Source of the DNA: Shinella sp. PSBB067
GTDB lineage: Bacteria > Pseudomonadota > Alphaproteobacteria > Rhizobiales > Rhizobiaceae
Length of the DNA: 64,000 bases
Reading direction: 5' to 3'
Assembly (NCBI RefSeq): GCF_016839145.1
Contig: NZ_CP069304.1
Span: 372,001 to 436,000, forward strand
Each line of letters begins with the position of its first letter. The stretch's first letter is position 1. Positions 1 through 64,000 of the stretch are shown in pieces. The notes beneath the pieces were generated by a model, which saw only the letters and a program-made list of their open reading frames with translations, had not been told where the DNA came from and ran no database searches. A program made the translations under genes and the position numbers.

Positions 1-357
1 CCAGCCGGCATTGCCGAGCTGGCGCCAGTGATCGTAGTCCTGCGCCTGGCCGCGGATGTAGATCAGCCCGTTGATCGAGGACGAGCCGCCGAGCACCTTG
101 CCGCGCGGCCAGTAGATGCGCCGCCCGCCGAGCGCCGGATTGGGCTCGGTCTCGAACTTCCAGTTGACGCGCGGATCGACGATGGTCTTGCCGTAGCCGA
201 CGGGTATGTGGATCCAGAAGCTCGTGTCGCGGCCGCCGGCTTCCAGCATCAGGACCGTTGTCTTCCCGTCCTCGGTCAGCCGCGCGGCAAGCGCGCAGCC
301 CGCCGAGCCCGCACCAATGACGATGTAGTCGAAACTCTGTCCGTCGAGCACGCGCAT
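1..357 (-). CDS. GMC oxidoreductase, N-terminal part (runs off window)
   Basis: This is the first 119 residues of a flavoprotein of the glucose-methanol-choline oxidoreductase family, cut by the window edge. From the ATG at 357 it reads MRVLDGQSFDYIVIGAGSAG, which holds the Rossmann FAD motif GxGxxG, followed by a LEAGG segment and the GMC signature around PRGKVLGGSSSINGLIYIRG. Members oxidise alcohols such as choline with FAD as cofactor; the substrate cannot be told from this fragment. It lies directly downstream of a second GMC gene on the same strand, and the overlapping parts are nearly identical in DNA and protein, so the pair looks like a tandem duplication. An ATG at 364 is out of frame, which fixes the start at 357. 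Confidence 0.9.
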   Translation of the reverse strand, partial: MRVLDGQSFDYIVIGAGSAGCALAARLTEDGKTTVLMLEAGGRDTSFWIHIPVGYGKTIVDPRVNWKFETEPNPALGGRRIYWPRGKVLGGSSSINGLIYIRGQAQDYDHWRQLGNAGW

Positions 358-491
358 CTCCCATGGGCGGGCACGCGGAGCCCCGCTCGTTTTTCACATC
401 TTTCCCCGGCGACGTTCCCGTTTTCTTGTCTTTGGATCGACCGGGGATTGGTCTTGCCGGCATCGCGGCGCCGCGGCGCGGCGGGCGATGC

Positions 492-2108
492 CTAGGCGGC
501 TTGTCTGCCGCGGATCATGTCGGCGGCCTTCTCCGCGATCATGATCGTCGGTGCATTGGTGTTGCCCGAGACGAGCGTCGGCATGATCGAGGCATCGACG
601 ACGCGCAGCCCCGCCAGGCCGTGAACCTTCAGCTGCGTGTCGACCACCGCCATCGGATCGCCGCCCATCTTGCAGGTGCCGACCTGATGGCAGATCGACA
701 GGCCCGTCCTTCGGGCATAGTCGAGGATCTCCGCATCCGATCGCACCGCCGGTCCCGGCGCGTATTCGGACAGGATATGGTCGGCGATCCGGCCGCCTGC
801 GGCGACCCGGCGCGACATCTTGATCGCCTCGACCAGGACATGCCGGTCCGCCTCGGCGGAGAGGTAGTTTGGCTGCATCGACGGCGCGTCCTTCGGATCG
901 GTCGAGCGCAGCTTCAAGGTGCCGCGGCTCTCGGGCCGGATCGGGCAGACCGCATTGGCAAAGCCGGAGAACTTGTGCAGCCCGCCGTCGAGATCGTCAT
1001 GGCTGAAGGTCTGGAACAGGAACTGGATGTCCGGGGTCTCCAGCCGTGCATCGGATTTCACGAAGGCGCCGACCTGCGCCGCAGAAATGGTCAGGGGGCC
1101 GCGTCGCAACAGCAGATACTGCAGCCCGACCTTCAGCTGCCGCATTCGGCTCGTCATCACGTCGTTGATCGTCAGGGGCAGCTTGCTCTTGTAGGTGATC
1201 AGCGCGCCATAGTGATCCTGGAGATTCTCGCCCACTCCCGGCAGGTCGTGCACGACGTCGATGCCGAGCTGCGAGAGCTGGCCGGCCGGCCCGATGCCCG
1301 ACAGGAGCAGAAGTTTCGGCGAATTGAGCGAGCCCGCGCTGACGATGACTTCGCGCCGCGCCCTGACGACAAGCCGGCGCCCGTCGCGCTCGGCGACGAC
1401 GCCGACGGCGCGGCGCCCCTCGAACAGGATGCGCTGCGTTTCCGCGCGCGTCACGACACGAAGATTTTTCCGCTTCATCGCCGGGCGGAGATAGGCGACC
1501 GCCGTCGAGCAGCGGCGGGCATGGCGGGTGGTCGTCTGGTAATAGCCGACGCCTTCCTGCACCGGGCCGTTGAAATCGTCGTTGCGCGGAATGCCGGCCG
1601 CGATGGCGCTGGCGATGAAGGCTTCGCAGAGCGGATTGCGCTCCGTCAGGTTGGAGACGCGCAGCGGGCCGCCCGTGCCGTGACGCGGGTCGGCGCCGTT
1701 TTCCTGGTCTTCGGCCTTGCGGAAATAGGGCAGCACGTCGTCATGGGCCCAGCCGGCATTGCCGAGCTGGCGCCAATGGTCGTAGTCCTGCGCCTGGCCG
1801 CGGATGTAGAGGAGCCCGTTGATCGAGGAGGAGCCGCCGAGAACCTTGCCGCGCGGCCAGTAGAGCGCCCGTCCGCCGACGTCCTCGCCCTTCTCGGTCT
1901 CGTAGAACCAGTTGACGGCCGGATCGACCATGGTTTTGCCGTAGCCGATCGGAATATGGATCCAGGGATTCCAGTCCCTGCCGCCGGCCTCCAGCAACGT
2001 GACGGAGGTCGCGGCATCTTCCGACAGGCGCGCGGCAAGCACGCAGCCTGCCGATCCCGCGCCGACGATGACAATATCCGTCTCGATTGTCTCTTCGCTG
2101 TCAGTCAT
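492..2108 (-). CDS. GMC family FAD-dependent oxidoreductase (choline dehydrogenase-like)
   Basis: A full-length 538-residue flavoprotein predicted to oxidise a primary or secondary alcohol. The FAD fold starts near residue 12 (IVIVGAGSAGCVLAARL), the GMC signature PRGKVLGGSSSINGLLYIRG follows near residue 85, and the C-terminal region has the catalytic His in HQVGTCKMGGD and the Asn in LVSGNTNAPTIMIAEKAADM. Length is normal for the choline dehydrogenase/alkanol dehydrogenase branch. The start at 2108 (MTDSEETIETD) was chosen because it sits just ahead of the FAD motif; the frame stays open further upstream but that part is low-complexity. Its neighbour downstream is a second, very similar GMC gene. 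Substrate unknown; betaine aldehyde or sugar-alcohol chemistry is possible. Confidence 0.9.
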   Translation of the reverse strand: MTDSEETIETDIVIVGAGSAGCVLAARLSEDAATSVTLLEAGGRDWNPWIHIPIGYGKTMVDPAVNWFYETEKGEDVGGRALYWPRGKVLGGSSSINGLLYIRGQAQDYDHWRQLGNAGWAHDDVLPYFRKAEDQENGADPRHGTGGPLRVSNLTERNPLCEAFIASAIAAGIPRNDDFNGPVQEGVGYYQTTTRHARRCSTAVAYLRPAMKRKNLRVVTRAETQRILFEGRRAVGVVAERDGRRLVVRARREVIVSAGSLNSPKLLLLSGIGPAGQLSQLGIDVVHDLPGVGENLQDHYGALITYKSKLPLTINDVMTSRMRQLKVGLQYLLLRRGPLTISAAQVGAFVKSDARLETPDIQFLFQTFSHDDLDGGLHKFSGFANAVCPIRPESRGTLKLRSTDPKDAPSMQPNYLSAEADRHVLVEAIKMSRRVAAGGRIADHILSEYAPGPAVRSDAEILDYARRTGLSICHQVGTCKMGGDPMAVVDTQLKVHGLAGLRVVDASIMPTLVSGNTNAPTIMIAEKAADMIRGRQAA

Positions 2109-2530
2109 CGCTTCCGTTTTCGAAATGCTTCCCGCCTCGGCAGGCCGACGTTCCGACCGCCGCCGCCGCTGATCCGCCCACGTCCGACGACAGACTAGAC
2201 AGGAGCGTTTGATCGAATTCCAATACAAATGCAGGCATGGTCCAATGCCGCGCCGATATCGGTTTGCGCCAGCCGAAGACGTTGGGTGAACGAGGCCATA
2301 AGCACGGCCGCGTGCGGGCGCTGCCCGCCTGGGGACCTCGCCGGCTTTCGGGGATACCGGAGGCGCTCGCCGATCCCGCCCATGAGTGGCACGCACTGCT
2401 TGCCGAATGGCAGGTCGCCAGGGCTGCGACGCGAACAATGCTCCTTCGCCGACCGCGACAGAGCCGTAGAAAGCCCGGCTGCAAAATGGGCGCGTCGGTC
2501 ATGAAACCTCGGCGCGCCCGCCTTGGCGTA
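2109..2530. other. Gap without a convincing gene
   Basis: About 420 bases between the GMC gene and the ABC ATPase gene, both read leftward, so it should hold the GMC promoter. The part nearest the GMC start is less GC-rich (around 2210-2230) and is the likeliest promoter area, but I see no clear -35/-10 pair. Short open frames exist on both strands with no recognisable family. The gap may contain eroded coding sequence, because the ABC ATPase has lost its usual permease and binding-protein partners. Confidence 0.4.
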
Positions 2531-3304
2531 CTACCGCAACGCGCTGAGGAAACCTTGTGTCCGTTCCTGCCGCGGCGCGGTGAAAACCTGCTGCGCCGTG
2601 CCGATCTCGACGATCGCCCCCTGGTCCATCATCACGACCCGGTCGGCGACATCGCGCGCGAAGGCCATTTCATGGGTGACGACGATCATGGTCATGCCCG
2701 CTTCCGCCAGCTCCTTCATGACGTCAAGGACCTCGCCGACGGTTTCGGGATCGAGCGCGCTGGTGGGCTCGTCGAACAGCATGACTTTCGGCTTCATCGC
2801 GAGCGCCCGCGCGATCGCGACGCGCTGCTGCTGTCCGCCGGAAAGCTGGGAGGGGTAGTTGCCGGCCTTGTCGCCAAGGCGCACCCGTGCCAGAAGCTGC
2901 CGCGCCTCGGCCTCCACCTCTGCGCGATCGCGGCCCTGGACGCGCATCGGCGCCACGGTGATATTCTCCAGCGCCGTGAGGTGCGGAAACAGGTTGAAGC
3001 GCTGGAACACCATGCCGGTCTTCTGCCGCTGCAGGGCGATCCGGGCCTCGCTGTCCTCGACGATCCTTCCCCTGTGCTCGCGATAGCCGATCAGTTCGCC
3101 ATCCACCAGGATCCGGCCTTGGTTGATTTTCTCCAGATGGTTGATGCAGCGCAGCAAGGTGGTCTTGCCCGAACCGGAAGGACCGATCAGGCAAACCACC
3201 TCGCTCCTGAACACGTCGAGCGAGACGCCGCGGATCACCTCCCAATTGCCGTAGGACTTGCGCACGTCGACAAGCGAAACAAGCGGCGGAGACTGTTCGT
3301 TCAT
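2531..3304 (-). CDS. Polar amino-acid ABC transporter ATP-binding protein (GlnQ/HisP type)
   Basis: A 257-residue ATPase that would drive uptake of a polar amino acid or opine from the cytoplasmic face of the membrane. The Walker A motif [14 protein letters not shown]-loop [19 protein letters not shown], signature [15 protein letters not shown], Walker [14 protein letters not shown] and H-loop [14 protein letters not shown] are all intact and typical of the GlnQ branch. The ATG at 3304 (or the adjacent one at 3307) is chosen because the conserved domain begins about ten residues later. No permease or binding protein lies next to it in this window, so it is an orphan here, perhaps left after a rearrangement. 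It is divergent from the broken cobW-family gene with only 14 bases between the starts. Confidence 0.9.
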
Positions 3305-4095
3305 CATGCTAGCGCTGCATGACCATGGCCCTGCCCGATCCGCGCATATTGCTCTTGTCATCGCAGGACATTGTTCCGGTGACGATCCTGTCCGGTTTTC
3401 TCGGCAGCGGAAAGACGACGATCATCCGGCGGCTCCTGACCTACGCCTGCGATACGGCCGTCATCGTCAACGAGTTCGGCGAGGTCGGTCTCGACCATCT
3501 GCTTCTGGAGAGTGCCGACGACAATATAGCGCTGCTGCCCGGCGGCTGCCTGTGCTGCCAGGCGAGGGGCGATCTTGCCCGTGCGCTGCGATCCTTGCAG
3601 GACCGGTCCGCGCTCGGCCAGGCGCCGGCCTTTCGCCGGGTCATCGTCGAGACCAGCGGCCTTGCCGATCCCGGGCCGATCCTGCAGGTGCTTCTCAGTG
3701 ATCCGTTACGGTTGTCGCGATACCGGTTTGCCGGGCTGGTGACGACGGCTGACGCCGTGCTCGGCGCCGGACAGCTTGCCGGCCATGCAGTGGCGCAGAG
3801 CCAGGTCGCGCTTGCGGACCGGATCCTTCTCACCAAGCTGGATATCGCCGCCTCCGCCGATCGCCAGCGCCTTGTGGAAGCGCTGGCGCGCCACAGCGCC
3901 GCGCCGGTCGAGGATCGTGCGAGTGACGCCGGGCTGGAGCGCCAGCTGTTCGCATTCGATGTCGGTGCGAGGCCGCGCTTTCGCGCCATCGGGACAGGCC
4001 ATGGCGCGCATGACGGCCTCTTCACCGCTATCTCGCTCGGTTGGACCGGTCGCGTCGAACTTGCCGGCCTGCACGCCGAGCTGACGGCATTTGCG

Positions 4096-4099
4096 CTAG
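4096..4099. repeat. CTAG target-site duplication of the IS481-type element (left copy; right copy 5111-5114)
   Basis: CTAG occurs at 4096-4099 and again at 5111-5114, flanking the element. Keeping one copy rebuilds the interrupted CobW frame exactly (GCG CTA GAG CAC). CTAG is the known preferred, duplicated target of IS481-family elements. Because CTAG is palindromic it also extends the terminal inverted repeats, but the restored reading frame decides in favour of target duplication. Confidence 0.88.
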
Positions 4100-5110
4100 G
4101 TGTTTGATCCCACGGTTTGATGGTGCGATCCTTTCTTTGGAATGGAAGGAAGCCCTATGGGACAAGTTCGTCACGGCAGCGCCACGACCACGCACGCTGT
4201 CCGAGCAGCAATACAGCGATCGCAAGCTTCGCTCGCGCAGCTGAGCCGGGAGCTGGGCATCAACCCCAAGACCGTTGCGAAGTGGCGCAAGCGCGCGACG
4301 GTGGACGATATGAAGACCGGGCCATCGGAACCGCGCTCTACAGTCCTGTCGGCGGATGAAGAGGCGGCGATCATAGCATTCCGGCGCCATACACTGCTGC
4401 CGTTGGACGACTGCCTTTACGCCCTGCACCCCTCGATCCCCCACCTGACGCGATCCGCTGCACCGCTGCTTGCAGCGGCATGGCATATCGCGTCTGCCTG
4501 ATGTGGAAGGCGACAAGCCTAAACGGTCGAAGTTCAAGCGCTACCCCATAGGGTTCTTCCATATCGACATCGCCGAGGTTCAGACCGCTGAAGGCAAACT
4601 ATATTTGTTCGTCGGCATCGACCGCACGAGCAAGTTCGCCGTGACCCAACTCGTTGACAAGGCAGACAGGGAGACCGCTTGGGAATTCCTTCAGCATATG
4701 CTCGAAGCCGTGCCCTACCAGGTCCATACTATTCTCACTGATAACGGCATCCAGTTCGCAGAGCAGCCTCGGAATCGGAATACCATCTACTCCCGCCCGC
4801 TGCGCTTCGACATGATCTGCGAGGCAAACGGCATTGAACACCGGCTGACCAAGCCCAACCATCCATGGACCAATGGGCAGGTCGAGCGGATGAACCGCAC
4901 GATCAAGGAGGCCACCGTCAAGCGCTTCCATTACGATAGCCACGACCAGCTCCGAGCACACCTGACGGACTTCATGGCAGCCTACAACTTCGCCCGCAGG
5001 CTCAAGACCCTCAGTGGACTCACGCCATACGAATACATCTGCAAGATCTGGACATCAGAGCCTCACAGATTCATCCTAAACCCGATCCACCAGATGCCGG
5101 GACTGAACAC
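4100..5110 (+). mobile_element. IS481-family insertion sequence, 1011 bp
   Basis: A complete insertion sequence bounded by imperfect terminal inverted repeats: the left end begins GTGTTTGATCCCACGG and the right end, read inward on the other strand, begins GTGTTCAGTCCCGG. It is flanked by duplicated CTAG. Its single gene encodes an IS481-type transposase with an N-terminal helix-turn-helix and a DDE integrase core. The transposase is frameshifted, so this copy is probably not self-mobile. It has split a CobW-family gene. The almost perfect target duplication and clean ends suggest a fairly recent insertion. Confidence 0.9.
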
Positions 5111-5114
5111 CTAG
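4157..5114 (+). pseudogene. IS481-family transposase, frameshifted
   Basis: The N-terminal half starts at ATG 4157 (MGQVRHGSATTTHAVR), after a GGAAGGA ribosome-binding site, and carries a helix-turn-helix in SLAQLSRELGINPKTVAKWRKR. The C-terminal half has the DDE core: first Asp in FFHIDIAEVQ, second in ILTDNGIQF, and the Glu in NGQVERMNRTIKEATVK. The halves lie in different frames. Around 4457-4460 the sequence reads TCCGCTGCACCGC where the family sequence SALHR would need two more bases, so a 2-base deletion is likely. The stop TAG (5112-5114) lies in the duplicated CTAG target, not in the element. A programmed frameshift is less likely, since IS481 elements normally use one frame. Confidence 0.85.
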
Positions 5115-5361
5115 AGCACGGGGAAACCCTGCTGCGGCTGAAAGGCATCGTCGATGTCGCCGGAGCGCAGACGCCCGCGAGCGTCCATGCGGTCCAGCAC
5201 CTCGTCGAGCGCCCGCGTCTGCTGGCGACGATGCCGGCCGAGCCCTGGCGCGGCATCGTCGCCATCTGCCGGCGGCAGGCACGCAACGGGATTGCGGACC
5301 GCCTTGGGCAGGTCCTGCGGGCGTCCACGGCAGACAGGGCGGAAATCCATCGGGAGCATGC

Positions 5362-5802
5362 ATGATGATCAAGGCCTGGGACCACACATCGCTGGCGGTC
5401 GACGATCTCGATCGTTCGATGGAATTCTATCGGGAGGCCTTCGGTTACACGCTGGTCTTTTCCGAACGGGACATGGCGCGGGAGATCAGCAGCATGATGG
5501 GGCTGACGCGCCTGACCTGTGACCTCGCCCAGATGTCGCATCCGGTTTCGGGACAGCGGCTCGAACTCATCGCCTTCCGCGGCCACGATGCCCCGCCGCA
5601 GTCGCATCCGGTCGCCACCGGGGCAGGCCATATCGGTTTTTCAGTCGAGAACCTCGACGAGGCGCTGGCCGCCGTGGTGGCAAAGGGCGCCGTTCCCATC
5701 GGCGTCGTCACCGGTTTTCCGGAAGGCCGGTCGACCTATTGCCGCGCGCCGGGCGGGTCGTTTTTCGAGCTGTCGGAATTGAACGAGGGCCTGCCGGGCT
5801 GA
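5362..5802 (+). CDS. VOC-superfamily protein (glyoxalase/bleomycin-resistance/dioxygenase fold)
   Basis: A 146-residue single-module vicinal-oxygen-chelate protein. The start MMIKAWDHTSLAVDDLDRSM contains the usual first metal-ligand His, the middle has a second conserved stretch GAGHIGFSVENLDEAL, and it ends with the Glu-bearing strand GGSFFELSELN. Such proteins are metal-dependent lyases, isomerases or dioxygenases, or drug-binding proteins, so the reaction is unknown. Its ATG overlaps the stop of the interrupted CobW gene (ATGA), which suggests an operon in which CobW could have metallated a partner. It is followed after 38 bases by an E1-alpha gene on the same strand. Confidence 0.85.
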   Translation: MMIKAWDHTSLAVDDLDRSMEFYREAFGYTLVFSERDMAREISSMMGLTRLTCDLAQMSHPVSGQRLELIAFRGHDAPPQSHPVATGAGHIGFSVENLDEALAAVVAKGAVPIGVVTGFPEGRSTYCRAPGGSFFELSELNEGLPG

Positions 5803-5840
5803 CCGATGAGCCGGGGCCGGCATTTTCAGGAGTGTGCAGC

Positions 5841-6800
5841 ATGAAGCTCAATCCAACCAACCTGTTCAGAACCATGGTGCGCATGCGCGCCTTCGATGAG
5901 GCGTGCCTCGAAGGCGTGCCCACCTTTGAAATCCATGGCGAACTGCATACCGGCATCGGCCAGGAGGCGATCGGCACGGCGATGGCCCAGTCGCTGACGC
6001 CCGGTGACGCGGTGGTGAGCACCCACCGCAATCATTTCCACGCGCTCGCCAAGGGCGTTCCGCCACGAGCCCTTATGGCCGAGATCTTCGAGAAGGAGAC
6101 CGGCCTCTGCCGCGGCCGCGGCGGGCATATGCACCCCTTCGATCCGGACCGGAATTTTTCCGCCACCGGCATCGTCGGCGCCTCGCTGCCGGTAGCGCTC
6201 GGCTATGCCTATGCCTTCAAGATGAAGGGCCAGCCGCATGTCGCCGTCGGAATCTGCGGCGACGGCGCCGCCAATCACGGCACGTTCCACGAATGCCTGA
6301 ACATGGCCGCCGCCTGGCAATTGCCGCTGGTCTGCCTGGTGGAGAACAACCAATACGCCATTTCCGTCCGCTTTTCGGACGTGACGGCGACGCCGACCAT
6401 CGCCGAACGGGCTGGTGCCTACGGCATCTGGGGCCGACAGGTCGACGGTGCGGATGTGGAGGCGGTGAGCGCCGCCTTCGCCGAAGCGGTCAGGCATGCC
6501 CGCAAGGGCGGCGGTCCGGCGCTGCTCGAAGCCGCCTGCTATCGCTTCCGCGGCCATTACGAGGGCGACCATGACAATTATCGCGAGCGGGCGGAAAAGC
6601 AGCGCATGCGGGCCGAACTGGATCCGGTCGCCCGCTATCGGCGGGTCCTGATCGAACGCGGGATCGCAAGCGGCGAGGAACTCGATGCGATCGCCGCCGC
6701 GGCCAAGGCAGAAATGAGCGCGATGCTCGAGGATGTGCGCGCCGATGCCATGCCCGACCCGTCGGGCGCCATGAACCATGTCTTTGCGGAGCCTGCCTGA
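5841..6800 (+). CDS. Thiamine-diphosphate dehydrogenase E1 alpha subunit (pyruvate/acetoin dehydrogenase type)
   Basis: A 319-residue alpha subunit of a 2-oxoacid or acetoin dehydrogenase E1, which decarboxylates its substrate on ThDP and passes the acyl group to E2. The ThDP-binding motif is clear (CGDGAANHGTFHECLNMAAA through VENNQYAIS), as are the preceding GRGGHMH and FSATGIVGASLPVALG segments. The start at 5841 follows an AGGAG ribosome-binding site. The downstream beta subunit overlaps by one base (TGATG) but is truncated, and no E2 or E3 is present, so the complex cannot be complete from this locus. Lack of a long N-terminal extension favours the acetoin-dehydrogenase-like branch. Confidence 0.9.
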   Translation: MKLNPTNLFRTMVRMRAFDEACLEGVPTFEIHGELHTGIGQEAIGTAMAQSLTPGDAVVSTHRNHFHALAKGVPPRALMAEIFEKETGLCRGRGGHMHPFDPDRNFSATGIVGASLPVALGYAYAFKMKGQPHVAVGICGDGAANHGTFHECLNMAAAWQLPLVCLVENNQYAISVRFSDVTATPTIAERAGAYGIWGRQVDGADVEAVSAAFAEAVRHARKGGGPALLEAACYRFRGHYEGDHDNYRERAEKQRMRAELDPVARYRRVLIERGIASGEELDAIAAAAKAEMSAMLEDVRADAMPDPSGAMNHVFAEPA

Positions 6801-7196
6801 TGTCGACCGACGCCCTTACCAACATACGCAAGATCAATGCCTCGCAGGCGGTGGCCGAGGGCCTGATGCAGGAAATGGAACGCGACGAGCGGGTCGTCCT
6901 GCTCGGCGAGGATGTCGGCCGCAGCGGCGGGGTCTTCGGTTCGAGCCGCAACCTCCTGGAACGCTTCGGCCCTATTCGGGTGCGCGACACGCCGATTTCC
7001 GAAATGTCGTTCACCGGCATGGGTGTCGGCATGGCGATGGCCGGGCTGCGGCCGGTCGTCGAGATCATGTTCGTCGATTTCATCGGCGTCTGCCTGGAGC
7101 AGGTCTACAATGCCATGGCCAAGATCCCCTACATGTCGGGCGGCCGCGTGAAGATGCCGATGGTGATCAAGACGGCGGGCGGGAATATCGGCTCCG
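6800..7196 (+). pseudogene. E1 beta subunit of the same dehydrogenase, 3'-truncated
   Basis: The first ~132 residues of a transketolase-like beta subunit are good: MSTDALTNIRKINASQAVAEG, LLGEDVGRSGGVFG, RVRDTPISEMSFTGMGVGMAMAGLRPVVEIMFVDF and MVIKTAGGNIGS. The family then needs roughly 190 more residues, including the region after GGNIGS, but homology stops at about 7196 and the frame runs into unrelated residues. From 7197 a different frame encodes the tail of a gamma-glutamyltransferase. A deletion joining two genes is the simplest reading. E1 alpha therefore has no functional partner here. Confidence 0.85.
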
Positions 7197-7469
7197 GTCG
7201 AGGCGCCCCGGCTGACGACGCTCACCTTTCCCGATTCCTTCTTTCCGCATTTCCACGACGTCGGCCGGCTGAGCGTCGAGGCGCGGATCGGGGTTGCGGT
7301 GCGGGGTGCGCTGGCCGCGAAGGGCCATCGCATCCATCTGTGGCCGGACTACGAGTTCGACGCCAGCGGCGTGGCGGTCTCGCTCGATCTGAGGCCGCCC
7401 GCCGAAGGGCGGCGCGTGCTCGGCTCGGGCGCCGATCCGAGGCGCAGCCATTATGCCGTCAGTACGTGA
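7197..7469 (+). pseudogene. Gamma-glutamyltransferase C-terminal remnant
   Basis: In the frame ending at TGA 7467-7469 the sequence reads VEAPRLTTLTFPDSFFPH, then DVGRLSVEARIGVAVRGALA, GHRIHLWPDYEF and GSGADPRRSHYAVST. This matches the layout of the small-subunit C-terminus of gamma-glutamyltranspeptidases (EAPR, TFPDSF, E-x-R with an AV-x-x-AL helix, GH-x-I, and the final ADPRR..Y). About 90 residues remain; the catalytic Thr region and large subunit are gone. It abuts the truncated E1 beta gene. Identification rests on motif pattern alone. Confidence 0.7.
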
Positions 7470-7520
7470 ACCTCACTCCGAAACCAGCATCGCGCAAAGT
7501 TCACGGACGACGGTCGCCTG

Positions 7521-7567
7521 CGTGGTGCACGACGGCGCAAGACAGCCTTGCGCCGTCGTGCACCACG
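7521..7567. repeat. Perfect 21-bp inverted repeat with a 5-base loop
   Basis: The left arm 7521-7541 (CGTGGTGCACGACG...) and right arm 7547-7567 are exact reverse complements, separated by ACAGC. The transcript would form a very stable hairpin. There is no T-run directly after it, so it is not a canonical intrinsic terminator on the plus strand. It lies 51 bases after the gamma-glutamyltransferase remnant and about 105 bases before the monooxygenase gene, ahead of an AT-rich stretch. It could be an operator, an attenuator, a REP-like palindrome or the scar of a rearrangement. Confidence 0.9.
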
Positions 7568-7672
7568 GGACAAAAATATTCCCTCAAATAATCTATAAAA
7601 ACTATAAATTATCTATTTTTATCCCGGAGCGCACCCTAATGTTCAGCTGATTTTGAAACAGCCGGTATATTC
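7568..7672 (+). promoter_or_regulatory. AT-rich leader, probable promoter of the monooxygenase/ABC operon
   Basis: The run from about 7570 to 7625 is strikingly AT-rich compared with everything around it, with several TATAAA/TATAAT-like words (for example CTATAAAAACTATAAATT). It directly precedes the first gene of a nine-kilobase co-directional operon. I cannot pick one -35/-10 pair with confidence. No strong ribosome-binding site is visible before the ATG at 7673. Confidence 0.4.
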
Positions 7673-9079
7673 ATGTCCAAGACAATCCGCTTCAACGCTT
7701 TCGAGATGAATTGTGTCGGCCACCAGTCGCCAGGGCTCTGGCGCCATCCGCGCGACAGATCCTGGCAATACAAAGATCTGGAATACTGGACAGACCTCGC
7801 AGCGCTTCTGGAGACGGGATGCTTCGATTCCATCTTCATCGCCGACGTGATCGGCTATTACGATGTCTACAAGAGCGATCTCGACAACGCGCTCCTGCAG
7901 GGTGTCCAGATCCCGGTCGCCGACCCGCTTCAGCTCGCCAATCCGATCGCCCAGGCAACGCATCATCTCGGCATCGGCATCACGGCGTCCACGAGCTTCG
8001 AGCATCCCTACACATTTGCGCGCCGTCTCTCGACCGCCGACCATCACACGAAGGGCCGCATCGGCTGGAATATCGTCACGTCCTATCTGGAGAGCGGTGC
8101 CAAGAATGTCGGACAGGGCGGCCTGCGCTCGCACGACAACCGCTACGACGTCGCGGCCGAGTATCTGGAGGTGCTCTACAAGCTGTTCGAGGGCAGCTGG
8201 GAAGAGGGTGCCGTGCTGCGTGACAAAGAGCGCGGCATCTTCGCCGATCCGGCCAAGATCCATGAGATCGGCCACAAGGGGACATATTTCGATGTTCCTG
8301 GCTATCATCTCTGCGAGCCGTCGCCGCAGCGCACGCCCGTCCTGTTTCAGGCCGGGGCATCGAATGCGGGCAAGGACGTCGCGGCCGGCCATGCGGAATG
8401 CGTGTTCATTTCAACGCCCCTGAAGGACGCCACGCGCGCCTATGTCGCCGATATCCGCGCGCGGGCGGCAGCGCAGGGACGCGATCCGAAAAGGATACTC
8501 GTCTATGCCATGGCGACGATCATCGTCGACGAGACGGATGCAAAGGCGCGGGCGAAATACGAGGAATACGTCAAATATGCCTCCTATGACGGTGCCCTTG
8601 TCCTGATGTCCGGTTGGACCGGGATCGACTTCGGCCATTACAAGCCCACGGACGTGGTCAGGAACGTCAAGACGAATGCGATCACCTCGGCGGTTGAGCG
8701 CCTCTCCGACGGTCGCAAGGTCTGGACGATCGAGGAACTGGCGCAGTGGGGCGGCATCGGCGGCATGGGTCCGCTCTTCGTCGGCTCGCCCTCGACCATC
8801 GCCGATATCCTGCAGGAGTGGGTCGAGGAAACCGATATCGACGGTTTCAACCTCGCCTATGCCCTCGCCCACGAGACCTTCGCAGACGTGATCGGCTACG
8901 TGGTGCCGGAACTGCAGAAGCGCGGTGTCTATGCGACAGGATATCGGGAGGGCACGCTGCGCGACAAGCTTTTCGGGCAAGGTCCCTACCTTCCCGAAAC
9001 CCATCCGGCGAACCGGTTCCGCGATATCGAGAAGGTGAAACGGGAAGAGGCCGCCAAGGCCGCCGAAGAGGCGGCCTGA
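7673..9079 (+). CDS. FMN-dependent monooxygenase of the NtaA/SnaA/DszA class (luciferase-like)
   Basis: A 468-residue flavin-dependent monooxygenase of the bacterial-luciferase fold, subgroup of nitrilotriacetate monooxygenase A and dibenzothiophene-sulfone monooxygenase. Typical stretches are MSKTIRFNAFEMNCVGHQSPG, FDSIFIADVIGYYDVYKSD, the FMN-site region GRIGWNIVTSYLESGAKNVG, and SPQRTPVLFQAGASNAGKD. These enzymes use FMNH2 from a separate reductase and O2 to cleave C-N or C-S bonds. Here the gene opens an operon with a LivGHMF-type importer, two binding proteins and a DszC-like flavoprotein, so the substrate is probably imported by that system. No flavin reductase gene is nearby. The substrate (sulfur or nitrogen heterocycle, aminopolycarboxylate) is not decided by sequence. 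Confidence 0.9.
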   Translation: MSKTIRFNAFEMNCVGHQSPGLWRHPRDRSWQYKDLEYWTDLAALLETGCFDSIFIADVIGYYDVYKSDLDNALLQGVQIPVADPLQLANPIAQATHHLGIGITASTSFEHPYTFARRLSTADHHTKGRIGWNIVTSYLESGAKNVGQGGLRSHDNRYDVAAEYLEVLYKLFEGSWEEGAVLRDKERGIFADPAKIHEIGHKGTYFDVPGYHLCEPSPQRTPVLFQAGASNAGKDVAAGHAECVFISTPLKDATRAYVADIRARAAAQGRDPKRILVYAMATIIVDETDAKARAKYEEYVKYASYDGALVLMSGWTGIDFGHYKPTDVVRNVKTNAITSAVERLSDGRKVWTIEELAQWGGIGGMGPLFVGSPSTIADILQEWVEETDIDGFNLAYALAHETFADVIGYVVPELQKRGVYATGYREGTLRDKLFGQGPYLPETHPANRFRDIEKVKREEAAKAAEEAA

Positions 9080-9189
9080 CGAAAGGCGGAGGGACCGCTC
9101 GTAACAGCACGAAAAATCGGAAAACGCCGGACCGTCGGTCCCGGCGAGGGATGGCGCTTGGCCGCCGTCAAGACTGGAGTGGGACATCG

Positions 9190-9985
9190 ATGGGCATACA
9201 TGCGGCGCCGGCGCTGGAAGTCCGGAACGTATCGCTCTCCTTCAAGGGCGTGAAGGCGATCTCCGATCTGTCCTTCCGGGTCGAGGGGAAGGAGATCTGC
9301 GCGCTGATCGGCCCGAACGGCGCCGGCAAGAGTTCGCTGCTCAACATCATCAACGGCGTCTATGTGCCAGACAGCGGCGAGATCGTCTTCGAGGGGGAGC
9401 ATTTCCAGCGCATGCGGCCCGGCGATGCGGCCCGGCGCGGCATCGGCCGCGGTTTCCAGAACAATGCGCTCTTCTCCGGCATGAGCGTCATCGACAATGT
9501 CATCGCCGGCCTGTCGCGCCATTCGAAGGTGGCCCTTGTCGAGGAAATGTTCCGCCTGCCGCGTGCGCGGCGCGAGGAAAGCGATTTCCGCGAAAGGGCG
9601 CATGCCGTGCTGCATCTCTTCGATCTCGAAAAACATGCGAACACGCCTGTCGGAATGCTGCCCTACGGCGTGCAGAAGAAGGTGGAGATGGCGCGCGCCA
9701 TCGTCGCCGAGCCCCCGTCTCCTTCTGCTCGACGAGCCGCTGGCCGGCATGAACGCAGGCGAGAAGCAGGAAATCGCCGCGGTCATCCAGCGGCTGAATG
9801 CCGAGCTGAAGCTCACCGTCGTCCTCATCGAGCACGACGTCGGCATCGTGCTGAAGCTCGCCCATCACGTTGTCGTCCTCGATTACGGGCGCAAGCTCGC
9901 GGACGGGCCTCCGGAGGCGATCCGCGACAACAAGGATGTCATCGCCGCCTATATCGGCTCCGATCACGCCGAGGTGGCCGTATGA
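9190..9985 (+). CDS. LivG-type branched-chain ABC ATPase, frameshifted in a C run
   Basis: ATPase of a hydrophobic/branched-chain amino-acid-type importer. The first frame from ATG 9190 gives Walker A GPNGAGKSSLLNI, Q-loop GRGFQNNALFSGMSV and a weak signature MLPYGVQKKVEMARAI. The second frame gives Walker B RLLLLDEPLAGM and H-loop VVLIEHDVGIVLKLAHH. The frames meet at the C run 9712-9716: the family sequence EPRLLLL needs four C, and the window has five. Removing one C yields a normal 264-residue protein. The neighbours are intact, so this may be a sequencing error; if real, the importer lacks one ATPase. The stop overlaps the LivH-type start (ATGA). Confidence 0.85.
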
Positions 9986-10863
9986 GCATGTTCCTCGAAA
10001 CCCTTATCGGCGGCCTGCTCTCGGGCACCATGTATTCGCTGGTCGCGATCGGCTTCGTACTGATCTACAAGGCCTCCGGTGTCTTTAACTATGCGCAGGG
10101 CTCGCTCCTTCTCTTCGCAGCGCTCACCTTCGTCACCCTCACCGAAAACGGCGTGCCGGCCTATGCGGCGATCGCGATCACCGTTGCGCTCCTGATCGCG
10201 ACAGCCATCGCCATCGAGAAACTGCTGCTCCGGCCACTCACCAACCGCAGCCCCATGACACTCTTCATGGCGACGCTCGGGCTTTCCTACGTGGTGGAAG
10301 GCGTAGCGCAGGGCATCATGGGATCGCAGGTGCGCGCGCTCAATCTCGGCATCGAGGACCTGCCGATTTTCGTCGGCGACATCCTGATCAGCCAGTTCGA
10401 TCTCGTGGCCGCGGGCGTCGCGCTCGCCCTCGTGGTCGTGCTCTCGCTGCTCTTCAACAGGACGCGCATCGGCATACAGCTGCGTGGCGTGGCGGATGAC
10501 ACCCGGGCGGCCCTTTCGCTCGGGATCGACATCAACCGGATCTGGCAGATCGTCTGGGCCGTTGCCGGTCTCGTCGGGCTGGTCGCCGGCCTTCTCTGGG
10601 GCGCGCGGCAGGGCGTGCAGTTCTCCCTGTCGCTGGTCGTGCTGAAGGCGCTGCCTGTCCTCATCATCGGGGGCTTTACGTCGATCCCCGGCGCCATCGT
10701 CGGCGGCCTGATCGTCGGTGCCGGCGAGAGCCTGGCTGAGACCTATATCGGCCCGTTCCTCGGCGGTGGAATCACGCCCTGGTTCGCCTACGCGCTGGCA
10801 CTTGTCTTCCTCTTCATCCGTCCAGCCGGCCTCTTCGGCGAACGCTCCATCGAAAGGGTGTGA
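9982..10863 (+). CDS. LivH-type ABC permease
   Basis: A 293-residue inner-membrane permease of the branched-chain amino-acid importer class with about eight hydrophobic segments. It shows the family's N-terminal GLLSGTMYSLVAIGFVLIYKASGVFNYAQG, the cytoplasmic loop RTRIGIQLRGVADDTRAALSLGI, and the C-terminal IIGGFTSIPGAIVGGLIVG. It starts at ATG 9982, overlapping the ATPase stop, and ends three bases before the LivM-type partner. It forms the channel with that partner; the substrate is presumably the compound handled by the two flanking monooxygenases. Confidence 0.92.
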   Translation: MSMFLETLIGGLLSGTMYSLVAIGFVLIYKASGVFNYAQGSLLLFAALTFVTLTENGVPAYAAIAITVALLIATAIAIEKLLLRPLTNRSPMTLFMATLGLSYVVEGVAQGIMGSQVRALNLGIEDLPIFVGDILISQFDLVAAGVALALVVVLSLLFNRTRIGIQLRGVADDTRAALSLGIDINRIWQIVWAVAGLVGLVAGLLWGARQGVQFSLSLVVLKALPVLIIGGFTSIPGAIVGGLIVGAGESLAETYIGPFLGGGITPWFAYALALVFLFIRPAGLFGERSIERV

Positions 10864-10866
10864 TCC

Positions 10867-11913
10867 ATGGCCGAGCTCGATCTGCGCGCGACCGCCGAAC
10901 CCGCCGAAAGCTTCGGCCTGAAGGCCCTCTCGCTGGCGGCGGTGGCGGCCGCGGTCCTTGCAGCACCCTTCCTTGCATCCGAATACTGGATCAATGCGAT
11001 CATCGTACCGTTCCTGATCCTGTCGCTTGCCGGCCTCGGGCTGAACCTTCTGACCGGGTATGCCGGCCAGCTCTCGCTCGGCGCGGGCGCCTTCATGATG
11101 GTCGGGGCCTACGCCACTTTTGCGCTGCAACTGCGTGTCCCCGATCTGCCGCTCCCGCTGGCGCTCATCGTCGCCGGCCTGATCGCCGGGGCGGTCGGCA
11201 TGGTCTTCGGCCTGCCGTCGACCCGTATCAAGGGCTTCTACCTGATCGTCAGCACGCTAGCCGCCCAGTTCTTCTTCGAATGGCTGTTCCTGAAATTCCC
11301 GTGGTTCTACAACGGCAATTCGTCGGCAACGATTGCGCTGTCGCGCGGCCTCTCGGTCTTCGGACTCGATGCCAACGGCCCGCATGGCCGCTACTATCTG
11401 ACGCTCGGCGCCGTCGCGCTCCTCACCCTTCTCTCGTTCAACCTCATTCGCAGCCAGACGGGCCGCAACTGGATGGCGATCCGCGACATGGACACGGCTG
11501 CCGCCGTCATCGGCGTGCCCGTGCTGCACGCCAAGCTGCAGGCCTTCGCGGTTTCGAGTTTCATCCTCGGGATCGCAGGCGCGCTCTGGGCTTTCGCCTA
11601 TCTCGGATCCGCAAGCGTCCAGAGCTTCGGCCTTCACCGCTCCTACCAGATCCTCTTCATCATCATCATCGGCGGGCTCGGCACGATCCGCGGCGCCTTC
11701 TTCGGCGCGGCTTTCGTCAGCCTCCTGCCGCTCGTCCTCGACTGGCTGTTCCAATACCTCCTCAGCGGCCAGGTCGATGCCGGGCTGCTGCAGAACGTGC
11801 AGAAGGCCATCTTCGGCATCCTCATCATCTGGTTCCTGATCCGCGAACCGGAAGGTCTGTCGCGCCTTCTGGCGATCCGGCGTACGGCCAGCCGCCGCCT
11901 TTTCCCTTCATGA
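10867..11913 (+). CDS. LivM-type ABC permease
   Basis: A 348-residue permease with a short N-terminal extension and about ten hydrophobic segments. Diagnostic stretches are GLNLLTGYAGQLSLGAGAFM, STRIKGFYLIVSTLAAQFFFEW, the ATPase-docking loop GRNWMAIRDMDTAAAVIGV, and IIGGLGTIRGAFFGAAFVSLLP. It pairs with the LivH-type protein immediately upstream (three-base gap). The binding-protein gene follows after 34 bases, so it is in the same transcription unit. Confidence 0.92.
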   Translation: MAELDLRATAEPAESFGLKALSLAAVAAAVLAAPFLASEYWINAIIVPFLILSLAGLGLNLLTGYAGQLSLGAGAFMMVGAYATFALQLRVPDLPLPLALIVAGLIAGAVGMVFGLPSTRIKGFYLIVSTLAAQFFFEWLFLKFPWFYNGNSSATIALSRGLSVFGLDANGPHGRYYLTLGAVALLTLLSFNLIRSQTGRNWMAIRDMDTAAAVIGVPVLHAKLQAFAVSSFILGIAGALWAFAYLGSASVQSFGLHRSYQILFIIIIGGLGTIRGAFFGAAFVSLLPLVLDWLFQYLLSGQVDAGLLQNVQKAIFGILIIWFLIREPEGLSRLLAIRRTASRRLFPS

Positions 11914-11947
11914 TCTTTTCACACATCCGAACCCTGGAGCCTTGCCC

Positions 11948-13276
11948 ATGAAACGCCTGCTCGTCGCCGCCCTTCTCACCGGCACCGTCTTCTCACATGC
12001 CGCATCGGCCTTTGCTGCCGATGTCACGCAGTACATCCCGCTTCCGACCTACCGTGTCGGCGCCTATGCCTCGTCCGGTGAACTCTGGTGGGCGGGCGAA
12101 CGGGACTACTTCCGCTATATCAACGAGGTCGAAGGCGGCGTCGAGGGCATCAAGCTCGACTACGAGGAATTCGAGACCGAATGGAGCCCGGACCGCACCG
12201 TCGAGGTCTATGAACGGGTCAAGGCCGGCAAGAACGGCTCGCCGCTCGCCTTCTTTTTCACCCATGGCACGCCCGCGACCTACGCGCTTCTGGAAAGGGC
12301 AGCCGCAGACAGGATTCCACTGATCGACCCGGCCGGCGGCAAGACGGAAACGGTCGACGGCACGGTCTTCCCCTACGCCTTCCCGCTGCTCTTCAGCTAT
12401 TACAGCCAGGCCTCGACGGGCATCAACTACATCGCCTCGAAGGTCGGCGGTCTCGACAAGCTGAAGGGCCTGAAGATCGCGACGGTCTATCACGACAGCG
12501 CCTATGGCCGCGCGAGCCAGCCCGCAATCGACCTGCTCGCCAGGACCTACGGCTTCGAGAACATCCAGATCCCGGTCGCCGATCCGGGCAACGAGCAGTC
12601 GCCGCAGTGGCGCCAGATCCGCGAACAGAAGCCGGACTGGGTGTTCCTGCGCACCTGGGGCGTCTCCACGGTCGTCGCGCTGAAGACTGCCAAGCGCTTC
12701 GGCTTCCCGGCCGATCACATCATCGGCGACGTCTGGGCCGGCTCGGAATCGGACGCCATTCCCGCCGGTGATGCGGCGATCGGCTATTCCGCGCTGGCGC
12801 CCTATCCGGGCGGCACGGATTTTGCGATCCACAAGAAGCTGAAGGCCGAGATTCTCGACAAGGGCAAGTCCGACCTGCGCGACCAGAAGCTCTTCGGCGC
12901 CGTGAACTACAATATCGGCCTCGTCAACGCGGCTCTCGCGGTCGAGGCGCTGCGCGTCGGCTACAAGCATTTCGGAGCGCGTCCGCTCAATGGCGAAGAG
13001 GGGCGCTGGGCCTTCGAGCACCTGACGATCGACGACAAGCGGCTGGAGGAAATCGGCTTCAAGGGCCTGCTGCAGCCGATCGCCATCACGTCGAGCGACC
13101 ATGAAGGCGGTGGCGCGGCGCGCATCCAGAGCTGGGACGGCGAGAAGTGGGTGCTCCAGACCGACTGGATCAAGGCGGACCACGCCCTCCTGAACCCGCT
13201 GATCAAGGACGGTGCGGCGGCCTATGCCAAGGAAAACGGCATCACGCCGCGCACCCCCGAAACCGAAACCAACTGA
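11948..13276 (+). CDS. ABC-type substrate-binding protein, first of two paralogues
   Basis: A 442-residue secreted binding protein of the leucine/amide-binding (periplasmic binding protein type I) class. The signal peptide is MKRLLVAALLTGTVFSHAAS followed by AFA, with cleavage before ADVTQ. The mature protein begins with the unusual PLPTYRVGAYASSGELWWAG and has KIATVYHDSAYGR and GFPADHIIGDVWAGSE. It is closely related to the next protein, sharing IQIPVADPG and EQKPDWVFLRTWGVST. The start at 11948 was preferred to a TTG two codons upstream because it begins the signal peptide. It probably delivers ligand to the LivHM-type channel. Confidence 0.9.
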   Translation: MKRLLVAALLTGTVFSHAASAFAADVTQYIPLPTYRVGAYASSGELWWAGERDYFRYINEVEGGVEGIKLDYEEFETEWSPDRTVEVYERVKAGKNGSPLAFFFTHGTPATYALLERAAADRIPLIDPAGGKTETVDGTVFPYAFPLLFSYYSQASTGINYIASKVGGLDKLKGLKIATVYHDSAYGRASQPAIDLLARTYGFENIQIPVADPGNEQSPQWRQIREQKPDWVFLRTWGVSTVVALKTAKRFGFPADHIIGDVWAGSESDAIPAGDAAIGYSALAPYPGGTDFAIHKKLKAEILDKGKSDLRDQKLFGAVNYNIGLVNAALAVEALRVGYKHFGARPLNGEEGRWAFEHLTIDDKRLEEIGFKGLLQPIAITSSDHEGGGAARIQSWDGEKWVLQTDWIKADHALLNPLIKDGAAAYAKENGITPRTPETETN

Positions 13277-13298
13277 TCGGGCAGCAGGGAGGTCCATC

Positions 13299-14645
13299 AT
13301 GCTGAAGACACTTTCACACACTCTGATCGTCGCCGCCTCGCTCGCCTTTCCGGCGGGTGCGGCGCACGCGATCGACACCACGCCGGGACCGGACAGCGAC
13401 AAGCAGTTCTTCCCGATAGCGAGCTACCGCGTCGGCCCCTATGCCGCCTCGGGCACGTCGATCTGGGCCGGGATCATCGACTATTATCGCTACATCAACG
13501 AGTTCGAGGGCGGCATCAACGGCGTGCCGATCGTCTGGCAGGAATGCGAGACAGAATGGACGGCGGAAAAGGGCATCGAATGCTACGAGCGCTTCAAGCG
13601 CGGCCTGAACGGCGCGCCCGTGGCCTCCTATTTCCCGAACGGCGCACCGGCTGCCTATGCATTGTCGGATCGCGCGGCGGAAGACAAGCTGCCGCTCGTC
13701 ACCATGGCCTATGGCCGCACCGAAGCCACCGACGGACGCGTGTTCCCCTATATCTTCCCGGTCATGGTGACCTTCTACAGCGAGGCTTCCGCCCTGGTGA
13801 ACTATATCGCCAATCGGGAAGGGGGGCTCGACAAGCTCAAGGGCAAGAAGATCGCAACCGTCTATCATGACAGCGCCTACGGGCGCGAGACGCTCGATCC
13901 GCTGGCCCTCTTCGCCGAAAAATACGGCTTCGAAAACATCCAAATCCCCGTCGCCGATCCGGGCAGCGAGCAATCGGCCCAGTGGCGGCAGGTGCGCGAA
14001 CAGAAGCCGGACTGGGTGTTCCTCAGGACCTGGGGCGTCTCGACCCCGGTCGCCATCAAGAGCGCACAGCGCTATGGCTTCCCGGCCGATCGCATCATCG
14101 GCGATGTCTGGGCCTCGTCCGAGGAGGACGTGATCCCCGCAGCAGAAGCGGCCAAGGGCTACCTTGCGCTTACGCCCTATCCGGCGGGGACCGAGTTCGA
14201 GATCCACAAGCGGCTGAAGCAGCACATCGTCGATGCCGGTAAATCCGACCTTCGCGACCCGAAGGCCTTCGGCAGTGTCTACTACAATTCCGGCCTGGTG
14301 AACGCGCTGATCTCCGTCGAGGTGGTGCGGCAGGCGCAGGCGAAGTTCGGCAACCGGCCGATCACGGGCGAGGAAGGGCAGTGGGCTCTCGAACACTTGA
14401 AGCTCGACGATGCGGCGCTTGAGAAGGCCGGCTTCCTCGGTCTCGTGCAGAACCTGCAACTGACGCCCGCCGACCACGAGGGCGGCGGCGCCGTGCGCGT
14501 CCAACAGTGGGAAGGCGACCGCTGGAATCTCGTCAGTGACTGGGTTGAGGCAGATCGCGCGGCCCTTCGCCCGCTGATCGACGCCAAGTCCGAAGCCTAT
14601 GCCAGGGAACACGGCATCACGCCGCGCGACGTCGGCACCAACTGA
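13299..14645 (+). CDS. ABC-type substrate-binding protein, second paralogue
   Basis: A 448-residue secreted binding protein, paralogue of the one just upstream (22 bases apart). The signal peptide is MLKTLSHTLIVAASLAFPAG followed by AAHA. Both proteins end in nearly the same tail (NGITPRTPETETN versus HGITPRDVGTN) and share GENIQ-type core segments and FLRTWGVST. Two cysteines of this copy (WQECETEW, KGIECYERF) are absent at the aligned places in the first copy (EEFETEW, TVEVYERV) and could form a disulfide. Having two different binding proteins on one importer widens its ligand range. An AGGGAGG ribosome-binding site precedes the start. Confidence 0.9.
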   Translation: MLKTLSHTLIVAASLAFPAGAAHAIDTTPGPDSDKQFFPIASYRVGPYAASGTSIWAGIIDYYRYINEFEGGINGVPIVWQECETEWTAEKGIECYERFKRGLNGAPVASYFPNGAPAAYALSDRAAEDKLPLVTMAYGRTEATDGRVFPYIFPVMVTFYSEASALVNYIANREGGLDKLKGKKIATVYHDSAYGRETLDPLALFAEKYGFENIQIPVADPGSEQSAQWRQVREQKPDWVFLRTWGVSTPVAIKSAQRYGFPADRIIGDVWASSEEDVIPAAEAAKGYLALTPYPAGTEFEIHKRLKQHIVDAGKSDLRDPKAFGSVYYNSGLVNALISVEVVRQAQAKFGNRPITGEEGQWALEHLKLDDAALEKAGFLGLVQNLQLTPADHEGGGAVRVQQWEGDRWNLVSDWVEADRAALRPLIDAKSEAYAREHGITPRDVGTN

Positions 14646-14704
14646 CTGACATGACCCTTCCGGGGCGGCTGTCGACCGCCCCGGTGTCCAACGGAGATGA
14701 ACCG

Positions 14705-15475
14705 ATGACGACACTGACAGAGGCGACGGCGGACCATGCCTGCCTTTCCGTTTCGGGGATCGAGGTCGTCTATGGCGGCGCGATCCTGGCGGTCTCCGAT
14801 GTCTCGCTCGAGGTCGGCCCCGGCGAGATCGTGGCCCTTCTCGGCGCGAACGGCGCGGGAAAAAGTACGGTCCTGAAGGCGATCTCGGGGCTTGCATCCG
14901 CCGACCGCGCCAGCGTCCGACACGGCCAGATCCGCTTTGGCGGCGAGGATATCCTCGGCCAGCCCGCTAACCATCTGGCAAGGCGCGGAATCGTGCATGT
15001 GCTGGAGGGGAGGCACGTCTTCGCGCATCTGACCGTCGAGGAGAACCTGCTGGCCGGCGCCTTTCTTCATCGGCCCGGCCGACGCGCGCTGCGGGAGCAG
15101 ATCGACGATATATACGAGTGGTTTCCCCGCTTGAAGGAGAAGCGGCGCACACAGGCCGGGCTCACGTCCGGCGGCGAGCAGCAGATGCTGGCGATTGGAC
15201 GTGCCCTGCTCACGCGCCCGCGCCTCGTCCTTCTCGACGAGCCTTCGATGGGTCTGGCACCGCTCATCGTGCAGGAAATCTTTCAGATCATCGCCCGTCT
15301 CAATCGCGAGCGCGGGACTGCCTTCCTGCTCGCCGAACAGAATGCTGCGCTTTCCCTCAAACATTCGGCACGCGCCTACATCCTCGAGAGCGGACGTGTC
15401 GTGCTCAGCGGCAGCGCGGATGAGCTGTCCCGCCGTGACGATCTTCACCGCATCTATCTCGGAGACGCGGCCTGA
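14705..15475 (+). CDS. LivF-type branched-chain ABC ATPase
   Basis: A 256-residue second ATPase of the importer. It has Walker A GANGAGKSTVLKAISGL, the LivF-type GIVHVLEGRHVFAHLTVEENL, signature TSGGEQQMLAIGRALLTRP, Walker B LVLLDEPSMGLAP and LLAEQNAALSLKHSARAYILESG. The start at 14705 follows GGAGATGA; an in-frame ATG at 14651 lacks a ribosome-binding site and adds only low-complexity residues. Unlike its LivG partner it is in one intact frame. Confidence 0.92.
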   Translation: MTTLTEATADHACLSVSGIEVVYGGAILAVSDVSLEVGPGEIVALLGANGAGKSTVLKAISGLASADRASVRHGQIRFGGEDILGQPANHLARRGIVHVLEGRHVFAHLTVEENLLAGAFLHRPGRRALREQIDDIYEWFPRLKEKRRTQAGLTSGGEQQMLAIGRALLTRPRLVLLDEPSMGLAPLIVQEIFQIIARLNRERGTAFLLAEQNAALSLKHSARAYILESGRVVLSGSADELSRRDDLHRIYLGDAA

Positions 15476-15512
15476 GCCGCGCCCGCCCCACCAAGACAGG
15501 AAACAGAAAAGC

Positions 15513-16739
15513 ATGACGCAGATCGACCAGGGCTGGGGCGAAGGCCCCTCCGAGCGCTACGAGACACTCGCCGCACAATTCCGTCCCTTGTTTGCCGAGA
15601 TTGCGACCGGTGCGCTTGACCGCGAGTTGAACAGAAAGCTGCCCGAAGGCGAGATCGCGAGATTGAAGGCTGCTCGCTTCGGCGCGCTGCGTATACCAGA
15701 GGTCGAGGGCGGATTCGGGGCGAGCGTGCCGGAACTGGTCAACCTCCTGATCGAGCTGTCGGCATCCGATTCCAACATCACCCAAGCGCTGCGCGGCCAT
15801 TTCGGCTTTGTCGAGGACGTCATCGGCAAGGCGCCCGGCCCGGACCGGGCCCGCTGGACAGAGCGACTTTCCCGCGGCGAGATCGCCGGCAATGCCTGGA
15901 CGGAAATCGGCAATGCCCGGCAGGGCGGCTTTTCCACGAAGGTCTCTGAGGTCGGCGGCAGGCATGTGGTCGATGGGCAGAAGTTTTACACGACGGGGTC
16001 TCTTTTCGCCGACTGGATCAATGTCGGCGTCGCTGGCCTCGATGGCGAGGGCAGCACGGTGCAGGTGCGTCGTGACGATCCGGGTGTCGAGGTGATCGAC
16101 GACTGGGACGGCTTCGGCCAGATACTCACGGCAAGCGGGACGACCCGTTTTGTTGGTGCGGAGGTCGATCCGGCGGACATCGTCGCAGACGACGACCAGT
16201 TCCGCTACGGCGCCGCCTTCTATCAGATCGTGCATCTGGCAACGCTGGCCGGCATCGGCAGGGTCTTATCGCAGGAGGTCGCCGCCGCCGTCGCAGCACG
16301 CGTGCGCAACTATACGAATGCCGCAGGGCCGCGTTCCAGCCAGGATCCGCAGGTCCTGCAGGTGGTCGGCCGCATTCGCAGCAATGCCTACACGGCCTCG
16401 GCGATCGTCCTTCAGGTTTCTAGATCGATCGAGCGGGCCTACCAGGCCCATTTCGGCGGCGACGATGCGGCGGAAGAACGGGCGAACGCCATTGCCGAGC
16501 TTGAGACCTCGCAGGCGCTAACCGTCGTCACCGATCTGATCCTCGAAGCCTCGACCATCGCCTTTGACGCCCTCGGTGCCTCCTCCACGCGCAAGCCGCT
16601 CGGACTCGACCGCCATTGGCGCAATGCCCGCACGCTGTCGTCGCACAATCCGCGCATCTACAAGGACCGCATCGTCGGTGATTTCGCCGTCAACGGCACG
16701 CCGCCGCCCTATCAGTGGCGCATCGGCCTGGCGGGCTGA
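15513..16739 (+). CDS. Acyl-CoA-dehydrogenase-fold flavoprotein (DszC/SfnB-like monooxygenase)
   Basis: A 408-residue protein with the acyl-CoA dehydrogenase fold: an N-terminal helical part (ETLAAQFRPLFAEIATGALDR), a middle beta domain (GNAWTEIGNARQGGFSTKV, VDGQKFYTTGSLFADWINVG), and a C-terminal four-helix domain ending SSTRKPLGLDRHWRNARTLSSHNP. The last motif, with HWRN-R, is typical of the flavin monooxygenases DszC and SfnB, not of true dehydrogenases. Such enzymes oxygenate organosulfur or aromatic substrates with FMNH2. It closes the operon begun by a DszA-class monooxygenase, which argues for a two-step oxidation of an imported compound. Exact substrate unknown. Confidence 0.85.
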   Translation: MTQIDQGWGEGPSERYETLAAQFRPLFAEIATGALDRELNRKLPEGEIARLKAARFGALRIPEVEGGFGASVPELVNLLIELSASDSNITQALRGHFGFVEDVIGKAPGPDRARWTERLSRGEIAGNAWTEIGNARQGGFSTKVSEVGGRHVVDGQKFYTTGSLFADWINVGVAGLDGEGSTVQVRRDDPGVEVIDDWDGFGQILTASGTTRFVGAEVDPADIVADDDQFRYGAAFYQIVHLATLAGIGRVLSQEVAAAVAARVRNYTNAAGPRSSQDPQVLQVVGRIRSNAYTASAIVLQVSRSIERAYQAHFGGDDAAEERANAIAELETSQALTVVTDLILEASTIAFDALGASSTRKPLGLDRHWRNARTLSSHNPRIYKDRIVGDFAVNGTPPPYQWRIGLAG

Positions 16740-16744
16740 CGACG

Positions 16745-17315
16745 ATGATCCGGTTCGAAGGAATTTCCTAGGCGTTTGAGGGCAGGAATGGCCCGGCCAC
16801 GCCACGAAATGCCCGGCCAGCCGTCCGGCGGCCGGAAGCGGCGGGCCAGCTTTTCCCGGGCGCTCGCGTCGGGGCCGAAGATCCTGCTTTGCGACGAGGC
16901 GACGAGCGCGCTCGATCCGCAGACGACCGGCGCCGTGCTCGACCTGCTCCGCGATCTCGGCGTCACGATCGTGCTCACCGCCCGGGAGGTGGACCTCATC
17001 CGCCGCACTTGCGACCGCGTCGCCGATCGCGGCCGTGTTGGCGAGGCTGGGCCGATGATGGAGGTCTGCCTCCATCCGGGCATCCGGCGACATTGCGATC
17101 CGTCTGCGAGGCGGAGCCGGACGACGGCGTGCTCGATGTGACGACCGCGACCGATTGCAAGCGGGCGGGCCGTGCGGCTCATGCTCAAGGGCGAGAGGGC
17201 GCACAGGCCTGTTCTCGGCCGCATCGCGCGCGAAAATCTCGTCGATTACGCCATTGCCCTCACCCTCGCGGTCTTCCCCAGAGTGGGCGGCCACCCCAGA
17301 CGCGGAGCCTGGAGG
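16745..17315 (+). pseudogene. Methionine-importer ATPase (MetN-type) relic
   Basis: Degraded remains of a MetN ATPase. From ATG 16745 it reads MIRFEGIS, then TAG (16769-16771), then AFEGR, which matches a MetN start with the ninth codon mutated to a stop. Most of the P-loop half is missing. A second frame resumes at [20 protein letters not shown] and [22 protein letters not shown], the signature and Walker B region, with the signature already damaged. A third stretch near 17172 (VRLMLKGERAHRPVLGRIAR) resembles the C-terminal NIL methionine-binding domain. One nonsense mutation, an internal deletion and at least two frame changes make it non-functional. Confidence 0.8.
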
Positions 17316-17339
17316 AGGAGACAAAGCTGGTTCGGTTCG

Positions 17340-18524
17340 TCACGACCCCACCGGGCATCGTTGGAAAGCGTTTTGTTTTCGTGTGACGATGATCGTCGTT
17401 GCGGTCAGCGCGAGCGCGAGGAAGGCTACACCTCCGGCAAGTGCAGGGATGCCAGTCATCGGCAGCCCTCTTGTGAGCGCGAACGCGCCTAAACCGGCTC
17501 CCATGGCATTGCCGAGGTTGAACGCAGCGATGTTGAGTGTTGCGGCAAGGTCGGGTGCAGACCCCGCTCGGCCCACCGCTTCGGACTGGAGGATGGCGCA
17601 GACCGCGAAAGCCACGATGCCCCAAACGATCAAGGCAATTGTTGCCAGCAACGGCACGGCTCCGATGTAACTGAAGCCGATGAGGACCAGCGCCACCGTC
17701 GCCAGAATGCCGGCGAGCGACGGCAGAGCGCGCCAATCCGCCAGCCGCGCGCCGATGAAGTTGCCCAGCGTCAGGCCGATGCCGCAGACGAGCAGCACGC
17801 CGCTGACATGAGAAGGTTCGACCCCCGAAACGTCCGTAAGGATCGGCGTGATATAGGTGAAGAAGGTGAACATGCTGGTCGAAGCGACCACACTGATCGC
17901 CAGCGTCAGCCAGACCGGCAGCGCGCGCAGCGCCCGCAGTTCCGCGCGCAGGTCACGGCGCTGTTCATTGCCTTTCGGCAGCCAGAGCAGCAGGCCGGCG
18001 AAGGCGATAACGCCCACCACCGTCACCGCCCAAAAGGTCGTCCGCCACCCTGCCGCCTCGCCGAGCATGGTGCCGAGCGGAACCCCGAGCACGGTCGCCG
18101 CCGTAAGCCCGCCGATCATCAACGCGATTGCTCGGGCGCGTTTGCCGGGCGGAACCAGACCGGCCGCGATCACCGATCCCACCCCAAGGAACGCCGCATG
18201 GCAGAATGCCGTGACGACGCGCGCAGCCATCAGCCAGCCATAACCCGGTGCGAGGGCGCAGGCGGCGTTCCCCATGATGAACAGGCCCAGCAGCAGGAAC
18301 AGGGCGAGGCGGCTCGGCAGGCGCGCGGTGAGCAGCGCGAGCAAGGGGCCGCCGAAGGCTACACCGAGCGCATAGCCCGAGACGAGCAGCCCCGCTGCCG
18401 GGATGCCGACGCCAAGATCGCGCGCCACCTCCGGCAACAGGCCCATGATGACGAATTCGGTCGTGCCGATACCGAACGCCGCCAGCGCCAAGGCTGCAAG
18501 AGGCTTGGCCGCCGCCTTATCCAT
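17340..18524 (-). CDS. MFS drug/sugar efflux transporter (DHA1, AraJ/YdhP-like)
   Basis: A 394-residue major-facilitator protein with twelve predicted membrane helices. The N-terminus FGIGTTEFVIMGLLPEVARDLGV is the hallmark of the AraJ/YdhP/NepI group of proton-coupled exporters, and motif-C-like sequence VLGVPLGTMLGEAAGWRTTFW follows in helix 5. The start ATG at 18524 lies inside the last codons of the upstream hydrolase gene (8-base overlap), so the two are translationally coupled. A divergent TetR gene probably represses both. The cargo is unknown; a hydrolysed or toxic small molecule is plausible given the partner. Confidence 0.9.
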   Translation of the reverse strand: MDKAAAKPLAALALAAFGIGTTEFVIMGLLPEVARDLGVGIPAAGLLVSGYALGVAFGGPLLALLTARLPSRLALFLLLGLFIMGNAACALAPGYGWLMAARVVTAFCHAAFLGVGSVIAAGLVPPGKRARAIALMIGGLTAATVLGVPLGTMLGEAAGWRTTFWAVTVVGVIAFAGLLLWLPKGNEQRRDLRAELRALRALPVWLTLAISVVASTSMFTFFTYITPILTDVSGVEPSHVSGVLLVCGIGLTLGNFIGARLADWRALPSLAGILATVALVLIGFSYIGAVPLLATIALIVWGIVAFAVCAILQSEAVGRAGSAPDLAATLNIAAFNLGNAMGAGLGAFALTRGLPMTGIPALAGGVAFLALALTATTIIVTRKQNAFQRCPVGS

Positions 18525-19659
18525 AGACGGCGTTCCTGATCTCGGCCGGAAACGCGCCGGACATGCCTTCGAATGCGGTGTTGGTGAGTGCGACGACGGA
18601 CAGGCCGTTCGCGCGGTCGATGAACCAGCTATGGCCGTAGGCTCCGCCCCATTGCAGCGTGCCCGGCGCTTGTGGCGTGCCGGTCGGTGCGGGGTCGACC
18701 AGCACGGCCCATCCGTAGCCGAAACCCCAGCCCGGCCCCTGTGTCTCGGCCTGGGTGCCCACCTGATCGGCGGCCATCGTCCCGACCGTCCTGGCGTCGA
18801 GGATCGGTGCGCCGCCAGCGCGGATCGCTTCGAGAAAGCGCAAAACATCGCCGGCCGTGCCCGCCATGCCGGCACCGCCCGATGGGTAGGATTTAGGGTC
18901 AAGGATGCGGGACGGGGCGAAGCACGCGGCCGTGGCGAAAATCGGCACCTGTATTCCATCCATCATGGGCACCGGCACGGGATCGCCATCCGCGTAGGCT
19001 GCGGCCAGCCGTGCAGTATCGCGGACAGCAAAATCGGTATCCGTGAGGCCAAGCGGGATCGTCACCTTCTCGCGAACGATCTCGGCGAGGCTTCGGCCTT
19101 CCAACTGCTCCAATATGCCGCCGAGCACGTCGAGGCCGAGTGAGTAATGCCAGCCGGCGCCGGGCGCGAATGCCAGCGGCGCCGCGCCGAGGCGCGAGAG
19201 GTTTTCGTGCAACGACAGGCCAGGCTGATCGAGGCCGTCCGAAACATTCAGCTTGTGATACGGCCCGTCCGCCGGCTCCAGAAACCTGTAGCGAAGGCCC
19301 GAGGTGTGGGTGAGCAGATGATGGACCGTGATCTCCGGCGTCGATCCATCCGGCAGAGCGGGGCGGAAATCCGGCAGCCATTGCGTCACCGGCGCATGAA
19401 GGTCCAATCGGCCATCCTCGACGAACCGCATGACAGCCGCCGTCACGATGGGCTTTGTGATGGAGGCGAGCCGGAAGATCGCGTTCCCGCGCATCGGCGT
19501 TTGCGTTTCGCGATGCGAGTAGCCGGCGGCGCGGCGATGGATGATCTCGCCGTCATGGGCGGCGATCACGACTGTTCCGACGATACGTTTCTCGGCGAGC
19601 GCCTTGTCGATCGCGGCGTCAATGCGAGCGGATGCGTAGGAAAAATCAGGGAGACTCAC
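18517..19659 (-). CDS. Serine hydrolase of the class C beta-lactamase fold (esterase EstB-like)
   Basis: A 380-residue serine hydrolase with the SxxK nucleophile motif at S66-I-T-K69 (RLASITKPIVTAAVM), a Tyr in WHYSLGLDVLGGILE as second motif, the HTSGLRY loop, and GWGFGYGWAV and HSWFID late in the chain. No signal peptide is visible, so it acts in the cytoplasm; this favours an esterase or promiscuous hydrolase over a true penicillin-resistance enzyme. The start is GTG at 19659. It is cotranscribed and overlaps with the MFS exporter and faces a TetR gene. Confidence 0.87.
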   Translation of the reverse strand: MSLPDFSYASARIDAAIDKALAEKRIVGTVVIAAHDGEIIHRRAAGYSHRETQTPMRGNAIFRLASITKPIVTAAVMRFVEDGRLDLHAPVTQWLPDFRPALPDGSTPEITVHHLLTHTSGLRYRFLEPADGPYHKLNVSDGLDQPGLSLHENLSRLGAAPLAFAPGAGWHYSLGLDVLGGILEQLEGRSLAEIVREKVTIPLGLTDTDFAVRDTARLAAAYADGDPVPVPMMDGIQVPIFATAACFAPSRILDPKSYPSGGAGMAGTAGDVLRFLEAIRAGGAPILDARTVGTMAADQVGTQAETQGPGWGFGYGWAVLVDPAPTGTPQAPGTLQWGGAYGHSWFIDRANGLSVVALTNTAFEGMSGAFPAEIRNAVYG

Positions 19660-19725
19660 GGCGCGCGATCCTTTATAATCACAATGACTGTTCCTGAATA
19701 GCCCGCTTCAGACGATATTTCTAGA
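19660..19725. promoter_or_regulatory. Divergent control region between the hydrolase/MFS operon and tetR
   Basis: Only 66 bases separate the divergent starts, so both promoters and the TetR operator must lie here. It is AT-richer than the genes and contains TATAAT at 19673-19678 on the plus strand. CACAATGACT (19680-19689) and AGTGATCGTTGTG (19724 onward) form a partial inverted pair (CACAA-GA / TC-TTGTG) that could be TetR half-sites. The assignment is a guess from position. Confidence 0.4.
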
Positions 19726-20355
19726 GTGATCGTTGTGGAAAATAAAGAATCGTTGCCCCGTCGCCGTGGTCGTCCGCCCGCCTTCGACCGCAACGACGTG
19801 CTGGAGAAGGCTGCTGAGACCTTTTGGCGGCTGGGATATGAGGGCGCTTCCATCGCCGATCTCACGGCCGCTATGGGCATCACGCCGCAGAGCCTCTACG
19901 CGGCTTTCACGTCGAAGGCCGATCTCTATCGCGAGGCGTTGGCATGGTACCAGGCCAATATCGGAGCCTCGACCGCTCGCGCCCTTGAGGAGAGCGACGT
20001 GGTGAAGGCGCTGGCTCGCGTGCTTCGGGAGTCTGCGCACGAGTTCACAAAGCCCGGTTATCCGCACGGCTGCATGGTCTCGACCGCCGTGCTGACCTGT
20101 GCCGTCGAGAACGAGCCGGTCGCGCGCCATGTCTCCAGCCTGCGCAACGAAACGCTCGATGTCATCAAGGCGCGGATCGAGCGCGGCGTTGCCGAAGGGC
20201 AATTGAAACAAGCCACCGATGCGGCAGCTCTTGCGCGCTTTGTCGGTGCGATGATTCAGGGCATGTCGGTGCAGGCGCAAGATGGCGCATCCAAGTCCGC
20301 CCTGTCGGCTATGGCGGGCCTTGCGATTGCCGAGATCGAACGTCGCCGCGTCTGA
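19726..20355 (+). CDS. TetR-family transcriptional regulator
   Basis: A 209-residue repressor. The N-terminal helix-turn-helix is clear: RRGRPPAFDRNDVLEKAAET, then GYEGASIADLTAAMGITPQ and SLYAAFTSKADLYREAL. The C-terminal ligand domain belongs to the TetR_C group seen in NemR/AcrR-like sensors, with the conserved GCMVSTAVLTCAVEN and later GMSVQAQDGASK. A Cys pair (GCM, LTC) could sense electrophiles. The start is GTG at 19726, with a second in-frame GTG at 19735 possible. Position opposite the hydrolase/MFS pair implies that it represses them. Confidence 0.9.
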   Translation: MIVVENKESLPRRRGRPPAFDRNDVLEKAAETFWRLGYEGASIADLTAAMGITPQSLYAAFTSKADLYREALAWYQANIGASTARALEESDVVKALARVLRESAHEFTKPGYPHGCMVSTAVLTCAVENEPVARHVSSLRNETLDVIKARIERGVAEGQLKQATDAAALARFVGAMIQGMSVQAQDGASKSALSAMAGLAIAEIERRRV

Positions 20356-20503
20356 CCGACTCATTTCGCGTGCAGGGGCAGGCGGGCTTTTGATACCGAT
20401 CCGCGTCATAGGGAGCTTGCGCCGCTGAATGACGTTCGCTGCTGTGCCCTGCCTTCCCTGACGGCGATCGTTCGTCGCATTGAAGATTTAGCGTATGTTC
20501 ACA

Positions 20504-21292
20504 CTACCCTTCTCGTTGCAGATGTAGCTTGAAGCTGGAAGAACCGGCGGCGCCCAAATCGGGACGAAGCTCCAGGCTCGGGATCAGATAGTCGCCGCCG
20601 TTCTGGCGGCGGAACGGGATCGGCGGAGTGCTGTCGAGCGTCCGCATCCGCTCGCGCAAGCGCTCGGCCGCCTGCTCGAAACCGGCCTCGTCGAGTCGGT
20701 CCACCCTGTAGGTTACGAAGGGCGGCAGCACATCGTAACCGGGATAGTGCAGGATGCCATGATTGATCGGGAACAGAAGATCGTCGATGGGGCCGTTGAT
20801 GCCGCGCGGCGAGTAATGCTGTTCCCAGCCTCCGGTCGTCACGATCAGCATGGCGCGCTTGCCGGCGAGCATGCCTTCCCCGTAGCGGTCGCCCCAGCGG
20901 TGGTCGCTGTGCTCGCCGACGCCATAGGCGAAGCCGTAGGCATAGACGCGATCCACCCAGCCCTTGAGGATCGCCGGCATGGTGAACCACCAGAGCGGAA
21001 ACTGCAGGATCAGCACCTCGGCCCGCAGCAGCTTTTCCTGCTCGGCCTTCACGTCCTCTGTCAGCGTATCGGCCGCGACGGCATCCCCGGATGCCGTCGC
21101 GACTTTCAGCCGTGCGTCGGGGTCAAGTGCGGGAAAGTCGGCACGATCCACCTCGGCCTTCCAGCCCATGGCGTAGAGGTCCGTCACCTCGACCGAATGA
21201 CCTTGCGCCTCCAGTTCCTCAACAGCGACGGCGCGCAGCGAGGCGTTGAGGGATCGGGGGTCGGGATGGGCGAAGACGATCAGCACGTTCAT
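20504..21292 (-). CDS. NAD(P)H-dependent flavin oxidoreductase (quinone reductase, flavodoxin-like fold)
   Basis: A 262-residue protein of the NQO1/MdaB/KefF type. It starts MNVLIVFAHPDPRSLNASLR, followed by the quinone-reductase stretches EQEKLLRAEVLILQFPLWWF, PAILKGWVDRVYAYGFAYG and KRAMLIVTTGGWEQHYSPRGI. These enzymes reduce quinones or other electrophiles by two electrons using FAD or FMN. The start at 21292 is fixed by the conserved N-terminus, though the frame is open much further upstream. It is divergent from a LysR gene that very likely controls it. Confidence 0.9.
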   Translation of the reverse strand: MNVLIVFAHPDPRSLNASLRAVAVEELEAQGHSVEVTDLYAMGWKAEVDRADFPALDPDARLKVATASGDAVAADTLTEDVKAEQEKLLRAEVLILQFPLWWFTMPAILKGWVDRVYAYGFAYGVGEHSDHRWGDRYGEGMLAGKRAMLIVTTGGWEQHYSPRGINGPIDDLLFPINHGILHYPGYDVLPPFVTYRVDRLDEAGFEQAAERLRERMRTLDSTPPIPFRRQNGGDYLIPSLELRPDLGAAGSSSFKLHLQREG

Positions 21293-21331
21293 GGCAAAAA
21301 CCTGTTTGTTGGAGACGATTTTCTCCCAAAC

Positions 21332-21345
21332 TAGGCGTCGGCCTA
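21332..21345. promoter_or_regulatory. Candidate LysR operator in the divergent region
   Basis: TAGGCGTCGGCCTA is an interrupted palindrome (TAGGC-4-GCCTA) lying 40 bases from the flavin oxidoreductase start and 44 bases from the LysR start. LysR proteins bind interrupted dyads of about this size, usually T-N11-A; this one has N12. The AT-rich stretch after it (TATTATCCCGGTATAGATTG) could supply -10 elements. Confidence 0.4.
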
Positions 21346-21388
21346 TTATCCCGGTATAGATTGAGTGTGGATATGATAATGCCGAAAA

Positions 21389-22339
21389 ATGGATAGATCG
21401 GATATAACGCTCGAACGCCTGCGCACCTTCGTCCGCGTCGCGGAGCGGGGGAACCTCTCGGCCGTCGCGCGCGAGATGAACATCGGCCAGTCCAGCGTCA
21501 CGCGGCATCTTCATGAGTTGGAGGAAGCCTTGGGCGTGGTGCTGCTGAGCCGGACGACGCGGCGGGTCACGCTCACCGAGGAAGGTAGCCGCTACTATGC
21601 AAATGCCGTCCAGATTCTGCGCCTGGTAGAGCAGGCCGGAGACGAAGCACGAAGTGCACGCAGGGCTGCGGCGGGCACGGTTCGCATATCCTGCACGGCG
21701 GCGCTCGGCGTCCGGCACATCAGCCGCCTGATCTTCGCCTTTCAGGATCGCTATCCCGAGATCACCGTCGATCTTAGCCTGACGGATGAGCGGATCGACC
21801 TCGTGCGCGAAGGCGTGGATGTAGCCATCCGCCTCGGCCCGCTGGCCGACAGCTCCTTGAGGCTGCGGACGCTTGGCATGAGCCGCCGCATCCTCGTCGG
21901 TTCGCCCGATTATCTGGCGCGGCATGGACGGCCGACGACGCCCGAGGAATTGGCGGACCTCGAAGGTGTCCGTATGTCGAACATCGCCGGAAGCGATGCG
22001 CTCACGTTGGAAGGGCCGGACGGCAAAACCCGTGTCGTGCCCTTCGGTGGACGCCTTCGGGTCGATCATGGGCTTGCCGCGCGGGAAGCCTATCTTGCCG
22101 GGCGCGGGATCGGCCCGGCGCATCTTTGGCTGGTTGACGACCTGCTTTCCGAAGGACGGCTCGAACCGATCCTGCCGGACTATGCGCCGCCGTCCGTGCC
22201 GCTCAACATGCTCATCGCGCCGGAGCGGGCGGGCGTCGCGCGGGTGAGGCTGCTGGTGGAGTTCCTGGCCGGGGAAGTGCTGGCTATCCCCGGCATCGAA
22301 CGCTCGCGGACGGCAAGCCAGGCGAACCATTTCCCTTAG
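21389..22339 (+). CDS. LysR-family transcriptional regulator
   Basis: A 316-residue regulator with the N-terminal winged helix (LERLRTFVRVAERGNLSAVAREM, SSVTRHLHELEEALGVVLLSRT) and a periplasmic-binding-like effector domain (GVRHISRLIFAFQDRYPEIT, VREGVDVAIRLGPLADSSLR). The pattern is of the CrgA/DsdC-like aldehyde or quinone-stress group. It is transcribed away from the quinone-reductase-like gene and probably activates it. Its last codons overlap the end of a convergent aldo-keto reductase relic by four bases. Confidence 0.92.
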   Translation: MDRSDITLERLRTFVRVAERGNLSAVAREMNIGQSSVTRHLHELEEALGVVLLSRTTRRVTLTEEGSRYYANAVQILRLVEQAGDEARSARRAAAGTVRISCTAALGVRHISRLIFAFQDRYPEITVDLSLTDERIDLVREGVDVAIRLGPLADSSLRLRTLGMSRRILVGSPDYLARHGRPTTPEELADLEGVRMSNIAGSDALTLEGPDGKTRVVPFGGRLRVDHGLAAREAYLAGRGIGPAHLWLVDDLLSEGRLEPILPDYAPPSVPLNMLIAPERAGVARVRLLVEFLAGEVLAIPGIERSRTASQANHFP

Positions 22340-22584
22340 CCCGTCATCGGCGAATCGAGCCGTGCAAAGCCCTCTTGCCGACGATAGGGGAAATGGGGAT
22401 AGGGCGCGGTCACGGCGCTGGCCTCGTCCAGCTTCGCCACCTGTTCGGCGTCAGGCTCCAGCCGACCGCGCCGAGATTCCGGCGAAGCTGTTCCTCGTTG
22501 CGCGCGCCGACGATGACCGAGGAAACGGTCGGCATTGTACAGCCAGTTGAGCGCGATCTGTGGCACGGTCTTGCCGGTTCCCAT
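22336..22584 (-). pseudogene. Aldo-keto reductase C-terminal relic
   Basis: Read leftward, the fragment starts GKTVPQIALNWLYN and ends EQVAKLDEASAVTAPYPHF plus PYRRQEGFARLDSP, the classic C-terminus of the YajO/Tas-like aldo-keto reductases. The middle section is in another frame, where MPTVSSVIVGARNEEQLRRN is legible. So there are two compensating frame changes, and the N-terminal three quarters, with the catalytic Asp-Tyr-Lys-His, is absent. Non-functional. Confidence 0.8.
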
Positions 22585-22636
22585 CGTTCATTGCCAAGAC
22601 GATGATGGCCCTGCTGCTCTGGTTCTCCGTGACCGA

Positions 22637-22930
22637 CTACCTGCTCGCCATCGGGGCAAGGTCACCTCCTACGACAGCCGCCAACAGACCTGGGGGAACT
22701 GGAACGGAAAGACGATGTTGCGGCCAATCCAGTCCGCCGTCATCAGGATCAGTCCTCCCGTCAATGACGAGGCGACAAGATGTAGTCCTGCTCGTTGAGA
22801 TCCCCAAAGCCGTGCCGGATGCGGTCCCATGGGCCCTGCAAAGCCCAACGGGCCGACAAGAATTGTCGCGGTTGCGGTCAGCGTTGCGGCAACCAGGAGC
22901 AGGATATTGCGACTAAGCGCGATCGAAACG
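22637..22930 (-). pseudogene. FecCD-type iron-siderophore permease, C-terminal relic
   Basis: Read leftward, ILLLVAATLTATATILVGPL is followed by GFAGPMGPHPARLWGSQRAG and LTGGLILMTADWIGRNIVFP, which fits the last helices of FecCD/FhuB permeases (consensus VGPIGFVGLxxPHxAR and ADxxGR). A frame change in a run of five C after PFQFP (about 22706) switches to PGLLAAVVGGDLAP and then a stop at 22637. The rest of the transporter is missing. It abuts the aldo-keto reductase relic, so this 700-base stretch is a small gene graveyard. Confidence 0.7.
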
Positions 22931-23029
22931 CCGGCCGCCGCTCGCCATCTCCCTGCCGGGCGGCAGCATTTCATGCACCCCCCTCGAACGTGGGAGTGCA
23001 CGAACCGCAATCGGTGCTACTGGACTTGC

Positions 23030-23695
23030 ATGCACGATGACAATCGCCAACGCACTTGCCTTCTGGTTGAAGATCATGCCGCAACGCGCGAATGGATGCA
23101 TGGCGTCATCGGGCAGGCATTTCCCGATGCGCGCATTGTTTCACATGCAAGCCTCAAGGCGGCTTGGGCCTGGCTCGACAGCCTTTCCGCGAGCGGCGCG
23201 GCCCTCTGGCTGGCGGTGGTCGATATCGGGCTTCCCGACGGATCGGGCATTTCACTGATCCAAGGACTGACCGAGCGTTTCCCTGCCTCGCGCCGGATCG
23301 TCGCGACCATCTATAACGACGACGCGCATTTGCTGGATGCCATCTCGGCGGGGGCCGACGGCTATATATTGAAGGAGGAAGAGCCCGATCGCATCGCCGC
23401 CACGCTGCGAAGGATCGAGCGGGACGAGCCGCCGCTGTCGCCCTCTATCGCGCGCCGAATGTTGAGCCATTTCCGGGCACCCGCGCCACCCGCCGACGAC
23501 GCAGCGGTGCTGACCGGGCGCGAGATCGAAACCCTGACGCTGCTGGCGCGCGGGCTTACCGTGGGTGAGGTGGCCGCGCGGTTGGGACTGAAGCCGCACA
23601 CCGTCGCCGGCTATGTGAAGGTCATCTACCAGAAACTCAACATCTCGACCCGGGCGGAGGCGACCCGCGAGGCCATCCATCGTCGCCTCGCCTGA
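23030..23695 (+). CDS. NarL/FixJ-type response regulator
   Basis: A 221-residue two-component response regulator. The receiver domain spans about residues 7-125, with acidic pocket CLLVEDH, phospho-acceptor D65 in VVDIGLPDGSG and Lys in GYILKEEE. The LuxR-type DNA-binding domain is at the C-terminus (LTGREIETLTLLARGLTVGE, LKPHTVAGYVKVIYQKLNIS). The start ATG at 23030 gives MHDDNRQRTC; the open frame upstream has no family similarity. A ComP-like kinase follows 233 bases downstream and is the obvious partner. Confidence 0.92.
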   Translation: MHDDNRQRTCLLVEDHAATREWMHGVIGQAFPDARIVSHASLKAAWAWLDSLSASGAALWLAVVDIGLPDGSGISLIQGLTERFPASRRIVATIYNDDAHLLDAISAGADGYILKEEEPDRIAATLRRIERDEPPLSPSIARRMLSHFRAPAPPADDAAVLTGREIETLTLLARGLTVGEVAARLGLKPHTVAGYVKVIYQKLNISTRAEATREAIHRRLA

Positions 23696-23928
23696 CGGAT
23701 GCCGGAATGTCTTCTCATTCCACCCGTGCAAAGCCGCCTCGGAATCGGCCGATAGACAGGCCGCCCGCTGCGGGCCGGGGGATCCGCCGGGCCGCTTTGT
23801 GTGACGGCCGCCGGCATGAATGACGAACCGGCAGGTGGCCGTTGCTGCATGCGCGGCGCTCCCGATAGCGCGGAGGGTGGGGAGATCAGGTTGAACAGAG
23901 CAAAGGTAAAGCAGGCGGCGGTCCAGTC

Positions 23929-26181
23929 ATGACCCCGGGCAACGCGGCTCTCCTCGCCCCTGGCGCCCGCGCGTGGCGAAGGTTCTCCCCGAGCGTCTCC
24001 ATGTTCGTTGTGATGGTGGTCTGCATCGCGGCATCGGCGCTGGCGGTCTTTGTCGCCACGTCGCGCCCCTGGCTGGGGCTCACGCTGGGCGCAGGCCCCG
24101 GCGATGCCGTCATCCTGGCCGATATCGCGCGCGACGGCCCGGCCGCAAGCTCCGGGGCCGCGCCCGGTTTCCGGCTCGCCGGAATCGGGCCGGGCGGCAA
24201 CGCCGACGGTCGTTCGGCCGTCCTGCTGCGGGGCAGCGACCTTGTCGAGGAGCCTGACGGCCTTGAGAGCTACGCGCAGGCGGCGGCGTTCCTCGCGCGG
24301 CAGAGCGAGCTGGCCGCTCTTCTGCAGCAATCCGTCCTCACCCTCCATGTCGTCAACGACGAGACCGCCGAGGCGCACGCGCTTGAGGTCTATCCGCGCG
24401 CCCGCCCTGTCCGGGCGCTGCCGCCGGTTTTTTGGGTGCAGCTCGTTTCGGGGCTTGCCGGCTTTGCCATCGGGGCCTGGATATGGGCGATGCGCAGCGG
24501 GGACATCGGGACGCGCCTGTTCGCCCTGTCGGGCTTCGGGCTGCTCGTCTCGGCCCTTCCCGCCGCCATTTACAGTACCCGCGAACTGGCTGTCGACGGC
24601 GACCTCTTCGCCATGTTGAGCGCCTTCAATCATCTCGGCGTCCACCTCTTCGGCGGCGCCATGGTGGCGCTGTTCCTCAGCTATCCTCGCCCGCTGGTGC
24701 GGCCGATCTGGCTGCTTTCGGTCCCAATCGTCCTGGCACCCTGGCTATGGGCGGACATTGGCGGGCTGCTGCCCGACCCCACCATTGGCATGTATGCTCC
24801 GATGATGGCCGAGATGTTGCTGATCGCCCTGCTGGTGGCGCTGCAATGGCGGCTGGCGCGGCGCGATCCGGCAACGCGGGCGGCGCTGCGATGGCTCGGT
24901 CTGTCGGTCGTGCTCGGCGCGGGCGCCTTCGTCGCCGGCATCGCCGCTCCCCTGTTGCTCGGGGCCGCCCCGGCGCTCAGCCAGGGCTACGCCTTTGCCT
25001 TCTTCCTGATCGTCTATGGCGGCATTGCGCTCGGCATCCGCCGCTACCGATTGTTCGACCTCGGCGACTGGGCCTTCCGCATCCTGTTTTATTCCGGCGG
25101 CGTGGTGCTGCTGGTGGCGCTCGATGCGGCGCTGATCTGGCTGCTCAATGTCGAACGCGCCCCGGCGCTCGGCGTGTCGCTGCTGCTGGTCGGTTTTGTC
25201 TACCTGCCGTTGCGTGACGCCCTCTGGCGCCGGATGCATGGCCGGCAGATACTGCCGGAACACGAATTGTTCGCGTCCGCCATGGACGTCGCCTTCGGCC
25301 CGACATCCGGTGCAAGGGCCGAACGCTGGCGCAGCTTGCTTGCGCGGCTCTACGATCCGTTGGAGACAGTGCCGGCCGGCGCGGTCGAGGACGTCGTCGC
25401 GAGCCCGGACGGGCTCGAACTCCTATTGCCGGAAGTCGCCGGGGAGACGGCATTGCGACTGCGCTATCCGTGGGGCGGGAAGGGCTTGTTCGGTCCTCGC
25501 GACCTGCAACTGGCCAGCCAGCTCGTCACCCTCGTTGCGCGCGCCGAAGCCAGCCGTGCCGCCTATGATCGTGGCGTGGCGGGGGAGCGCCAGCGCATCG
25601 CGCGCGACCTGCATGACGATGTGGGCGCCCGGTTGCTGACCGGCCTGCACCGTGCCGACACGCAAACGCGGCCGATCCTGCAAGAGGCGCTGTCGGACAT
25701 CCGGACCATCGTGAGCGGTCTCAGCGGCAAGACGGCAACGCTGGACGGGGTGCTGGCCGAAGCGCGCCACGAGACGATGCGGCGGCTCGAAGCGGCAGGA
25801 ATCGATCTCGACTGGGAGATACCCGACCAGCGCGCCGAGCACGTCGCCCTCAGTTACATGCAAAGCAAGGCGCTGCTTTCCTCGGTCCGCGAGATCGTCA
25901 GCAACGTCATCCGCCATTCCGCCGCGCGGATCGTGCATGCCCGGATCGCGCTGTCGGAGACGTCGATGCGCCTTCGCATCGCCGATGACGGGCGCGGCAT
26001 GTCATGCCAGGCGGAGCCGGCCGGCTACGGGCTGGGCAACATCCGCCAGCGGCTGGGCGGTGTCGGGGGCACCTTGGCGATAACATCGGACGCTGGCGGC
26101 GCGGCACTGGAAATCGTGATGCCGCTTGGCGGTCCCGGGCAATCGCGGGAGCCTGGCGCCGAAAGCGGGCGGTTCTTATGA
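23929..26181 (+). CDS. Membrane sensor histidine kinase (ComP/DegS-like, HisKA_3) with PDZ-like segment
   Basis: A 750-residue kinase. One membrane helix at about 22-44 is followed by a periplasmic stretch with PDZ character (PWLGLTLGAGPGDAVILADI, GPAASSGAAPGFRLAGIGP). About eight hydrophobic helices follow between 165 and 430, then a GAF-like linker. The HisKA_3 box ERQRIARDLHDDVGARLL has phospho-acceptor His562. The ATP-binding domain has EIVSNVIRHSAA, DDGRGM and GYGLGNIRQRLGGVGG. The layout (helix, PDZ-like segment, polytopic sensor, HisKA_3) resembles ComP of Bacillus. The partner is the upstream NarL-type regulator. The ligand is unknown; hydrophobic or peptide signals are possible. Confidence 0.9.
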   Translation: MTPGNAALLAPGARAWRRFSPSVSMFVVMVVCIAASALAVFVATSRPWLGLTLGAGPGDAVILADIARDGPAASSGAAPGFRLAGIGPGGNADGRSAVLLRGSDLVEEPDGLESYAQAAAFLARQSELAALLQQSVLTLHVVNDETAEAHALEVYPRARPVRALPPVFWVQLVSGLAGFAIGAWIWAMRSGDIGTRLFALSGFGLLVSALPAAIYSTRELAVDGDLFAMLSAFNHLGVHLFGGAMVALFLSYPRPLVRPIWLLSVPIVLAPWLWADIGGLLPDPTIGMYAPMMAEMLLIALLVALQWRLARRDPATRAALRWLGLSVVLGAGAFVAGIAAPLLLGAAPALSQGYAFAFFLIVYGGIALGIRRYRLFDLGDWAFRILFYSGGVVLLVALDAALIWLLNVERAPALGVSLLLVGFVYLPLRDALWRRMHGRQILPEHELFASAMDVAFGPTSGARAERWRSLLARLYDPLETVPAGAVEDVVASPDGLELLLPEVAGETALRLRYPWGGKGLFGPRDLQLASQLVTLVARAEASRAAYDRGVAGERQRIARDLHDDVGARLLTGLHRADTQTRPILQEALSDIRTIVSGLSGKTATLDGVLAEARHETMRRLEAAGIDLDWEIPDQRAEHVALSYMQSKALLSSVREIVSNVIRHSAARIVHARIALSETSMRLRIADDGRGMSCQAEPAGYGLGNIRQRLGGVGGTLAITSDAGGAALEIVMPLGGPGQSREPGAESGRFL

Positions 26182-26529
26182 GTCGAGGCTGAGGTAAACC
26201 AATCCGTCCGGCTGGATCATCAGCCGCTTGTAGCCTTCCCCGCCACCGATCTTGCCGCTGCCGACGTCCCAGCATCCGGCCGACAGGGTGAATCTCACCT
26301 CTTCTCCCCGCGCGATATAGGACCCTTTGGAAAGCCGGTTGAAACCGTAGCTCAGCGCAGTGCAGTCCGCGATGACCACGGCATCCAGCCTGCCGGAAGT
26401 GTTGTTTCGGATGACGAGGGTGCCCGTCGGCTCACCCGGCCGCGTGAGCGGGCCGCCCGTCACGGTGTCGCATCCGGCCAGGGCCGAGGCGCAAAGCCCG
26501 ATATATCCGGCCGCAAGCCGTCTCTTCAT
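26176..26529 (-). CDS. Small predicted lipoprotein, unknown function
   Basis: A 117-residue exported lipoprotein: MKRRLAAGYIGLCASALAGC with lipobox LAGC and lipidated Cys20. The mature part (LVIRNNTSGRLDAVVIADCT, RGEEVRFTLSAGCWDVGSGK) reads like a single beta-sandwich domain with a probable Cys-Cys pair. No enzyme motif is visible. It is convergent with the sensor kinase gene, overlapping its end by six bases, so it is not part of that operon. Confidence 0.75.
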   Translation of the reverse strand: MKRRLAAGYIGLCASALAGCDTVTGGPLTRPGEPTGTLVIRNNTSGRLDAVVIADCTALSYGFNRLSKGSYIARGEEVRFTLSAGCWDVGSGKIGGGEGYKRLMIQPDGLVYLSLDS

Positions 26530-26753
26530 GCACGTTCTCCAGGCCTGTGGCTTCGTAGCAGCATGCTGCCGAGGTTCGCCTGCTTTCGCGCCGGATGCAT
26601 CCCCCGTTCAGGGGGGAGCGGGAAGAAAAACGAGGCCTCGCGGGCGGTTTCCGATCGCTTGCCCGGCAGGCGATGAAACCTCCCGGCGGATGCGGCGTTC
26701 TTAATCCAGTGGCAACAACACCCGAGCGGACAATGACGAACGGAGAGACGACA

Positions 26754-26960
26754 ATGAGGGAGCGCGAACTGCGCGGCATCATCGATGAGAAGATCACGGC
26801 CCTCATGCGCGAGATGCAGGAGGCGAACTGGCGTGCCGACGACGTCGCGTTCGCGATCGAAGCCGTCCTGAGGGAACGGTGGATCGACCGCGCCCTGGCG
26901 CTTCGGGCCGCGCGCGAAAATGTTCCGGAGGACTTCGTATCCGATGGAAACGAAGGCTGA
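26754..26960 (+). CDS. Small helical protein, unknown function
   Basis: A 68-residue protein beginning MRERELRGIIDEKITALMRE, predicted to be mostly alpha-helical and rich in Glu and Arg. ATG 26754 is preferred over ATG 26733 because GGAGAG lies at the right distance before it. No family is recognised. It precedes another small open frame by 27 bases, so the two may be cotranscribed. Confidence 0.6.
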   Translation: MRERELRGIIDEKITALMREMQEANWRADDVAFAIEAVLRERWIDRALALRAARENVPEDFVSDGNEG

Positions 26961-26987
26961 TCCGCCAGGCGCGTTCGGGAGCAAACC

Positions 26988-27194
26988 ATGACAACGACAT
27001 TTCAGGTCATCGCGCTGAGTTCGCTCGATCCCTTCGCAGACGATCGGCATGACGAGCCGAAGCTGCTCTATCCGGACGCATTGAAATACGCGCAGGAACT
27101 GAAGGCGCAGGGCAAGGCGTTTCGTGTTTTTGCGGACGGAGTAGCAACCGAAGAGCAGCGGCGCGCATTCCTGGAGCTCGGCGGGGTGGAATAG
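26988..27194 (+). CDS. Small hypothetical protein
   Basis: A 68-residue soluble protein (MTTTFQVIALSSLDPFADDR, ending QRRAFLELGGVE) preceded by a good GGGAG ribosome-binding site. The composition is ordinary for a real small protein, with no membrane segment or signal peptide. No family recognised; it follows a 68-residue helical protein gene on the same strand. Confidence 0.55.
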   Translation: MTTTFQVIALSSLDPFADDRHDEPKLLYPDALKYAQELKAQGKAFRVFADGVATEEQRRAFLELGGVE

Positions 27195-27217
27195 GCAGCG
27201 CCCTTGCGCTTACGGGC

Positions 27218-27718
27218 TTAGCAGTGCCCGTACCACGTATATGTTCCATCGTCCTGGAAAGGCGGGCGGGCATATCTGCGCTGGAAACGGCTCTCTGCAA
27301 TCGACGACGCCTTCCCCAGAAGCGCGCGCAGCCGGCGGGTATCTTCGTCGACCTGGCGAAGGACGCGCTCCAGCGCGCCGCCTTCCGCCGCGCTGCGTTC
27401 GTGTGTTCGCGTCGGGCGAGCCGGTGTCACGCAAATGCGCGGGCCCACCCGGTTCTGAAACTGAGCCAGGACATGACCGGCGCAAGACAGCGCCTCGCGC
27501 ACCTCGCCGCGCGGCTCGGTGGCGATGACGAGCCGGAAGGCGCTGATGAGGGAAGGCTTGCTTGCCGGCAGGCAATCCGTGTCGAGAATGTCGTTCTGCG
27601 GCCGCTCCAGTCGCAGGAAGGCCAGAAAGGTGTCGACGAGATAATGCGCCTTTGCAAGGACATCGGTGTCTGACCACTCTGCCTCGGGTGCGGACGGATT
27701 CCTGTAAGCCCTTGCCAC
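27218..27718 (-). CDS. Hypothetical protein, GTG start
   Basis: A 166-residue predicted cytoplasmic protein, with helical N-terminal part ARAYRNPSAPEAEWSDTDVL and HYLVDTFLAFLRLERPQNDI and a basic, proline-rich C-terminal tail ending DDGTYTWYGHC. The start GTG at 27718 is chosen because GGAGA lies eight bases upstream and the frame ahead of it is non-biological in composition. I do not recognise a family. It is divergent from the surface lipoprotein gene. Confidence 0.55.
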   Translation of the reverse strand: MARAYRNPSAPEAEWSDTDVLAKAHYLVDTFLAFLRLERPQNDILDTDCLPASKPSLISAFRLVIATEPRGEVREALSCAGHVLAQFQNRVGPRICVTPARPTRTHERSAAEGGALERVLRQVDEDTRRLRALLGKASSIAESRFQRRYARPPFQDDGTYTWYGHC

Positions 27719-27943
27719 GCGCTGTTCTCCGGTTTCGAATGGTAATGTCGCGGGGCAGCAAAAGGTTTCAAACTCGCGTTGATGCCGCCCTCGGGGAAGC
27801 GGGGCCTTGCCTTCTCGCTCAATCGACGCCGGTTTCGATCGTATCCCTGCTCTTATTGCGGTCCTCCCCCCTGAACAGGGGTTGGCAGGCGCGTGCCCTA
27901 TTTTTATCGAACTGTCATTCCTGGGCGAATGAATGGGGAAATT

Positions 27944-29101
27944 ATGCGTTTTAAAACTTTGATTGTAGCACTCGCGTGCTCGAGCTTGCTGGCCGCCTGC
28001 GCGTCGACAGGCACTACCGGTTCCATCAACCCGGGCGGCGGCGGCACGGGTGGCGGCGGCACGGGCGGCGGCGGCACGGGTGGTGGCGGCACAGGCGGTG
28101 GTGGCGCAGGCGGTGGCGGCACGGGCGGTGGCGGCACGGGCGGTGGCGGCACGGGCGGGGACGGCACGGGCGGGGACGGCATCCAGCTTCGTGGTCTGGC
28201 GACAAAATTCGACAAGGCGGAAAACGGCATGCCGAGTGTGCCTGGTGTGCCGACGCTTTACGAAACGCCGACGGCCGATTTCACCTCCGACGATACGCCG
28301 GTGACACGTACGGCTTCCGCGATTGCCGCTTCCCTCCTGCTCGAGGGGCCGCAGGCCACGGGCGGTAAGGCGACGATCAGCACCAGCGCAAAATTCGCCA
28401 ATGGGCAGGATGTTGCCGGAACCAACGGCGCGTGGGGCCAAACCATCCCCACGGCTGACGGCGATACCGAGACGTACTATCTGAGGACGGGGGACGCCAG
28501 CCCCGGCGACAAGATCCGGATCGTTTCGCGCGACGAGGACGGCGACAGCAAGGACGATTTCTTTGCCGTCGACCAGCATTCCGGCGGCTCGGACGTCCGT
28601 CTGGCCCAGGAAACCGTCGGCATCTACTATGGCGGCGATTTTGCGCCTGCCTCCGCATTGACGGGCAAGACCACGGCCACCTACTCGCGCAAGGCGGGCA
28701 CCCATGATGCCGGCGTTGTGCGCATCACGACGGGTTCCGGCTTGGCCGACGCCAGCCCCACCCTCTACAAGGGGGACGTGAGCCTGACGGCGGACTTCAA
28801 TACCGCCCGGGTGAACGGACGCATCGACAACATCGACAGGATCGCCGGCATGGGGCGCACCAATTTCGACGTCGTGCTGGAGGATGCGACGATCAGCGGC
28901 GTTCACTACGACAACGGCAAGGTCCGCCTCGTTCAGACCGGCACCAACACCGACACGGCCACCATCGGCAATTCGGCCTTCATCGGTTCGTTCATGGGCA
29001 AGGATGCCGAGCGGACGGCCGGCGTGTTCCAGGCGACGGGCCAGATGGACGGAAAGCAAGCCTTCGTTTCCGGTCGCTTCGCGGCGGACGAGGTAAAGTG
29101 A
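27944..29101 (+). CDS. TbpB-like surface lipoprotein with Gly-rich N-terminal tether (probable Slam client)
   Basis: A 385-residue lipoprotein. The signal peptide MRFKTLIVALACSSLLAAC carries lipobox LAAC with lipidated Cys19. It is followed by a flexible anchor of GGGGT repeats (about residues 31-79), then a beta-rich domain. The C-terminal half has the features of the transferrin-binding-protein B-lobe eight-stranded barrel: YSRKAGTHDAGVVRIT, LTADFNTARVNGRIDNIDR, SAFIGSFMGKDAERTAGVFQ and a terminal GRF strand. The gene is followed after 86 bases by a Slam translocator, which moves such lipoproteins to the outer leaflet. The ligand is not evident; no iron-binding residues can be assigned. Confidence 0.8.
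   Translation: MRFKTLIVALACSSLLAACASTGTTGSINPGGGGTGGGGTGGGGTGGGGTGGGGAGGGGTGGGGTGGGGTGGDGTGGDGIQLRGLATKFDKAENGMPSVPGVPTLYETPTADFTSDDTPVTRTASAIAASLLLEGPQATGGKATISTSAKFANGQDVAGTNGAWGQTIPTADGDTETYYLRTGDASPGDKIRIVSRDEDGDSKDDFFAVDQHSGGSDVRLAQETVGIYYGGDFAPASALTGKTTATYSRKAGTHDAGVVRITTGSGLADASPTLYKGDVSLTADFNTARVNGRIDNIDRIAGMGRTNFDVVLEDATISGVHYDNGKVRLVQTGTNTDTATIGNSAFIGSFMGKDAERTAGVFQATGQMDGKQAFVSGRFAADEVK
28034..28180 (+). repeat. 15-bp tandem repeat encoding a GGGGT tether
   Basis: About nine to ten imperfect copies of a 15-base unit of the form GGY-GGY-GGC-GGC-ACG occupy 147 bases in frame. They encode GGGGT units with occasional A or D replacements in the last copies. Such repeats change copy number by slippage without breaking the frame, which would alter the length of the anchor between lipid and folded domain. 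Confidence 0.9.
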
Positions 29102-29187
29102 CGGTCGTTTCAGGCGGAGCCCGGGCGGGCTCCGCCGCACCTGCAACCGGATCCACCGGCGGTGGTGAACGGCAGAAGAACAACGCC

Positions 29188-30546
29188 ATGAGACGCTTGA
29201 GCTGTCTGTGCCTCATCGCCGCCTATTGGTTCGGCCCCGCCGCGCTTGACGGGTATCCGCTGCCGTTCGGCACTTCGCCGGCTCGGGCTTCCAGCCTATC
29301 CTCGACATCCCCGGTCTCGACCGGCCGCGAGGCGCTTCTGCTGGCCAGGGCGCTGATCACGACCGGCAGGATGCAGGAGGCGCGGGCCGTGGTCGACGGC
29401 TGGCAACCGGACCACCCGGAGCACGGTCAACGCGTGCAGTTCGTCGACGGCCTCATCGCCGCCGCCCGGGGCGACCACCGGACGGCGGTTGCGATCTACC
29501 GCAAGATGCTGGCCGCCCGGCCGGATCTCGACGCCGTTCGAATCGAACTGACCAAGTCCTTGTTCATGCTGAGTGACGACGCCGCCGCCAAGGCACAGGC
29601 CGAACGGCTGGTCGCCGCCGGGGTCGACGACAGGATCGGCGGCACCATGTCGACCATGCTGAAGGTTCTGGATTCCCGCCGGCCGGTGCGCTTCAGCGGG
29701 TATGCATCGGTGCTGCCCAGCAGCAACGTCAACAACGGCACGGACAGGACGACCGTGCCGCTCGGCGACATCGACCTCACCATCGACGAATCCGCCAGGC
29801 GCAAGTCGGGGATCGGGCTGATGCTGGGTGGCGAGGTCCTCTACCGCCAGAGTTTCACGCCCTCGGCCGCCTTCGTCGGGTCGGTGTCGGCCATCGGGCG
29901 CTTCTACCCGCAGATCGACCGTTCCCTGATCACGGCGGATGCCAGCGCCGGCATTGAAAACAGTTTCGGTCAGACCCGCGTCCTCACCTCCATCATCGCC
30001 GGGGGCGGCATGACCGACCTGAAGGAGGATCTTCGCCACATCGGCGGGCGTGTCGAGGTGAACATGAACCCATGGCCCCAGTGGCGCGTCTTCAGCAGCA
30101 CGTCGCTGCGCTATGAGCAGGACAAGGCGACCGAAGCCAACAGCGGCTGGGCGGGAAACACGACCGTCTATGCCGACCGCATGATCGGGCCGAACCGTTT
30201 CGTCCGCCTGATTGCCGGAGCGAGTGCCGCCCGCAAGGCCGAGGAGCGGTTCTCCTACGGCGAGGTGCTCGCCGGTGTGGGGTTCTACAACGAGTTCTCC
30301 CACGGGGTGACGGCCTATGTGCAGGGGACGCTCGCCGGGCGGCACTATCGGGACGACTATCCGGGCCTCGGCGCGGCGCGGCACGACACGCGGGCAACCG
30401 CACAGCTCGTTCTGACCAAGCGTGACCTGAATTTCGCGGGCTTTGCGCCGCAACTGGCCTATACGTTCGAACGCACCGTTTCCAACGCGGCGTTCTACGA
30501 TACCAGGCGCCATGAGGTGGAGCTGCGCTGGACCAAGGATTTCTAG
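29188..30546 (+). CDS. Surface lipoprotein assembly modifier (Slam, DUF560)
   Basis: A 452-residue outer-membrane protein. The signal peptide starts MRRLSCLCLIAAYWFGPAAL. A helical TPR-like N-terminal domain follows (GREALLLARALITTGRMQEA, RGDHRTAVAIYRKMLAARPD, VRIELTKSLFMLSDDAAA), then RFSGYASVLPSSNVNNGTDR, and a C-terminal beta-barrel ending in the aromatic strand HEVELRWTKDF. This is the Slam layout. Slam proteins translocate lipoproteins to the cell surface, and their client is often the adjacent gene, as here. The start at 29188 is taken from the signal peptide; a GTG at 29098 would overlap the lipoprotein stop but gives an implausible N-terminus. Confidence 0.85.
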   Translation: MRRLSCLCLIAAYWFGPAALDGYPLPFGTSPARASSLSSTSPVSTGREALLLARALITTGRMQEARAVVDGWQPDHPEHGQRVQFVDGLIAAARGDHRTAVAIYRKMLAARPDLDAVRIELTKSLFMLSDDAAAKAQAERLVAAGVDDRIGGTMSTMLKVLDSRRPVRFSGYASVLPSSNVNNGTDRTTVPLGDIDLTIDESARRKSGIGLMLGGEVLYRQSFTPSAAFVGSVSAIGRFYPQIDRSLITADASAGIENSFGQTRVLTSIIAGGGMTDLKEDLRHIGGRVEVNMNPWPQWRVFSSTSLRYEQDKATEANSGWAGNTTVYADRMIGPNRFVRLIAGASAARKAEERFSYGEVLAGVGFYNEFSHGVTAYVQGTLAGRHYRDDYPGLGAARHDTRATAQLVLTKRDLNFAGFAPQLAYTFERTVSNAAFYDTRRHEVELRWTKDF

Positions 30547-30681
30547 ACACCGTTGTGGTCGGCCGCGCGGCGGCTTCGCCAGCGACCTCATGGTGTAAGC
30601 CGTTTGCGGGCCTCTGTCTCGACATGTCCTCCCGCGACCGGATGCCGGCCAGGGCCCGGGCGCTGATGACCTTGGCCGCCG

Positions 30682-31595
30682 CTATGTCTCATGCAGCACA
30701 TGGGCGGCTTTTACCGCCGCGGAGGCGCGGTTTTCGACGCCGAGCTTGACGTAGATCTGCTCGAGATGCTTTGTCACCGTACGCGCGCTGAGGCCGAGGA
30801 TTTCGCCGATGTCGCGGTTCGACTTGCCCTTTGCGATCCATAGCAGGACCTCGGATTCGCGCTGGGTGAGCGAGAAATGCTGGCGCAGGACCTCGTCGTC
30901 GGACATGGGGTTTTCGGCGGTGAGGCGGAAGAGGAATTCATCCGCGTCGATCCTGCCGAGGAAGGAAAGCTGCAGGCTCGCCTGCCCGGCCTGGCGGATG
31001 GCGAAGGTCGTCTCGTGCGTGGCATCCCGCATCGCCATCCAGCGGCGGATATGGCCGGAGACAACATCCAGCCCCTCGTCGCTGCCGGTGGCGGCATTGA
31101 CGAGCCTGTTTGCCTGTGGCGTCGACCAGCGGATCCGTCCGTCGCCACCCACGGCAAGCAGGTGCCGGCCCGCCGCGTCCAGTGCCACCCGGGCGCTCTG
31201 GGCGGAGCGGGCATTGGTGAGATGCACGCGGATGCGGGCGCGCAGCTCGTCGATATTGATCGGCTTGGAAAGATAGTCGACCCCGCCGGCCTCCAGTGCG
31301 CGCACGACATGCTCGGTTTCCGTGAGCCCGGTCATGAAGACGACGGGGACGGGGCTGACGACGGGGGTCGCCTTGAGCCGAAGGCAGGTCTCGAAACCGT
31401 CCATGCCGGGCATGACGGCGTCGAGCAGGATGATGTCGGGCGTGATGCGGTCGACGATGTTGAGCGCCGAGGCGCCCGAGGTCGCGATCAGCACGGAGAA
31501 GCCGGATTGCTCCAGCGCTTCCGTCAGGAAGCCCAGGGCCTCGGGGAATCGTCGACGATGAGGACGATGTCGCGCGGGGTGGCTGTCTCAGTCAC
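30682..31595 (-). CDS. LuxR-type response regulator of the urea-uptake locus, frameshifted near its start
   Basis: A response regulator with receiver domain, central PAS-like part and C-terminal LuxR DNA-binding domain (FSLTQRESEVLLWIAKGKSN, LSARTVTKHLEQIYVKLGVE). The phospho-acceptor Asp is in IILLDAVMPGMDGFE and the Lys in YLSKPINIDEL. The GTG at 31595 overlaps the kinase stop (GTGACTGA) and gives TETATPRDIVLIVDDSP. The frame breaks at 31543-31546, where four G (C on the coding strand) appear and five are needed. One added base gives a 304-residue protein. A sequencing error is likely because the rest is intact; if real, the domain would lack its first strand and acidic pocket. Confidence 0.85.
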
Positions 31596-34500
31596 GGGCG
31601 GCGGCTTCCTTCTGGTCCATGGTTTTCAGGAAGGCGTCGTAGCCGGCAAGGTCGAAGACCTGAACATAGGCGCGCACGGCGTCGGTGAAGGGCTTATGCT
31701 CGGGCGCGCGGGCGATTTCGGCCAGTTTCGCCTCGATGCCGCGAACGTAGCCGATCTCGCCGAGGCGGATCAGCTCCTGCACATGGCCTTCGGCGGGAAC
31801 GACGATGCTGCCTATCGCCGGTTCGACCGCCTTCGCCTCGTCGTGGCAGATCCATTCGAGGCCCATGTGCAGCGCCAGCTTGTCGGTCAGCCGGCGCAGG
31901 TCGAAGGGTTTTGCCAGCGTGTCGTTGTGGCCGGCATGGGCGGCCGTGCCGTCGCCGATATTGGCCGAGAGCATGACGACCGGGCCGGGCTGTCCGACAG
32001 CGCGCAGGCGTGCGACCAGTTCCCAGCCGTTCATTGCGGGCATCGAGATGTCGATGAGGAAGAGGTCGGGTTTCAGCCCCTCGACCAGCGAAAGGCAATC
32101 CGCGCCGCTCCTTGCCGTCAGGACGGTGAAATCGAGGGGTCGTAGCACCTCTTCCATGAGATTGCGATGCTCGGCATTGTCGTCGACGACGAGGATGGTG
32201 CGGCGGCGGCCCGCATAGCCCGTGATGCGCTGCACGGCGGCCTTGGCTATGGTCGGGCGGTCGACGGCCGAGAGCATCAATCGCACGCGGAATTCCGTGC
32301 CCCTGTCGCGTTCGCTCGTCACGGAAATCTCGCCGCCGAGCGTCTGGGTGAGCAGCCGCGTGATGGTGAGGCCGAGCCCCAGGCCCGGCATGCGGCCGTG
32401 TTCGGCATCGCCGCGCTGGAAGGGTTCGAAGATGCGCGGCAGGTCCTTTTCGAGGATGCCGCGGCCGCTGTCGGCGACGGTGAAGGTGGCAACCTGGCTG
32501 CGATAGGCGACATCGAGGCGGATTTCGCCGTGGTCGGTGAACTTCAGCGCGTTGGAGATGAGGTTGACGAGGATCTGCCGCAGGCGCTTCTCGTCGGTGC
32601 GCACATAGGCAGGCAGGTTGGCCGGGCGGGTGTGCGTGAAGGCGACGCCCTTGGCCTGCGCCTGCGGGCGGAACATTTCCACGATCTGGTCGAGAAAGTC
32701 GTGGATGTGGATCTCGTTGGAATAGACCTGCAGCTTGCCGGCCTCGATCTTGGAAATGTCGAGCAGGCCGTCGATGAGGCCCGACAGGTGATCGGCGCTG
32801 CGCTTGATGACGCGGATGGCGCCCTGCCGCTGCGGCGGGATGCTCTCGTCGCGCTCCAGCACCTGCGCGTAGCCGAGCACGGCATTGAGCGGCGTGCGCA
32901 GTTCGTGGCTCAGGCCCACGACATAGCGGCTCTTGGCGCGGTTGGCGGCTTCCGCCGTTTCCTTCGCCTGCTGGAGGGCCGCGTCGGTCTTCCTGTGGGC
33001 GGCGATTTCCTTGAGGAGCAGGGTGGTCTGGCGCGAGGATTCCTCCTCCGCCACGACGCGGCTGTCATGCGCCAGCACGTAGAACCAGCAGACGACGCCG
33101 GCCACCACGGCGAAGACGAAGAACACCACGGCGATGGTGCGCTCGACCACGGATGCGGTTTCGGGAGAGTGCGTGCCGACCTGATGGGCGATCATGGTGA
33201 GGATGATGCCCATGCCGGCGATCGACAGCACGGTGGCGATGCCGTAGCGGCCGAGGCGGGTGGCGAGCGCCGTCGTCACCGGTTCGGGCAGGATGGTTTT
33301 CGCCACGCCTGCCACCTGCGCGTTGAGGCGCGCCTTCGGCTTGCACAGGTCGTGGCAGCGGCTGTCGAGCGAACAGCACAGCGAGCAGATCGGCGCGGCA
33401 TAGGCGGGGCACCAGGCCATGTCCTCCGGCTCGAACGGGTGCTCGCAGATCGAGCAGGTGATGGAGTGCCGGAGCGCCCAGCTCCTGCGCGGCTTGCGGG
33501 CGAGGTAATATTTGCCGCCCGTTGCCCAGGCGATGGCCGGCGACGCGACGAAGGCGACGATGGCGGCGATATAGGGGGCGAGCGAGGCCGCGATCTCGCC
33601 GAAGATGCCGAAATGGGCGGTGAGCGCGATGACGGCCGACAGCGTCATGGCGCCGAGGCCGACCGGGTTGATGTCGTAGAGATGGGCGCGCTTGAACTCG
33701 ATGCCGGGCGGCGAAAGGCCGAGCGGCTTGTTGAGGAAGAGGTCGGCCGAGATGGTGCAGAGCCACGCCATGGCGACGATCGAGAAGACGCCGAGCGTTT
33801 CCTCCAGCAGCCGGTAGATGCCGAGCTCCATCAGGAGAAGCGCGATGGCCACGTTGAAGACGAGCCAGATGACCCGGCCGGGATGGCTGTGGGTGAGGCG
33901 CGAGAAGAAATTCGACCAGGCGAGCGATCCCGCATAGGCGTTCATCACGTTGATCTTGAGCTGCGAGACGACGACAAAGGCGACCATCAGCAGAAGGGCG
34001 GCCATGTCCCAGGGCAGCATGTAGCCGAAGGCGGTGTAGTACATCTGCGCCGGGTCGCCCGCCCGCGTCGAGGGCACGCCCGATGACAGCGCCAGCACGA
34101 CGAGGAAGGAGCCGGCGACCAGCTTCGGCGCGCCGACGATGACCCAGCCGGAACCGGCGAGGAAGACGGCGATGCGGTGGTGCAGCTTGCGCTGGCCGTC
34201 CGGCGGCAGGAAGCGCAGGAAGTCGACCTGCTCGCCGATCTGCGCCATCAGCGCGAAGATGACGGCGGACGCCGCGCCGAACTCCACGAGGTTGAACGGC
34301 GCATGGGTGCCGGGCGGGCCGGAGGGGTGGTGCAGGCCGGAATAGGCCAGCCACTCGCCGACCTTCCCCCAGTCCGCGAACGCGATGAAGACGAAGGGCA
34401 GGACGTTGAGCACGATCCAGAACGGCTGGGTGACGAGCTGGAAGCGCGAGATGAGCTGCACGCCGTGCGTGACGAGCGGGATCACCACGACCGACGAGAT

Positions 34501-34962
34501 GATGTAGCCGATCCACAAGGGCACGCCGAGCGCCAGTTCCAGCGCGCCGGACATGATGGAGGCCTCGATGGCGAAGAGGATGAAGGTAAAGCTCGCATAG
34601 ACCAGCGAGGTCAGCGTCGAGCCGATATAGCCGAAGCTCGCGCCGCGCGTCAGAAGATCGATGTCGACGCCGTGGCGGATGGCGTAGCGGCTGATCGGCA
34701 GGCCGACGACGAGGATCATCAGGCTCGCCACGACGATGGCGACGATGGCGTTCGTCGTGCCGTAGGACATGGTGATGGCGCCGCCGATGGCCTCCAGCGC
34801 GAGGAAGGAGATAGCGCCGATGGCGGTCTGCGAGATGCGGTCGGACGAAAACCGCCGCGCGCGCTTGGCGGTGAAGCGCAGCGCGTAGTCTTCCAGCGTC
34901 TGGTTGGCGACCCAGCGGTTGTATTCGCGGCGGATCGGTATGATGCGCTGGCGTGCGGCCAT
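31588..34962 (-). CDS. Hybrid sensor kinase fused to an NCS1 purine/cytosine-permease-like domain
   Basis: A 1124-residue membrane protein. Residues 1 to about 495 are a complete NCS1-type transporter fold (start RREYNRWVANQTLEDYALRF; SYGTTNAIVAIVVASLMILV; GASFGYIGSTLTSLVY). A Cys-rich module at about 503-539 (CSICEHPF, WCPAYAAPICSLCC) looks like a zinc-binding fold. Two more membrane helices (about 570-635) and a coiled coil lead to the HisKA box SHELRTPLNAVLGYAQVL with His686, an HATPase domain (NLISNALKF, DSGRGI, GLGLGLTITR), and a receiver with Asp971 in LFLIDISMPAMNGWE. It is divergent from urtA and overlaps the downstream response regulator, so it probably senses a urea-related ligand and controls urt expression. 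Confidence 0.92.
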   Translation of the reverse strand: MAARQRIIPIRREYNRWVANQTLEDYALRFTAKRARRFSSDRISQTAIGAISFLALEAIGGAITMSYGTTNAIVAIVVASLMILVVGLPISRYAIRHGVDIDLLTRGASFGYIGSTLTSLVYASFTFILFAIEASIMSGALELALGVPLWIGYIISSVVVIPLVTHGVQLISRFQLVTQPFWIVLNVLPFVFIAFADWGKVGEWLAYSGLHHPSGPPGTHAPFNLVEFGAASAVIFALMAQIGEQVDFLRFLPPDGQRKLHHRIAVFLAGSGWVIVGAPKLVAGSFLVVLALSSGVPSTRAGDPAQMYYTAFGYMLPWDMAALLLMVAFVVVSQLKINVMNAYAGSLAWSNFFSRLTHSHPGRVIWLVFNVAIALLLMELGIYRLLEETLGVFSIVAMAWLCTISADLFLNKPLGLSPPGIEFKRAHLYDINPVGLGAMTLSAVIALTAHFGIFGEIAASLAPYIAAIVAFVASPAIAWATGGKYYLARKPRRSWALRHSITCSICEHPFEPEDMAWCPAYAAPICSLCCSLDSRCHDLCKPKARLNAQVAGVAKTILPEPVTTALATRLGRYGIATVLSIAGMGIILTMIAHQVGTHSPETASVVERTIAVVFFVFAVVAGVVCWFYVLAHDSRVVAEEESSRQTTLLLKEIAAHRKTDAALQQAKETAEAANRAKSRYVVGLSHELRTPLNAVLGYAQVLERDESIPPQRQGAIRVIKRSADHLSGLIDGLLDISKIEAGKLQVYSNEIHIHDFLDQIVEMFRPQAQAKGVAFTHTRPANLPAYVRTDEKRLRQILVNLISNALKFTDHGEIRLDVAYRSQVATFTVADSGRGILEKDLPRIFEPFQRGDAEHGRMPGLGLGLTITRLLTQTLGGEISVTSERDRGTEFRVRLMLSAVDRPTIAKAAVQRITGYAGRRRTILVVDDNAEHRNLMEEVLRPLDFTVLTARSGADCLSLVEGLKPDLFLIDISMPAMNGWELVARLRAVGQPGPVVMLSANIGDGTAAHAGHNDTLAKPFDLRRLTDKLALHMGLEWICHDEAKAVEPAIGSIVVPAEGHVQELIRLGEIGYVRGIEAKLAEIARAPEHKPFTDAVRAYVQVFDLAGYDAFLKTMDQKEAAARD

Positions 34963-35078
34963 CGTGTCCTTTTGTCCCCATCGCCGTTTGCCGGCCTTGT
35001 GGACATGTTCGTAACACAGATGGGCGGGCGCCGAAATTCCTGCTGCACCGCAAAAACTTCCCGCTTCTCCCTCCCGTC

Positions 35079-35094
35079 TACGCAATATGACGTA
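35079..35094. promoter_or_regulatory. Candidate response-regulator operator upstream of urtA
   Basis: TACGCAATATGACGTA is an interrupted palindrome (TACG..AT/AT..CGTA) about 92 bases before the urtA start, between the divergent kinase and urtA genes. Its size and TAC-type half-sites suit a LuxR-domain response regulator. The choice rests on symmetry and position only. Confidence 0.4.
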
Positions 35095-35186
35095 TGTGCA
35101 GCGCAGCATGGCTGGCCGATAGTCCGGCAAGCAACGGAAAAAAACAAACCGCCCGTTGCGGTCAAAAGAACAGAGGGGTCCAGACC

Positions 35187-36479
35187 ATGTCCATCAAGGT
35201 GCGCGCCACCGGCGCATTGCTCGCAGCCATTCTTTCGACAACGGCCTTTCACGGCGCATTCGCGGCCGACGACACGATCAAGGTCGGCATCCTGCATTCG
35301 CTTTCCGGCACCATGGCGATTTCCGAGACGACGCTCAAGGACGCCATGCTGATGCTCATCGAGGAGCAGAACAAGAAGGGCGGCCTTCTCGGCAAGAAGC
35401 TCGAAGCCGTCGTCGTCGATCCTGCCTCCGACTGGCCGCTCTTTGCCGAAAAGGCGCGTGAGCTCGTCTCGGTCGACAAGGTCTCGGCCGTCTTCGGCTG
35501 CTGGACCTCGGTGTCGCGCAAGTCCGTGCTGCCGGTCTTCGAGGAGCTGAATTCGATCCTCTTCTACCCCGTGCAGTACGAGGGCGAGGAAAGCCAGCGC
35601 AACGTCTTCTATACGGGCGCGGCGCCGAACCAGCAGGCGATCCCGGCCGTGGACTATCTTGCCGAGAGCGAAGGCGTCGAGCGCTGGGTCCTTGCCGGCA
35701 CCGACTATGTCTATCCGCGCACGACCAACAAGATCCTCGAAGCCTATCTGATCTCCAGGGGCGTGAAGCCCGAGGACATCATGATCAACTACACGCCGTT
35801 CGGTCATTCCGACTGGCAGACGATCGTCTCCGACATCAAGAAGTTCGGCTCGGCCGGCAAGAAGACCGCCGTCGTCTCGACCATCAACGGCGATGCCAAC
35901 GTTCCCTTCTACAAGGAACTCGGCAACCAGGGCGTCAAGGCCGAGGATATCCCGGTCGTCGCCTTCTCGGTGGGTGAAGAAGAGCTCGCCGGCCTCGACA
36001 CCACGCCGCTCGTCGGCCACCTGGCCGCCTGGAACTACTTCCAGTCCGTCGATAACCCGGCCAATGCCGAGTTCATCAAGACGTGGAAGGCCTTCACCAG
36101 GAACGACAAGCGCGTCACCAACGATCCGATGGAAGCTCACTATATCGGCTTCAACATGTGGCTGAAGGCCGTCGAAAAGGCCGGCACCACCGATACGGAC
36201 GCCGTGCTCGACGCAATGATCGGCGTTTCCGTGCCGAACCTGTCGGGCGGCTACTCCACCATGATGCCGAACCATCACATCACCAAGCCGGTGCTGATCG
36301 GCGAAATCCAGGCCGACGGCCAGTTCGAGACCGTGTGGGAAACGCCCGGCCTCGTGGTCGGCGACGAATGGTCCGACTACCTGCCGGATTCGAAGGACCT
36401 GATCGCCGATTGGCGCAAGCCCATGGAATGCGGCAACTTCAACGTCGCCACCGGCAAATGCGGCGGCAAGGGTTCCTGA
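35187..36479 (+). CDS. urtA: Urea ABC transporter substrate-binding protein
   Basis: A 430-residue periplasmic urea-binding protein. The signal peptide is MSIKVRATGALLAAILSTTA followed by FHGAFA. The mature protein starts ADDTIKVGILHSLSGTMAIS and contains the UrtA/FmdD hallmarks EEQNKKGGLLGKKLEAVVVD, FGCWTSVSRKSVLPVFEEL, LFYPVQYEGEE, TDYVYPRTTNKILE and MEAHYIGFNMW. It captures urea (or short amides) and hands it to UrtBC. First gene of urtABCDE, divergent from the hybrid kinase; expression is probably controlled by nitrogen status and that kinase. Confidence 0.96.
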   Translation: MSIKVRATGALLAAILSTTAFHGAFAADDTIKVGILHSLSGTMAISETTLKDAMLMLIEEQNKKGGLLGKKLEAVVVDPASDWPLFAEKARELVSVDKVSAVFGCWTSVSRKSVLPVFEELNSILFYPVQYEGEESQRNVFYTGAAPNQQAIPAVDYLAESEGVERWVLAGTDYVYPRTTNKILEAYLISRGVKPEDIMINYTPFGHSDWQTIVSDIKKFGSAGKKTAVVSTINGDANVPFYKELGNQGVKAEDIPVVAFSVGEEELAGLDTTPLVGHLAAWNYFQSVDNPANAEFIKTWKAFTRNDKRVTNDPMEAHYIGFNMWLKAVEKAGTTDTDAVLDAMIGVSVPNLSGGYSTMMPNHHITKPVLIGEIQADGQFETVWETPGLVVGDEWSDYLPDSKDLIADWRKPMECGNFNVATGKCGGKGS

Positions 36480-36542
36480 TCCCGCTCGGTCACGGCCGCC
36501 GGGATGCGATCCCTTTCCAGCTCGACTGCCTGAGGATGTGAG

Positions 36543-38174
36543 ATGCACACGCGGCTCATCCATCGTTTCCTGCAATGCCTGTTCGTCGCCTTCTGCCTTG
36601 CCGTGACGCTGCTTGCGACCGACCTGAGGGCCGCCGACGACCTGCGCGCCATGGTCAACGCGCTCGGTGGCGGCAGTTTCCAGGAAAGCCGGAAGCAGGT
36701 CGAGGCGCTCGCCAGGACCGGTGATCCGAAGATCGTTCCGGCGCTCGAAGCGCTCTCGGAGGGCGATCTCTACCGGCGCAGCACCGATGGCGTCGTCTTC
36801 ATCGTCAGGCCGGCCGGCTCCAACTTCAAGCTCGTCGATGCCCTGACCGGCGACGAAGCCGGCGAGGAGGCCAGGGCCGCGTTCGAGAAGGTCAAGGTCA
36901 ACAATGGCCTGCGCCGCACGATTCGCGTGGCTCTCGGCGGCCTGACGCTGATGAGCCCGGATGCCGGCGTGCGCCTGCAGGCGGCAGGCACGATCCTGCG
37001 GGCGCCCTCGGCCGATGCGCTTGAAGGGCTCGATGCGGCGCTGGCCGCGGAGACGGACGGCACCGTCAAGGCCGTGCTCGAACAGGCCCGCGCGGCCTCC
37101 GTCCTCGTCTCGGACCGGCCGGTGGACGAAAAGCAGGCGGCGGTCGCCACGCTCGTGCAGACGGGCGGGCGCGATTCGCTCTCGGTGCTGTCTGCAGCCC
37201 TCTCATCGGCCGATGCGCGCCTGCGTCCCGACATCGAGACCGGCATCAGGCAGATCGAGGACCAGCTTGTCCTGTGGGCTGCCGGACAGAATGTCTGGTA
37301 CGGCCTGTCGCTCGGTTCGGTGCTGCTTCTCGCCGCCATCGGCCTTGCCATCACCTTCGGCGTGATGGGCATCATCAACATGGCGCACGGCGAGATGGTC
37401 ATGCTCGGCGCCTATACGACCTTTGTCGTCCAGCAGGTCATCCGCACCTCTTATCCCGGGCTCTTCGACTGGTCGCTCGCGATCGCGCTCCCGCTCGCCT
37501 TCCTCGTCACCGGCGCTGTCGGTCTCGTCATGGAACGCGGCCTCATCCGCTTCCTCTACGGCCGCCCGCTCGAAACGCTGCTCGCCACCTGGGGCGTCTC
37601 GCTGATCCTCCAGCAGGCCGTGCGCTCGATCTTCGGCCCGACGAACCAGGAGGTCGGCAACCCCTCGTGGATGTCCGGCGCCTTTGATGTCGGCGGCATG
37701 ACGATCACCTGGAACCGCCTGTGGATCATCGTCTTCTCGCTCGCCGTCTTCGCCTTCCTGCTCTTCCTGCTCAAGAAGACGCCGATGGGCCTGCAGATGC
37801 GTGCCGTCACGCAGAACCGCCGCATGGCCTCCTCCATGGGCATCAGGACGCCGTGGGTCGACGCGCTCACCTTCGCGCTCGGCTCGGGCATCGCGGGCAT
37901 CGCCGGCGTGGCGCTCTCGCAGATCGACAACGTCTCGCCGAACCTCGGCCAGGGCTACATCATCGACAGCTTCATGGTCGTGGTCTTCGGCGGCGTCGGC
38001 AATCTCTGGGGCACGCTCGTCGGCGCCTTCACGCTCGGCATCCTCAACAAGTTCCTCGAACCCTATGCGGGTGCGGTGCTTGGAAAGATCCTCGTGCTCG
38101 TGCTGATCATCCTCTTCATCCAGAAGCGGCCGCGCGGGCTCTTCGCACTCAAGGGCAGGGCGGTGGAAGCATGA
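36543..38174 (+). CDS. urtB: Urea ABC transporter permease UrtB
   Basis: A 543-residue permease. As usual for UrtB, a signal-like N-terminus and a roughly 230-residue soluble domain (MVNALGGGSFQESRKQVEAL, SDRPVDEKQAAVATLVQTGG) precede the membrane part, which begins near residue 260 (WYGLSLGSVLLLAAIGLAIT). Family stretches include FGVMGIINMAHGEMVMLGAY and GQGYIIDSFMVVVFGGVGNL. It forms half of the urea channel. The next gene starts inside its stop (ATGA overlap). Confidence 0.96.
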   Translation: MHTRLIHRFLQCLFVAFCLAVTLLATDLRAADDLRAMVNALGGGSFQESRKQVEALARTGDPKIVPALEALSEGDLYRRSTDGVVFIVRPAGSNFKLVDALTGDEAGEEARAAFEKVKVNNGLRRTIRVALGGLTLMSPDAGVRLQAAGTILRAPSADALEGLDAALAAETDGTVKAVLEQARAASVLVSDRPVDEKQAAVATLVQTGGRDSLSVLSAALSSADARLRPDIETGIRQIEDQLVLWAAGQNVWYGLSLGSVLLLAAIGLAITFGVMGIINMAHGEMVMLGAYTTFVVQQVIRTSYPGLFDWSLAIALPLAFLVTGAVGLVMERGLIRFLYGRPLETLLATWGVSLILQQAVRSIFGPTNQEVGNPSWMSGAFDVGGMTITWNRLWIIVFSLAVFAFLLFLLKKTPMGLQMRAVTQNRRMASSMGIRTPWVDALTFALGSGIAGIAGVALSQIDNVSPNLGQGYIIDSFMVVVFGGVGNLWGTLVGAFTLGILNKFLEPYAGAVLGKILVLVLIILFIQKRPRGLFALKGRAVEA

Positions 38175-39331
38175 TCACCTCGTTTCTCCTCAAGGCGCTC
38201 GATCGCAACATCGTCATCGTCGTGGCGTTGCTCTTCGCCATCGCGGCCCTCGTTCCGGCGCTGAACCTCCTGACGGCGCCGGACCACCCGCTGCATGTGC
38301 CGACCTATATCGTCTCGCTGTTCGGCAAGTACCTCACCTATGCGCTGCTTGCCCTGGCGCTCGATCTCGTCTGGGGCTTCTGCGGCATCCTCTCGCTCGG
38401 CCATGCCGCCTTCTTCGCGCTCGGCGGCTATGCCATGGGCATGTACCTGATGCGCCAGATCGGCGCGCGCGGCTCCTACGGCAATCCGCTGCTGCCGGAT
38501 TTCATGGTCTTCCTCAACTGGAAGGAGCTGCCCTGGTTCTGGTACGGCTTCGACATGTTCTGGTTCGCCGCGCTGATGGCGGTGCTGGTGCCGGGCCTGC
38601 TCGCTTTCGTCTTCGGCTGGTTCGCCTTCCGCTCGCGCGTCAACGGCGTCTACCTCTCGATCATCACCCAGGCGATGACCTTCGCCCTGCTGCTCGCCTT
38701 CTTCCGCAACGACATGGGCTTCGGCGGCAACAACGGCCTCACGGACTTCAAGGACATCCTGGGCTTCAACATCCAGTCCAGCGGCACGCGCTCGGCGCTC
38801 TTCGCCGCCTCGGCCATCGCGCTCGCCCTCTCGTTGGTCGTCACCTCGGGCATCGTCCGCTCGAAATACGGCAAGATCCTCGTCGGCGTGCGCGATGCCG
38901 AAAGCCGCACCCGCTTCCTCGGCTATCGCGTGGAGCACATGAAGCTCTTCGCCTTCGTGGTCTCCGCGATGATGGCGGGCGTCGCCGGCGCGCTCTACGT
39001 GCCGCAGGTCGGTATCATCAATCCCGGCGAATTCGAGCCGGCCAATTCCATCGAGGTCGTCATCTGGACGGCGGTCGGCGGGCGCGGCACGCTGATCGGC
39101 CCCATCGTCGGCGCCATCCTCGTCAACGCCGGCAAGAGCATCTTCACCGCGGCCTTCCCGGAAGTCTGGCTCTTCGCGCTCGGCGGCCTCTTCGTGTTCG
39201 TCACGCTTTTCCTGCCCAGGGGCATCGTCGGCACGGCACGGCAGGCCATCGAGCGGCGCAGGGAATACCGCAAGGCGCGGCAGGCCGAGGCCGCCCGCGC
39301 CTTCGCGGCAGAACCCCAGGCGGCGGAGTGA
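38171..39331 (+). CDS. urtC: Urea ABC transporter permease UrtC
   Basis: A 386-residue permease with about nine membrane helices. The conserved parts LTYALLALALDLVWGFCGIL, SLGHAAFFALGGYAMGMYLM, GFGGNNGLTDFKDILGF, VRDAESRTRFLGYRVEHMKL and WTAVGGRGTLIGPIVGAILV identify UrtC. It overlaps urtB by four bases and is followed at once by urtD. Confidence 0.96.
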   Translation: MITSFLLKALDRNIVIVVALLFAIAALVPALNLLTAPDHPLHVPTYIVSLFGKYLTYALLALALDLVWGFCGILSLGHAAFFALGGYAMGMYLMRQIGARGSYGNPLLPDFMVFLNWKELPWFWYGFDMFWFAALMAVLVPGLLAFVFGWFAFRSRVNGVYLSIITQAMTFALLLAFFRNDMGFGGNNGLTDFKDILGFNIQSSGTRSALFAASAIALALSLVVTSGIVRSKYGKILVGVRDAESRTRFLGYRVEHMKLFAFVVSAMMAGVAGALYVPQVGIINPGEFEPANSIEVVIWTAVGGRGTLIGPIVGAILVNAGKSIFTAAFPEVWLFALGGLFVFVTLFLPRGIVGTARQAIERRREYRKARQAEAARAFAAEPQAAE

Positions 39332-39336
39332 GAGGC

Positions 39337-40101
39337 ATGAACACGCTCGCAAGCAACGCAAGACCCACCAGCATCCTCTATCTCGACGGTGTCTCCGTCT
39401 CCTTCGATGGCTTCAAGGCGCTGGATTCGCTGTCCTTCGTCATCGCGCCGGGCGAACTGCGCGCCATCATCGGCCCGAACGGTGCGGGCAAGACGACGAT
39501 GATGGACATCATCACCGGCAGGACGCGGCCTGATACCGGTGAGGTCTTCTTCAAGGGCACGATCGATCTTGCGCAGAAGGACGAAGCGGAGATCGCCCAG
39601 CTCGGCATCGGCCGGAAATTCCAGAAGCCGACGGTCTTCGAAAGCCATACCGTCTGGGACAATCTGGAACTGGCGCTGAACCGCAGGCGCGGCGTCTTCT
39701 CCACCCTCTTCTACCGCCTGACGGCCGAGGACAGGGCCCGCATCGAGGAAATCCTTTCGACCGTGCGCCTGGCCAGCCGCAAGGACGATTACGCCGCCAA
39801 TCTCAGCCACGGCCAGAAGCAGTGGCTGGAGATCGGCATGCTGCTCGCGCAGGAGCCGGAGCTGCTGCTGGTCGACGAGCCTGTCGCCGGCATGACGGAT
39901 GCGGAGACCGCGGAAACGGCGATCCTTCTGAAGGAGATCGCCAAGACCCGTTCGGTGGTGGTCGTCGAGCACGACATGGGCTTCATCCGCGATCTCGGCG
40001 TGAAGGTGACATGCCTTGCCGAAGGCTCGGTCCTGGCAGAGGGCTCGATCGACTTCGTCAGTGCGGACCGGAAGGTCATCGAGAATTACCTGGGGAGATG
40101 A
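39337..40101 (+). CDS. urtD: Urea ABC transporter ATPase UrtD
   Basis: A 254-residue ATPase with Walker A GPNGAGKTTMMDIITG, the UrtD-type GRKFQKPTVFESHTVWDNLE, signature NLSHGQKQWLEIGMLLAQEP, Walker B LLLVDEPVAGMTDAET and VVVEHDMGFIRDLG. The variant signature LSHGQKQWLEIG separates UrtD from LivG. ATG 39337 is used; an in-frame GTG nine bases earlier overlaps the urtC stop and is an alternative. Confidence 0.95.
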   Translation: MNTLASNARPTSILYLDGVSVSFDGFKALDSLSFVIAPGELRAIIGPNGAGKTTMMDIITGRTRPDTGEVFFKGTIDLAQKDEAEIAQLGIGRKFQKPTVFESHTVWDNLELALNRRRGVFSTLFYRLTAEDRARIEEILSTVRLASRKDDYAANLSHGQKQWLEIGMLLAQEPELLLVDEPVAGMTDAETAETAILLKEIAKTRSVVVVEHDMGFIRDLGVKVTCLAEGSVLAEGSIDFVSADRKVIENYLGR

Positions 40102-40105
40102 GGCC

Positions 40106-40801
40106 ATGCTGACCGTCGAAAAAGCCAACCTGCATTATGGCGCCGCACAGGCCCTGCGCGGCATCTCCCTGACCGCCGAAATGGGCAGGATCACCTGCGT
40201 GCTCGGCCGCAACGGTGTGGGCAAGTCGAGCCTCCTGCGCGCCATCACCGGCCAGCATCCGCTTTCGGGCGGCACGGTCAGCTTCAACGACGTCAGGCTC
40301 GACGGCATGGCGCCCTATAACCGCGCCAGGCAGGGCATCGGCTATGTGCCGCAGGGCCGCGAGATCTTCCCGCTGCTGACGGTGAGGGAGAATCTGGAAT
40401 CGGGTTACGCCCCGCTGAAGCGCGCCGAGCGTTTCATCCCGAACGAGATCTTCAGCCTCTTTCCCGTGCTGCACACCATGCTCGGCCGGCGCGGCGGCGA
40501 TCTCTCGGGCGGCCAGCAGCAGCAGCTCGCCATCGGCCGGGCGCTCGTCACGCGGCCGAAGATCCTCGTGCTGGACGAGCCGACGGAGGGCATCCAGCCG
40601 TCGATCATCAAGGATATCGGCCGGGCGATCCGCTATCTGCGCGATACCACCGGCATGGCCATCCTGCTCGTCGAGCAATATCTCGACTTCTGCCGCGAGC
40701 TTGCCGATCACGTCTACATCATGGATCGCGGCGAAATCGTACATGAAGGGCCGGCCGAAACGCTCGACACCGAGCAGGCGCGGCGGCACCTGACGGTATG
40801 A
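40106..40801 (+). CDS. urtE: Urea ABC transporter ATPase UrtE
   Basis: A 231-residue ATPase: LHYGAAQALRGISLTAE, Walker A GRNGVGKSSLLRAITG, GIGYVPQGREIFPLLTVREN, signature LSGGQQQQLAIGRALVTRP, Walker B ILVLDEPTEGIQPSI and LLVEQYLDFCRELADHVYI. This is the standard UrtE pattern, and it completes urtABCDE. No urease genes follow in this window. Confidence 0.95.
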   Translation: MLTVEKANLHYGAAQALRGISLTAEMGRITCVLGRNGVGKSSLLRAITGQHPLSGGTVSFNDVRLDGMAPYNRARQGIGYVPQGREIFPLLTVRENLESGYAPLKRAERFIPNEIFSLFPVLHTMLGRRGGDLSGGQQQQLAIGRALVTRPKILVLDEPTEGIQPSIIKDIGRAIRYLRDTTGMAILLVEQYLDFCRELADHVYIMDRGEIVHEGPAETLDTEQARRHLTV

Positions 40802-40820
40802 CGGTGCCGAAAACCAGCCT

Positions 40821-40839
40821 GGTGCCGGCCATCGGCACC
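40821..40839 (+). terminator. Weak hairpin after urtE
   Basis: GGTGCCG and CGGCACC form a 7-bp stem with a 5-base loop, 20 bases after the urtE stop. There is no T-run after it, so it could at best pause or stabilise the transcript end. Confidence 0.3.
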
Positions 40840-41149
40840 TGTCTGCTGCGACCCGGTTTGCCTCAAGGCATGAAATACGCCATCTGCCTGTCGTCGGTCG
40901 CGTTGCTCCCATCGGCATGGGTGACCAGAAATATTGGCCGCTGCATCGCAACGCTCGGGGCGGCGACCGGGCTGGCGACAGGATGCCATGGGGCTGGTGT
41001 GCAACGAAACGGCGGACCCCGTAGAGGGACGTCATGCGTGCGGCAACGATGCGACGTCGCTGATCAACAAGACTGTAGTTCGAATCCTTTCAAGAGATTG
41101 AATCAACGCTTCGTGCCGAATTCCGTGCACGGAGCAAAAAGAATGCATT
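40840..41149. other. Gap between urtE and the RpiR regulator
   Basis: About 310 bases between convergent genes with no recognisable coding sequence. On the minus strand, an ATG at 41148 sits right after a GAGGATAAA ribosome-binding site that overlaps the RpiR stop, and opens a 38-codon frame (MHSFCSVHGIRHEALIQSLE) ending near 41032. It may be the start of a lost downstream gene. A TTCGAATCC word near 41090 looks like a tRNA T-loop but no tRNA can be folded around it. Confidence 0.4.
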
Positions 41150-42016
41150 TTATCCTCGCTCACCCCGCAGGTCTTCCTCGATTCTTGACACATTCTGCAT
41201 CATCTTCTCGTTGCCGAACGCCAGGCAGTGGAACAGCACCTCGTTGAACATGATCTCCAGCGCGCGTGTCATCACGGCGTCCGCGCCGAACAGGTTGATC
41301 CCCGGCGGGGTGATGATCGGGATGTCGGCAATGGCTTCCAGCGGGGAGGTGGAGACGCCGAGGACGGCGGCGAGGGTGGCGCCGCGCGTCCTGGCGATCT
41401 GGGCGGCGTGCAGCGTCGGCCGCGTCCGGCCGGAATAGGAAATGGCAATCGCCAGATCGCCCGGCTCCATCAGGGACGCGCCGGCGATCTGGTTGTGATG
41501 GTCCTCGGAGAACGCGATGCGTATGCCGAGACGCATCAGGCGCTGATGCAGGTCCAGTGCCACGACCGCCGAGGCGCCGACGCCGAAGACCTGCACGCTG
41601 CGCGCGTCGCGGACGGCGTTGACGAGCCGGTCGAGCTCCGTGGAATGGGACAGGAGATCGGCAAAGCGCAGGGCCCGGACCGACGCGCTGTGAAACACCT
41701 TGTAGGCGATTTCCGCGAAACTGTCGGAATGGGCGATGGCGTCCGACACCACATGCGTCGAGACAGGTCCCTGCATGCTGCGGCTTTCCTGAAGCAGCGC
41801 CCGGCGCAACTCCTTGAGGCCGTTATATCCCAGGCGCTTGCAGAGCCGGTCGACGGTCGAGCGGCTCGTGCCCGTCCGTTCGGCGATGGCCGAGGAGGGC
41901 AGGCCCGCAACGTCATATTCGGCAATGCTCAGCAAGAGCTCGATGACGCGCTTTTCAGCGGCCGAAAACTCCATGCGCGAGACGCGGTGGAGCAGAGAAT
42001 CCCCTGTAGAGGTCAT
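41150..42016 (-). CDS. RpiR/MurR-family regulator (helix-turn-helix plus SIS domain)
   Basis: A 288-residue regulator of sugar catabolism. The N-terminal RpiR helix-turn-helix reads FSAAEKRVIELLLSIAEYDV, SSAIAERTGTSRSTVDRLCK RLGY. The C-terminal SIS (sugar isomerase) domain has VQVFGVGASAVVALDLHQRL, GDLAIAISYSGRTRPTLHAA and IPIITPPGINL, and would bind a phosphosugar. It is divergent from a sugar ABC operon with a ROK kinase and aldolase, so it most likely represses that operon until the phosphorylated sugar appears. A GAGGATAAA ribosome-binding site precedes the start. Confidence 0.9.
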   Translation of the reverse strand: MTSTGDSLLHRVSRMEFSAAEKRVIELLLSIAEYDVAGLPSSAIAERTGTSRSTVDRLCKRLGYNGLKELRRALLQESRSMQGPVSTHVVSDAIAHSDSFAEIAYKVFHSASVRALRFADLLSHSTELDRLVNAVRDARSVQVFGVGASAVVALDLHQRLMRLGIRIAFSEDHHNQIAGASLMEPGDLAIAISYSGRTRPTLHAAQIARTRGATLAAVLGVSTSPLEAIADIPIITPPGINLFGADAVMTRALEIMFNEVLFHCLAFGNEKMMQNVSRIEEDLRGERG

Positions 42017-42045
42017 TTTATCCTCGATTTTGACGCATTATGCTT

Positions 42046-42085
42046 CATAAATTGCACAAAAAAACATTTTGCGAAACATAAATTG
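42046..42085. promoter_or_regulatory. Direct repeats CATAAATTG, candidate RpiR-regulator sites
   Basis: CATAAATTG occurs at 42046-42054 and again at 42077-42085, 31 bases apart, which is about three turns of the helix. The region between the divergent regulator and sugar operon is conspicuously AT-rich. Sites on one face of the helix would suit cooperative binding of a dimeric or tetrameric regulator. Confidence 0.45.
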
Positions 42086-42145
42086 TCATGTAGGCAAAAG
42101 ACGGAGGACGGCTCGGGAGTGAGGCCGTCAGCAACGGAGGAAATC

Positions 42146-43411
42146 ATGAATTTCATCAGGAAATCCGCATATATTGCCGCATTGTCTGCTGCGACCGTCC
42201 TGTCGGCATCGTCCATGGCCGCCGCCGTCGAGCTGACCTTCTGGCACCACACCTATCCGCCGGCACGCGAATTCATCGAGAAGAAGGCCGCCGAATTCAC
42301 CGCGCAGCATCCCGACATCACGATCAAGCTGCATGACGACCCGCATGGCGACTATGAGGTCAAGCTGCTCGCCGCGATCGCCGCCGGCAACGCGCCGGAC
42401 ATCGTCAACGTTCTCGACTACCTCTTCCCGCAATATGCCGGCCGCGGCATTCTGGCCGAAGTCGACAATGCCGCGTTCGGCGTGAAGGACGCCGCCGAGC
42501 TCGAGGCGCTGTATCAGCCCCAGGCCCTCTCCGGCCTGACGATCAACGGCAAGGTCTACGGCGTTCCGGAAGAGTTCAACACGCTGGCGCTCTTCATCAA
42601 CAAGGCGCATTTCAAGGAGATCGGCCTCGATGCGGAAGATCAGGCGAACTGGCCGAAAAGCTGGAACGACCTGCTGGACGTTTCGGCAAAGCTGACGAAG
42701 GAGGACGGCTCGCGCCTCGGCTTCAACTGGGTCTGGAACCTCGATCCCTACTGGTATGCCCAGCAATACTGGCCGATCCTCCAGCAATATGGCTGCGATG
42801 TCGTGGATGCGAACGGCAAGGCGACGATCAATTCGGATGCCTGCGTCAAGGCCTTCACCGAAACGTGGCAGGCGCTGATCGACAAGAAGATCGGCGGGCC
42901 GACCATGGCGACCGTCAATCCGGTCAACGCGCTGCAGGACTTCAGCGAAGGCCGCCAGTCCATGGCGATCGCCGGCATCTGGGCGCCGCCGCTGTTCTCC
43001 GACGAGGTCAAGGAGCAATATGTCGTCGCCCCGCTTCCGCAGCTCGACGCCGCCAATCCGAAGACGCTCCTGAACTCCTATGCGCTGGCCGTCACGGAAG
43101 GTTCGAAGCACAAGAAGGAAGCCTTCGAGTTCCTCAACTTCCTGACCTCCGACAGCGCGGGCTACCTCGCCGCCACGGGCTATGTCACGGGCCGCAAGGG
43201 CTGGGCCGAGAGCGAGACGGCGAAGAACACCCGCGGCGCGGCGATCTTCGCCGAAGGCCAGAAGCACGGTTCCTTCGTCTGGCGCTCCGAGACCTGGACG
43301 CAGGAAGGCAACGCGATCAAGGCCGCCATCGAGCAGTTCGCCCAGGGCGTCCCGGTGAAGGATGCGCTCGACCAGGCCGCGCAGGACATCGACAGCGTCC
43401 GGCAGAAGTAG
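42146..43411 (+). CDS. Carbohydrate ABC transporter substrate-binding protein (family 1)
   Basis: A 421-residue periplasmic sugar-binding protein. The signal peptide starts MNFIRKSAYIAALSAATVLS with cleavage near SMAAA-VE. The mature start VELTFWHHTYPPAREFIEKK and the segments APDIVNVLDYLFPQYAGRGI, YGVPEEFNTLALFINKAHF and FSEGRQSMAIAGIWAPPLF are of the MalE/UgpB type. AACGGAGGAAATC gives a strong ribosome-binding site. First gene of a seven-gene operon; the ligand is likely a mono- or disaccharide, given the kinase and aldolase downstream. Confidence 0.92.
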   Translation: MNFIRKSAYIAALSAATVLSASSMAAAVELTFWHHTYPPAREFIEKKAAEFTAQHPDITIKLHDDPHGDYEVKLLAAIAAGNAPDIVNVLDYLFPQYAGRGILAEVDNAAFGVKDAAELEALYQPQALSGLTINGKVYGVPEEFNTLALFINKAHFKEIGLDAEDQANWPKSWNDLLDVSAKLTKEDGSRLGFNWVWNLDPYWYAQQYWPILQQYGCDVVDANGKATINSDACVKAFTETWQALIDKKIGGPTMATVNPVNALQDFSEGRQSMAIAGIWAPPLFSDEVKEQYVVAPLPQLDAANPKTLLNSYALAVTEGSKHKKEAFEFLNFLTSDSAGYLAATGYVTGRKGWAESETAKNTRGAAIFAEGQKHGSFVWRSETWTQEGNAIKAAIEQFAQGVPVKDALDQAAQDIDSVRQK

Positions 43412-43422
43412 GGCCCGCAGCA

Positions 43423-44307
43423 ATGAAGATCGGACAGAGCCGTTTCCGGCAGAGCAACGTGACCGTCTGGGGCATCGTCTTCGCGTTGCCCGCCCTCGGC
43501 TACATCCTGCTGTTCCAGCTCTATCCGATCCTCTTTTCCTTCTACATCAGTCTCCACGACTACGATCTCCTGTCGGACCCGGTCTATGTCGGCTTCAAGC
43601 ACTTTGCCGCGCTGCCGCATGACCGGGCCTTCATGAGCTCGCTCTGGATCACCATCGCCTATGTCGCCTATACGGTCGTGCCTGTTCTGGGATTGTCGTT
43701 CGTGATGGCCTGGGCGCTGACGCAGGTGCGGACGTCCCGCGGGCTGTGGCGCACGCTCCTCTTCATCCCCTCGGTCATGCCGATCGTCTCGGTCGCGCTC
43801 GTCTGGAAGCTGATCTTCAACTTCAACGGACCGATGAACGACGCCGTCACCAGCCTCGGCGGCAGCCCGATCCCCTGGCTCAACAACAGCAATTATGCGC
43901 CGATCGCTCTCGTCATCATGAGCTGGTGGCACGCGGCGAGCTACTACATGATCATCTTCCTTGCCGGCTTCCTGGCGATCCCGCGCGATTATTACGAGGC
44001 GGCGTCGATAGACGGTGCGCGCGGCTTCCAGGTCCTGCGCTACATCACGCTTCCGGCGATGAAGCCGACCATCGCGCTGGCGGTCGTGCTGTCCACGGTC
44101 AACGGACTGAAGACCTTCGCCTTCCAGCAGATCGTCACCGACGGCGGGCCGGCCAATTCCACGCAGATCATGACCCTTCTGATCTACAAGACGTCGTTCA
44201 GCTATCTCGATATGGGCCGCGCCAGCGCCTATTCGGTCGTGCTTTTCGGCGGCATCCTCCTCGTCAGCCTCGTGCAGATCTGGCTTCTGAGGGACCGCAA
44301 TGCCTAG
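43423..44307 (+). CDS. Sugar ABC transporter permease (MalF/UgpA type)
   Basis: A 294-residue inner-membrane permease with six helices. The ATPase-contact EAA loop is present as YYEAASIDGARGFQVLRYIT LPAMKP. The N-terminus VWGIVFALPALGYILLFQLY PILFSFYISLHDY is the usual first helix. It overlaps the next permease by eight bases, as is common for the two channel halves. Confidence 0.93.
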   Translation: MKIGQSRFRQSNVTVWGIVFALPALGYILLFQLYPILFSFYISLHDYDLLSDPVYVGFKHFAALPHDRAFMSSLWITIAYVAYTVVPVLGLSFVMAWALTQVRTSRGLWRTLLFIPSVMPIVSVALVWKLIFNFNGPMNDAVTSLGGSPIPWLNNSNYAPIALVIMSWWHAASYYMIIFLAGFLAIPRDYYEAASIDGARGFQVLRYITLPAMKPTIALAVVLSTVNGLKTFAFQQIVTDGGPANSTQIMTLLIYKTSFSYLDMGRASAYSVVLFGGILLVSLVQIWLLRDRNA

Positions 44308-45118
44308 CTCCGCCTTCCAGCGCTACAGCGCCATCGCCATTCTCCTGCTCGGGGCCGTGCTCACGCTCTATCCCGTCGTGTGGATGGTGTCCTCCTCGCT
44401 CAAGGAAAGCCGGGAAATCTTCAGCACCGCGCTTTTCTCGATCGGATCGGCCGGGTTCAGGAACTATGTCTCGGCCTTCTCGCAGCGTCCGTTCTTCGTC
44501 TATCTCCTCAACTCGCTTCTCGCCTCGGGCATTTCCGTGATCCTGACGGTGCTTCTGAGCGCGCTTGCGGGCTACAGCTTCGCCAAGTTCCGTCATGGCC
44601 TCGCCCCCCTCTTCTGGATAATCGTGCTCGTTTCCGTGATGATCCCGCTCGAAGCCATCGTCATTCCGCTGTTCCTCGAAGTGCACGCCTTCGGCTGGAC
44701 CAATACCTATGCCGGCCTGATCCTCCCCACGGCCTTCAACGTGGTCGGCATCTTCATCTTCCGCCAGGCGATGGTGTCGATCCCCGACGCCTATATCGAG
44801 GCGGCGCGGATCGACGGCGCGAGCGAGCCGCGCATCCTTTTCTCGATCATCCTGCCGATGGTGCTGCCGACGGCCGGCGTGGTCGCCATCCTGACGTTCA
44901 ACCTGACCTGGAACAGCTATCTCTGGCCGCTGATCGTCGCCTCCGACGATACGCTGCGCACGCTTCCGCTCGGCATGGCCGCGTTCCAGGCCGGCTTCAA
45001 CACGCAGTACGGCGAGGTCATGGCGGTTTCCGTGTTCGGCGCCTTGCCCACCGCGATCTTCTTCCTCTGCCTCCAGCGGTATTTCGTCGAAGGCGCCGTC
45101 GCATCGGGTGTCAAATGA
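44300..45118 (+). CDS. Sugar ABC transporter permease (MalG/UgpE type)
   Basis: A 272-residue permease with six helices and the EAA loop YIEAARIDGASEPRILFSII LPMVLP. Other family stretches are TLYPVVWMVSSSLKESREIF and FRQAMVSIPD. It overlaps both neighbours (8 bases with the upstream permease, 4 bases with the ROK kinase gene), which shows tight translational coupling. Confidence 0.93.
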   Translation: MPSSAFQRYSAIAILLLGAVLTLYPVVWMVSSSLKESREIFSTALFSIGSAGFRNYVSAFSQRPFFVYLLNSLLASGISVILTVLLSALAGYSFAKFRHGLAPLFWIIVLVSVMIPLEAIVIPLFLEVHAFGWTNTYAGLILPTAFNVVGIFIFRQAMVSIPDAYIEAARIDGASEPRILFSIILPMVLPTAGVVAILTFNLTWNSYLWPLIVASDDTLRTLPLGMAAFQAGFNTQYGEVMAVSVFGALPTAIFFLCLQRYFVEGAVASGVK

Positions 45119-45915
45119 GATATGCGGTCGATCTCGGCGGCACCCATGTGCGTGTGGCGGCCGCGCAGTCCGGCTGCGAATGGCGCCACCAGCACCGCTC
45201 GCGCCGCGTGTCCGGAATGACGCCGGCCGACTTCGTCGCCCTGCTGTCCGACCTCATCGGCGAATGGGGCACCGGCCAGCCGAAGTCGATCGGCGTCTCG
45301 GTCGCCGCGGTGGTCGATGACGAGGGCTATCTCCTTGCCTCGGAAAACCTCGGCTGGAAGGACGTGCCGCTGCGCCGGATCCTGGCGGATGCCTTTTCCT
45401 GTCCCGTTCTCGTGGAGACCGACGTCTTCTGCGGCGCGGCCTATGAAACGCGGCTGGGTGCCGCGGCAGGCGCGACCTCCGCGCTCTATCTCGGCATCGG
45501 CACGGGCATCGGGCATGCGCTGATCCTCGATGGCCGCGTGTGGCGCGGTGCGCGACGCGGCGCGAACGCCTTCGGCCATATGATCGTCGATCCCTCCGGC
45601 GCGCGCTGCTATTGCGGCCATCGGGGGTGCCTTTGCACCGAGGCTTCCGGCCTCGCGCAGGCGGACAAGGCGGCGAGCGACGTGCCTCTTCAGCGTCTGG
45701 CGCTGTCCATCGGCAATGCCGTCACGCTTGTCGAGCCCGAATGCGTCATCCTTTCCGGCGGCGCCCTGAACCAGGCGTGGTTCGATCTCGACCGGCTCGC
45801 CGCGCTCATTCCGGCCTTCACCTATCCCGCAGCAAGCCAGCCGCGCCTGGTCCGCAGTTATGCGGCAGATCCGAACCTGTGCGGCGCCCTTTTACTATCG
45901 ATGGAGCAATCATGA
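45115..45915 (+). CDS. ROK-family sugar kinase
   Basis: A 266-residue kinase of the ROK family, which phosphorylates hexoses or amino sugars with ATP. The phosphate-binding motif AVDLGGTHVRVA is at the N-terminus. The catalytic-Asp region is VLVETDVFCGAAYETRLG, followed by LGIGTGIGHALILDG. The zinc-binding ROK signature GHMIVDPSGARCYCGHRGCL CTEASG is intact, with Cys-x-Cys-Gly-His-x-Gly-Cys. It is slightly short compared with ~300-residue relatives. Position in the operon suggests that it phosphorylates the imported sugar before the aldolase step. Confidence 0.9.
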   Translation: MRYAVDLGGTHVRVAAAQSGCEWRHQHRSRRVSGMTPADFVALLSDLIGEWGTGQPKSIGVSVAAVVDDEGYLLASENLGWKDVPLRRILADAFSCPVLVETDVFCGAAYETRLGAAAGATSALYLGIGTGIGHALILDGRVWRGARRGANAFGHMIVDPSGARCYCGHRGCLCTEASGLAQADKAASDVPLQRLALSIGNAVTLVEPECVILSGGALNQAWFDLDRLAALIPAFTYPAASQPRLVRSYAADPNLCGALLLSMEQS

Positions 45916-46757
45916 TCAGAGAAAGCGCAACCTACTGGATCAACAAGGCCTATCGCGAGGGCTGGGCCGTGGGCATGTTCAACGCCCATCACCTGGAGGC
46001 CGTTCAGGCGATCTCCAGCGCTGCCGAGAAGGCGAGGGCGCCGCTGATGCTCAGCACCACGATGGGCGGCCTCAAGCATGTCGGCCTCGATTATTTCATG
46101 GGCATGGCTGAAGCCGCGCGCGGCCGCACGTCCGTCCCGCTCATCCTCCATCTCGACCATGGAGCCGACTACGAGACGGTGCGGATGTGCATCGAGGCGG
46201 GCTTCGATTCCGTCATGATCGACGCGTCGAGCGCATCCTACGACGAGAATGTCGAACTTGTGCGCAAGGTCGTTGCGCTCGCGCGCCGCCACGGCGTCGG
46301 CGTCGAGGCGCAGATCGGCGAAACGCTGGCGGAAGAGGGCGACGAGGTCATCGAGCGCAAGACGACGGTCGAGGAGGCGGTGGCCTTCGTTCGCGACACC
46401 GGCGTCGATTATCTCGCCGTCTCGATCGGCAATACGCCCGGCGTTCTCGGCGACGGCGCGCCGATCGACGTGCCGCTGGTCGAGCAGCTTTCCGCCGCGC
46501 TCAAGATGCCGCTGGTGCTGCACGGGGGAACGAGCGTTCCCGCCGAGACGGTTTCCGCGGTGGTCAAGGCGGGCATCGCCAAGATCAACATCGACGCCGC
46601 CGTCAAGGGCGGCTTCCGCGAAGCGCTGATCAAGGCCTACAGCGTCGCCGACCCGGTGGTCGACACGCGCGAGCCGATGGCGGAGTCGCGCAGGTTCGCC
46701 GAGATCGCCGTCGACCGCCGCCTGCGGATGTTCGGCGCCAACGGACGCGCGGAGTAA
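45912..46757 (+). CDS. Class II fructose/tagatose-bisphosphate aldolase family protein
   Basis: A 281-residue zinc-dependent aldolase. The N-terminus GWAVGMFNAHHLEAVQAISS, the zinc-ligand motif LILHLDHGADYETVRMCIE, VEAQIGETLAEEGDEV, LAVSIGNTPGVLGDG and LHGGTSVPAETVSAVVKAGI AKINIDAAVK follow the family order. It is closer to the GatY/KbaY/IolJ-type proteins than to housekeeping FBA. It would cleave a ketose (bis)phosphate made from the imported sugar. It overlaps the kinase gene by four bases. Confidence 0.9.
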   Translation: MIRESATYWINKAYREGWAVGMFNAHHLEAVQAISSAAEKARAPLMLSTTMGGLKHVGLDYFMGMAEAARGRTSVPLILHLDHGADYETVRMCIEAGFDSVMIDASSASYDENVELVRKVVALARRHGVGVEAQIGETLAEEGDEVIERKTTVEEAVAFVRDTGVDYLAVSIGNTPGVLGDGAPIDVPLVEQLSAALKMPLVLHGGTSVPAETVSAVVKAGIAKINIDAAVKGGFREALIKAYSVADPVVDTREPMAESRRFAEIAVDRRLRMFGANGRAE

Positions 46758-46763
46758 AGAGCC

Positions 46764-47342
46764 ATGCCGGCAGCGCCTGCGTCCCAAGTCATCCTGCTCG
46801 TGGGCCTGCCCGGCGTCGGAAAGACGACGCTCGCCGATGCGCTGGCCCGGCGCATCGGTGCGGAGATTCTCAGCCGCGACAGGATCCGGGATGCGATCTT
46901 CCCGGATGTCTATCTCGACTATTCCCCCGATCAGAACCAGGTCGGGACGGATGCGCTGCTTTCCGTCCTGCAATATATCCTGCACCGTCACGATGGCGCC
47001 CGCCTGATCATCGACGGCAAGCCGTTTTCGCGTGCGCACGAGGTCCGCAGCATCGTCGCGCTGGCGGAGCAGCACCATGCGCGCGTCCATGTGGTGCATT
47101 GCGACGCGCCGCTCGATGTCATCAGCGAACGGCTGAAGAACGGCCTTTCCGATGCCTCGAACCTCAGGGCGCAGCGTACCCCGGAAAAGGCCGCGCGCAT
47201 CCATGGCGAATTCGAGCCGCTGGATATCCCGCACATCAGGGTCGACATGACGGGCGCGCTCGACGGCATCGTCGAAGAGATCGTCGCCTATATGGCGGAG
47301 GGCGGGAACGCCGTGCCGCTCAAGAAAGAAAGTGGAACCTGA
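46764..47342 (+). CDS. P-loop kinase (AAA_33 / shikimate-gluconate kinase-like)
   Basis: A 192-residue nucleotide-binding protein with Walker A VGLPGVGKTTLADALARRIG, a LSRDRIRDAIF segment typical of Zeta-toxin and gluconate-type kinases, LIIDGKPFSRAHEVRSIVAL as the Walker B region, and VHVVHCDAPLDVISERLKNG. It probably phosphorylates a sugar intermediate. Together with the ROK kinase it could supply the second phosphate expected by a bisphosphate aldolase. It overlaps the ATPase gene by one base. Confidence 0.82.
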   Translation: MPAAPASQVILLVGLPGVGKTTLADALARRIGAEILSRDRIRDAIFPDVYLDYSPDQNQVGTDALLSVLQYILHRHDGARLIIDGKPFSRAHEVRSIVALAEQHHARVHVVHCDAPLDVISERLKNGLSDASNLRAQRTPEKAARIHGEFEPLDIPHIRVDMTGALDGIVEEIVAYMAEGGNAVPLKKESGT

Positions 47343-48391
47343 TGGCCAGCGTAACCCTCTCCGACGTCCGCAAGCGGTTCGGCGACCTCGAAACCATCCA
47401 CGGTGTCTCGATTGATATCGCCGACGGCGAATTCGTGACCCTTGTCGGCCCGTCCGGATGCGGGAAGTCGACGCTGCTTCGGATGATCGCGGGGCTGGAA
47501 TCGGTGACGGGCGGCTCGGTCTCGATCGGCGGCAATGTCGTCAACGACGTCGCCCCGCGCGACCGCGACATCGCCATGGTCTTCCAGAGCTACGCGCTCT
47601 ATCCGCATATGACGGTCGCGGAGAATATGGGTTTCTCGCTGAAGCTGCGCGGATTGCCGAAGGACGAGATCGACAGGGCCGTTCGCTCGGCCGCCGCCAT
47701 TCTCGGCCTGGAGCCGCTTCTTGCGCGCTATCCGCGCGCGCTTTCCGGCGGCCAGCGCCAGCGCGTGGCCATGGGTCGCGCGATCGTCCGCAAGCCGGCG
47801 GTCTTCCTGTTCGACGAACCGCTGTCCAACCTCGATGCCAAGCTGCGCGTGCAGATGCGCCAGGAAATCAAGGACCTGCACCAGAGGCTCGGGACGACGT
47901 CCATCTATGTCACGCATGACCAGGTGGAGGCCATGACCATGGCCGACAAGATCGTCGTGCTGCGCAATGGCAGGATCGAGCAGGTCGGCCGCCCGCTCGA
48001 CCTCTACGACCGGCCCGTCAACCGGTTCGTCGCCGGCTTCATCGGCTCGCCGGCCATGAATTTCATACCTTGCAGGGTGTCGCAGGGGCAGTTCGTCGCC
48101 GGGGACGGAACCGTCCTTGCGCCGGCGACAGGCGCATTGGGAGCCTCGGGCGATATCGTCTTCGGCATCCGCCCGGAGCATATGGAGATCGATCCTGCCG
48201 GCATTCCGGCCCGTGTCCTTCTCGTCGAGCCGACGGGGTCGGAAACGGTATTGTCGCTGGAGATCGCCGGGGAACGCATCCTCGCCAGCATGCGCGAGCG
48301 AACGGCTGTCGATATCGGATCGACGGTCCACGTCTCCTTCCGGAAGGAGGCGTGGCATGTCTTCGATGCGAACGGGGTGCGGCTTGGATAG
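47342..48391 (+). CDS. Sugar ABC transporter ATPase (MalK/UgpC type)
   Basis: A 349-residue ATPase with Walker A GPSGCGKSTLLRMIAG, Q-loop MVFQSYALYPHMTVAENMGF, signature LSGGQRQRVAMGRAIVRKP, Walker B VFLFDEPLSNLDAKLRVQMR and YVTHDQVEAMTMADK. The C-terminal OB-fold (MOP-like) regulatory domain has FGIRPEHMEIDPAG and VEPTGSETVLSLEIAGER. It powers the two upstream permeases and closes the operon. Confidence 0.93.
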   Translation: MASVTLSDVRKRFGDLETIHGVSIDIADGEFVTLVGPSGCGKSTLLRMIAGLESVTGGSVSIGGNVVNDVAPRDRDIAMVFQSYALYPHMTVAENMGFSLKLRGLPKDEIDRAVRSAAAILGLEPLLARYPRALSGGQRQRVAMGRAIVRKPAVFLFDEPLSNLDAKLRVQMRQEIKDLHQRLGTTSIYVTHDQVEAMTMADKIVVLRNGRIEQVGRPLDLYDRPVNRFVAGFIGSPAMNFIPCRVSQGQFVAGDGTVLAPATGALGASGDIVFGIRPEHMEIDPAGIPARVLLVEPTGSETVLSLEIAGERILASMRERTAVDIGSTVHVSFRKEAWHVFDANGVRLG

Positions 48392-48423
48392 GGTGCCGGC
48401 GCGCGGCGATGCCGCGAGTCCAG

Positions 48424-49323
48424 TCAGGCGCCTTCGCGCTTCGTCCGCTCGGCGCTGGCCTTCGCCCTTTCGAGATGGCTTTTCATCAGATCGGCCGCGC
48501 GCGCACGGTCGCCCTCCTGGAGCGCGGTGATGATGCGCAGGTGCTCCTGGCACCATTCGCGCACGCGCCGCCCGTTGGTGTAGCTGGCGAATTCCAGCAG
48601 GCGGCGCAGGCGGTTCTGGTGCTGGATGGACTGGAGCAGGAAGGTGTTGCCGGAGCATTCCGCGATGGTCTCGTGGAAGCTGGCGTCGAGCTCGAAGAGC
48701 TGGCGCGCCGGCAGGCTGTTGAAATCCGGCCGGGCAAGGAGGTTCAAATGCTCCAGGCGGATATGTTCGAGCGCGGCAGGATGGGCCCGGAAACTCTCCA
48801 TCAGGATGCCCGACGGCTCGATGACGCAGCGGAATTCATAGCTGGCGTCCAGCGCGAACTTGTTGTCGAGGGTCGGCTGGAAGGTCCAGTTGCGCCCCGG
48901 GCCGCGCGTGATCAGCCCGTCGGCCATCAGGGCCGAGAGCGTCTTCTGCAGGACGTTGCGCTCGACCCCGTAGCGGCGGGAGATTTCCGCCTGCCCCACC
49001 GTCTCCCCGAGCTGGTGCGTCAGCCTGTCCTCGACGATGCGGGCATAGAGATCCTGCTGCGGCGAACTGGGGACCTCCACTTCCGTCCGGCCGAGCGCCT
49101 CGGCGCCGATCTTCATGAAGAAGCCCTTGTTCTTGCGGGCCTCCACCACGCCTCTTTCCGCCAGTAGCATCAATGCCGCGCGGATCGGCGTGCGGGAGAC
49201 CTGCAGCACGTCGGCAAGCTGCTGCTCGCGCAGGTGATAATCCACCTGGAAACGCGAGGCGCGCGCCAATTCGACGATGCGATTTGCGAGCAGGTAGCGG
49301 TTTTGACGGGGATTTTTGTCCAT
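48424..49323 (-). CDS. GntR-family regulator with two winged-helix domains and FCD-like effector domain
   Basis: A 299-residue regulator. The first GntR-type winged helix is at about 28-75 (YHLREQQLADVLQVSRTPIR, LMLLAERGVVEARKNKGFFM). A second winged-helix-like stretch is at about 105-140 (ETVGQAEISRRYGVERNVLQ, ALMADGLITRGPGRNWTF). The rest (about 150-299) is an FCD-type all-helical ligand domain with FELDASFHETIAECSGN. It faces the polar-amino-acid operon and probably represses it. The candidate operator overlapping that operon's promoter and a partial copy before its own gene suggest autoregulation. Confidence 0.9.
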   Translation of the reverse strand: MDKNPRQNRYLLANRIVELARASRFQVDYHLREQQLADVLQVSRTPIRAALMLLAERGVVEARKNKGFFMKIGAEALGRTEVEVPSSPQQDLYARIVEDRLTHQLGETVGQAEISRRYGVERNVLQKTLSALMADGLITRGPGRNWTFQPTLDNKFALDASYEFRCVIEPSGILMESFRAHPAALEHIRLEHLNLLARPDFNSLPARQLFELDASFHETIAECSGNTFLLQSIQHQNRLRRLLEFASYTNGRRVREWCQEHLRIITALQEGDRARAADLMKSHLERAKASAERTKREGA

Positions 49324-49334
49324 AGTCCGAAAGA

Positions 49335-49343
49335 AAATTGTAC
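49335..49343. promoter_or_regulatory. Candidate GntR half-site upstream of its own gene
   Basis: AAATTGTAC lies 12 bases outside the regulator's start codon and repeats exactly the left part of the palindrome at 49531-49546. This fits autoregulation, but a short word alone is weak proof. Confidence 0.35.
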
Positions 49344-49514
49344 TGTTATTTGCCTATCATACAGGCAACCTGTGCGTTTTTCAAACTTCTCGTTGCTGCT
49401 TCTGCACGATTTTGCACCGTAAAATAGGTGAAAAACGGCTGATTTTCAGGAAATTCCGTTTCACGGGCATGTCTTGCCGGCAAGTTCCCCGAACTATCTC
49501 CATCGCAATATGGG

Positions 49515-49546
49515 TTGACGGGGTGCCGGTCAAATTGTACAAGTTG
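49515..49546 (+). promoter_or_regulatory. Promoter with overlapping candidate GntR operator for the polar-amino-acid operon
   Basis: TTGACG (49515-49520) is a good -35 box, and 17 bases later TACAAG (49538-49543) is a fair -10 box. CAAATTGTACAAGTTG (49531-49546) is a 16-base palindrome with one mismatched pair centred on TTGTACAA, and covers the -10 box, so a bound repressor would block RNA polymerase. GntR/FCD regulators are known to favour TTGTA-TACAA-type sites. The remaining 80 bases up to the binding-protein start are AT-rich; the rest of the 300-base divergent region shows nothing else clear. Confidence 0.55.
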
Positions 49547-49626
49547 ATAAATTAAAAACAATAAGGCTCCATCAAGGGGCACGGTCTGCAAATTCGAATT
49601 CTGCAAACACGAATGGGGAACTCCGC

Positions 49627-50442
49627 ATGAACCGTCTTCTTCACATTCTTCTTCTCGCAACCGCGCCGCTCGCCGTTTCCGGCGCGGCTGCCGCCCAGTC
49701 CCTCGACGGCGTCAAGCTCGTCGAGGCGGGCAAGCTGACCTATGGCGTGGCGGCCAGCTTCGCGCCATTCGAATATGTCAACGAGGGTAAGCTCACCGGC
49801 TTCGACATCGATTTCATCCAGGCGCTCGCCGAAAAGCTCAAGGTCGAGCCGGCGGCGATGAACATGGAGTTCAAGGGCCTCATCCCGGCCCTCCAGGGCG
49901 GGCGCATCGATATCATCAACTCCGCCATGTACATCAATCCGACCCGCGCTGAGCAGGTCGATTTCGTGCCCTATCTCGAGATCGGCAACAACGTCATGGT
50001 CCAGACCGGCAATCCCAAGGGGATCACCGGCCGTGACGACACGATCTGCGGCAAGACCGTCGCCGTGACGCTCGGCGGCATTTCGGAAAGCCAGGCGCGT
50101 GCCGACAACGAGCGCTGCAAGGCCAAGGGCCTCGGCGAGGTGAAGGTGCTGACGCTGCCCACCGCGCAGGACAGCGCGCTTTCCCTGAGCCAGGGCCGGG
50201 CCGACGCCAACTACGAAAGCACGCCGGGCGCGGTGATGGCGCTGGAGAAGATGCCGGGCGTCTTCGAGATCGCCGGCGAGCCCTTCGAGATGGATACCCA
50301 GATCGGCATCGCGACGCCGAAGGGCGCGACCGAGCTGCAGGCCGCGCTTGCGGCGGCCATCAAGGCCATGGCCGAAGACGGCTCCTACGACAAGCTGATC
50401 GCCAAGTGGAAGCTGCCGCCGTCGGTTTCGCTGTTCGACTGA
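49627..50442 (+). CDS. Polar amino-acid ABC transporter substrate-binding protein (family 3)
   Basis: A 271-residue periplasmic binding protein. The signal peptide is MNRLLHILLLATAPLAVSGA followed by AAA. The SBP_bac_3 pattern is clear: LTYGVAASFAPFEYVNEGKL, TGFDIDFIQALAEKL, GLIPALQGGRIDIINSAMYI and a closing SYDKLIAKWKLP. A Cys pair (TICGKTVAV, NERCKAKG) probably forms a disulfide. First gene of the catabolic operon controlled by the divergent GntR protein; the ligand is likely the operon's amino-acid-like substrate. Confidence 0.93.
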   Translation: MNRLLHILLLATAPLAVSGAAAAQSLDGVKLVEAGKLTYGVAASFAPFEYVNEGKLTGFDIDFIQALAEKLKVEPAAMNMEFKGLIPALQGGRIDIINSAMYINPTRAEQVDFVPYLEIGNNVMVQTGNPKGITGRDDTICGKTVAVTLGGISESQARADNERCKAKGLGEVKVLTLPTAQDSALSLSQGRADANYESTPGAVMALEKMPGVFEIAGEPFEMDTQIGIATPKGATELQAALAAAIKAMAEDGSYDKLIAKWKLPPSVSLFD

Positions 50443-50538
50443 GCCTCGCCGGGCCGGGGGCGCCAGGCGCCTCCGGTCCCCTCGCGCCGATACTCCATGC
50501 GGTCTCCGGTCCGCTTTAAAAACAGGGAAAGCTGACTG

Positions 50539-51255
50539 ATGTCACTTGATCTGGTCTTCCAGTATCTACTCTCGCCCACCTTCTTCCACGGTGCGGCCAT
50601 GACCCTGCTGATCACGGTCAGCTCTCTCGTCTTCGGCCTGCTGGCCGGCTTTGTGCTCGCGCTCGTCAATCAGGTGAAGTTCCTGCCTGTCCGGCTGATC
50701 GCGGTGTTCTATCTCTGGCTGTTCCGCGGCACGCCGGTCCTCTTCCAGATCATCTTCATCTACAATGTCCTGCCGACCTTCGGCATCCGCCTGACCGCTT
50801 TCGCGTCCGGTGTCATCGCGCTGTCGCTCAACGAAGGCGCCTACATGGCCGAGATCATCCGTTCGGGTCTTCAGGCGATCAAGAGCGGGCAGCGCACGGC
50901 AGGCATGGCGCTCGGCATGACCAGGCTGATGGTGATGCGCTATGTCGTCCTGCCCCAGGCCGCGCGCATCATGCTGCCGCCGATCGGCAACCAGACCATC
51001 GGCATGCTCAAGACATCGGCCCTCGTCTCGGTCATCGCCGTGGAGGAATTGCTGCTGGTGGCCAACCAGACCGCATCGGCGACCTTCCGCTACTTCGAGG
51101 CGCTGAGCGCGGCCGGCATCTACTATCTCGCGCTGACGACCATCTTCATGGCCGGCCAGTACTGGATGGAACGCTCGCTCGAACCCAAGCGCAGCCGCGC
51201 GCCGAAGCGCTCCGTCCTTTCCATCCTGCTGCAGCCCGCTGCCGAGAATAATTGA
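50539..51255 (+). CDS. Polar amino-acid ABC transporter permease (HisM/GlnP type)
   Basis: A 238-residue permease. The first helix region FFHGAAMTLLITVSSLVFGL LAGFVLALVN, FRGTPVLFQIIFIYNVLP, the EAA-like loop EIIRSGLQAIKSGQRTAGMA LGMT, and LPQAARIMLPPIGNQTIGML KTSALVSVI are standard. Only one permease is encoded, so the channel is probably a homodimer. The gap before it (96 bases) may hold an internal hairpin that lowers expression relative to the binding protein. Confidence 0.92.
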   Translation: MSLDLVFQYLLSPTFFHGAAMTLLITVSSLVFGLLAGFVLALVNQVKFLPVRLIAVFYLWLFRGTPVLFQIIFIYNVLPTFGIRLTAFASGVIALSLNEGAYMAEIIRSGLQAIKSGQRTAGMALGMTRLMVMRYVVLPQAARIMLPPIGNQTIGMLKTSALVSVIAVEELLLVANQTASATFRYFEALSAAGIYYLALTTIFMAGQYWMERSLEPKRSRAPKRSVLSILLQPAAENN

Positions 51256-51264
51256 GGCCATCCG

Positions 51265-52005
<741 letters not shown>

Positions 52006-52033
52006 ACTCCGTGCCTTTTCAGGGAAGTCCGAT

Positions 52034-53191
52034 ATGAACATCCGCCCCGATGCCGCTCGCATGAAGCGCGAGCTGGGTGAACTCGTCGCCATCAACTCCG
52101 AAAACCCGCCGGGCGGGGAGGGCGCGGTGGCGCAGTGGGCGCGCGAACGGCTCGCATCGCTCGGTTTCGAGGTGAAGCTGATCGAATATGCCCCCGCGCG
52201 CTTCAATGTCGAGGCGCGGCTGGTCAACGGGCCCGGCCCCGTCTTCGCGTTCAACACCCATATGGACACGGTGCCGGCCGGCGACGGCTGGACCTCCGGT
52301 GCCTTCACCCTCACCGAGCGCGACGGCCGGCTCTACGGCCGGGGAAGCTGCGATTGCAAGGGGCCGCTGGCCGCCATGATCGAGGCGGCGCGCATGCTGG
52401 TCGCCGAGCGGCAGGCATGGTCCGGCACGCTGATGGTGGTCTTCACCGGCGACGAGGAGGTGGCGAGCGCCGGTGCACGCCACTATGCGGCGTCGCGGCC
52501 GGAGATCGATGCCGTCGTGGTCGGGGAGCCGACGGGCAATGCGTGCTTTTCGGCGCACAAGGGGTCCTTCCGGCCCGTCGTGCGGATAACGGGCAAGGCG
52601 GCGCATTCCGGCAGCCCGCATCTCGGCGACAACGCTATCTTCCGCGCCGGCCAGCTCATGCCGCTGCTGGCCGCGTTCCATGACGAGGTCCTGGCGCAGC
52701 GCATCCATCCGCTCGTCGGCAATCCGAGCCTGACGGTGACGCGCATCAAGGGCGGGCATGCCGACAATGTCATCCCGGCCGAATGCGAGCTGCTGCTCGA
52801 CCGCCGCCTGATCCCCGGCGAGACGGATGCGAGCGCCGAGGCGGAAATCCGCGCGCTGCTGGCGGATGCGGAAAGGACGCATGGCATCCGTGCCGAGATC
52901 GTCGGCTATCACGCGACCACGGGCGGGGCGACCGATACGCCGGAAACCGCGCCCGTCGTGCAGGCCGCCGTCGCCGCCTGCCGGGCGGCGGGCGTTGCCG
53001 AAGCCGGCCCGTTCGGCTTCCAGGGGGCATGCGACCTCGTGCATTTCATCGAGGCGGGCGCCGAGGGCGTGGTGATCGGCGCCGGCGACATTCGCGTTGC
53101 CCATCGTCCCGATGAATTCGTGCCGGCGGATGAGTTCGTTATGAGCGCTGCGATCTATGCCGACATCGCGCGGCGCATCCTGGCGGCGTGA
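52034..53191 (+). CDS. M20-family metallopeptidase/deacylase (ArgE/DapE/CPG2-like)
   Basis: A 385-residue zinc amidohydrolase. The metal-binding motifs are FNTHMDTVPAGDGW (His and Asp), RGSCDCKGPLAAMIEA (bridging Asp), FTGDEEVASAG (catalytic Glu-Glu), DAVVVGEPTGN and a late His in ADIRVAHRPDEFVPADEF. Such enzymes remove N-acyl groups or hydrolyse dipeptides. In this operon it could release an acyl group or amino acid after the M24-like hydrolase opens the substrate. No signal peptide, so it acts in the cytoplasm. The start of the next gene overlaps its stop. Confidence 0.92.
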   Translation: MNIRPDAARMKRELGELVAINSENPPGGEGAVAQWARERLASLGFEVKLIEYAPARFNVEARLVNGPGPVFAFNTHMDTVPAGDGWTSGAFTLTERDGRLYGRGSCDCKGPLAAMIEAARMLVAERQAWSGTLMVVFTGDEEVASAGARHYAASRPEIDAVVVGEPTGNACFSAHKGSFRPVVRITGKAAHSGSPHLGDNAIFRAGQLMPLLAAFHDEVLAQRIHPLVGNPSLTVTRIKGGHADNVIPAECELLLDRRLIPGETDASAEAEIRALLADAERTHGIRAEIVGYHATTGGATDTPETAPVVQAAVAACRAAGVAEAGPFGFQGACDLVHFIEAGAEGVVIGAGDIRVAHRPDEFVPADEFVMSAAIYADIARRILAA

Positions 53192-54285
53192 CGATGCGGA
53201 TCCATCTCTACCGTTCGCTGCTGACCTATGCGGGCCTGACGGTGCACACCGCCAGTTCCGGACCTGTACCCGGTCTCGACACGCTTTACCTCGAACTCGA
53301 TGACGGGCGGCATCGCGGGGTCGGCGAGGTGCGCATCAACTGCACCTATCTGAATGGCTACGAGCCGGAGGATCTGCTGCGGCGCACCCGCGCGGCGATC
53401 GCCGGTTTCGATTGGCAGGCACCGCCGGATGCGGTTCGTGCCGCCGTCGCCGCAAGCCCGTTGCCGGCGCCGGTGCGCATGCTGTTCGACATCGCGCTCT
53501 GGGACCTCGATGCCCGGCGCGCCGGACTGCCGCTCGCGCATCTTCTGGCCGGCGAGGCACGGACGCTTTCGCATCCGACGAACCAGACGCTCTTTCTGTC
53601 GACCGACGAGGCGTTCGATCGACAGGTGGCGCTTTACCTCTCGCGCGGTTTTCGCGACCTGAAGCTGCGGGTCGGCCAGGATATCGAGGCCGATTGCGCC
53701 CGCCATGCGCGCATCCGCGCCGCCCATGGCGAAACGGTCAAGCTTGCCGCCGATGCGAATGGCGCCTGGACGGCGGCGGATGCGCCGGAGCGGCTTGCGG
53801 CGCTTTCGCGCTTCGGGCTCGCCTATGTCGAGCAGCCGATCGCGGCCGGCGACTGGGATGCGATGACGCGGCTTGCCGCCGGTGCGCCGATGCCGGTGAT
53901 GCTGGACGAGAGCCTTGCCTCCGGCGCCGATGTCGAGACGCTGGTGGCGCGCGCGCCGTCGGCGGCCGGCCGGCTTCAGGGGCACCTCAAGCTGATCAAG
54001 CTCGGCGGGCTGACGCCCGCGCTTGCGGCCGCGCGGTCTCTGGCCGCGGCGGGCATTCCCTTCATGATCGGCCAGATGAACGAGGGCGGGGTCGCGACGG
54101 CGGCGGCGCTTCACCTCGCCGTGGCGACAAGGCCCCTCCATGCCGAGCTCTACGGCGCGGACGGGCTGGTCAACGATCCGGCCGAGGGCCTGACCTATGC
54201 GGACGGCAAGGTTGCTGTCCGCCATGAGCCCGGCCTCGGGCTGAATTTCCGGGCGCCTTCCGCGCCCCTATCCCTGGGAGAATGA
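53188..54285 (+). CDS. Enolase-superfamily enzyme (muconate-lactonizing-enzyme/epimerase-like)
   Basis: A 365-residue enolase-superfamily protein. The KxR motif DLKLRVGQD supplies the first base. Metal ligands come in order: Asp in LAADANGAW, Glu in YVEQPI and Asp in MLDESLAS. The opposite-face Lys is in GHLKLIKLGG. This lysine-pair arrangement defines the MLE subgroup, which includes dipeptide epimerases, N-acylamino-acid racemases, proline-betaine epimerase and cis-3-hydroxyproline dehydratase. With an amino-acid importer and peptidases, an epimerase or dehydratase of an amino-acid derivative is most likely. Start GTG 53188 overlaps the previous stop; ATG 53194 is the alternative. Confidence 0.88.
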   Translation: MTMRIHLYRSLLTYAGLTVHTASSGPVPGLDTLYLELDDGRHRGVGEVRINCTYLNGYEPEDLLRRTRAAIAGFDWQAPPDAVRAAVAASPLPAPVRMLFDIALWDLDARRAGLPLAHLLAGEARTLSHPTNQTLFLSTDEAFDRQVALYLSRGFRDLKLRVGQDIEADCARHARIRAAHGETVKLAADANGAWTAADAPERLAALSRFGLAYVEQPIAAGDWDAMTRLAAGAPMPVMLDESLASGADVETLVARAPSAAGRLQGHLKLIKLGGLTPALAAARSLAAAGIPFMIGQMNEGGVATAAALHLAVATRPLHAELYGADGLVNDPAEGLTYADGKVAVRHEPGLGLNFRAPSAPLSLGE

Positions 54286-54286
54286 G

Positions 54287-55459
54287 ATGGATAGCGCAGG
54301 TGTCGTGCTGGGCCAGGAGTCGGCCTTTCCAAGAGACGAATACGAGAAGAGGCAGGCGCGTGCGCAGGCCGGCCTTGCCAGGGCCGGGCTCGATGCCCTG
54401 GTCATCACGGGACCGGAGAACATCTTCTATCTGACGGGGCAGCAGACGCCGGGCTATTATACCTTCCAGGCGCTGGTGCTGCCGGCCGAGGGCGATCCTG
54501 TCTTCGTCATCCGCCAGCTCGAATATTTCAACTTCATCGCCAACACGTTCATCTCCGACGCCGAGGTCTACCAGGACAGCGAGGATCCGATCGGCTTCCT
54601 GATGAAGGTGATCACGCGCAAGGGCCTTTCCGGCAAGCGCGTCGCCATCGACAAGCGCGGCTGGTTCCTGCCGATCGCCGTCTACGAGACCCTCCAGTCG
54701 GCCCTCGGCACGGTTCACGACGGCGCCGGCATCGTCGAGGCGCTGCGCGCCGTCAAGTCGCCGCTCGAAGTGGAGAAGCTGGAAACGGCGGCGTCCTATG
54801 TGGATGCCGGCATGCGGGCCGGCCTTGCCGCCGTCCGGGCGGGCGCCTCCGACAACGACCTGGTCGCGGCCATGATGGAGGCCGCCATCCGGGCGGGCTC
54901 GGAATATATGGGCATGGAACCGCTCGTCTCGACCGGCCGGCGCACGGGCGTGCCGCACGGGACATGGCGGCGCACGGCCCTTTCGGCGAACGATCCCGCC
55001 TTCCTCGAAATGGCCGCGGTGCATGACCGCTACCACGCAGCGCTGATGCGCTCGGCCTGGGTCGGCCCGGTGCCGCAGGAGGCCGAGGACATGATGAAGG
55101 TCTGCCAGGACGCGCTCGCCGCCGCGCTGGACGAGATCAGGCCCGGCGTTGCCTGCGAGGTGCCGCACATCGCCTGCCAGAAGGTCATCGATGCCGCCGG
55201 CTACACGGACAATTTCCGCAAGCGCCTCGGCTATTCGGTCGGCATCTCGTTCGCGCCGGACTGGGGCGAGGGGGCGATCCTCTCGCTGAATGCCGGCGTC
55301 AAGATCGCGCTCCAGCCGGGCATGACATTCCATCTGCCGCCCGCCCTCCGCATCTACGGACGTTTCACCGTGGGGGTCTCGGAAACCATCGTCGTCACGG
55401 AAACGGGCTGGCGCCAGCTCGGCACCGTGCCGCGCGCTCTCACCCGCATCGACGCGTAA
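54287..55459 (+). CDS. M24-family hydrolase of the creatinase/ectoine-hydrolase type
   Basis: A 390-residue pita-bread-fold protein. The N-terminal creatinase domain has GLDALVITGPENIFYLTGQQ. In the C-terminal domain the metal ligands of true Xaa-Pro aminopeptidases are mostly gone: LEMAAVHDRYHAALMRS replaces the D..D pattern, and GYSVGISFAPDWGEGAILSL replaces the GHGIG..HE motif. GYS-x-G with PDWGE, followed by MTFHLPPALRI and VGVSETIVVTETG, is the pattern of creatinase and ectoine hydrolase (DoeA/EutD), which are metal-free C-N hydrolases. A cyclic amidine, ureido or similar substrate is therefore likely. It is not an ordinary ectoine operon, because the DoeB/EutBC partners are absent. Confidence 0.85.
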   Translation: MDSAGVVLGQESAFPRDEYEKRQARAQAGLARAGLDALVITGPENIFYLTGQQTPGYYTFQALVLPAEGDPVFVIRQLEYFNFIANTFISDAEVYQDSEDPIGFLMKVITRKGLSGKRVAIDKRGWFLPIAVYETLQSALGTVHDGAGIVEALRAVKSPLEVEKLETAASYVDAGMRAGLAAVRAGASDNDLVAAMMEAAIRAGSEYMGMEPLVSTGRRTGVPHGTWRRTALSANDPAFLEMAAVHDRYHAALMRSAWVGPVPQEAEDMMKVCQDALAAALDEIRPGVACEVPHIACQKVIDAAGYTDNFRKRLGYSVGISFAPDWGEGAILSLNAGVKIALQPGMTFHLPPALRIYGRFTVGVSETIVVTETGWRQLGTVPRALTRIDA

Positions 55460-55480
55460 CCAATTGCAAGGAGAATACGA

Positions 55481-56404
55481 ATGAAGGACCGTCAGGAGGC
55501 GCAGGCGCGCCTGAAAGGCATCTTCAACATCACCATGACGCCCTTCACCAGGGAGGGTGCGCTCGACAAGGAGGGGCTCGCCCGCAACGTCGAGCGCGTC
55601 ATCGCCCTCGGCTATGACGGCGTGCTCATCGGCGGCACCTATGGCGAGTTTCCCACCATGACCGTGGCGGAGCGCGCCGACGTCTTCACGCATGTCATGG
55701 ACGTGATCGGCGATCGCATTCCGGCAATGCTCTGCTCGGCCGGTTCCGACCCGCGCGACGTCTACGAGCTGACGAAGCTTGCCGGCGATCTCGGCGGCGT
55801 GCCGATGGTGACGGCTCCCTACGTCTCGGAGATCACCGACGACCAGATCGTCGACTTCTTCCGCGACGTGGCGCCGCTCTCCAAGACGGGGATCATCATC
55901 TACAACGCGCCGGGCATCGGCATCACGCTTTCGCCGGCCCTGATCGGCCGCCTGGCCGATATCGACGGCATGGTCGGCCTGAAGCAGGGCGACCTCAACC
56001 CGACGGCGATCGACCGCATCGCGAACGACCTGCGTGGTCGCGTGCGCACCTTCTGCGCCTCGGACCTCGCCTTCCTCGGCCCCGTCATGGCCGGTTTCGA
56101 TGGCTTTTCGACGACGAATAGCGGCGCGCTGCCGGAACTGATCCTCGCGACCTACCGCGCGCTGGAAGCCGGCGATGCATCGACCGCCCGCGACCTGCAC
56201 GCGCTCTGGTACGACTATCGTGCGCTCGCCCGCGCGCATGGCCAGCCGCAGCTTGTGAAGGCGGCGATGAACCTGCGCGGCTTCGACGGCGGGTCCGTCC
56301 GCCTGCCGCTGCGCGATATCCCGGCCGCCGTGCAGCCGAAGCTGCGCGCCGTCATGGAAAGGCTCGCCGCGGATTCGCGCACGGGCCTCAAGCTCGCCGC
56401 CTGA
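55481..56404 (+). CDS. Dihydrodipicolinate synthase/N-acetylneuraminate lyase-family enzyme
   Basis: A 307-residue class I aldolase-fold enzyme. It has FNITMTPFTREGALDKEGLA, GGTYGEFPTMTVAERADVF, the Tyr in GIIIYNAPGIGITLSP, and the Schiff-base Lys in DGMVGLKQGDLN. Members add or release pyruvate or 2-oxo acids, or deaminate cyclic imino acids. The usual GTTGE of true DapA is replaced by GGTYGE, so lysine biosynthesis is unlikely and a catabolic lyase fits the operon. A strong terminator follows its stop. Confidence 0.9.
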   Translation: MKDRQEAQARLKGIFNITMTPFTREGALDKEGLARNVERVIALGYDGVLIGGTYGEFPTMTVAERADVFTHVMDVIGDRIPAMLCSAGSDPRDVYELTKLAGDLGGVPMVTAPYVSEITDDQIVDFFRDVAPLSKTGIIIYNAPGIGITLSPALIGRLADIDGMVGLKQGDLNPTAIDRIANDLRGRVRTFCASDLAFLGPVMAGFDGFSTTNSGALPELILATYRALEAGDASTARDLHALWYDYRALARAHGQPQLVKAAMNLRGFDGGSVRLPLRDIPAAVQPKLRAVMERLAADSRTGLKLAA

Positions 56405-56420
56405 GATCGCGTCTCGACGA

Positions 56421-56452
56421 AAAGCCCCCGCCGCGGTCGCGGCGGGGGCTTT
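56421..56452. terminator. Bidirectional intrinsic terminator between convergent genes
   Basis: A perfect 15-bp stem (AAAGCCCCCGCCGCG and its complement) closes over a two-base loop, with A residues at one foot and T residues at the other. It lies 17 bases after the DHDPS-family stop and 13 bases before the end of the convergent aminotransferase gene, so it serves both transcripts. Confidence 0.92.
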
Positions 56453-56465
56453 CGCATGCCGGTGG

Positions 56466-57665
56466 TCAGGCAAGCCTGCCGAGGGCTGCGGCCACGCGCG
56501 ACAGCGCTTCGGCGAGCCTGTCGTCGTCGATGGCATAGGCGATGCGCAGGTGCCCGGGCATGCCGAATGCCGAGCCGTGCACCATGCCGACATGGGCCTC
56601 CTCCAGAAGATAGCCGGCGACATCGAGGTCGGAGGCCAGGACGGTGCCTGCCGGTGTCCGCCTGCCGAAGAGGCCGGTGCAGTCGGCGAAGACGTAGAAG
56701 GCGCCCGGCGTGGGCAGTGCGGAGAGGCCTGATATCGACGCGATGGCGGAGAGCACCTGTTCACGGCGCGCCAGCAGCGTCCGTTTCCAGCCGTCCAGGA
56801 AGGAGAGGTCGCCGTCGAGCGCGGCGATGGTCGCGGCCTGAGAGATGGTCGAGGGGTTCGATGTGCTCTGCGACTGAAGGACGTCCATGGCGCGGATCAG
56901 CCATTCCGGCCCGCCGGCATAGCCGAGCCGCCATCCCGTCATCGAATAGCCCTTCGAGACGCCGTTGATCGTCAGCACGCGACCGGCCAGCCGCGGCATC
57001 GCGGCCGCAGGCGCCACGAAGCTGCCGTCGTGGACGATATGCTCGTAGATGTCGTCCGCCATGACGAGGGCATCATGTCCTGCCAGCACCTCTTCCAGCG
57101 CCGAGAGTTCGGAGCGGCCATAGACCGCGCCCGTCGGATTGTTCGGCGAGTTCAGGATGACCCAGCGGGTGCGCGGGGTCAGCGCGGCCGCCAGCGCCTC
57201 GGGCGTCAGCTTCCAGCCGTCCCGCGCGTGGCACGGCACGATGACGGGCTTTGCGCCTGCCAGCCGGATCATGTCCGGATAGCTCACCCAATAGGGCGCG
57301 GGCACGATCACCTCTTCGCCTTCGCCGAGGGTCGCCAGGAAGGCGTTGAAGATCAGTTGCTTGGCGCCCGTCCCGGCAATGATCTCGGAGGGGGCGTAGC
57401 GAAGGCCGTTTTCCCGTTCGAACTTGCGCGCGATGGCCGCCTTGAGCGCGGCGGTGCCGGAGACGGCCGTGTATTTGGTGTCCCCGTCGCGAATGGCCTG
57501 GATGCCGGCCTCGCAGACATGGGCAGGGGTCGCGAAGTCCAGTTCTCCTTCGCCCAGGTTGATGACGTCGGCGCCACGGGCGGCCAGCGCCCGCAGCTTG
57601 TTCGATATTTCCGCGGTCGGCGACGCGCCGACGACGGCCATGCGGGGCGAGAGTCTGGAATTCAT
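56466..57665 (-). CDS. Class I/II PLP-dependent aminotransferase
   Basis: A 399-residue aspartate-aminotransferase-fold enzyme. Landmarks are INLGEGELDFATPAHVCEAG, the NPTG motif in LNSPNNPTGAVYGRSELSAL, ALVMADDIYEH with the Asp-Tyr pair, the PLP lysine in INGVSKGYSMTGWRLGYAGG, and the C-terminal Arg in GHLRIAYAID. It resembles AspC/AroAT Ib enzymes. It is convergent with the importer/hydrolase operon and divergent from the amidotransferase-SDR-FAH genes, so it belongs to the same neighbourhood and probably the same pathway. Start ATG at 57665 follows a GGAGGTAG ribosome-binding site. Confidence 0.93.
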   Translation of the reverse strand: MNSRLSPRMAVVGASPTAEISNKLRALAARGADVINLGEGELDFATPAHVCEAGIQAIRDGDTKYTAVSGTAALKAAIARKFERENGLRYAPSEIIAGTGAKQLIFNAFLATLGEGEEVIVPAPYWVSYPDMIRLAGAKPVIVPCHARDGWKLTPEALAAALTPRTRWVILNSPNNPTGAVYGRSELSALEEVLAGHDALVMADDIYEHIVHDGSFVAPAAAMPRLAGRVLTINGVSKGYSMTGWRLGYAGGPEWLIRAMDVLQSQSTSNPSTISQAATIAALDGDLSFLDGWKRTLLARREQVLSAIASISGLSALPTPGAFYVFADCTGLFGRRTPAGTVLASDLDVAGYLLEEAHVGMVHGSAFGMPGHLRIAYAIDDDRLAEALSRVAAALGRLA

Positions 57666-57757
57666 GGATGCTACCTCCGTTACGATCCCTGCATTGTCTA
57701 TAATGATAAAAAAAATACAATATTGGGATTGAAACTTTTCCGATAAGGAGGATAAGT

Positions 57758-57778
57758 ATGGGAAAAATAGCGCAGTAA
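57758..57778 (+). CDS. Possible 6-residue leader peptide (MGKIAQ)
   Basis: AAGGAGG, a near-perfect ribosome-binding site, stands at the right distance before ATG GGA AAA ATA GCG CAG TAA, 52 bases ahead of the amidotransferase gene. The signal is stronger than that of many real genes here. It may be a regulatory upstream frame, or the remnant start of a lost gene. No run of one amino acid points to classical attenuation. Confidence 0.35.
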   Translation: MGKIAQ

Positions 57779-57779
57779 G

Positions 57780-57786
57780 ATTGTAC
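57780..57786. promoter_or_regulatory. ATTGTAC word before the amidotransferase operon, candidate GntR site
   Basis: ATTGTAC, the core of the candidate GntR operator at 49531-49546, recurs here, and its variant ATACAAT (ATTGTAT on the other strand) occurs at 57715-57721. Both lie in the divergent region between the aminotransferase and the amidotransferase genes. If real, they tie both transcripts to the GntR regulator 8.5 kb away. Confidence 0.35.
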
Positions 57787-57830
57787 GTTTCCATTCAACA
57801 AGTGCATGTGATGGATTCTCGGGAGGGGTC

Positions 57831-58985
57831 ATGGGGCGCATCATCCTCGTTCGGCACGAAACGGATCATCCCGCGCTCTACGGTGCGGCGGCGGCGCTCG
57901 TCGCGGCTGCCGAAGGCGGGCGGCTGTTCTGGCCGGCGGCACGATTCGACTTTGATCGCCATCCCGATGCCGAACAGCATGTCGCCGATGAAGGCGCGCT
58001 TATCCCCAGCGGCCTGATCTGGGCGGACCGCCTCACCAGGCGAAGCGCCCGCCCTCTCGCCGAGCTTTCGGACGAGGCGGTGGCCGTCGTGCCCGTGCAT
58101 GCGGCTTTTCTTGCCGACGGCGATGCCGTGTCGCGGTTTGCCGCAGCGGGCGCGGAAGACAGGACCGTCCGTCTGGAGGAGAACCGCTTCATCGACGCCG
58201 ACGGCCGCGTGATCGGCTGGCGGGACCGGTTCGGCCGGGTGCTTCGCGTGGAGCCGGCCGCCGTCGCGCCGTCCGGCCCCGTCCTCGCCCTTGCGGGGCC
58301 GGTGGAACAGTTTCTTGAAACCTGCCCGGCGCCGCTTGCTGCGCTGGCGGATGCCATTGATGCCGAGGCGCCGGGCGCCACGCTGCGTTTCCTCGATCCG
58401 CGCGACCTGCCGGCCGATTCGCTTGCCGGTGTCGACGGTGTGTTGCTGCCCGGCGGATCGCAGATGTCGGCGGTGGCGGGGCAGATCGCGCTTGCCCGCG
58501 CCGCGCGGGCAGGCGCAACCCCGATCGCGGGCCTCTGCCTCGGCATGCAGAGCATGGCGACTGCGGCCGCCCGCGAGCTTTCCGGCTGGGAGGATACGGA
58601 CATGGCGGAGGCGGCTCCCGCCGCCGCCCGTCACAGTTTCATCCGCATCGAGACAGGCGAATACAGGCTTGGCCGGCGCATCACCCGGTCCGTGCCGGGC
58701 AGCCGTCTCCGGCAGCTTCTCGGGGCCGAGAGCGAAATCGCCTGCAATCACCGCTACAGGCTGGCCCCCGCCCTGCATGAGGGGCTGGCAAGCCGCGGCG
58801 TGCTGGTAAGCGCGCTCGGGGGCGAGCCGGGCCAGGATATCGCCGACGCGATAGAGGCGACGGACGGCTTCTACATGGGCATGCAGGGGCATCCCGAGCT
58901 TTCGTCCCGCCCGGGACATCCGCACCCGCTTCTTCGCGCCTTCGTGGCCGAAGCCGCAAGAACCGCCCGCGCCCGTCGGGCCTGA
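57831..58985 (+). CDS. Stand-alone CTP-synthase-type glutamine amidotransferase domain protein
   Basis: A 384-residue protein. Residues from about 200 match the class I glutaminase domain of CTP synthase: GVDGVLLPGGSQMSAVAGQI, the nucleophile Cys236 in IAGLCLGMQSMATAAAREL, NHRYRLAP, and the His354/Glu356 pair in MGMQGHPELSSRPGHPHPLL. The CTP-synthase ATP/UTP-binding synthetase domain is absent. The first ~165 residues (GRIILVRHETDHPALYGAAA, VEENRFIDADGR-like stretch) form a domain I do not recognise. It could hydrolyse glutamine or a gamma-glutamyl compound or feed ammonia to another enzyme. GGGAGGGG precedes the start; SDR and FAH genes follow closely. Confidence 0.85.
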   Translation: MGRIILVRHETDHPALYGAAAALVAAAEGGRLFWPAARFDFDRHPDAEQHVADEGALIPSGLIWADRLTRRSARPLAELSDEAVAVVPVHAAFLADGDAVSRFAAAGAEDRTVRLEENRFIDADGRVIGWRDRFGRVLRVEPAAVAPSGPVLALAGPVEQFLETCPAPLAALADAIDAEAPGATLRFLDPRDLPADSLAGVDGVLLPGGSQMSAVAGQIALARAARAGATPIAGLCLGMQSMATAAARELSGWEDTDMAEAAPAAARHSFIRIETGEYRLGRRITRSVPGSRLRQLLGAESEIACNHRYRLAPALHEGLASRGVLVSALGGEPGQDIADAIEATDGFYMGMQGHPELSSRPGHPHPLLRAFVAEAARTARARRA

Positions 58986-58997
58986 CAGGAGAGAACC

Positions 58998-59783
58998 ATG
59001 GATCTTGAACTCAGCCGCCGCACCGCCCTCGTGCTCGGCGCTTCAGGCGGCCTTGGCCGGGCCATCGCGGAAAGCCTCGCCGCCGAAGGCGCCAATGTCA
59101 TTCTCGGCGGCCGTTCCGCCGAACGGCTGGAGCCGGTGCGCTCGGCCATTGCGGCGTCCGCATCGGGCCGCATCTCCACGCTCGTTACGGACCTTGCCGA
59201 TCCGGCGGCCGTGGAGCAGGCGATTGCCGAACTGCAGGCCGGCGACAAGCCCGACATCGTCGTGCTCAACGGTGGCGGCCCCGCGCCGGGCGCGATGGCC
59301 GCGCTGGATGCAGACAGCCTCGTCCCGCAGTTCCGCGCCATGGTCGAGGCGCCGATCCGCATCGCCACGGCCCTTCTGCCGCATATGCGCGGGCAGCGCT
59401 TCGGCCGCATTCTCGTGCTGCTGTCTTCCGGTGTCGTGCAGCCGATCCCCAATCTCGGCCTGTCCAACACGCTGCGCCTTTCCCTCGTCGGCTGGGCGAA
59501 GACGCTCGCCGCCGAAGTGGCGGCCGACGGCGTGACGGTCAACGGCCTTATCCCCGGCCGTATCCACACCGACCGCGTCGACCAGCTGGATGCCGCCGCC
59601 GCCAAGCGGACCGGCAAGACGGCGGACGAGGTCGCCGCGGCTTCCCGCGCGACGATCCCGATGGGACGCTACGGCGCACCGCGCGAGTTCGCCGATGCGG
59701 CGTGCTTCCTCTGCTCGGGGCGTGCGGGCTACATCACCGGCACGAGCCTGCGCGTCGACGGCGGCATGCTGCGCAACATCTGA
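58998..59783 (+). CDS. SDR-family oxidoreductase lacking the usual YxxxK catalytic pair
   Basis: A 261-residue Rossmann protein. The dinucleotide motif LVLGASGGLGRAIAESLAAE, the NxG-like VVLNGGGPAPG, the active-site Ser in ILVLLSSGVVQPI, and the C-terminal YITGTSLRVDGGM are all SDR. Where YxxxK should be, the sequence reads NLGLSNTLRLSLVGWAKTLA with no Tyr and no Lys at the right spacing. This is characteristic of a divergent SDR subgroup, so ordinary alcohol dehydrogenation may not be its job. It follows the amidotransferase by 12 bases and precedes the FAH-family gene by 11. Confidence 0.88.
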   Translation: MDLELSRRTALVLGASGGLGRAIAESLAAEGANVILGGRSAERLEPVRSAIAASASGRISTLVTDLADPAAVEQAIAELQAGDKPDIVVLNGGGPAPGAMAALDADSLVPQFRAMVEAPIRIATALLPHMRGQRFGRILVLLSSGVVQPIPNLGLSNTLRLSLVGWAKTLAAEVAADGVTVNGLIPGRIHTDRVDQLDAAAAKRTGKTADEVAAASRATIPMGRYGAPREFADAACFLCSGRAGYITGTSLRVDGGMLRNI

Positions 59784-59794
59784 GGCAGAAAACC

Positions 59795-60496
59795 ATGAGC
59801 GACTATGTCATCGACCCGCCCCCGGTGGCGAGCCTGCCCGTTGCCGGCTCCACGGCACGCTTTCCCGTGCGGCGCATCTTCTGCGTCGGGCGCAACTATG
59901 CCGACCATGCGCGCGAAATGGGTCACGACCCGGACCGCGAGCCGCCCTTCTTCTTCGACAAGCCGGCGGACGCCCTGGTCGTGGGGGACGAGGATGTTCC
60001 CTATCCGAGCGCGACGGATCAACTCGAACACGAGGCGGAACTCGTGGCGGCCCTCGGCAGCGGCGGCTGCAATATCGATGCGGCCGGGGCACTGGACTGC
60101 GTATGGGGTTACGCTGTCGGCAACGACCTCACCCGGCGCGACATTCAGGCGGAAGCCAAGAAGCTCGGCCGCCCGTGGACGATGGCCAAGGGGTTCGACG
60201 GTTCTGCCGTTTGCGGGCCCGTCTATCCTGCCGCGCGCATCGGCCATCCGGTGAGCGGACACATCCGTCTGCTCGTCAACGGAACGCTGCGCCAGTCCGG
60301 CGATATCGCACAGATGATATGGACGCTTCCGGAGATCATTGCGGCGCTCTCACGCCTGGTCGAACTGAAGGCTGGCGACCTCATCTACACAGGAACGCCG
60401 TCTGGCGTGGGAAGCCTTGTGCCGGGGGATGTCGTGGAAATTGCGATCGCGGGGCTCGGTGAGGTTCGTAGCAGGATTACATCGCGATCCTGTTGA
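59795..60496 (+). CDS. Fumarylacetoacetate-hydrolase-family protein (fumarylpyruvate hydrolase-like)
   Basis: A 233-residue FAH-fold hydrolase or decarboxylase. It has the fumarylpyruvate-hydrolase start FPVRRIFCVGRNYADHAREM, PPFFFDKPADALV, the metal-binding Glu pair in LEHEAELVAALG, Asp in VGNDLTRRDIQAEAK, and the C-terminal DLIYTGTPSGVGSLVPGDVV. Such enzymes cleave or decarboxylate 2,4-dioxo acids using Mg2+. Its last residues (EVRSRITSRSC) look atypical, and the stop lies within a 20-base overlap with a minus-strand frame, so the 3' end may have been altered. Probably a late step of the same catabolic route. Confidence 0.9.
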   Translation: MSDYVIDPPPVASLPVAGSTARFPVRRIFCVGRNYADHAREMGHDPDREPPFFFDKPADALVVGDEDVPYPSATDQLEHEAELVAALGSGGCNIDAAGALDCVWGYAVGNDLTRRDIQAEAKKLGRPWTMAKGFDGSAVCGPVYPAARIGHPVSGHIRLLVNGTLRQSGDIAQMIWTLPEIIAALSRLVELKAGDLIYTGTPSGVGSLVPGDVVEIAIAGLGEVRSRITSRSC

Positions 60497-60784
60497 AATC
60501 GCCGTCGATCCAACGGCAGTTCGGAAGTTCAAAGGCACTGCGAGAAATCGACATCAATGGCTGGGTGCCCCGGTGCCGGGCGTCGGCCTTGCGGCGCTCC
60601 GGTCCGCATGCACGGTTCCGGCCGCCCAGGTGAAGTCGCAATCGATCATCTTCACGCTGGCCGGCGCCGCAATCGTCTTCCGGCATCGTGCGGTAGACGG
60701 TCAATCCTGCTGCCGCGGCGCCACGGGTCGAGAAGACATGTATCGATTTGCCCCAGGTGAACGCCACGGCCTTCTGCAACCACG
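60497..60784. other. Gap with an unrecognised, possibly eroded minus-strand gene
   Basis: About 290 bases between the FAH-family gene and a convergent HAD gene. On the minus strand one frame reads KAVAFTWGKSIHVFSTRGAA and LTVYRTMPEDD, a second reads ASVKMIDCDFTWAAGTVHAD, and the first resumes as FELPNCRWIDGDFNRIAM and stops at 60477. The switch between frames suggests a decayed gene, but I cannot name it. No terminator or promoter is obvious. Confidence 0.35.
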
Positions 60785-61465
60785 CTATTCGATCTGCGGG
60801 AGGACCTCCAGAATCCGGTCCCGGCCATCGCCGAGATCCTCCAGCACGAGGAGGCAATTTTCGCCCTCGAAGGCGCTGGCGTCGTAGACGCCGGTGCAGA
60901 CCGCGACGAAGGGGATGCCGGCTTTCTGTGCTGCATGGCCGTCGAGCGGGGTGTCGCCGATGAGCAGCATCGGCACGCCCTCGAAGCGGGCGCGGGCGGC
61001 ATGGGAAAGGTCGCTGCGAACGCGGGTGCGCGAGCCGAAGAAGCCGGCGTCCCAGTCGATCAGGCCGGCGTCGAGCCCGGCGCCTTCCAGCTTCATGCGG
61101 CTGCGGCCGATGGAATTGCCAGTGAGCAGGCCGTTGCGCAGGCCGGCGCTTTGGAACGCACCGAGCGCTTCCGGCACGAAGGGCAGCAGCTTCAGCGCGC
61201 CCTCGGGGTCGAGATAGCTGCGGGAAACCTCGTCGAGCTGTTCCGAAACGGCCTCGGCAAGGCCGATGTCGAGCTTGGCCGCTTCCAGCAATTCGCAGAT
61301 GACCTGCCAGTCGGTCTTGCCGTGGGTGACGATTTCGGGAACCGGCACGCCCGGCGCGACGCGGGCGATGGCGTCGAGATAGGGGCCGAGGCCGCGTACG
61401 TCGTTGTAAAGCAGGGTGCCGTCGATGTCCCAGAGCAGGACCGGGGCGCTGGAGGAAGTCATCAT
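60785..61465 (-). CDS. HAD-superfamily hydrolase (phosphoglycolate-phosphatase-like)
   Basis: A 226-residue phosphatase. Motif I LLWDIDGTLLYND carries the nucleophile Asp, motif II is GLLTGNSIGRSRMKLEG, and motif IV is PMLLIGDTPLDGHAAQKAGI. The cap domain follows motif I, as in subfamily I. It begins directly after the stop of the inositol-monophosphatase-like gene and uses the GGAGAA at that gene's end as ribosome-binding site. In the same operon as an ABC importer, it probably dephosphorylates an imported or derived phosphoester. Confidence 0.9.
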   Translation of the reverse strand: MMTSSSAPVLLWDIDGTLLYNDVRGLGPYLDAIARVAPGVPVPEIVTHGKTDWQVICELLEAAKLDIGLAEAVSEQLDEVSRSYLDPEGALKLLPFVPEALGAFQSAGLRNGLLTGNSIGRSRMKLEGAGLDAGLIDWDAGFFGSRTRVRSDLSHAARARFEGVPMLLIGDTPLDGHAAQKAGIPFVAVCTGVYDASAFEGENCLLVLEDLGDGRDRILEVLPQIE

Positions 61466-62305
61466 TTATTCTCCGGATTGGGGGGGAAGGGTGACGATGC
61501 CGTCGAGGGAGGACCGGGCGGGCGCAAAGCCCCGGCCGTGGGCGATGTAGCGTCCGGCCTTCCACACCGGCGCGGCCGGCGTGCCGTCATGGCCGCGGCA
61601 GACAAGACCGCCGCCGCCCGCGAGCACCAGCGCCATGCCGGCGGCGTGGTCCCACGGATTGGTCGAGATTTCGCAGGCGACGTCGGCCCGGCCGGCGGCG
61701 ACATAGGCGAGCGCCAGCGCGGCGGAACCGAGCCGCCGCACGGCGCGGAAACCGTTCAGCGCATCGAGATAGCGGGCAATCGCCGTTTCGCCGAGGGGCT
61801 TCGCCTCGTAGGGGAAATTCATCAGGCAGATGCAGTCCCGGTCGTCCTCCCCGGCGCGGCTTTCGGCCGGTCGGCCGTTCACCGTCAGGCCGGCCGCCGT
61901 GCCGCGGAACAGTTCGTCGCGTTCGGGATCGTAGATCACGCCCGCGACGAGCTCGCCCCGCAGGACGATACCGATGGAGATGCAATAGAGCGGCAGCCCG
62001 CCGGCGAAATTGCTGGTGCCGTCGATGGGATCGACGATCCAGGCGATCTCGCTTCCGCCCGTCCCGCCGAATTCCTCGCCGATCACCGTCGATGCCGGAT
62101 AGGCGCCCAGCAGCGCGGCGCGGATCATCTCCTCCGCGCCGCGGTCGAATTCGGTGACGACATCGCTGTGGCGGCTCTTGTGGTCGGCGCTGATCAGCCC
62201 GCCGAAATGCCGGTGGGCATAGGCGCCTGCCTTGCGCGCGGCGGCGGCGGCGCAATCGGCGAGGTCTTCCGCGAGCGTGGCGGGTTCGGTTCGCACAAGC
62301 GTCAT
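61466..62305 (-). CDS. Inositol-monophosphatase-family protein
   Basis: A 279-residue Mg2+-dependent phosphatase of the IMPase/CysQ/histidinol-phosphatase group. It has the metal sites VIGEEFGGTGG, the signature WIVDPIDGTSNFAGGLPLYC, and the second site NPWDHAAGMALVLAGGG. Its ATG overlaps the ABC ATPase stop by one base. With the HAD phosphatase next to it, two phosphatases sit in one import operon, which suggests that the cargo is a phosphorylated compound such as a glycerophosphodiester or phosphosugar. Confidence 0.9.
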   Translation of the reverse strand: MTLVRTEPATLAEDLADCAAAAARKAGAYAHRHFGGLISADHKSRHSDVVTEFDRGAEEMIRAALLGAYPASTVIGEEFGGTGGSEIAWIVDPIDGTSNFAGGLPLYCISIGIVLRGELVAGVIYDPERDELFRGTAAGLTVNGRPAESRAGEDDRDCICLMNFPYEAKPLGETAIARYLDALNGFRAVRRLGSAALALAYVAAGRADVACEISTNPWDHAAGMALVLAGGGGLVCRGHDGTPAAPVWKAGRYIAHGRGFAPARSSLDGIVTLPPQSGE

Positions 62306-63375
62306 CAGGCAACGGCCTCCAGGTTGCGGCCCTCGCCGTCGAAGGCATGGACGCCGTCCGCCTTGAGGGTCAGGCCGACCGTCTCGCCGACGGCGGCCGG
62401 CGGCGGCTCGGCGCTGAGGGCGAACATCGGCCGGCCCGCGACGGCAAGGCCGACGATCCAGTCCGCGCCGGTCGGCTGGATCGTGTCGATCGTCGCCGCC
62501 ATCGCGCCGGCGCCGGGCGCGGCCATGCGCAGGGCTTCCGGCCGCACGCCGAAGGTTTCCACCGTGCGGGCGGGGAAGGGGCGGGCATTGCCGAGCCAGG
62601 CAGCGAGGTCGTCGCCCTGCCGGGCGTCCACCATGTTCATCGGCGGGTTGCCGACGAAATTGGCGACGAAGCGGGTGGCGGGGCGATGGTAGATGTCCAT
62701 CGGCCGTGCCATCTGCTCGATGACGCCCTTGTTCATCACGGCGATGGTGGTGGCCATGGTCATGGCCTCCAACTGGTCGTGGGTGACGAAGATCACCGTG
62801 CAGCCGAGCGTGTTGTGCAGGCGCTTCAGCTCCGCGCGCATTTCCAGGCGCAGCGCCGCGTCGAGGTTGGAGAGCGGTTCGTCGAGGAGCAGCAGGCTCG
62901 GATTGACCGCCAGCATGCGCGCCAGCGCCACGCGCTGCTGCTGGCCGCCGGACAGTTCGCGCGGATAGCGCCCGCCCAGCCCGTCCAGGTGGAAGAGTTT
63001 CGCCAGTTCCTCGAAGCGGCTCGCTTTTTCCGCCGCCGTGGCCTTGCGCATGGACAGGCCGAAGACGACGTTCTGCTCGACGGTCATGTGCGGCCAGAGG
63101 GCGTAGCTCTGGAACATCAGGCCGAGATTGCGCTTTTCGGGGCGCAGGAATTCGCCGCTCCTGGATGAGAAGAACACCCGGTCGCCGAACAGAAGCTCGC
63201 CGCTGTTGGGCCGTTCCAGCCCGGCGATCATGCGCAGCGTCGTCGTCTTTCCGCAGCCGGAGGGCCCGAGCAGGCAGACGAATTCACCGGCCTTGAAGGT
63301 CGTGGTCAGGTCGTTGACGGCGAGAAACCTGCCGCCGTAGTTCTTCACCACATTCTTGAGGATTACGTCCGACAT
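62305..63375 (-). CDS. ABC transporter ATPase (UgpC/PotA/FbpC type)
   Basis: A 356-residue ATPase with Walker A GPSGCGKTTTLRMIAG, Q-loop GLMFQSYALWPHMTVEQNVV, signature [19 protein letters not shown], Walker B LLLLDEPLSNLDAALRLEMR and FVTHDQLEAMTMATTIAVMN, then a C-terminal TOBE-like domain (ARTVETFGVRPEALRMAAPG). It serves the two-domain permease encoded just upstream. The operon reads leftward and continues beyond the window edge. Confidence 0.92.
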   Translation of the reverse strand: MSDVILKNVVKNYGGRFLAVNDLTTTFKAGEFVCLLGPSGCGKTTTLRMIAGLERPNSGELLFGDRVFFSSRSGEFLRPEKRNLGLMFQSYALWPHMTVEQNVVFGLSMRKATAAEKASRFEELAKLFHLDGLGGRYPRELSGGQQQRVALARMLAVNPSLLLLDEPLSNLDAALRLEMRAELKRLHNTLGCTVIFVTHDQLEAMTMATTIAVMNKGVIEQMARPMDIYHRPATRFVANFVGNPPMNMVDARQGDDLAAWLGNARPFPARTVETFGVRPEALRMAAPGAGAMAATIDTIQPTGADWIVGLAVAGRPMFALSAEPPPAAVGETVGLTLKADGVHAFDGEGRNLEAVA

Positions 63376-63377
63376 GG

Positions 63378-64000
63378 TCAGCCTCCCAGTCCGCCGGCGA
63401 GATTCGTTTTGGTGATCCTCTGGAGGAGGAGCACGAGCAGCATGACGACGAGGCCGATGATCAGGATCGTCGCGTTGGCCAGTTGCGTGTGGCCGTAGTC
63501 GAGGAAGCGCAGCGACTGGGTCGTCAGCATTTCCGTACCGGGCGTCACCAGCATGATGACGAGGCTGAGCTCCTTCATGCCCGAAATGAAGGGCAGGATG
63601 ATCGCCGTCACCAGCGCCGTCTTCTGCAAAGGCCCGATGATGGTGAGGATGCGGCGGAAGAACCCGGCGCCGAGCACCATGCCGGCCTCCTCCGGCTCGC
63701 GCCCGACCTGCATCATCGCCGAGATGCCGGAGCGCGAGGCATAGGGCAGGTACGTCACGACCATGACGAGGATGAGCAGGCTGAGCGAGCCGTAGAGCGC
63801 CGGGATGGGCCCGCGCGGCACGGCGAAGAGCGAGAGGAATGCAGCGGCGAAGGCAAGGCCGGGCATCAGGTAGGGCAGGAACGAGACCTGCCGCAGGAAG
63901 CCGGCAAGCCAGCCGCCCGAAAGCCGCACCACCGCATAGCCGACCGTCAGCCCCAGCACGCCGCACAGGACGGCGGCCGAACCGGCGATCGCCAGGCTGT
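63378..64000 (-). CDS. ABC transporter permease (iron/2-aminoethylphosphonate AfuB-type), C-terminal part
   Basis: The last ~207 residues of a permease running off the window. It shows five to six hydrophobic segments and the EAA loop GREPEEAGMVLGAGFFRRIL TIIGPLQKTALV. The style (FLPYLMPGLAFAAAFLSLFA, LPFISGMKELSLVIMLVTPG) matches the FbpB/AfuB/PhnU-type two-module permeases. Whether it carries iron, a phosphonate or a phosphodiester cannot be decided; the two phosphatases downstream favour a phosphorus compound. Confidence 0.88.
   Translation of the reverse strand, partial: SLAIAGSAAVLCGVLGLTVGYAVVRLSGGWLAGFLRQVSFLPYLMPGLAFAAAFLSLFAVPRGPIPALYGSLSLLILVMVVTYLPYASRSGISAMMQVGREPEEAGMVLGAGFFRRILTIIGPLQKTALVTAIILPFISGMKELSLVIMLVTPGTEMLTTQSLRFLDYGHTQLANATILIIGLVVMLLVLLLQRITKTNLAGGLGG

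Follow-up and report, generated by a model that had tools for sequence, protein, structure and literature searches.

An apparent cut-down CTP synthase paralogue in a putative amino-acid catabolic gene cluster of Shinella sp. PSBB067

What is a glutaminase of the CTP synthase type doing among genes for the breakdown of small molecules, and where does the rest of the protein that carries it come from? These questions are raised by a gene of Shinella sp. PSBB067, found in the 64,000-nucleotide stretch of contig NZ_CP069304.1 that we analysed (positions 372,001 to 436,000, here called the window). It is flanked by a divergent aminotransferase gene and by an SDR/FAH pair, as listed below.

48424..49323 (-), GntR/FCD family regulator of the cluster, a conserved neighbour
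49627..50442 (+), family 3 amino-acid solute-binding protein
50539..51255 (+), amino-acid ABC permease
51265..52005 (+), amino-acid ABC ATPase; best model GlnQ, under its cut-off
51956..53191 (+), M20 (ArgE/DapE-like) amidohydrolase, a conserved neighbour; the ATG at 52034 is a possible true start
53188..54285 (+), MLE-type enolase-superfamily enzyme, a conserved neighbour
54287..55459 (+), M24 creatinase/prolidase-type enzyme, a conserved neighbour; best solved relative the ectoine hydrolase DoeA
55481..56404 (+), DHDPS-superfamily aldolase/lyase
56466..57794 (-), aspartate-type aminotransferase, PRK06107-like but under cut-off; true start possibly near 57665
57831..58985 (+), the focal gene, 384 aa, a CTP-synthase-derived glutaminase-type protein
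58998..59783 (+), SDR oxidoreductase, a lineage-specific member
59702..60496 (+), fumarylacetoacetate-hydrolase-family (FAH) protein, lineage-specific; true start possibly 59795

The mechanical starts of three of these reading frames, 56466-57794 (-), 59702-60496 (+) and 51956-53191 (+), look too early. The initial annotation had placed the focal gene in a catabolic operon, and the GntR regulator, amino-acid ABC importer, M20, MLE, M24 and DHDPS genes upstream of it agree with that setting. The importer is glutamine-like by match, with other amino-acid systems matching too, and the whole looks like an uncharacterised gene set for importing and degrading an amino-acid-like compound. Literature on the gene or the cluster was searched for in open-access papers, by titles and the beginnings of abstracts, and none was found; nor did the guessed locus tags Atu5454-Atu5459 match any open-access paper.

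By sequence, the best solved chains for the focal protein are CTP synthases (1vco_A, E 6.7e-21, residues 183-375). The Pfam GATase domain covers residues 198-372; Peptidase_C26 (PF07722) fits the same residues less well, its 29.9 bits lying above the gathering score of 20.5 and PF00117 scoring higher. The curated PyrG models are far from reached, with 94.0 bits against a cut-off of 308 (NF003792) and 83.9 against 462.75 (TIGR00337), and since tested hallmarks of CTP synthases (model scores, PF06418, P-loop, GTP-activation elements) are lacking, we do not class the protein with them. A nearer precedent is PRK06186, the 'CTP synthase C-terminal region-related (seleno)protein' (NF004836), which also has a CTP-synthase-type GATase outside a full CTP synthase; however, its model of 228 positions leaves no room for an N-terminal domain such as the focal protein has, and the focal score is 58.5 bits, below the cut-off of 260. 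The phrase 'CTP synthase C-terminal region' also occurs in an excerpt of a selenoprotein review.

Homologue searches with the focal protein, each scoring about 8000 candidates, found 178, 177 and 285 proteins at E <= 0.001. Among the 120 matches listed per search, from which lengths were taken, nearly all homologues have 364-438 aa, the length of a two-part protein, and two relatives listed by the first search are shorter (264 and 275 aa). In a tree of GATase domains with 46 rows the family (34 rows, support 91/89) stands apart from PyrG (11 rows, 100/98); the PuuD outgroup forms a very long branch, flagged by the program, so the relative branching is unsure. The family is compared below with E. 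coli PyrG (1s1m, 8fve), with which the focal protein shares domain order, predicted overall fold and a GATase domain with its triad and glutamine-binding residues. Residue conservation was counted in 78 sequences (the window and 77 related loci), besides a larger family set of 301. The parts of the focal protein are as follows.

57831..58265 (+), residues 1-145, shrunken amidoligase-like domain lacking a P-loop (from the model, structure matches and a motif count)
57966..57983 (+), residues 46-51, DAEQHV, its QH aligned to PyrG Q56-H57 in a non-significant local hhalign alignment
58266..58982 (+), residues 146-384, class I glutamine amidotransferase domain of CTP synthase type (hhalign to the PyrG GATase, Prob 100)
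58536..58538 (+), Cys236, the nucleophile (PyrG C379); Cys in 70/78, Ser in 8/78
58548..58550 (+), Gln240 (PyrG Q383), kept in 78/78
58608..58610 (+), Glu260 (PyrG E403), kept in 77/78
58752..58754 (+), Arg308 (PyrG R470), kept in 78/78
58890..58898 (+), His354 and Glu356 (PyrG H515 and E517), kept in 76/78 and 78/78

The claim of a CTP-synthase-type glutaminase with an intact triad is borne out by the GATase match and by the alignment of Cys236, His354 and Glu356 to the PyrG triad, which is intact in 290/301 sequences of the larger set. PyrG E403 and R470, which we take to be glutamine-binding residues, have conserved equivalents, as do G351 and G352 (78/78 and 77/78). The residues for GTP behave differently. 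According to an excerpt of PMC9138612, activation by GTP is tied to PyrG F353, R356, R429 and R468 or their region. The family has Ala, Ser or Cys at the place of F353 in all 78 sequences, no residue equivalent to R429 in any of them, and Asn for R468 in 77; R356 is mostly replaced, the five commonest residues there (Ala, Lys, Ser, Gly, Cys) accounting for 58/78, with Arg in at least 10 of the 301. From the GG(TS)(ML)RLG motif mainly the Arg (R440, 77/78) and the last Gly (G442, 76/78) are kept. The GTP-activation elements of PyrG (L11 F353/R356, R429 and this motif) are not retained as a set: the glutaminase domain retains its triad and glutamine-binding residues, and most GTP-control residues are lost.

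The N-terminal part was the more puzzling one, its first ~165 residues being described initially as unfamiliar, with the synthetase absent. In terms of sequence this description holds. Within its first 45 residues the protein has GK[STG] in 0/78 family loci and 1/301 of the larger set, against 54/54 PyrG sequences; the P-loop lysine takes part in ATP binding. None of 54 N-domains matches the synthetase domain PF06418 at a limit of E 10 (search filters drop most weak matches), for which pyrG is the only match across the host genome, and a Pfam scan of the same 54 gave ten weak single-member matches, none informative. Comparison of N-domain and synthetase profiles by hhalign gave a Prob of 0.38% with 24 PyrG and 78 family sequences; a larger comparison (54 PyrG, 301 from the family) gave 0.30%, or 0.69% when limited to the first 75 residues, while an unrelated profile, SDR cluster 18, reached 12.2% and 5.1% in the same tests; a forced global run of the two domains returned no result. 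Since these values are no better than those of some unrelated profiles, homology to the synthetase is not supported by sequence alone.

The predicted structure tells more. Residues 1-145 modelled alone reach a pLDDT of 91.8; CTP synthases fill the first nine rows of the structure search with near-full coverage of the N-domain, and a single superposition of 371 residues spans both domains of the focal model, in the domain order of CTP synthase. Foldseek with the N-domain alone found no match at E <= 0.001. The best local hhalign alignment sets focal residues 17-78 on PyrG 18-89 in 62 collinear columns with QH on QH; its E-value is not significant, and its position is the sole profile result that agrees with the structure match. 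The view that the N terminus is unrelated to the synthetase, which an alignment of the two had been named beforehand as refuting, is not supported: such an alignment is found in the predicted structure, not in sequence profiles. The domain could instead be a different small alpha/beta (P-loop-like) domain placed on a CTP-synthase-type GATase and amidoligase-like by fold only; the nine leading CTP synthase rows, the common domain order and superposition, and the collinear QH-paired alignment render this improbable. We infer that the N-domain very probably descends, as its modelled fold indicates, from the synthetase of a CTP synthase.

The focal gene thus appears to be a cut-down CTP synthase paralogue, with 384 residues against the 545 of PyrG, its glutaminase half apparently intact and its CTP-making half shrunken and devoid of the ATP site. 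Some relatives are nevertheless publicly annotated as 'CTP synthase', among them ATU_RS26150 on plasmid At of A. fabrum C58 (L111:13995-15218), where an annotation error is probable, and such names can mislead metabolic models. That the protein is a true second CTP synthase, as the annotations would have it, is extremely improbable and was rejected: the P-loop motif is missing in 78/78, the PyrG models are far below cut-off, and the host genome has one ordinary pyrG, located on another contig, unlike the focal gene with its catabolic surroundings.

To see which neighbours belong with the gene, the best 80 of 188 related loci in GTDB genomes were taken and 77 analysed, near-duplicates included (L001, which is the window itself; L006 and L007). 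With a simple gene caller and clustering, the same gene set was found in alphaproteobacteria, Enterobacterales, Pseudomonas and Burkholderiales; because this caller overlooks a number of genes (in L004, for instance), presence was tested again by tblastn, and at least two of M20, MLE and M24 are present in 60/77 loci. These three are the conserved partners of the focal gene. The SDR and FAH genes, proposed earlier as its partners, turned out to be lineage-specific: SDR occurs in 13 and FAH in 7 gene sets out of 86, a total that includes some short ones. The version on pAt of A. fabrum C58 comprises GntR, SBP, permease, ATPase, M20, MLE, M24 and the focal homologue, together with a VOC protein, a GhrA-like reductase and a D-amino-acid transaminase. 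Within the family of the window (Rhizobiaceae), where the best 9-10 candidates were scored per genome, the focal gene occurs in 4/199 genomes; the same four have M24 at 77% identity or more and MLE at 57% or more, all three genes lying within about 6 kb, while one other genome has MLE at 39%. Five others (L119-L123) carry a related M24 subfamily at 52-54% identity, and in two of these five neighbourhoods (L130, L131) neither the focal protein nor any other enzyme query found a match.

Among the 17 loci without two core enzymes, L001, L083 and L085 carry only about 1.5 kb of flank per side, M24 is found on L005, a contig of 5.9 kb, the upstream sequence of L009 amounts to 1.5 kb, and L041 has none of the three in 10 kb upstream and 2.9 kb downstream. 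The other 11 are copies from Caballeronia or 'Burkholderia turbans' with none of M20, MLE and M24 in the sequence available, five of which have an aminotransferase match of 55-80% identity. This distribution provides a natural experiment. The triad is intact in 60/60 loci with core enzymes and broken in 10/17 without them; Ser replaces the Cys in eight, and the His has become Asn in one and Tyr in another. All ten broken copies (L020, L021, L023, L025, L027, L029, L030, L031, L033, L053) belong to Caballeronia or 'Burkholderia turbans' and are still full length; they probably represent at least three events, not ten. Five of these loci (L020, L021, L027, L030, L053) are flanked by 9 kb or more on either side; in the rest, one flank or both are shorter. 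As the triad is intact beside the core enzymes and broken only away from them, it seems to be for the function of the cluster that these catalytic residues, Cys and His, are maintained.

The 11-copy group, in which one triad is intact, has a median dN/dS of 0.31 (55 pairs, median dS 0.10), against 0.22-0.45 over 10 pairs for Burkholderiales copies with the cluster and a median of 0.11 over 9 pairs for Enterobacterales copies. Because this value is well below 1, the solitary copies are not plainly dead and may act without catalysis, which would suit a non-catalytic glutamine sensor or regulatory pseudoenzyme; for the family as a whole such a role is very improbable, given the intact triads of all core loci and of nearly the entire larger set.

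The best-supported reading is that of a ligase-dead amidase, which agrees with the glutamine-like importer, with a glutamine pocket that is intact and with the disappearance of most residues related to GTP. The amidoligase domain would have gone down from about 265 residues to about 145, without retaining its ATP site; with ATP site, domain size and most GTP control gone, CTP synthesis is not expected, and the protein would work like an amidotransferase-derived hydrolase, uncoupled from any ligase. It may hydrolyse the gamma-amide, or a gamma-glutamyl bond, of a glutamine-like intermediate derived from an imported amino-acid derivative that the M24, M20 and MLE enzymes would also process, the transaminase and DHDPS-type lyase then finishing the carbon skeleton. 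The full explanation, a ligase-dead CTP synthase paralogue acting as an uncoupled amidase in a catabolic cluster, draws on sequence, predicted fold, residue conservation and conserved clustering, and we consider its chances evenly balanced; the substrate class, gamma-amide or gamma-glutamyl and glutamine-like, is tentative, its chances falling a little short of even. Homoserine/canavanine breakdown, Amadori opines, N-acetylglutaminylglutamine amide, nicotianamine, 4-hydroxyglutamate derivatives and cyclised glutamine were considered as substrates, and none could be supported.

An amidase or gamma-glutamyl hydrolase role had been proposed from the start and is still plausible as a predicted activity. 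The gamma-glutamyl-GABA hydrolases PuuD and SpuA (Peptidase_C26; 6vtv, 7d4r) share the class I GATase fold and serve as hydrolases in amine breakdown. The focal protein might likewise strip a gamma-glutamyl group added earlier by a glutamine-synthetase-like ligase encoded elsewhere. However, PuuD and SpuA lack the N-domain and depend on a PuuA-type ligase (puuA adjoins puuD in E. coli), while no ligase gene is present among the ten proteins scanned and the focal sequence resembles CTP synthase far more than it does PuuD; we thus regard a PuuD-like route as quite unlikely.

The protein could also supply ammonia in the manner of HisH or TrpG, releasing NH3 from plain glutamine and leading it through the retained gate segment to an acceptor bound by the remnant domain or by a partner enzyme, with no need of ATP. 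The nearly complete retention of glutamine-binding residues and the two-part length of nearly all relatives listed speak for this, as does the DAxQHV segment aligned with the tunnel-gate QH of PyrG, which is among the most conserved stretches of the N-domain (H50 kept in 67/78). Pro54, His57 and Val60 are proposed as the ammonia-tunnel gate of PyrG in an excerpt of PMC9138612, while an excerpt of PMC8325340 doubts that His57 closes the tunnel. Only for His57, among the three, does the non-significant alignment show a conserved counterpart; moreover, amination is of little obvious use to a breakdown operon and no NH3-dependent partner enzyme was identified, so that ammonia supply seems unlikely.

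Another known system for comparison is ectoine degradation (DoeA/EutD hydrolase, Ehu ABC importer), which the cluster resembles in pairing an M24 relative of DoeA with a polar amino-acid ABC importer within a single operon; the cluster adds M20, MLE and the CTP-synthase-derived protein. The window M24 scores 282.4 against a cut-off of 575 and 197 against 613 with the DoeA equivalog models, below both, and a Rouxiella M24 299.1 and 228.4. The likeness to DoeA hints, speculatively, at a cyclic amidine upstream. It is a long shot that a CTP synthase which abandoned ATP-driven CTP synthesis, while retaining its glutaminase and some of the ammonia tunnel, became a new enzyme: ammonia would be delivered (or an amine taken) by way of the former gate to an acceptor pocket newly formed in the reduced domain, and this would be a step in a pathway, so far undescribed, by which soil- and plant-associated bacteria use a cyclic-amidine or gamma-amide amino acid.

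The family is likely a case in which an essential ligase evolved into a hydrolase working on its own, within an apparently uncharacterised catabolic cluster of alpha-, beta- and gammaproteobacteria; if true, it lets one ask which parts of CTP synthase the glutaminase needs without control by ATP, UTP and GTP. Two single loci deserve mention. In Shinella sp. UYSO24 (L043) the C-terminus of the focal gene has a possible frame break, with a stop at residue 348 of the reading and odd residues at 306-309, where sequencing error and decay look alike. In a Burkholderiales version of the cluster a threo-3-hydroxyaspartate ammonia-lyase/EutB-like gene adjoins the focal gene (L037:11183-12178, -), a possible substrate clue; its gene cluster, 43, also occurs in L039, L044, L052 and L071.
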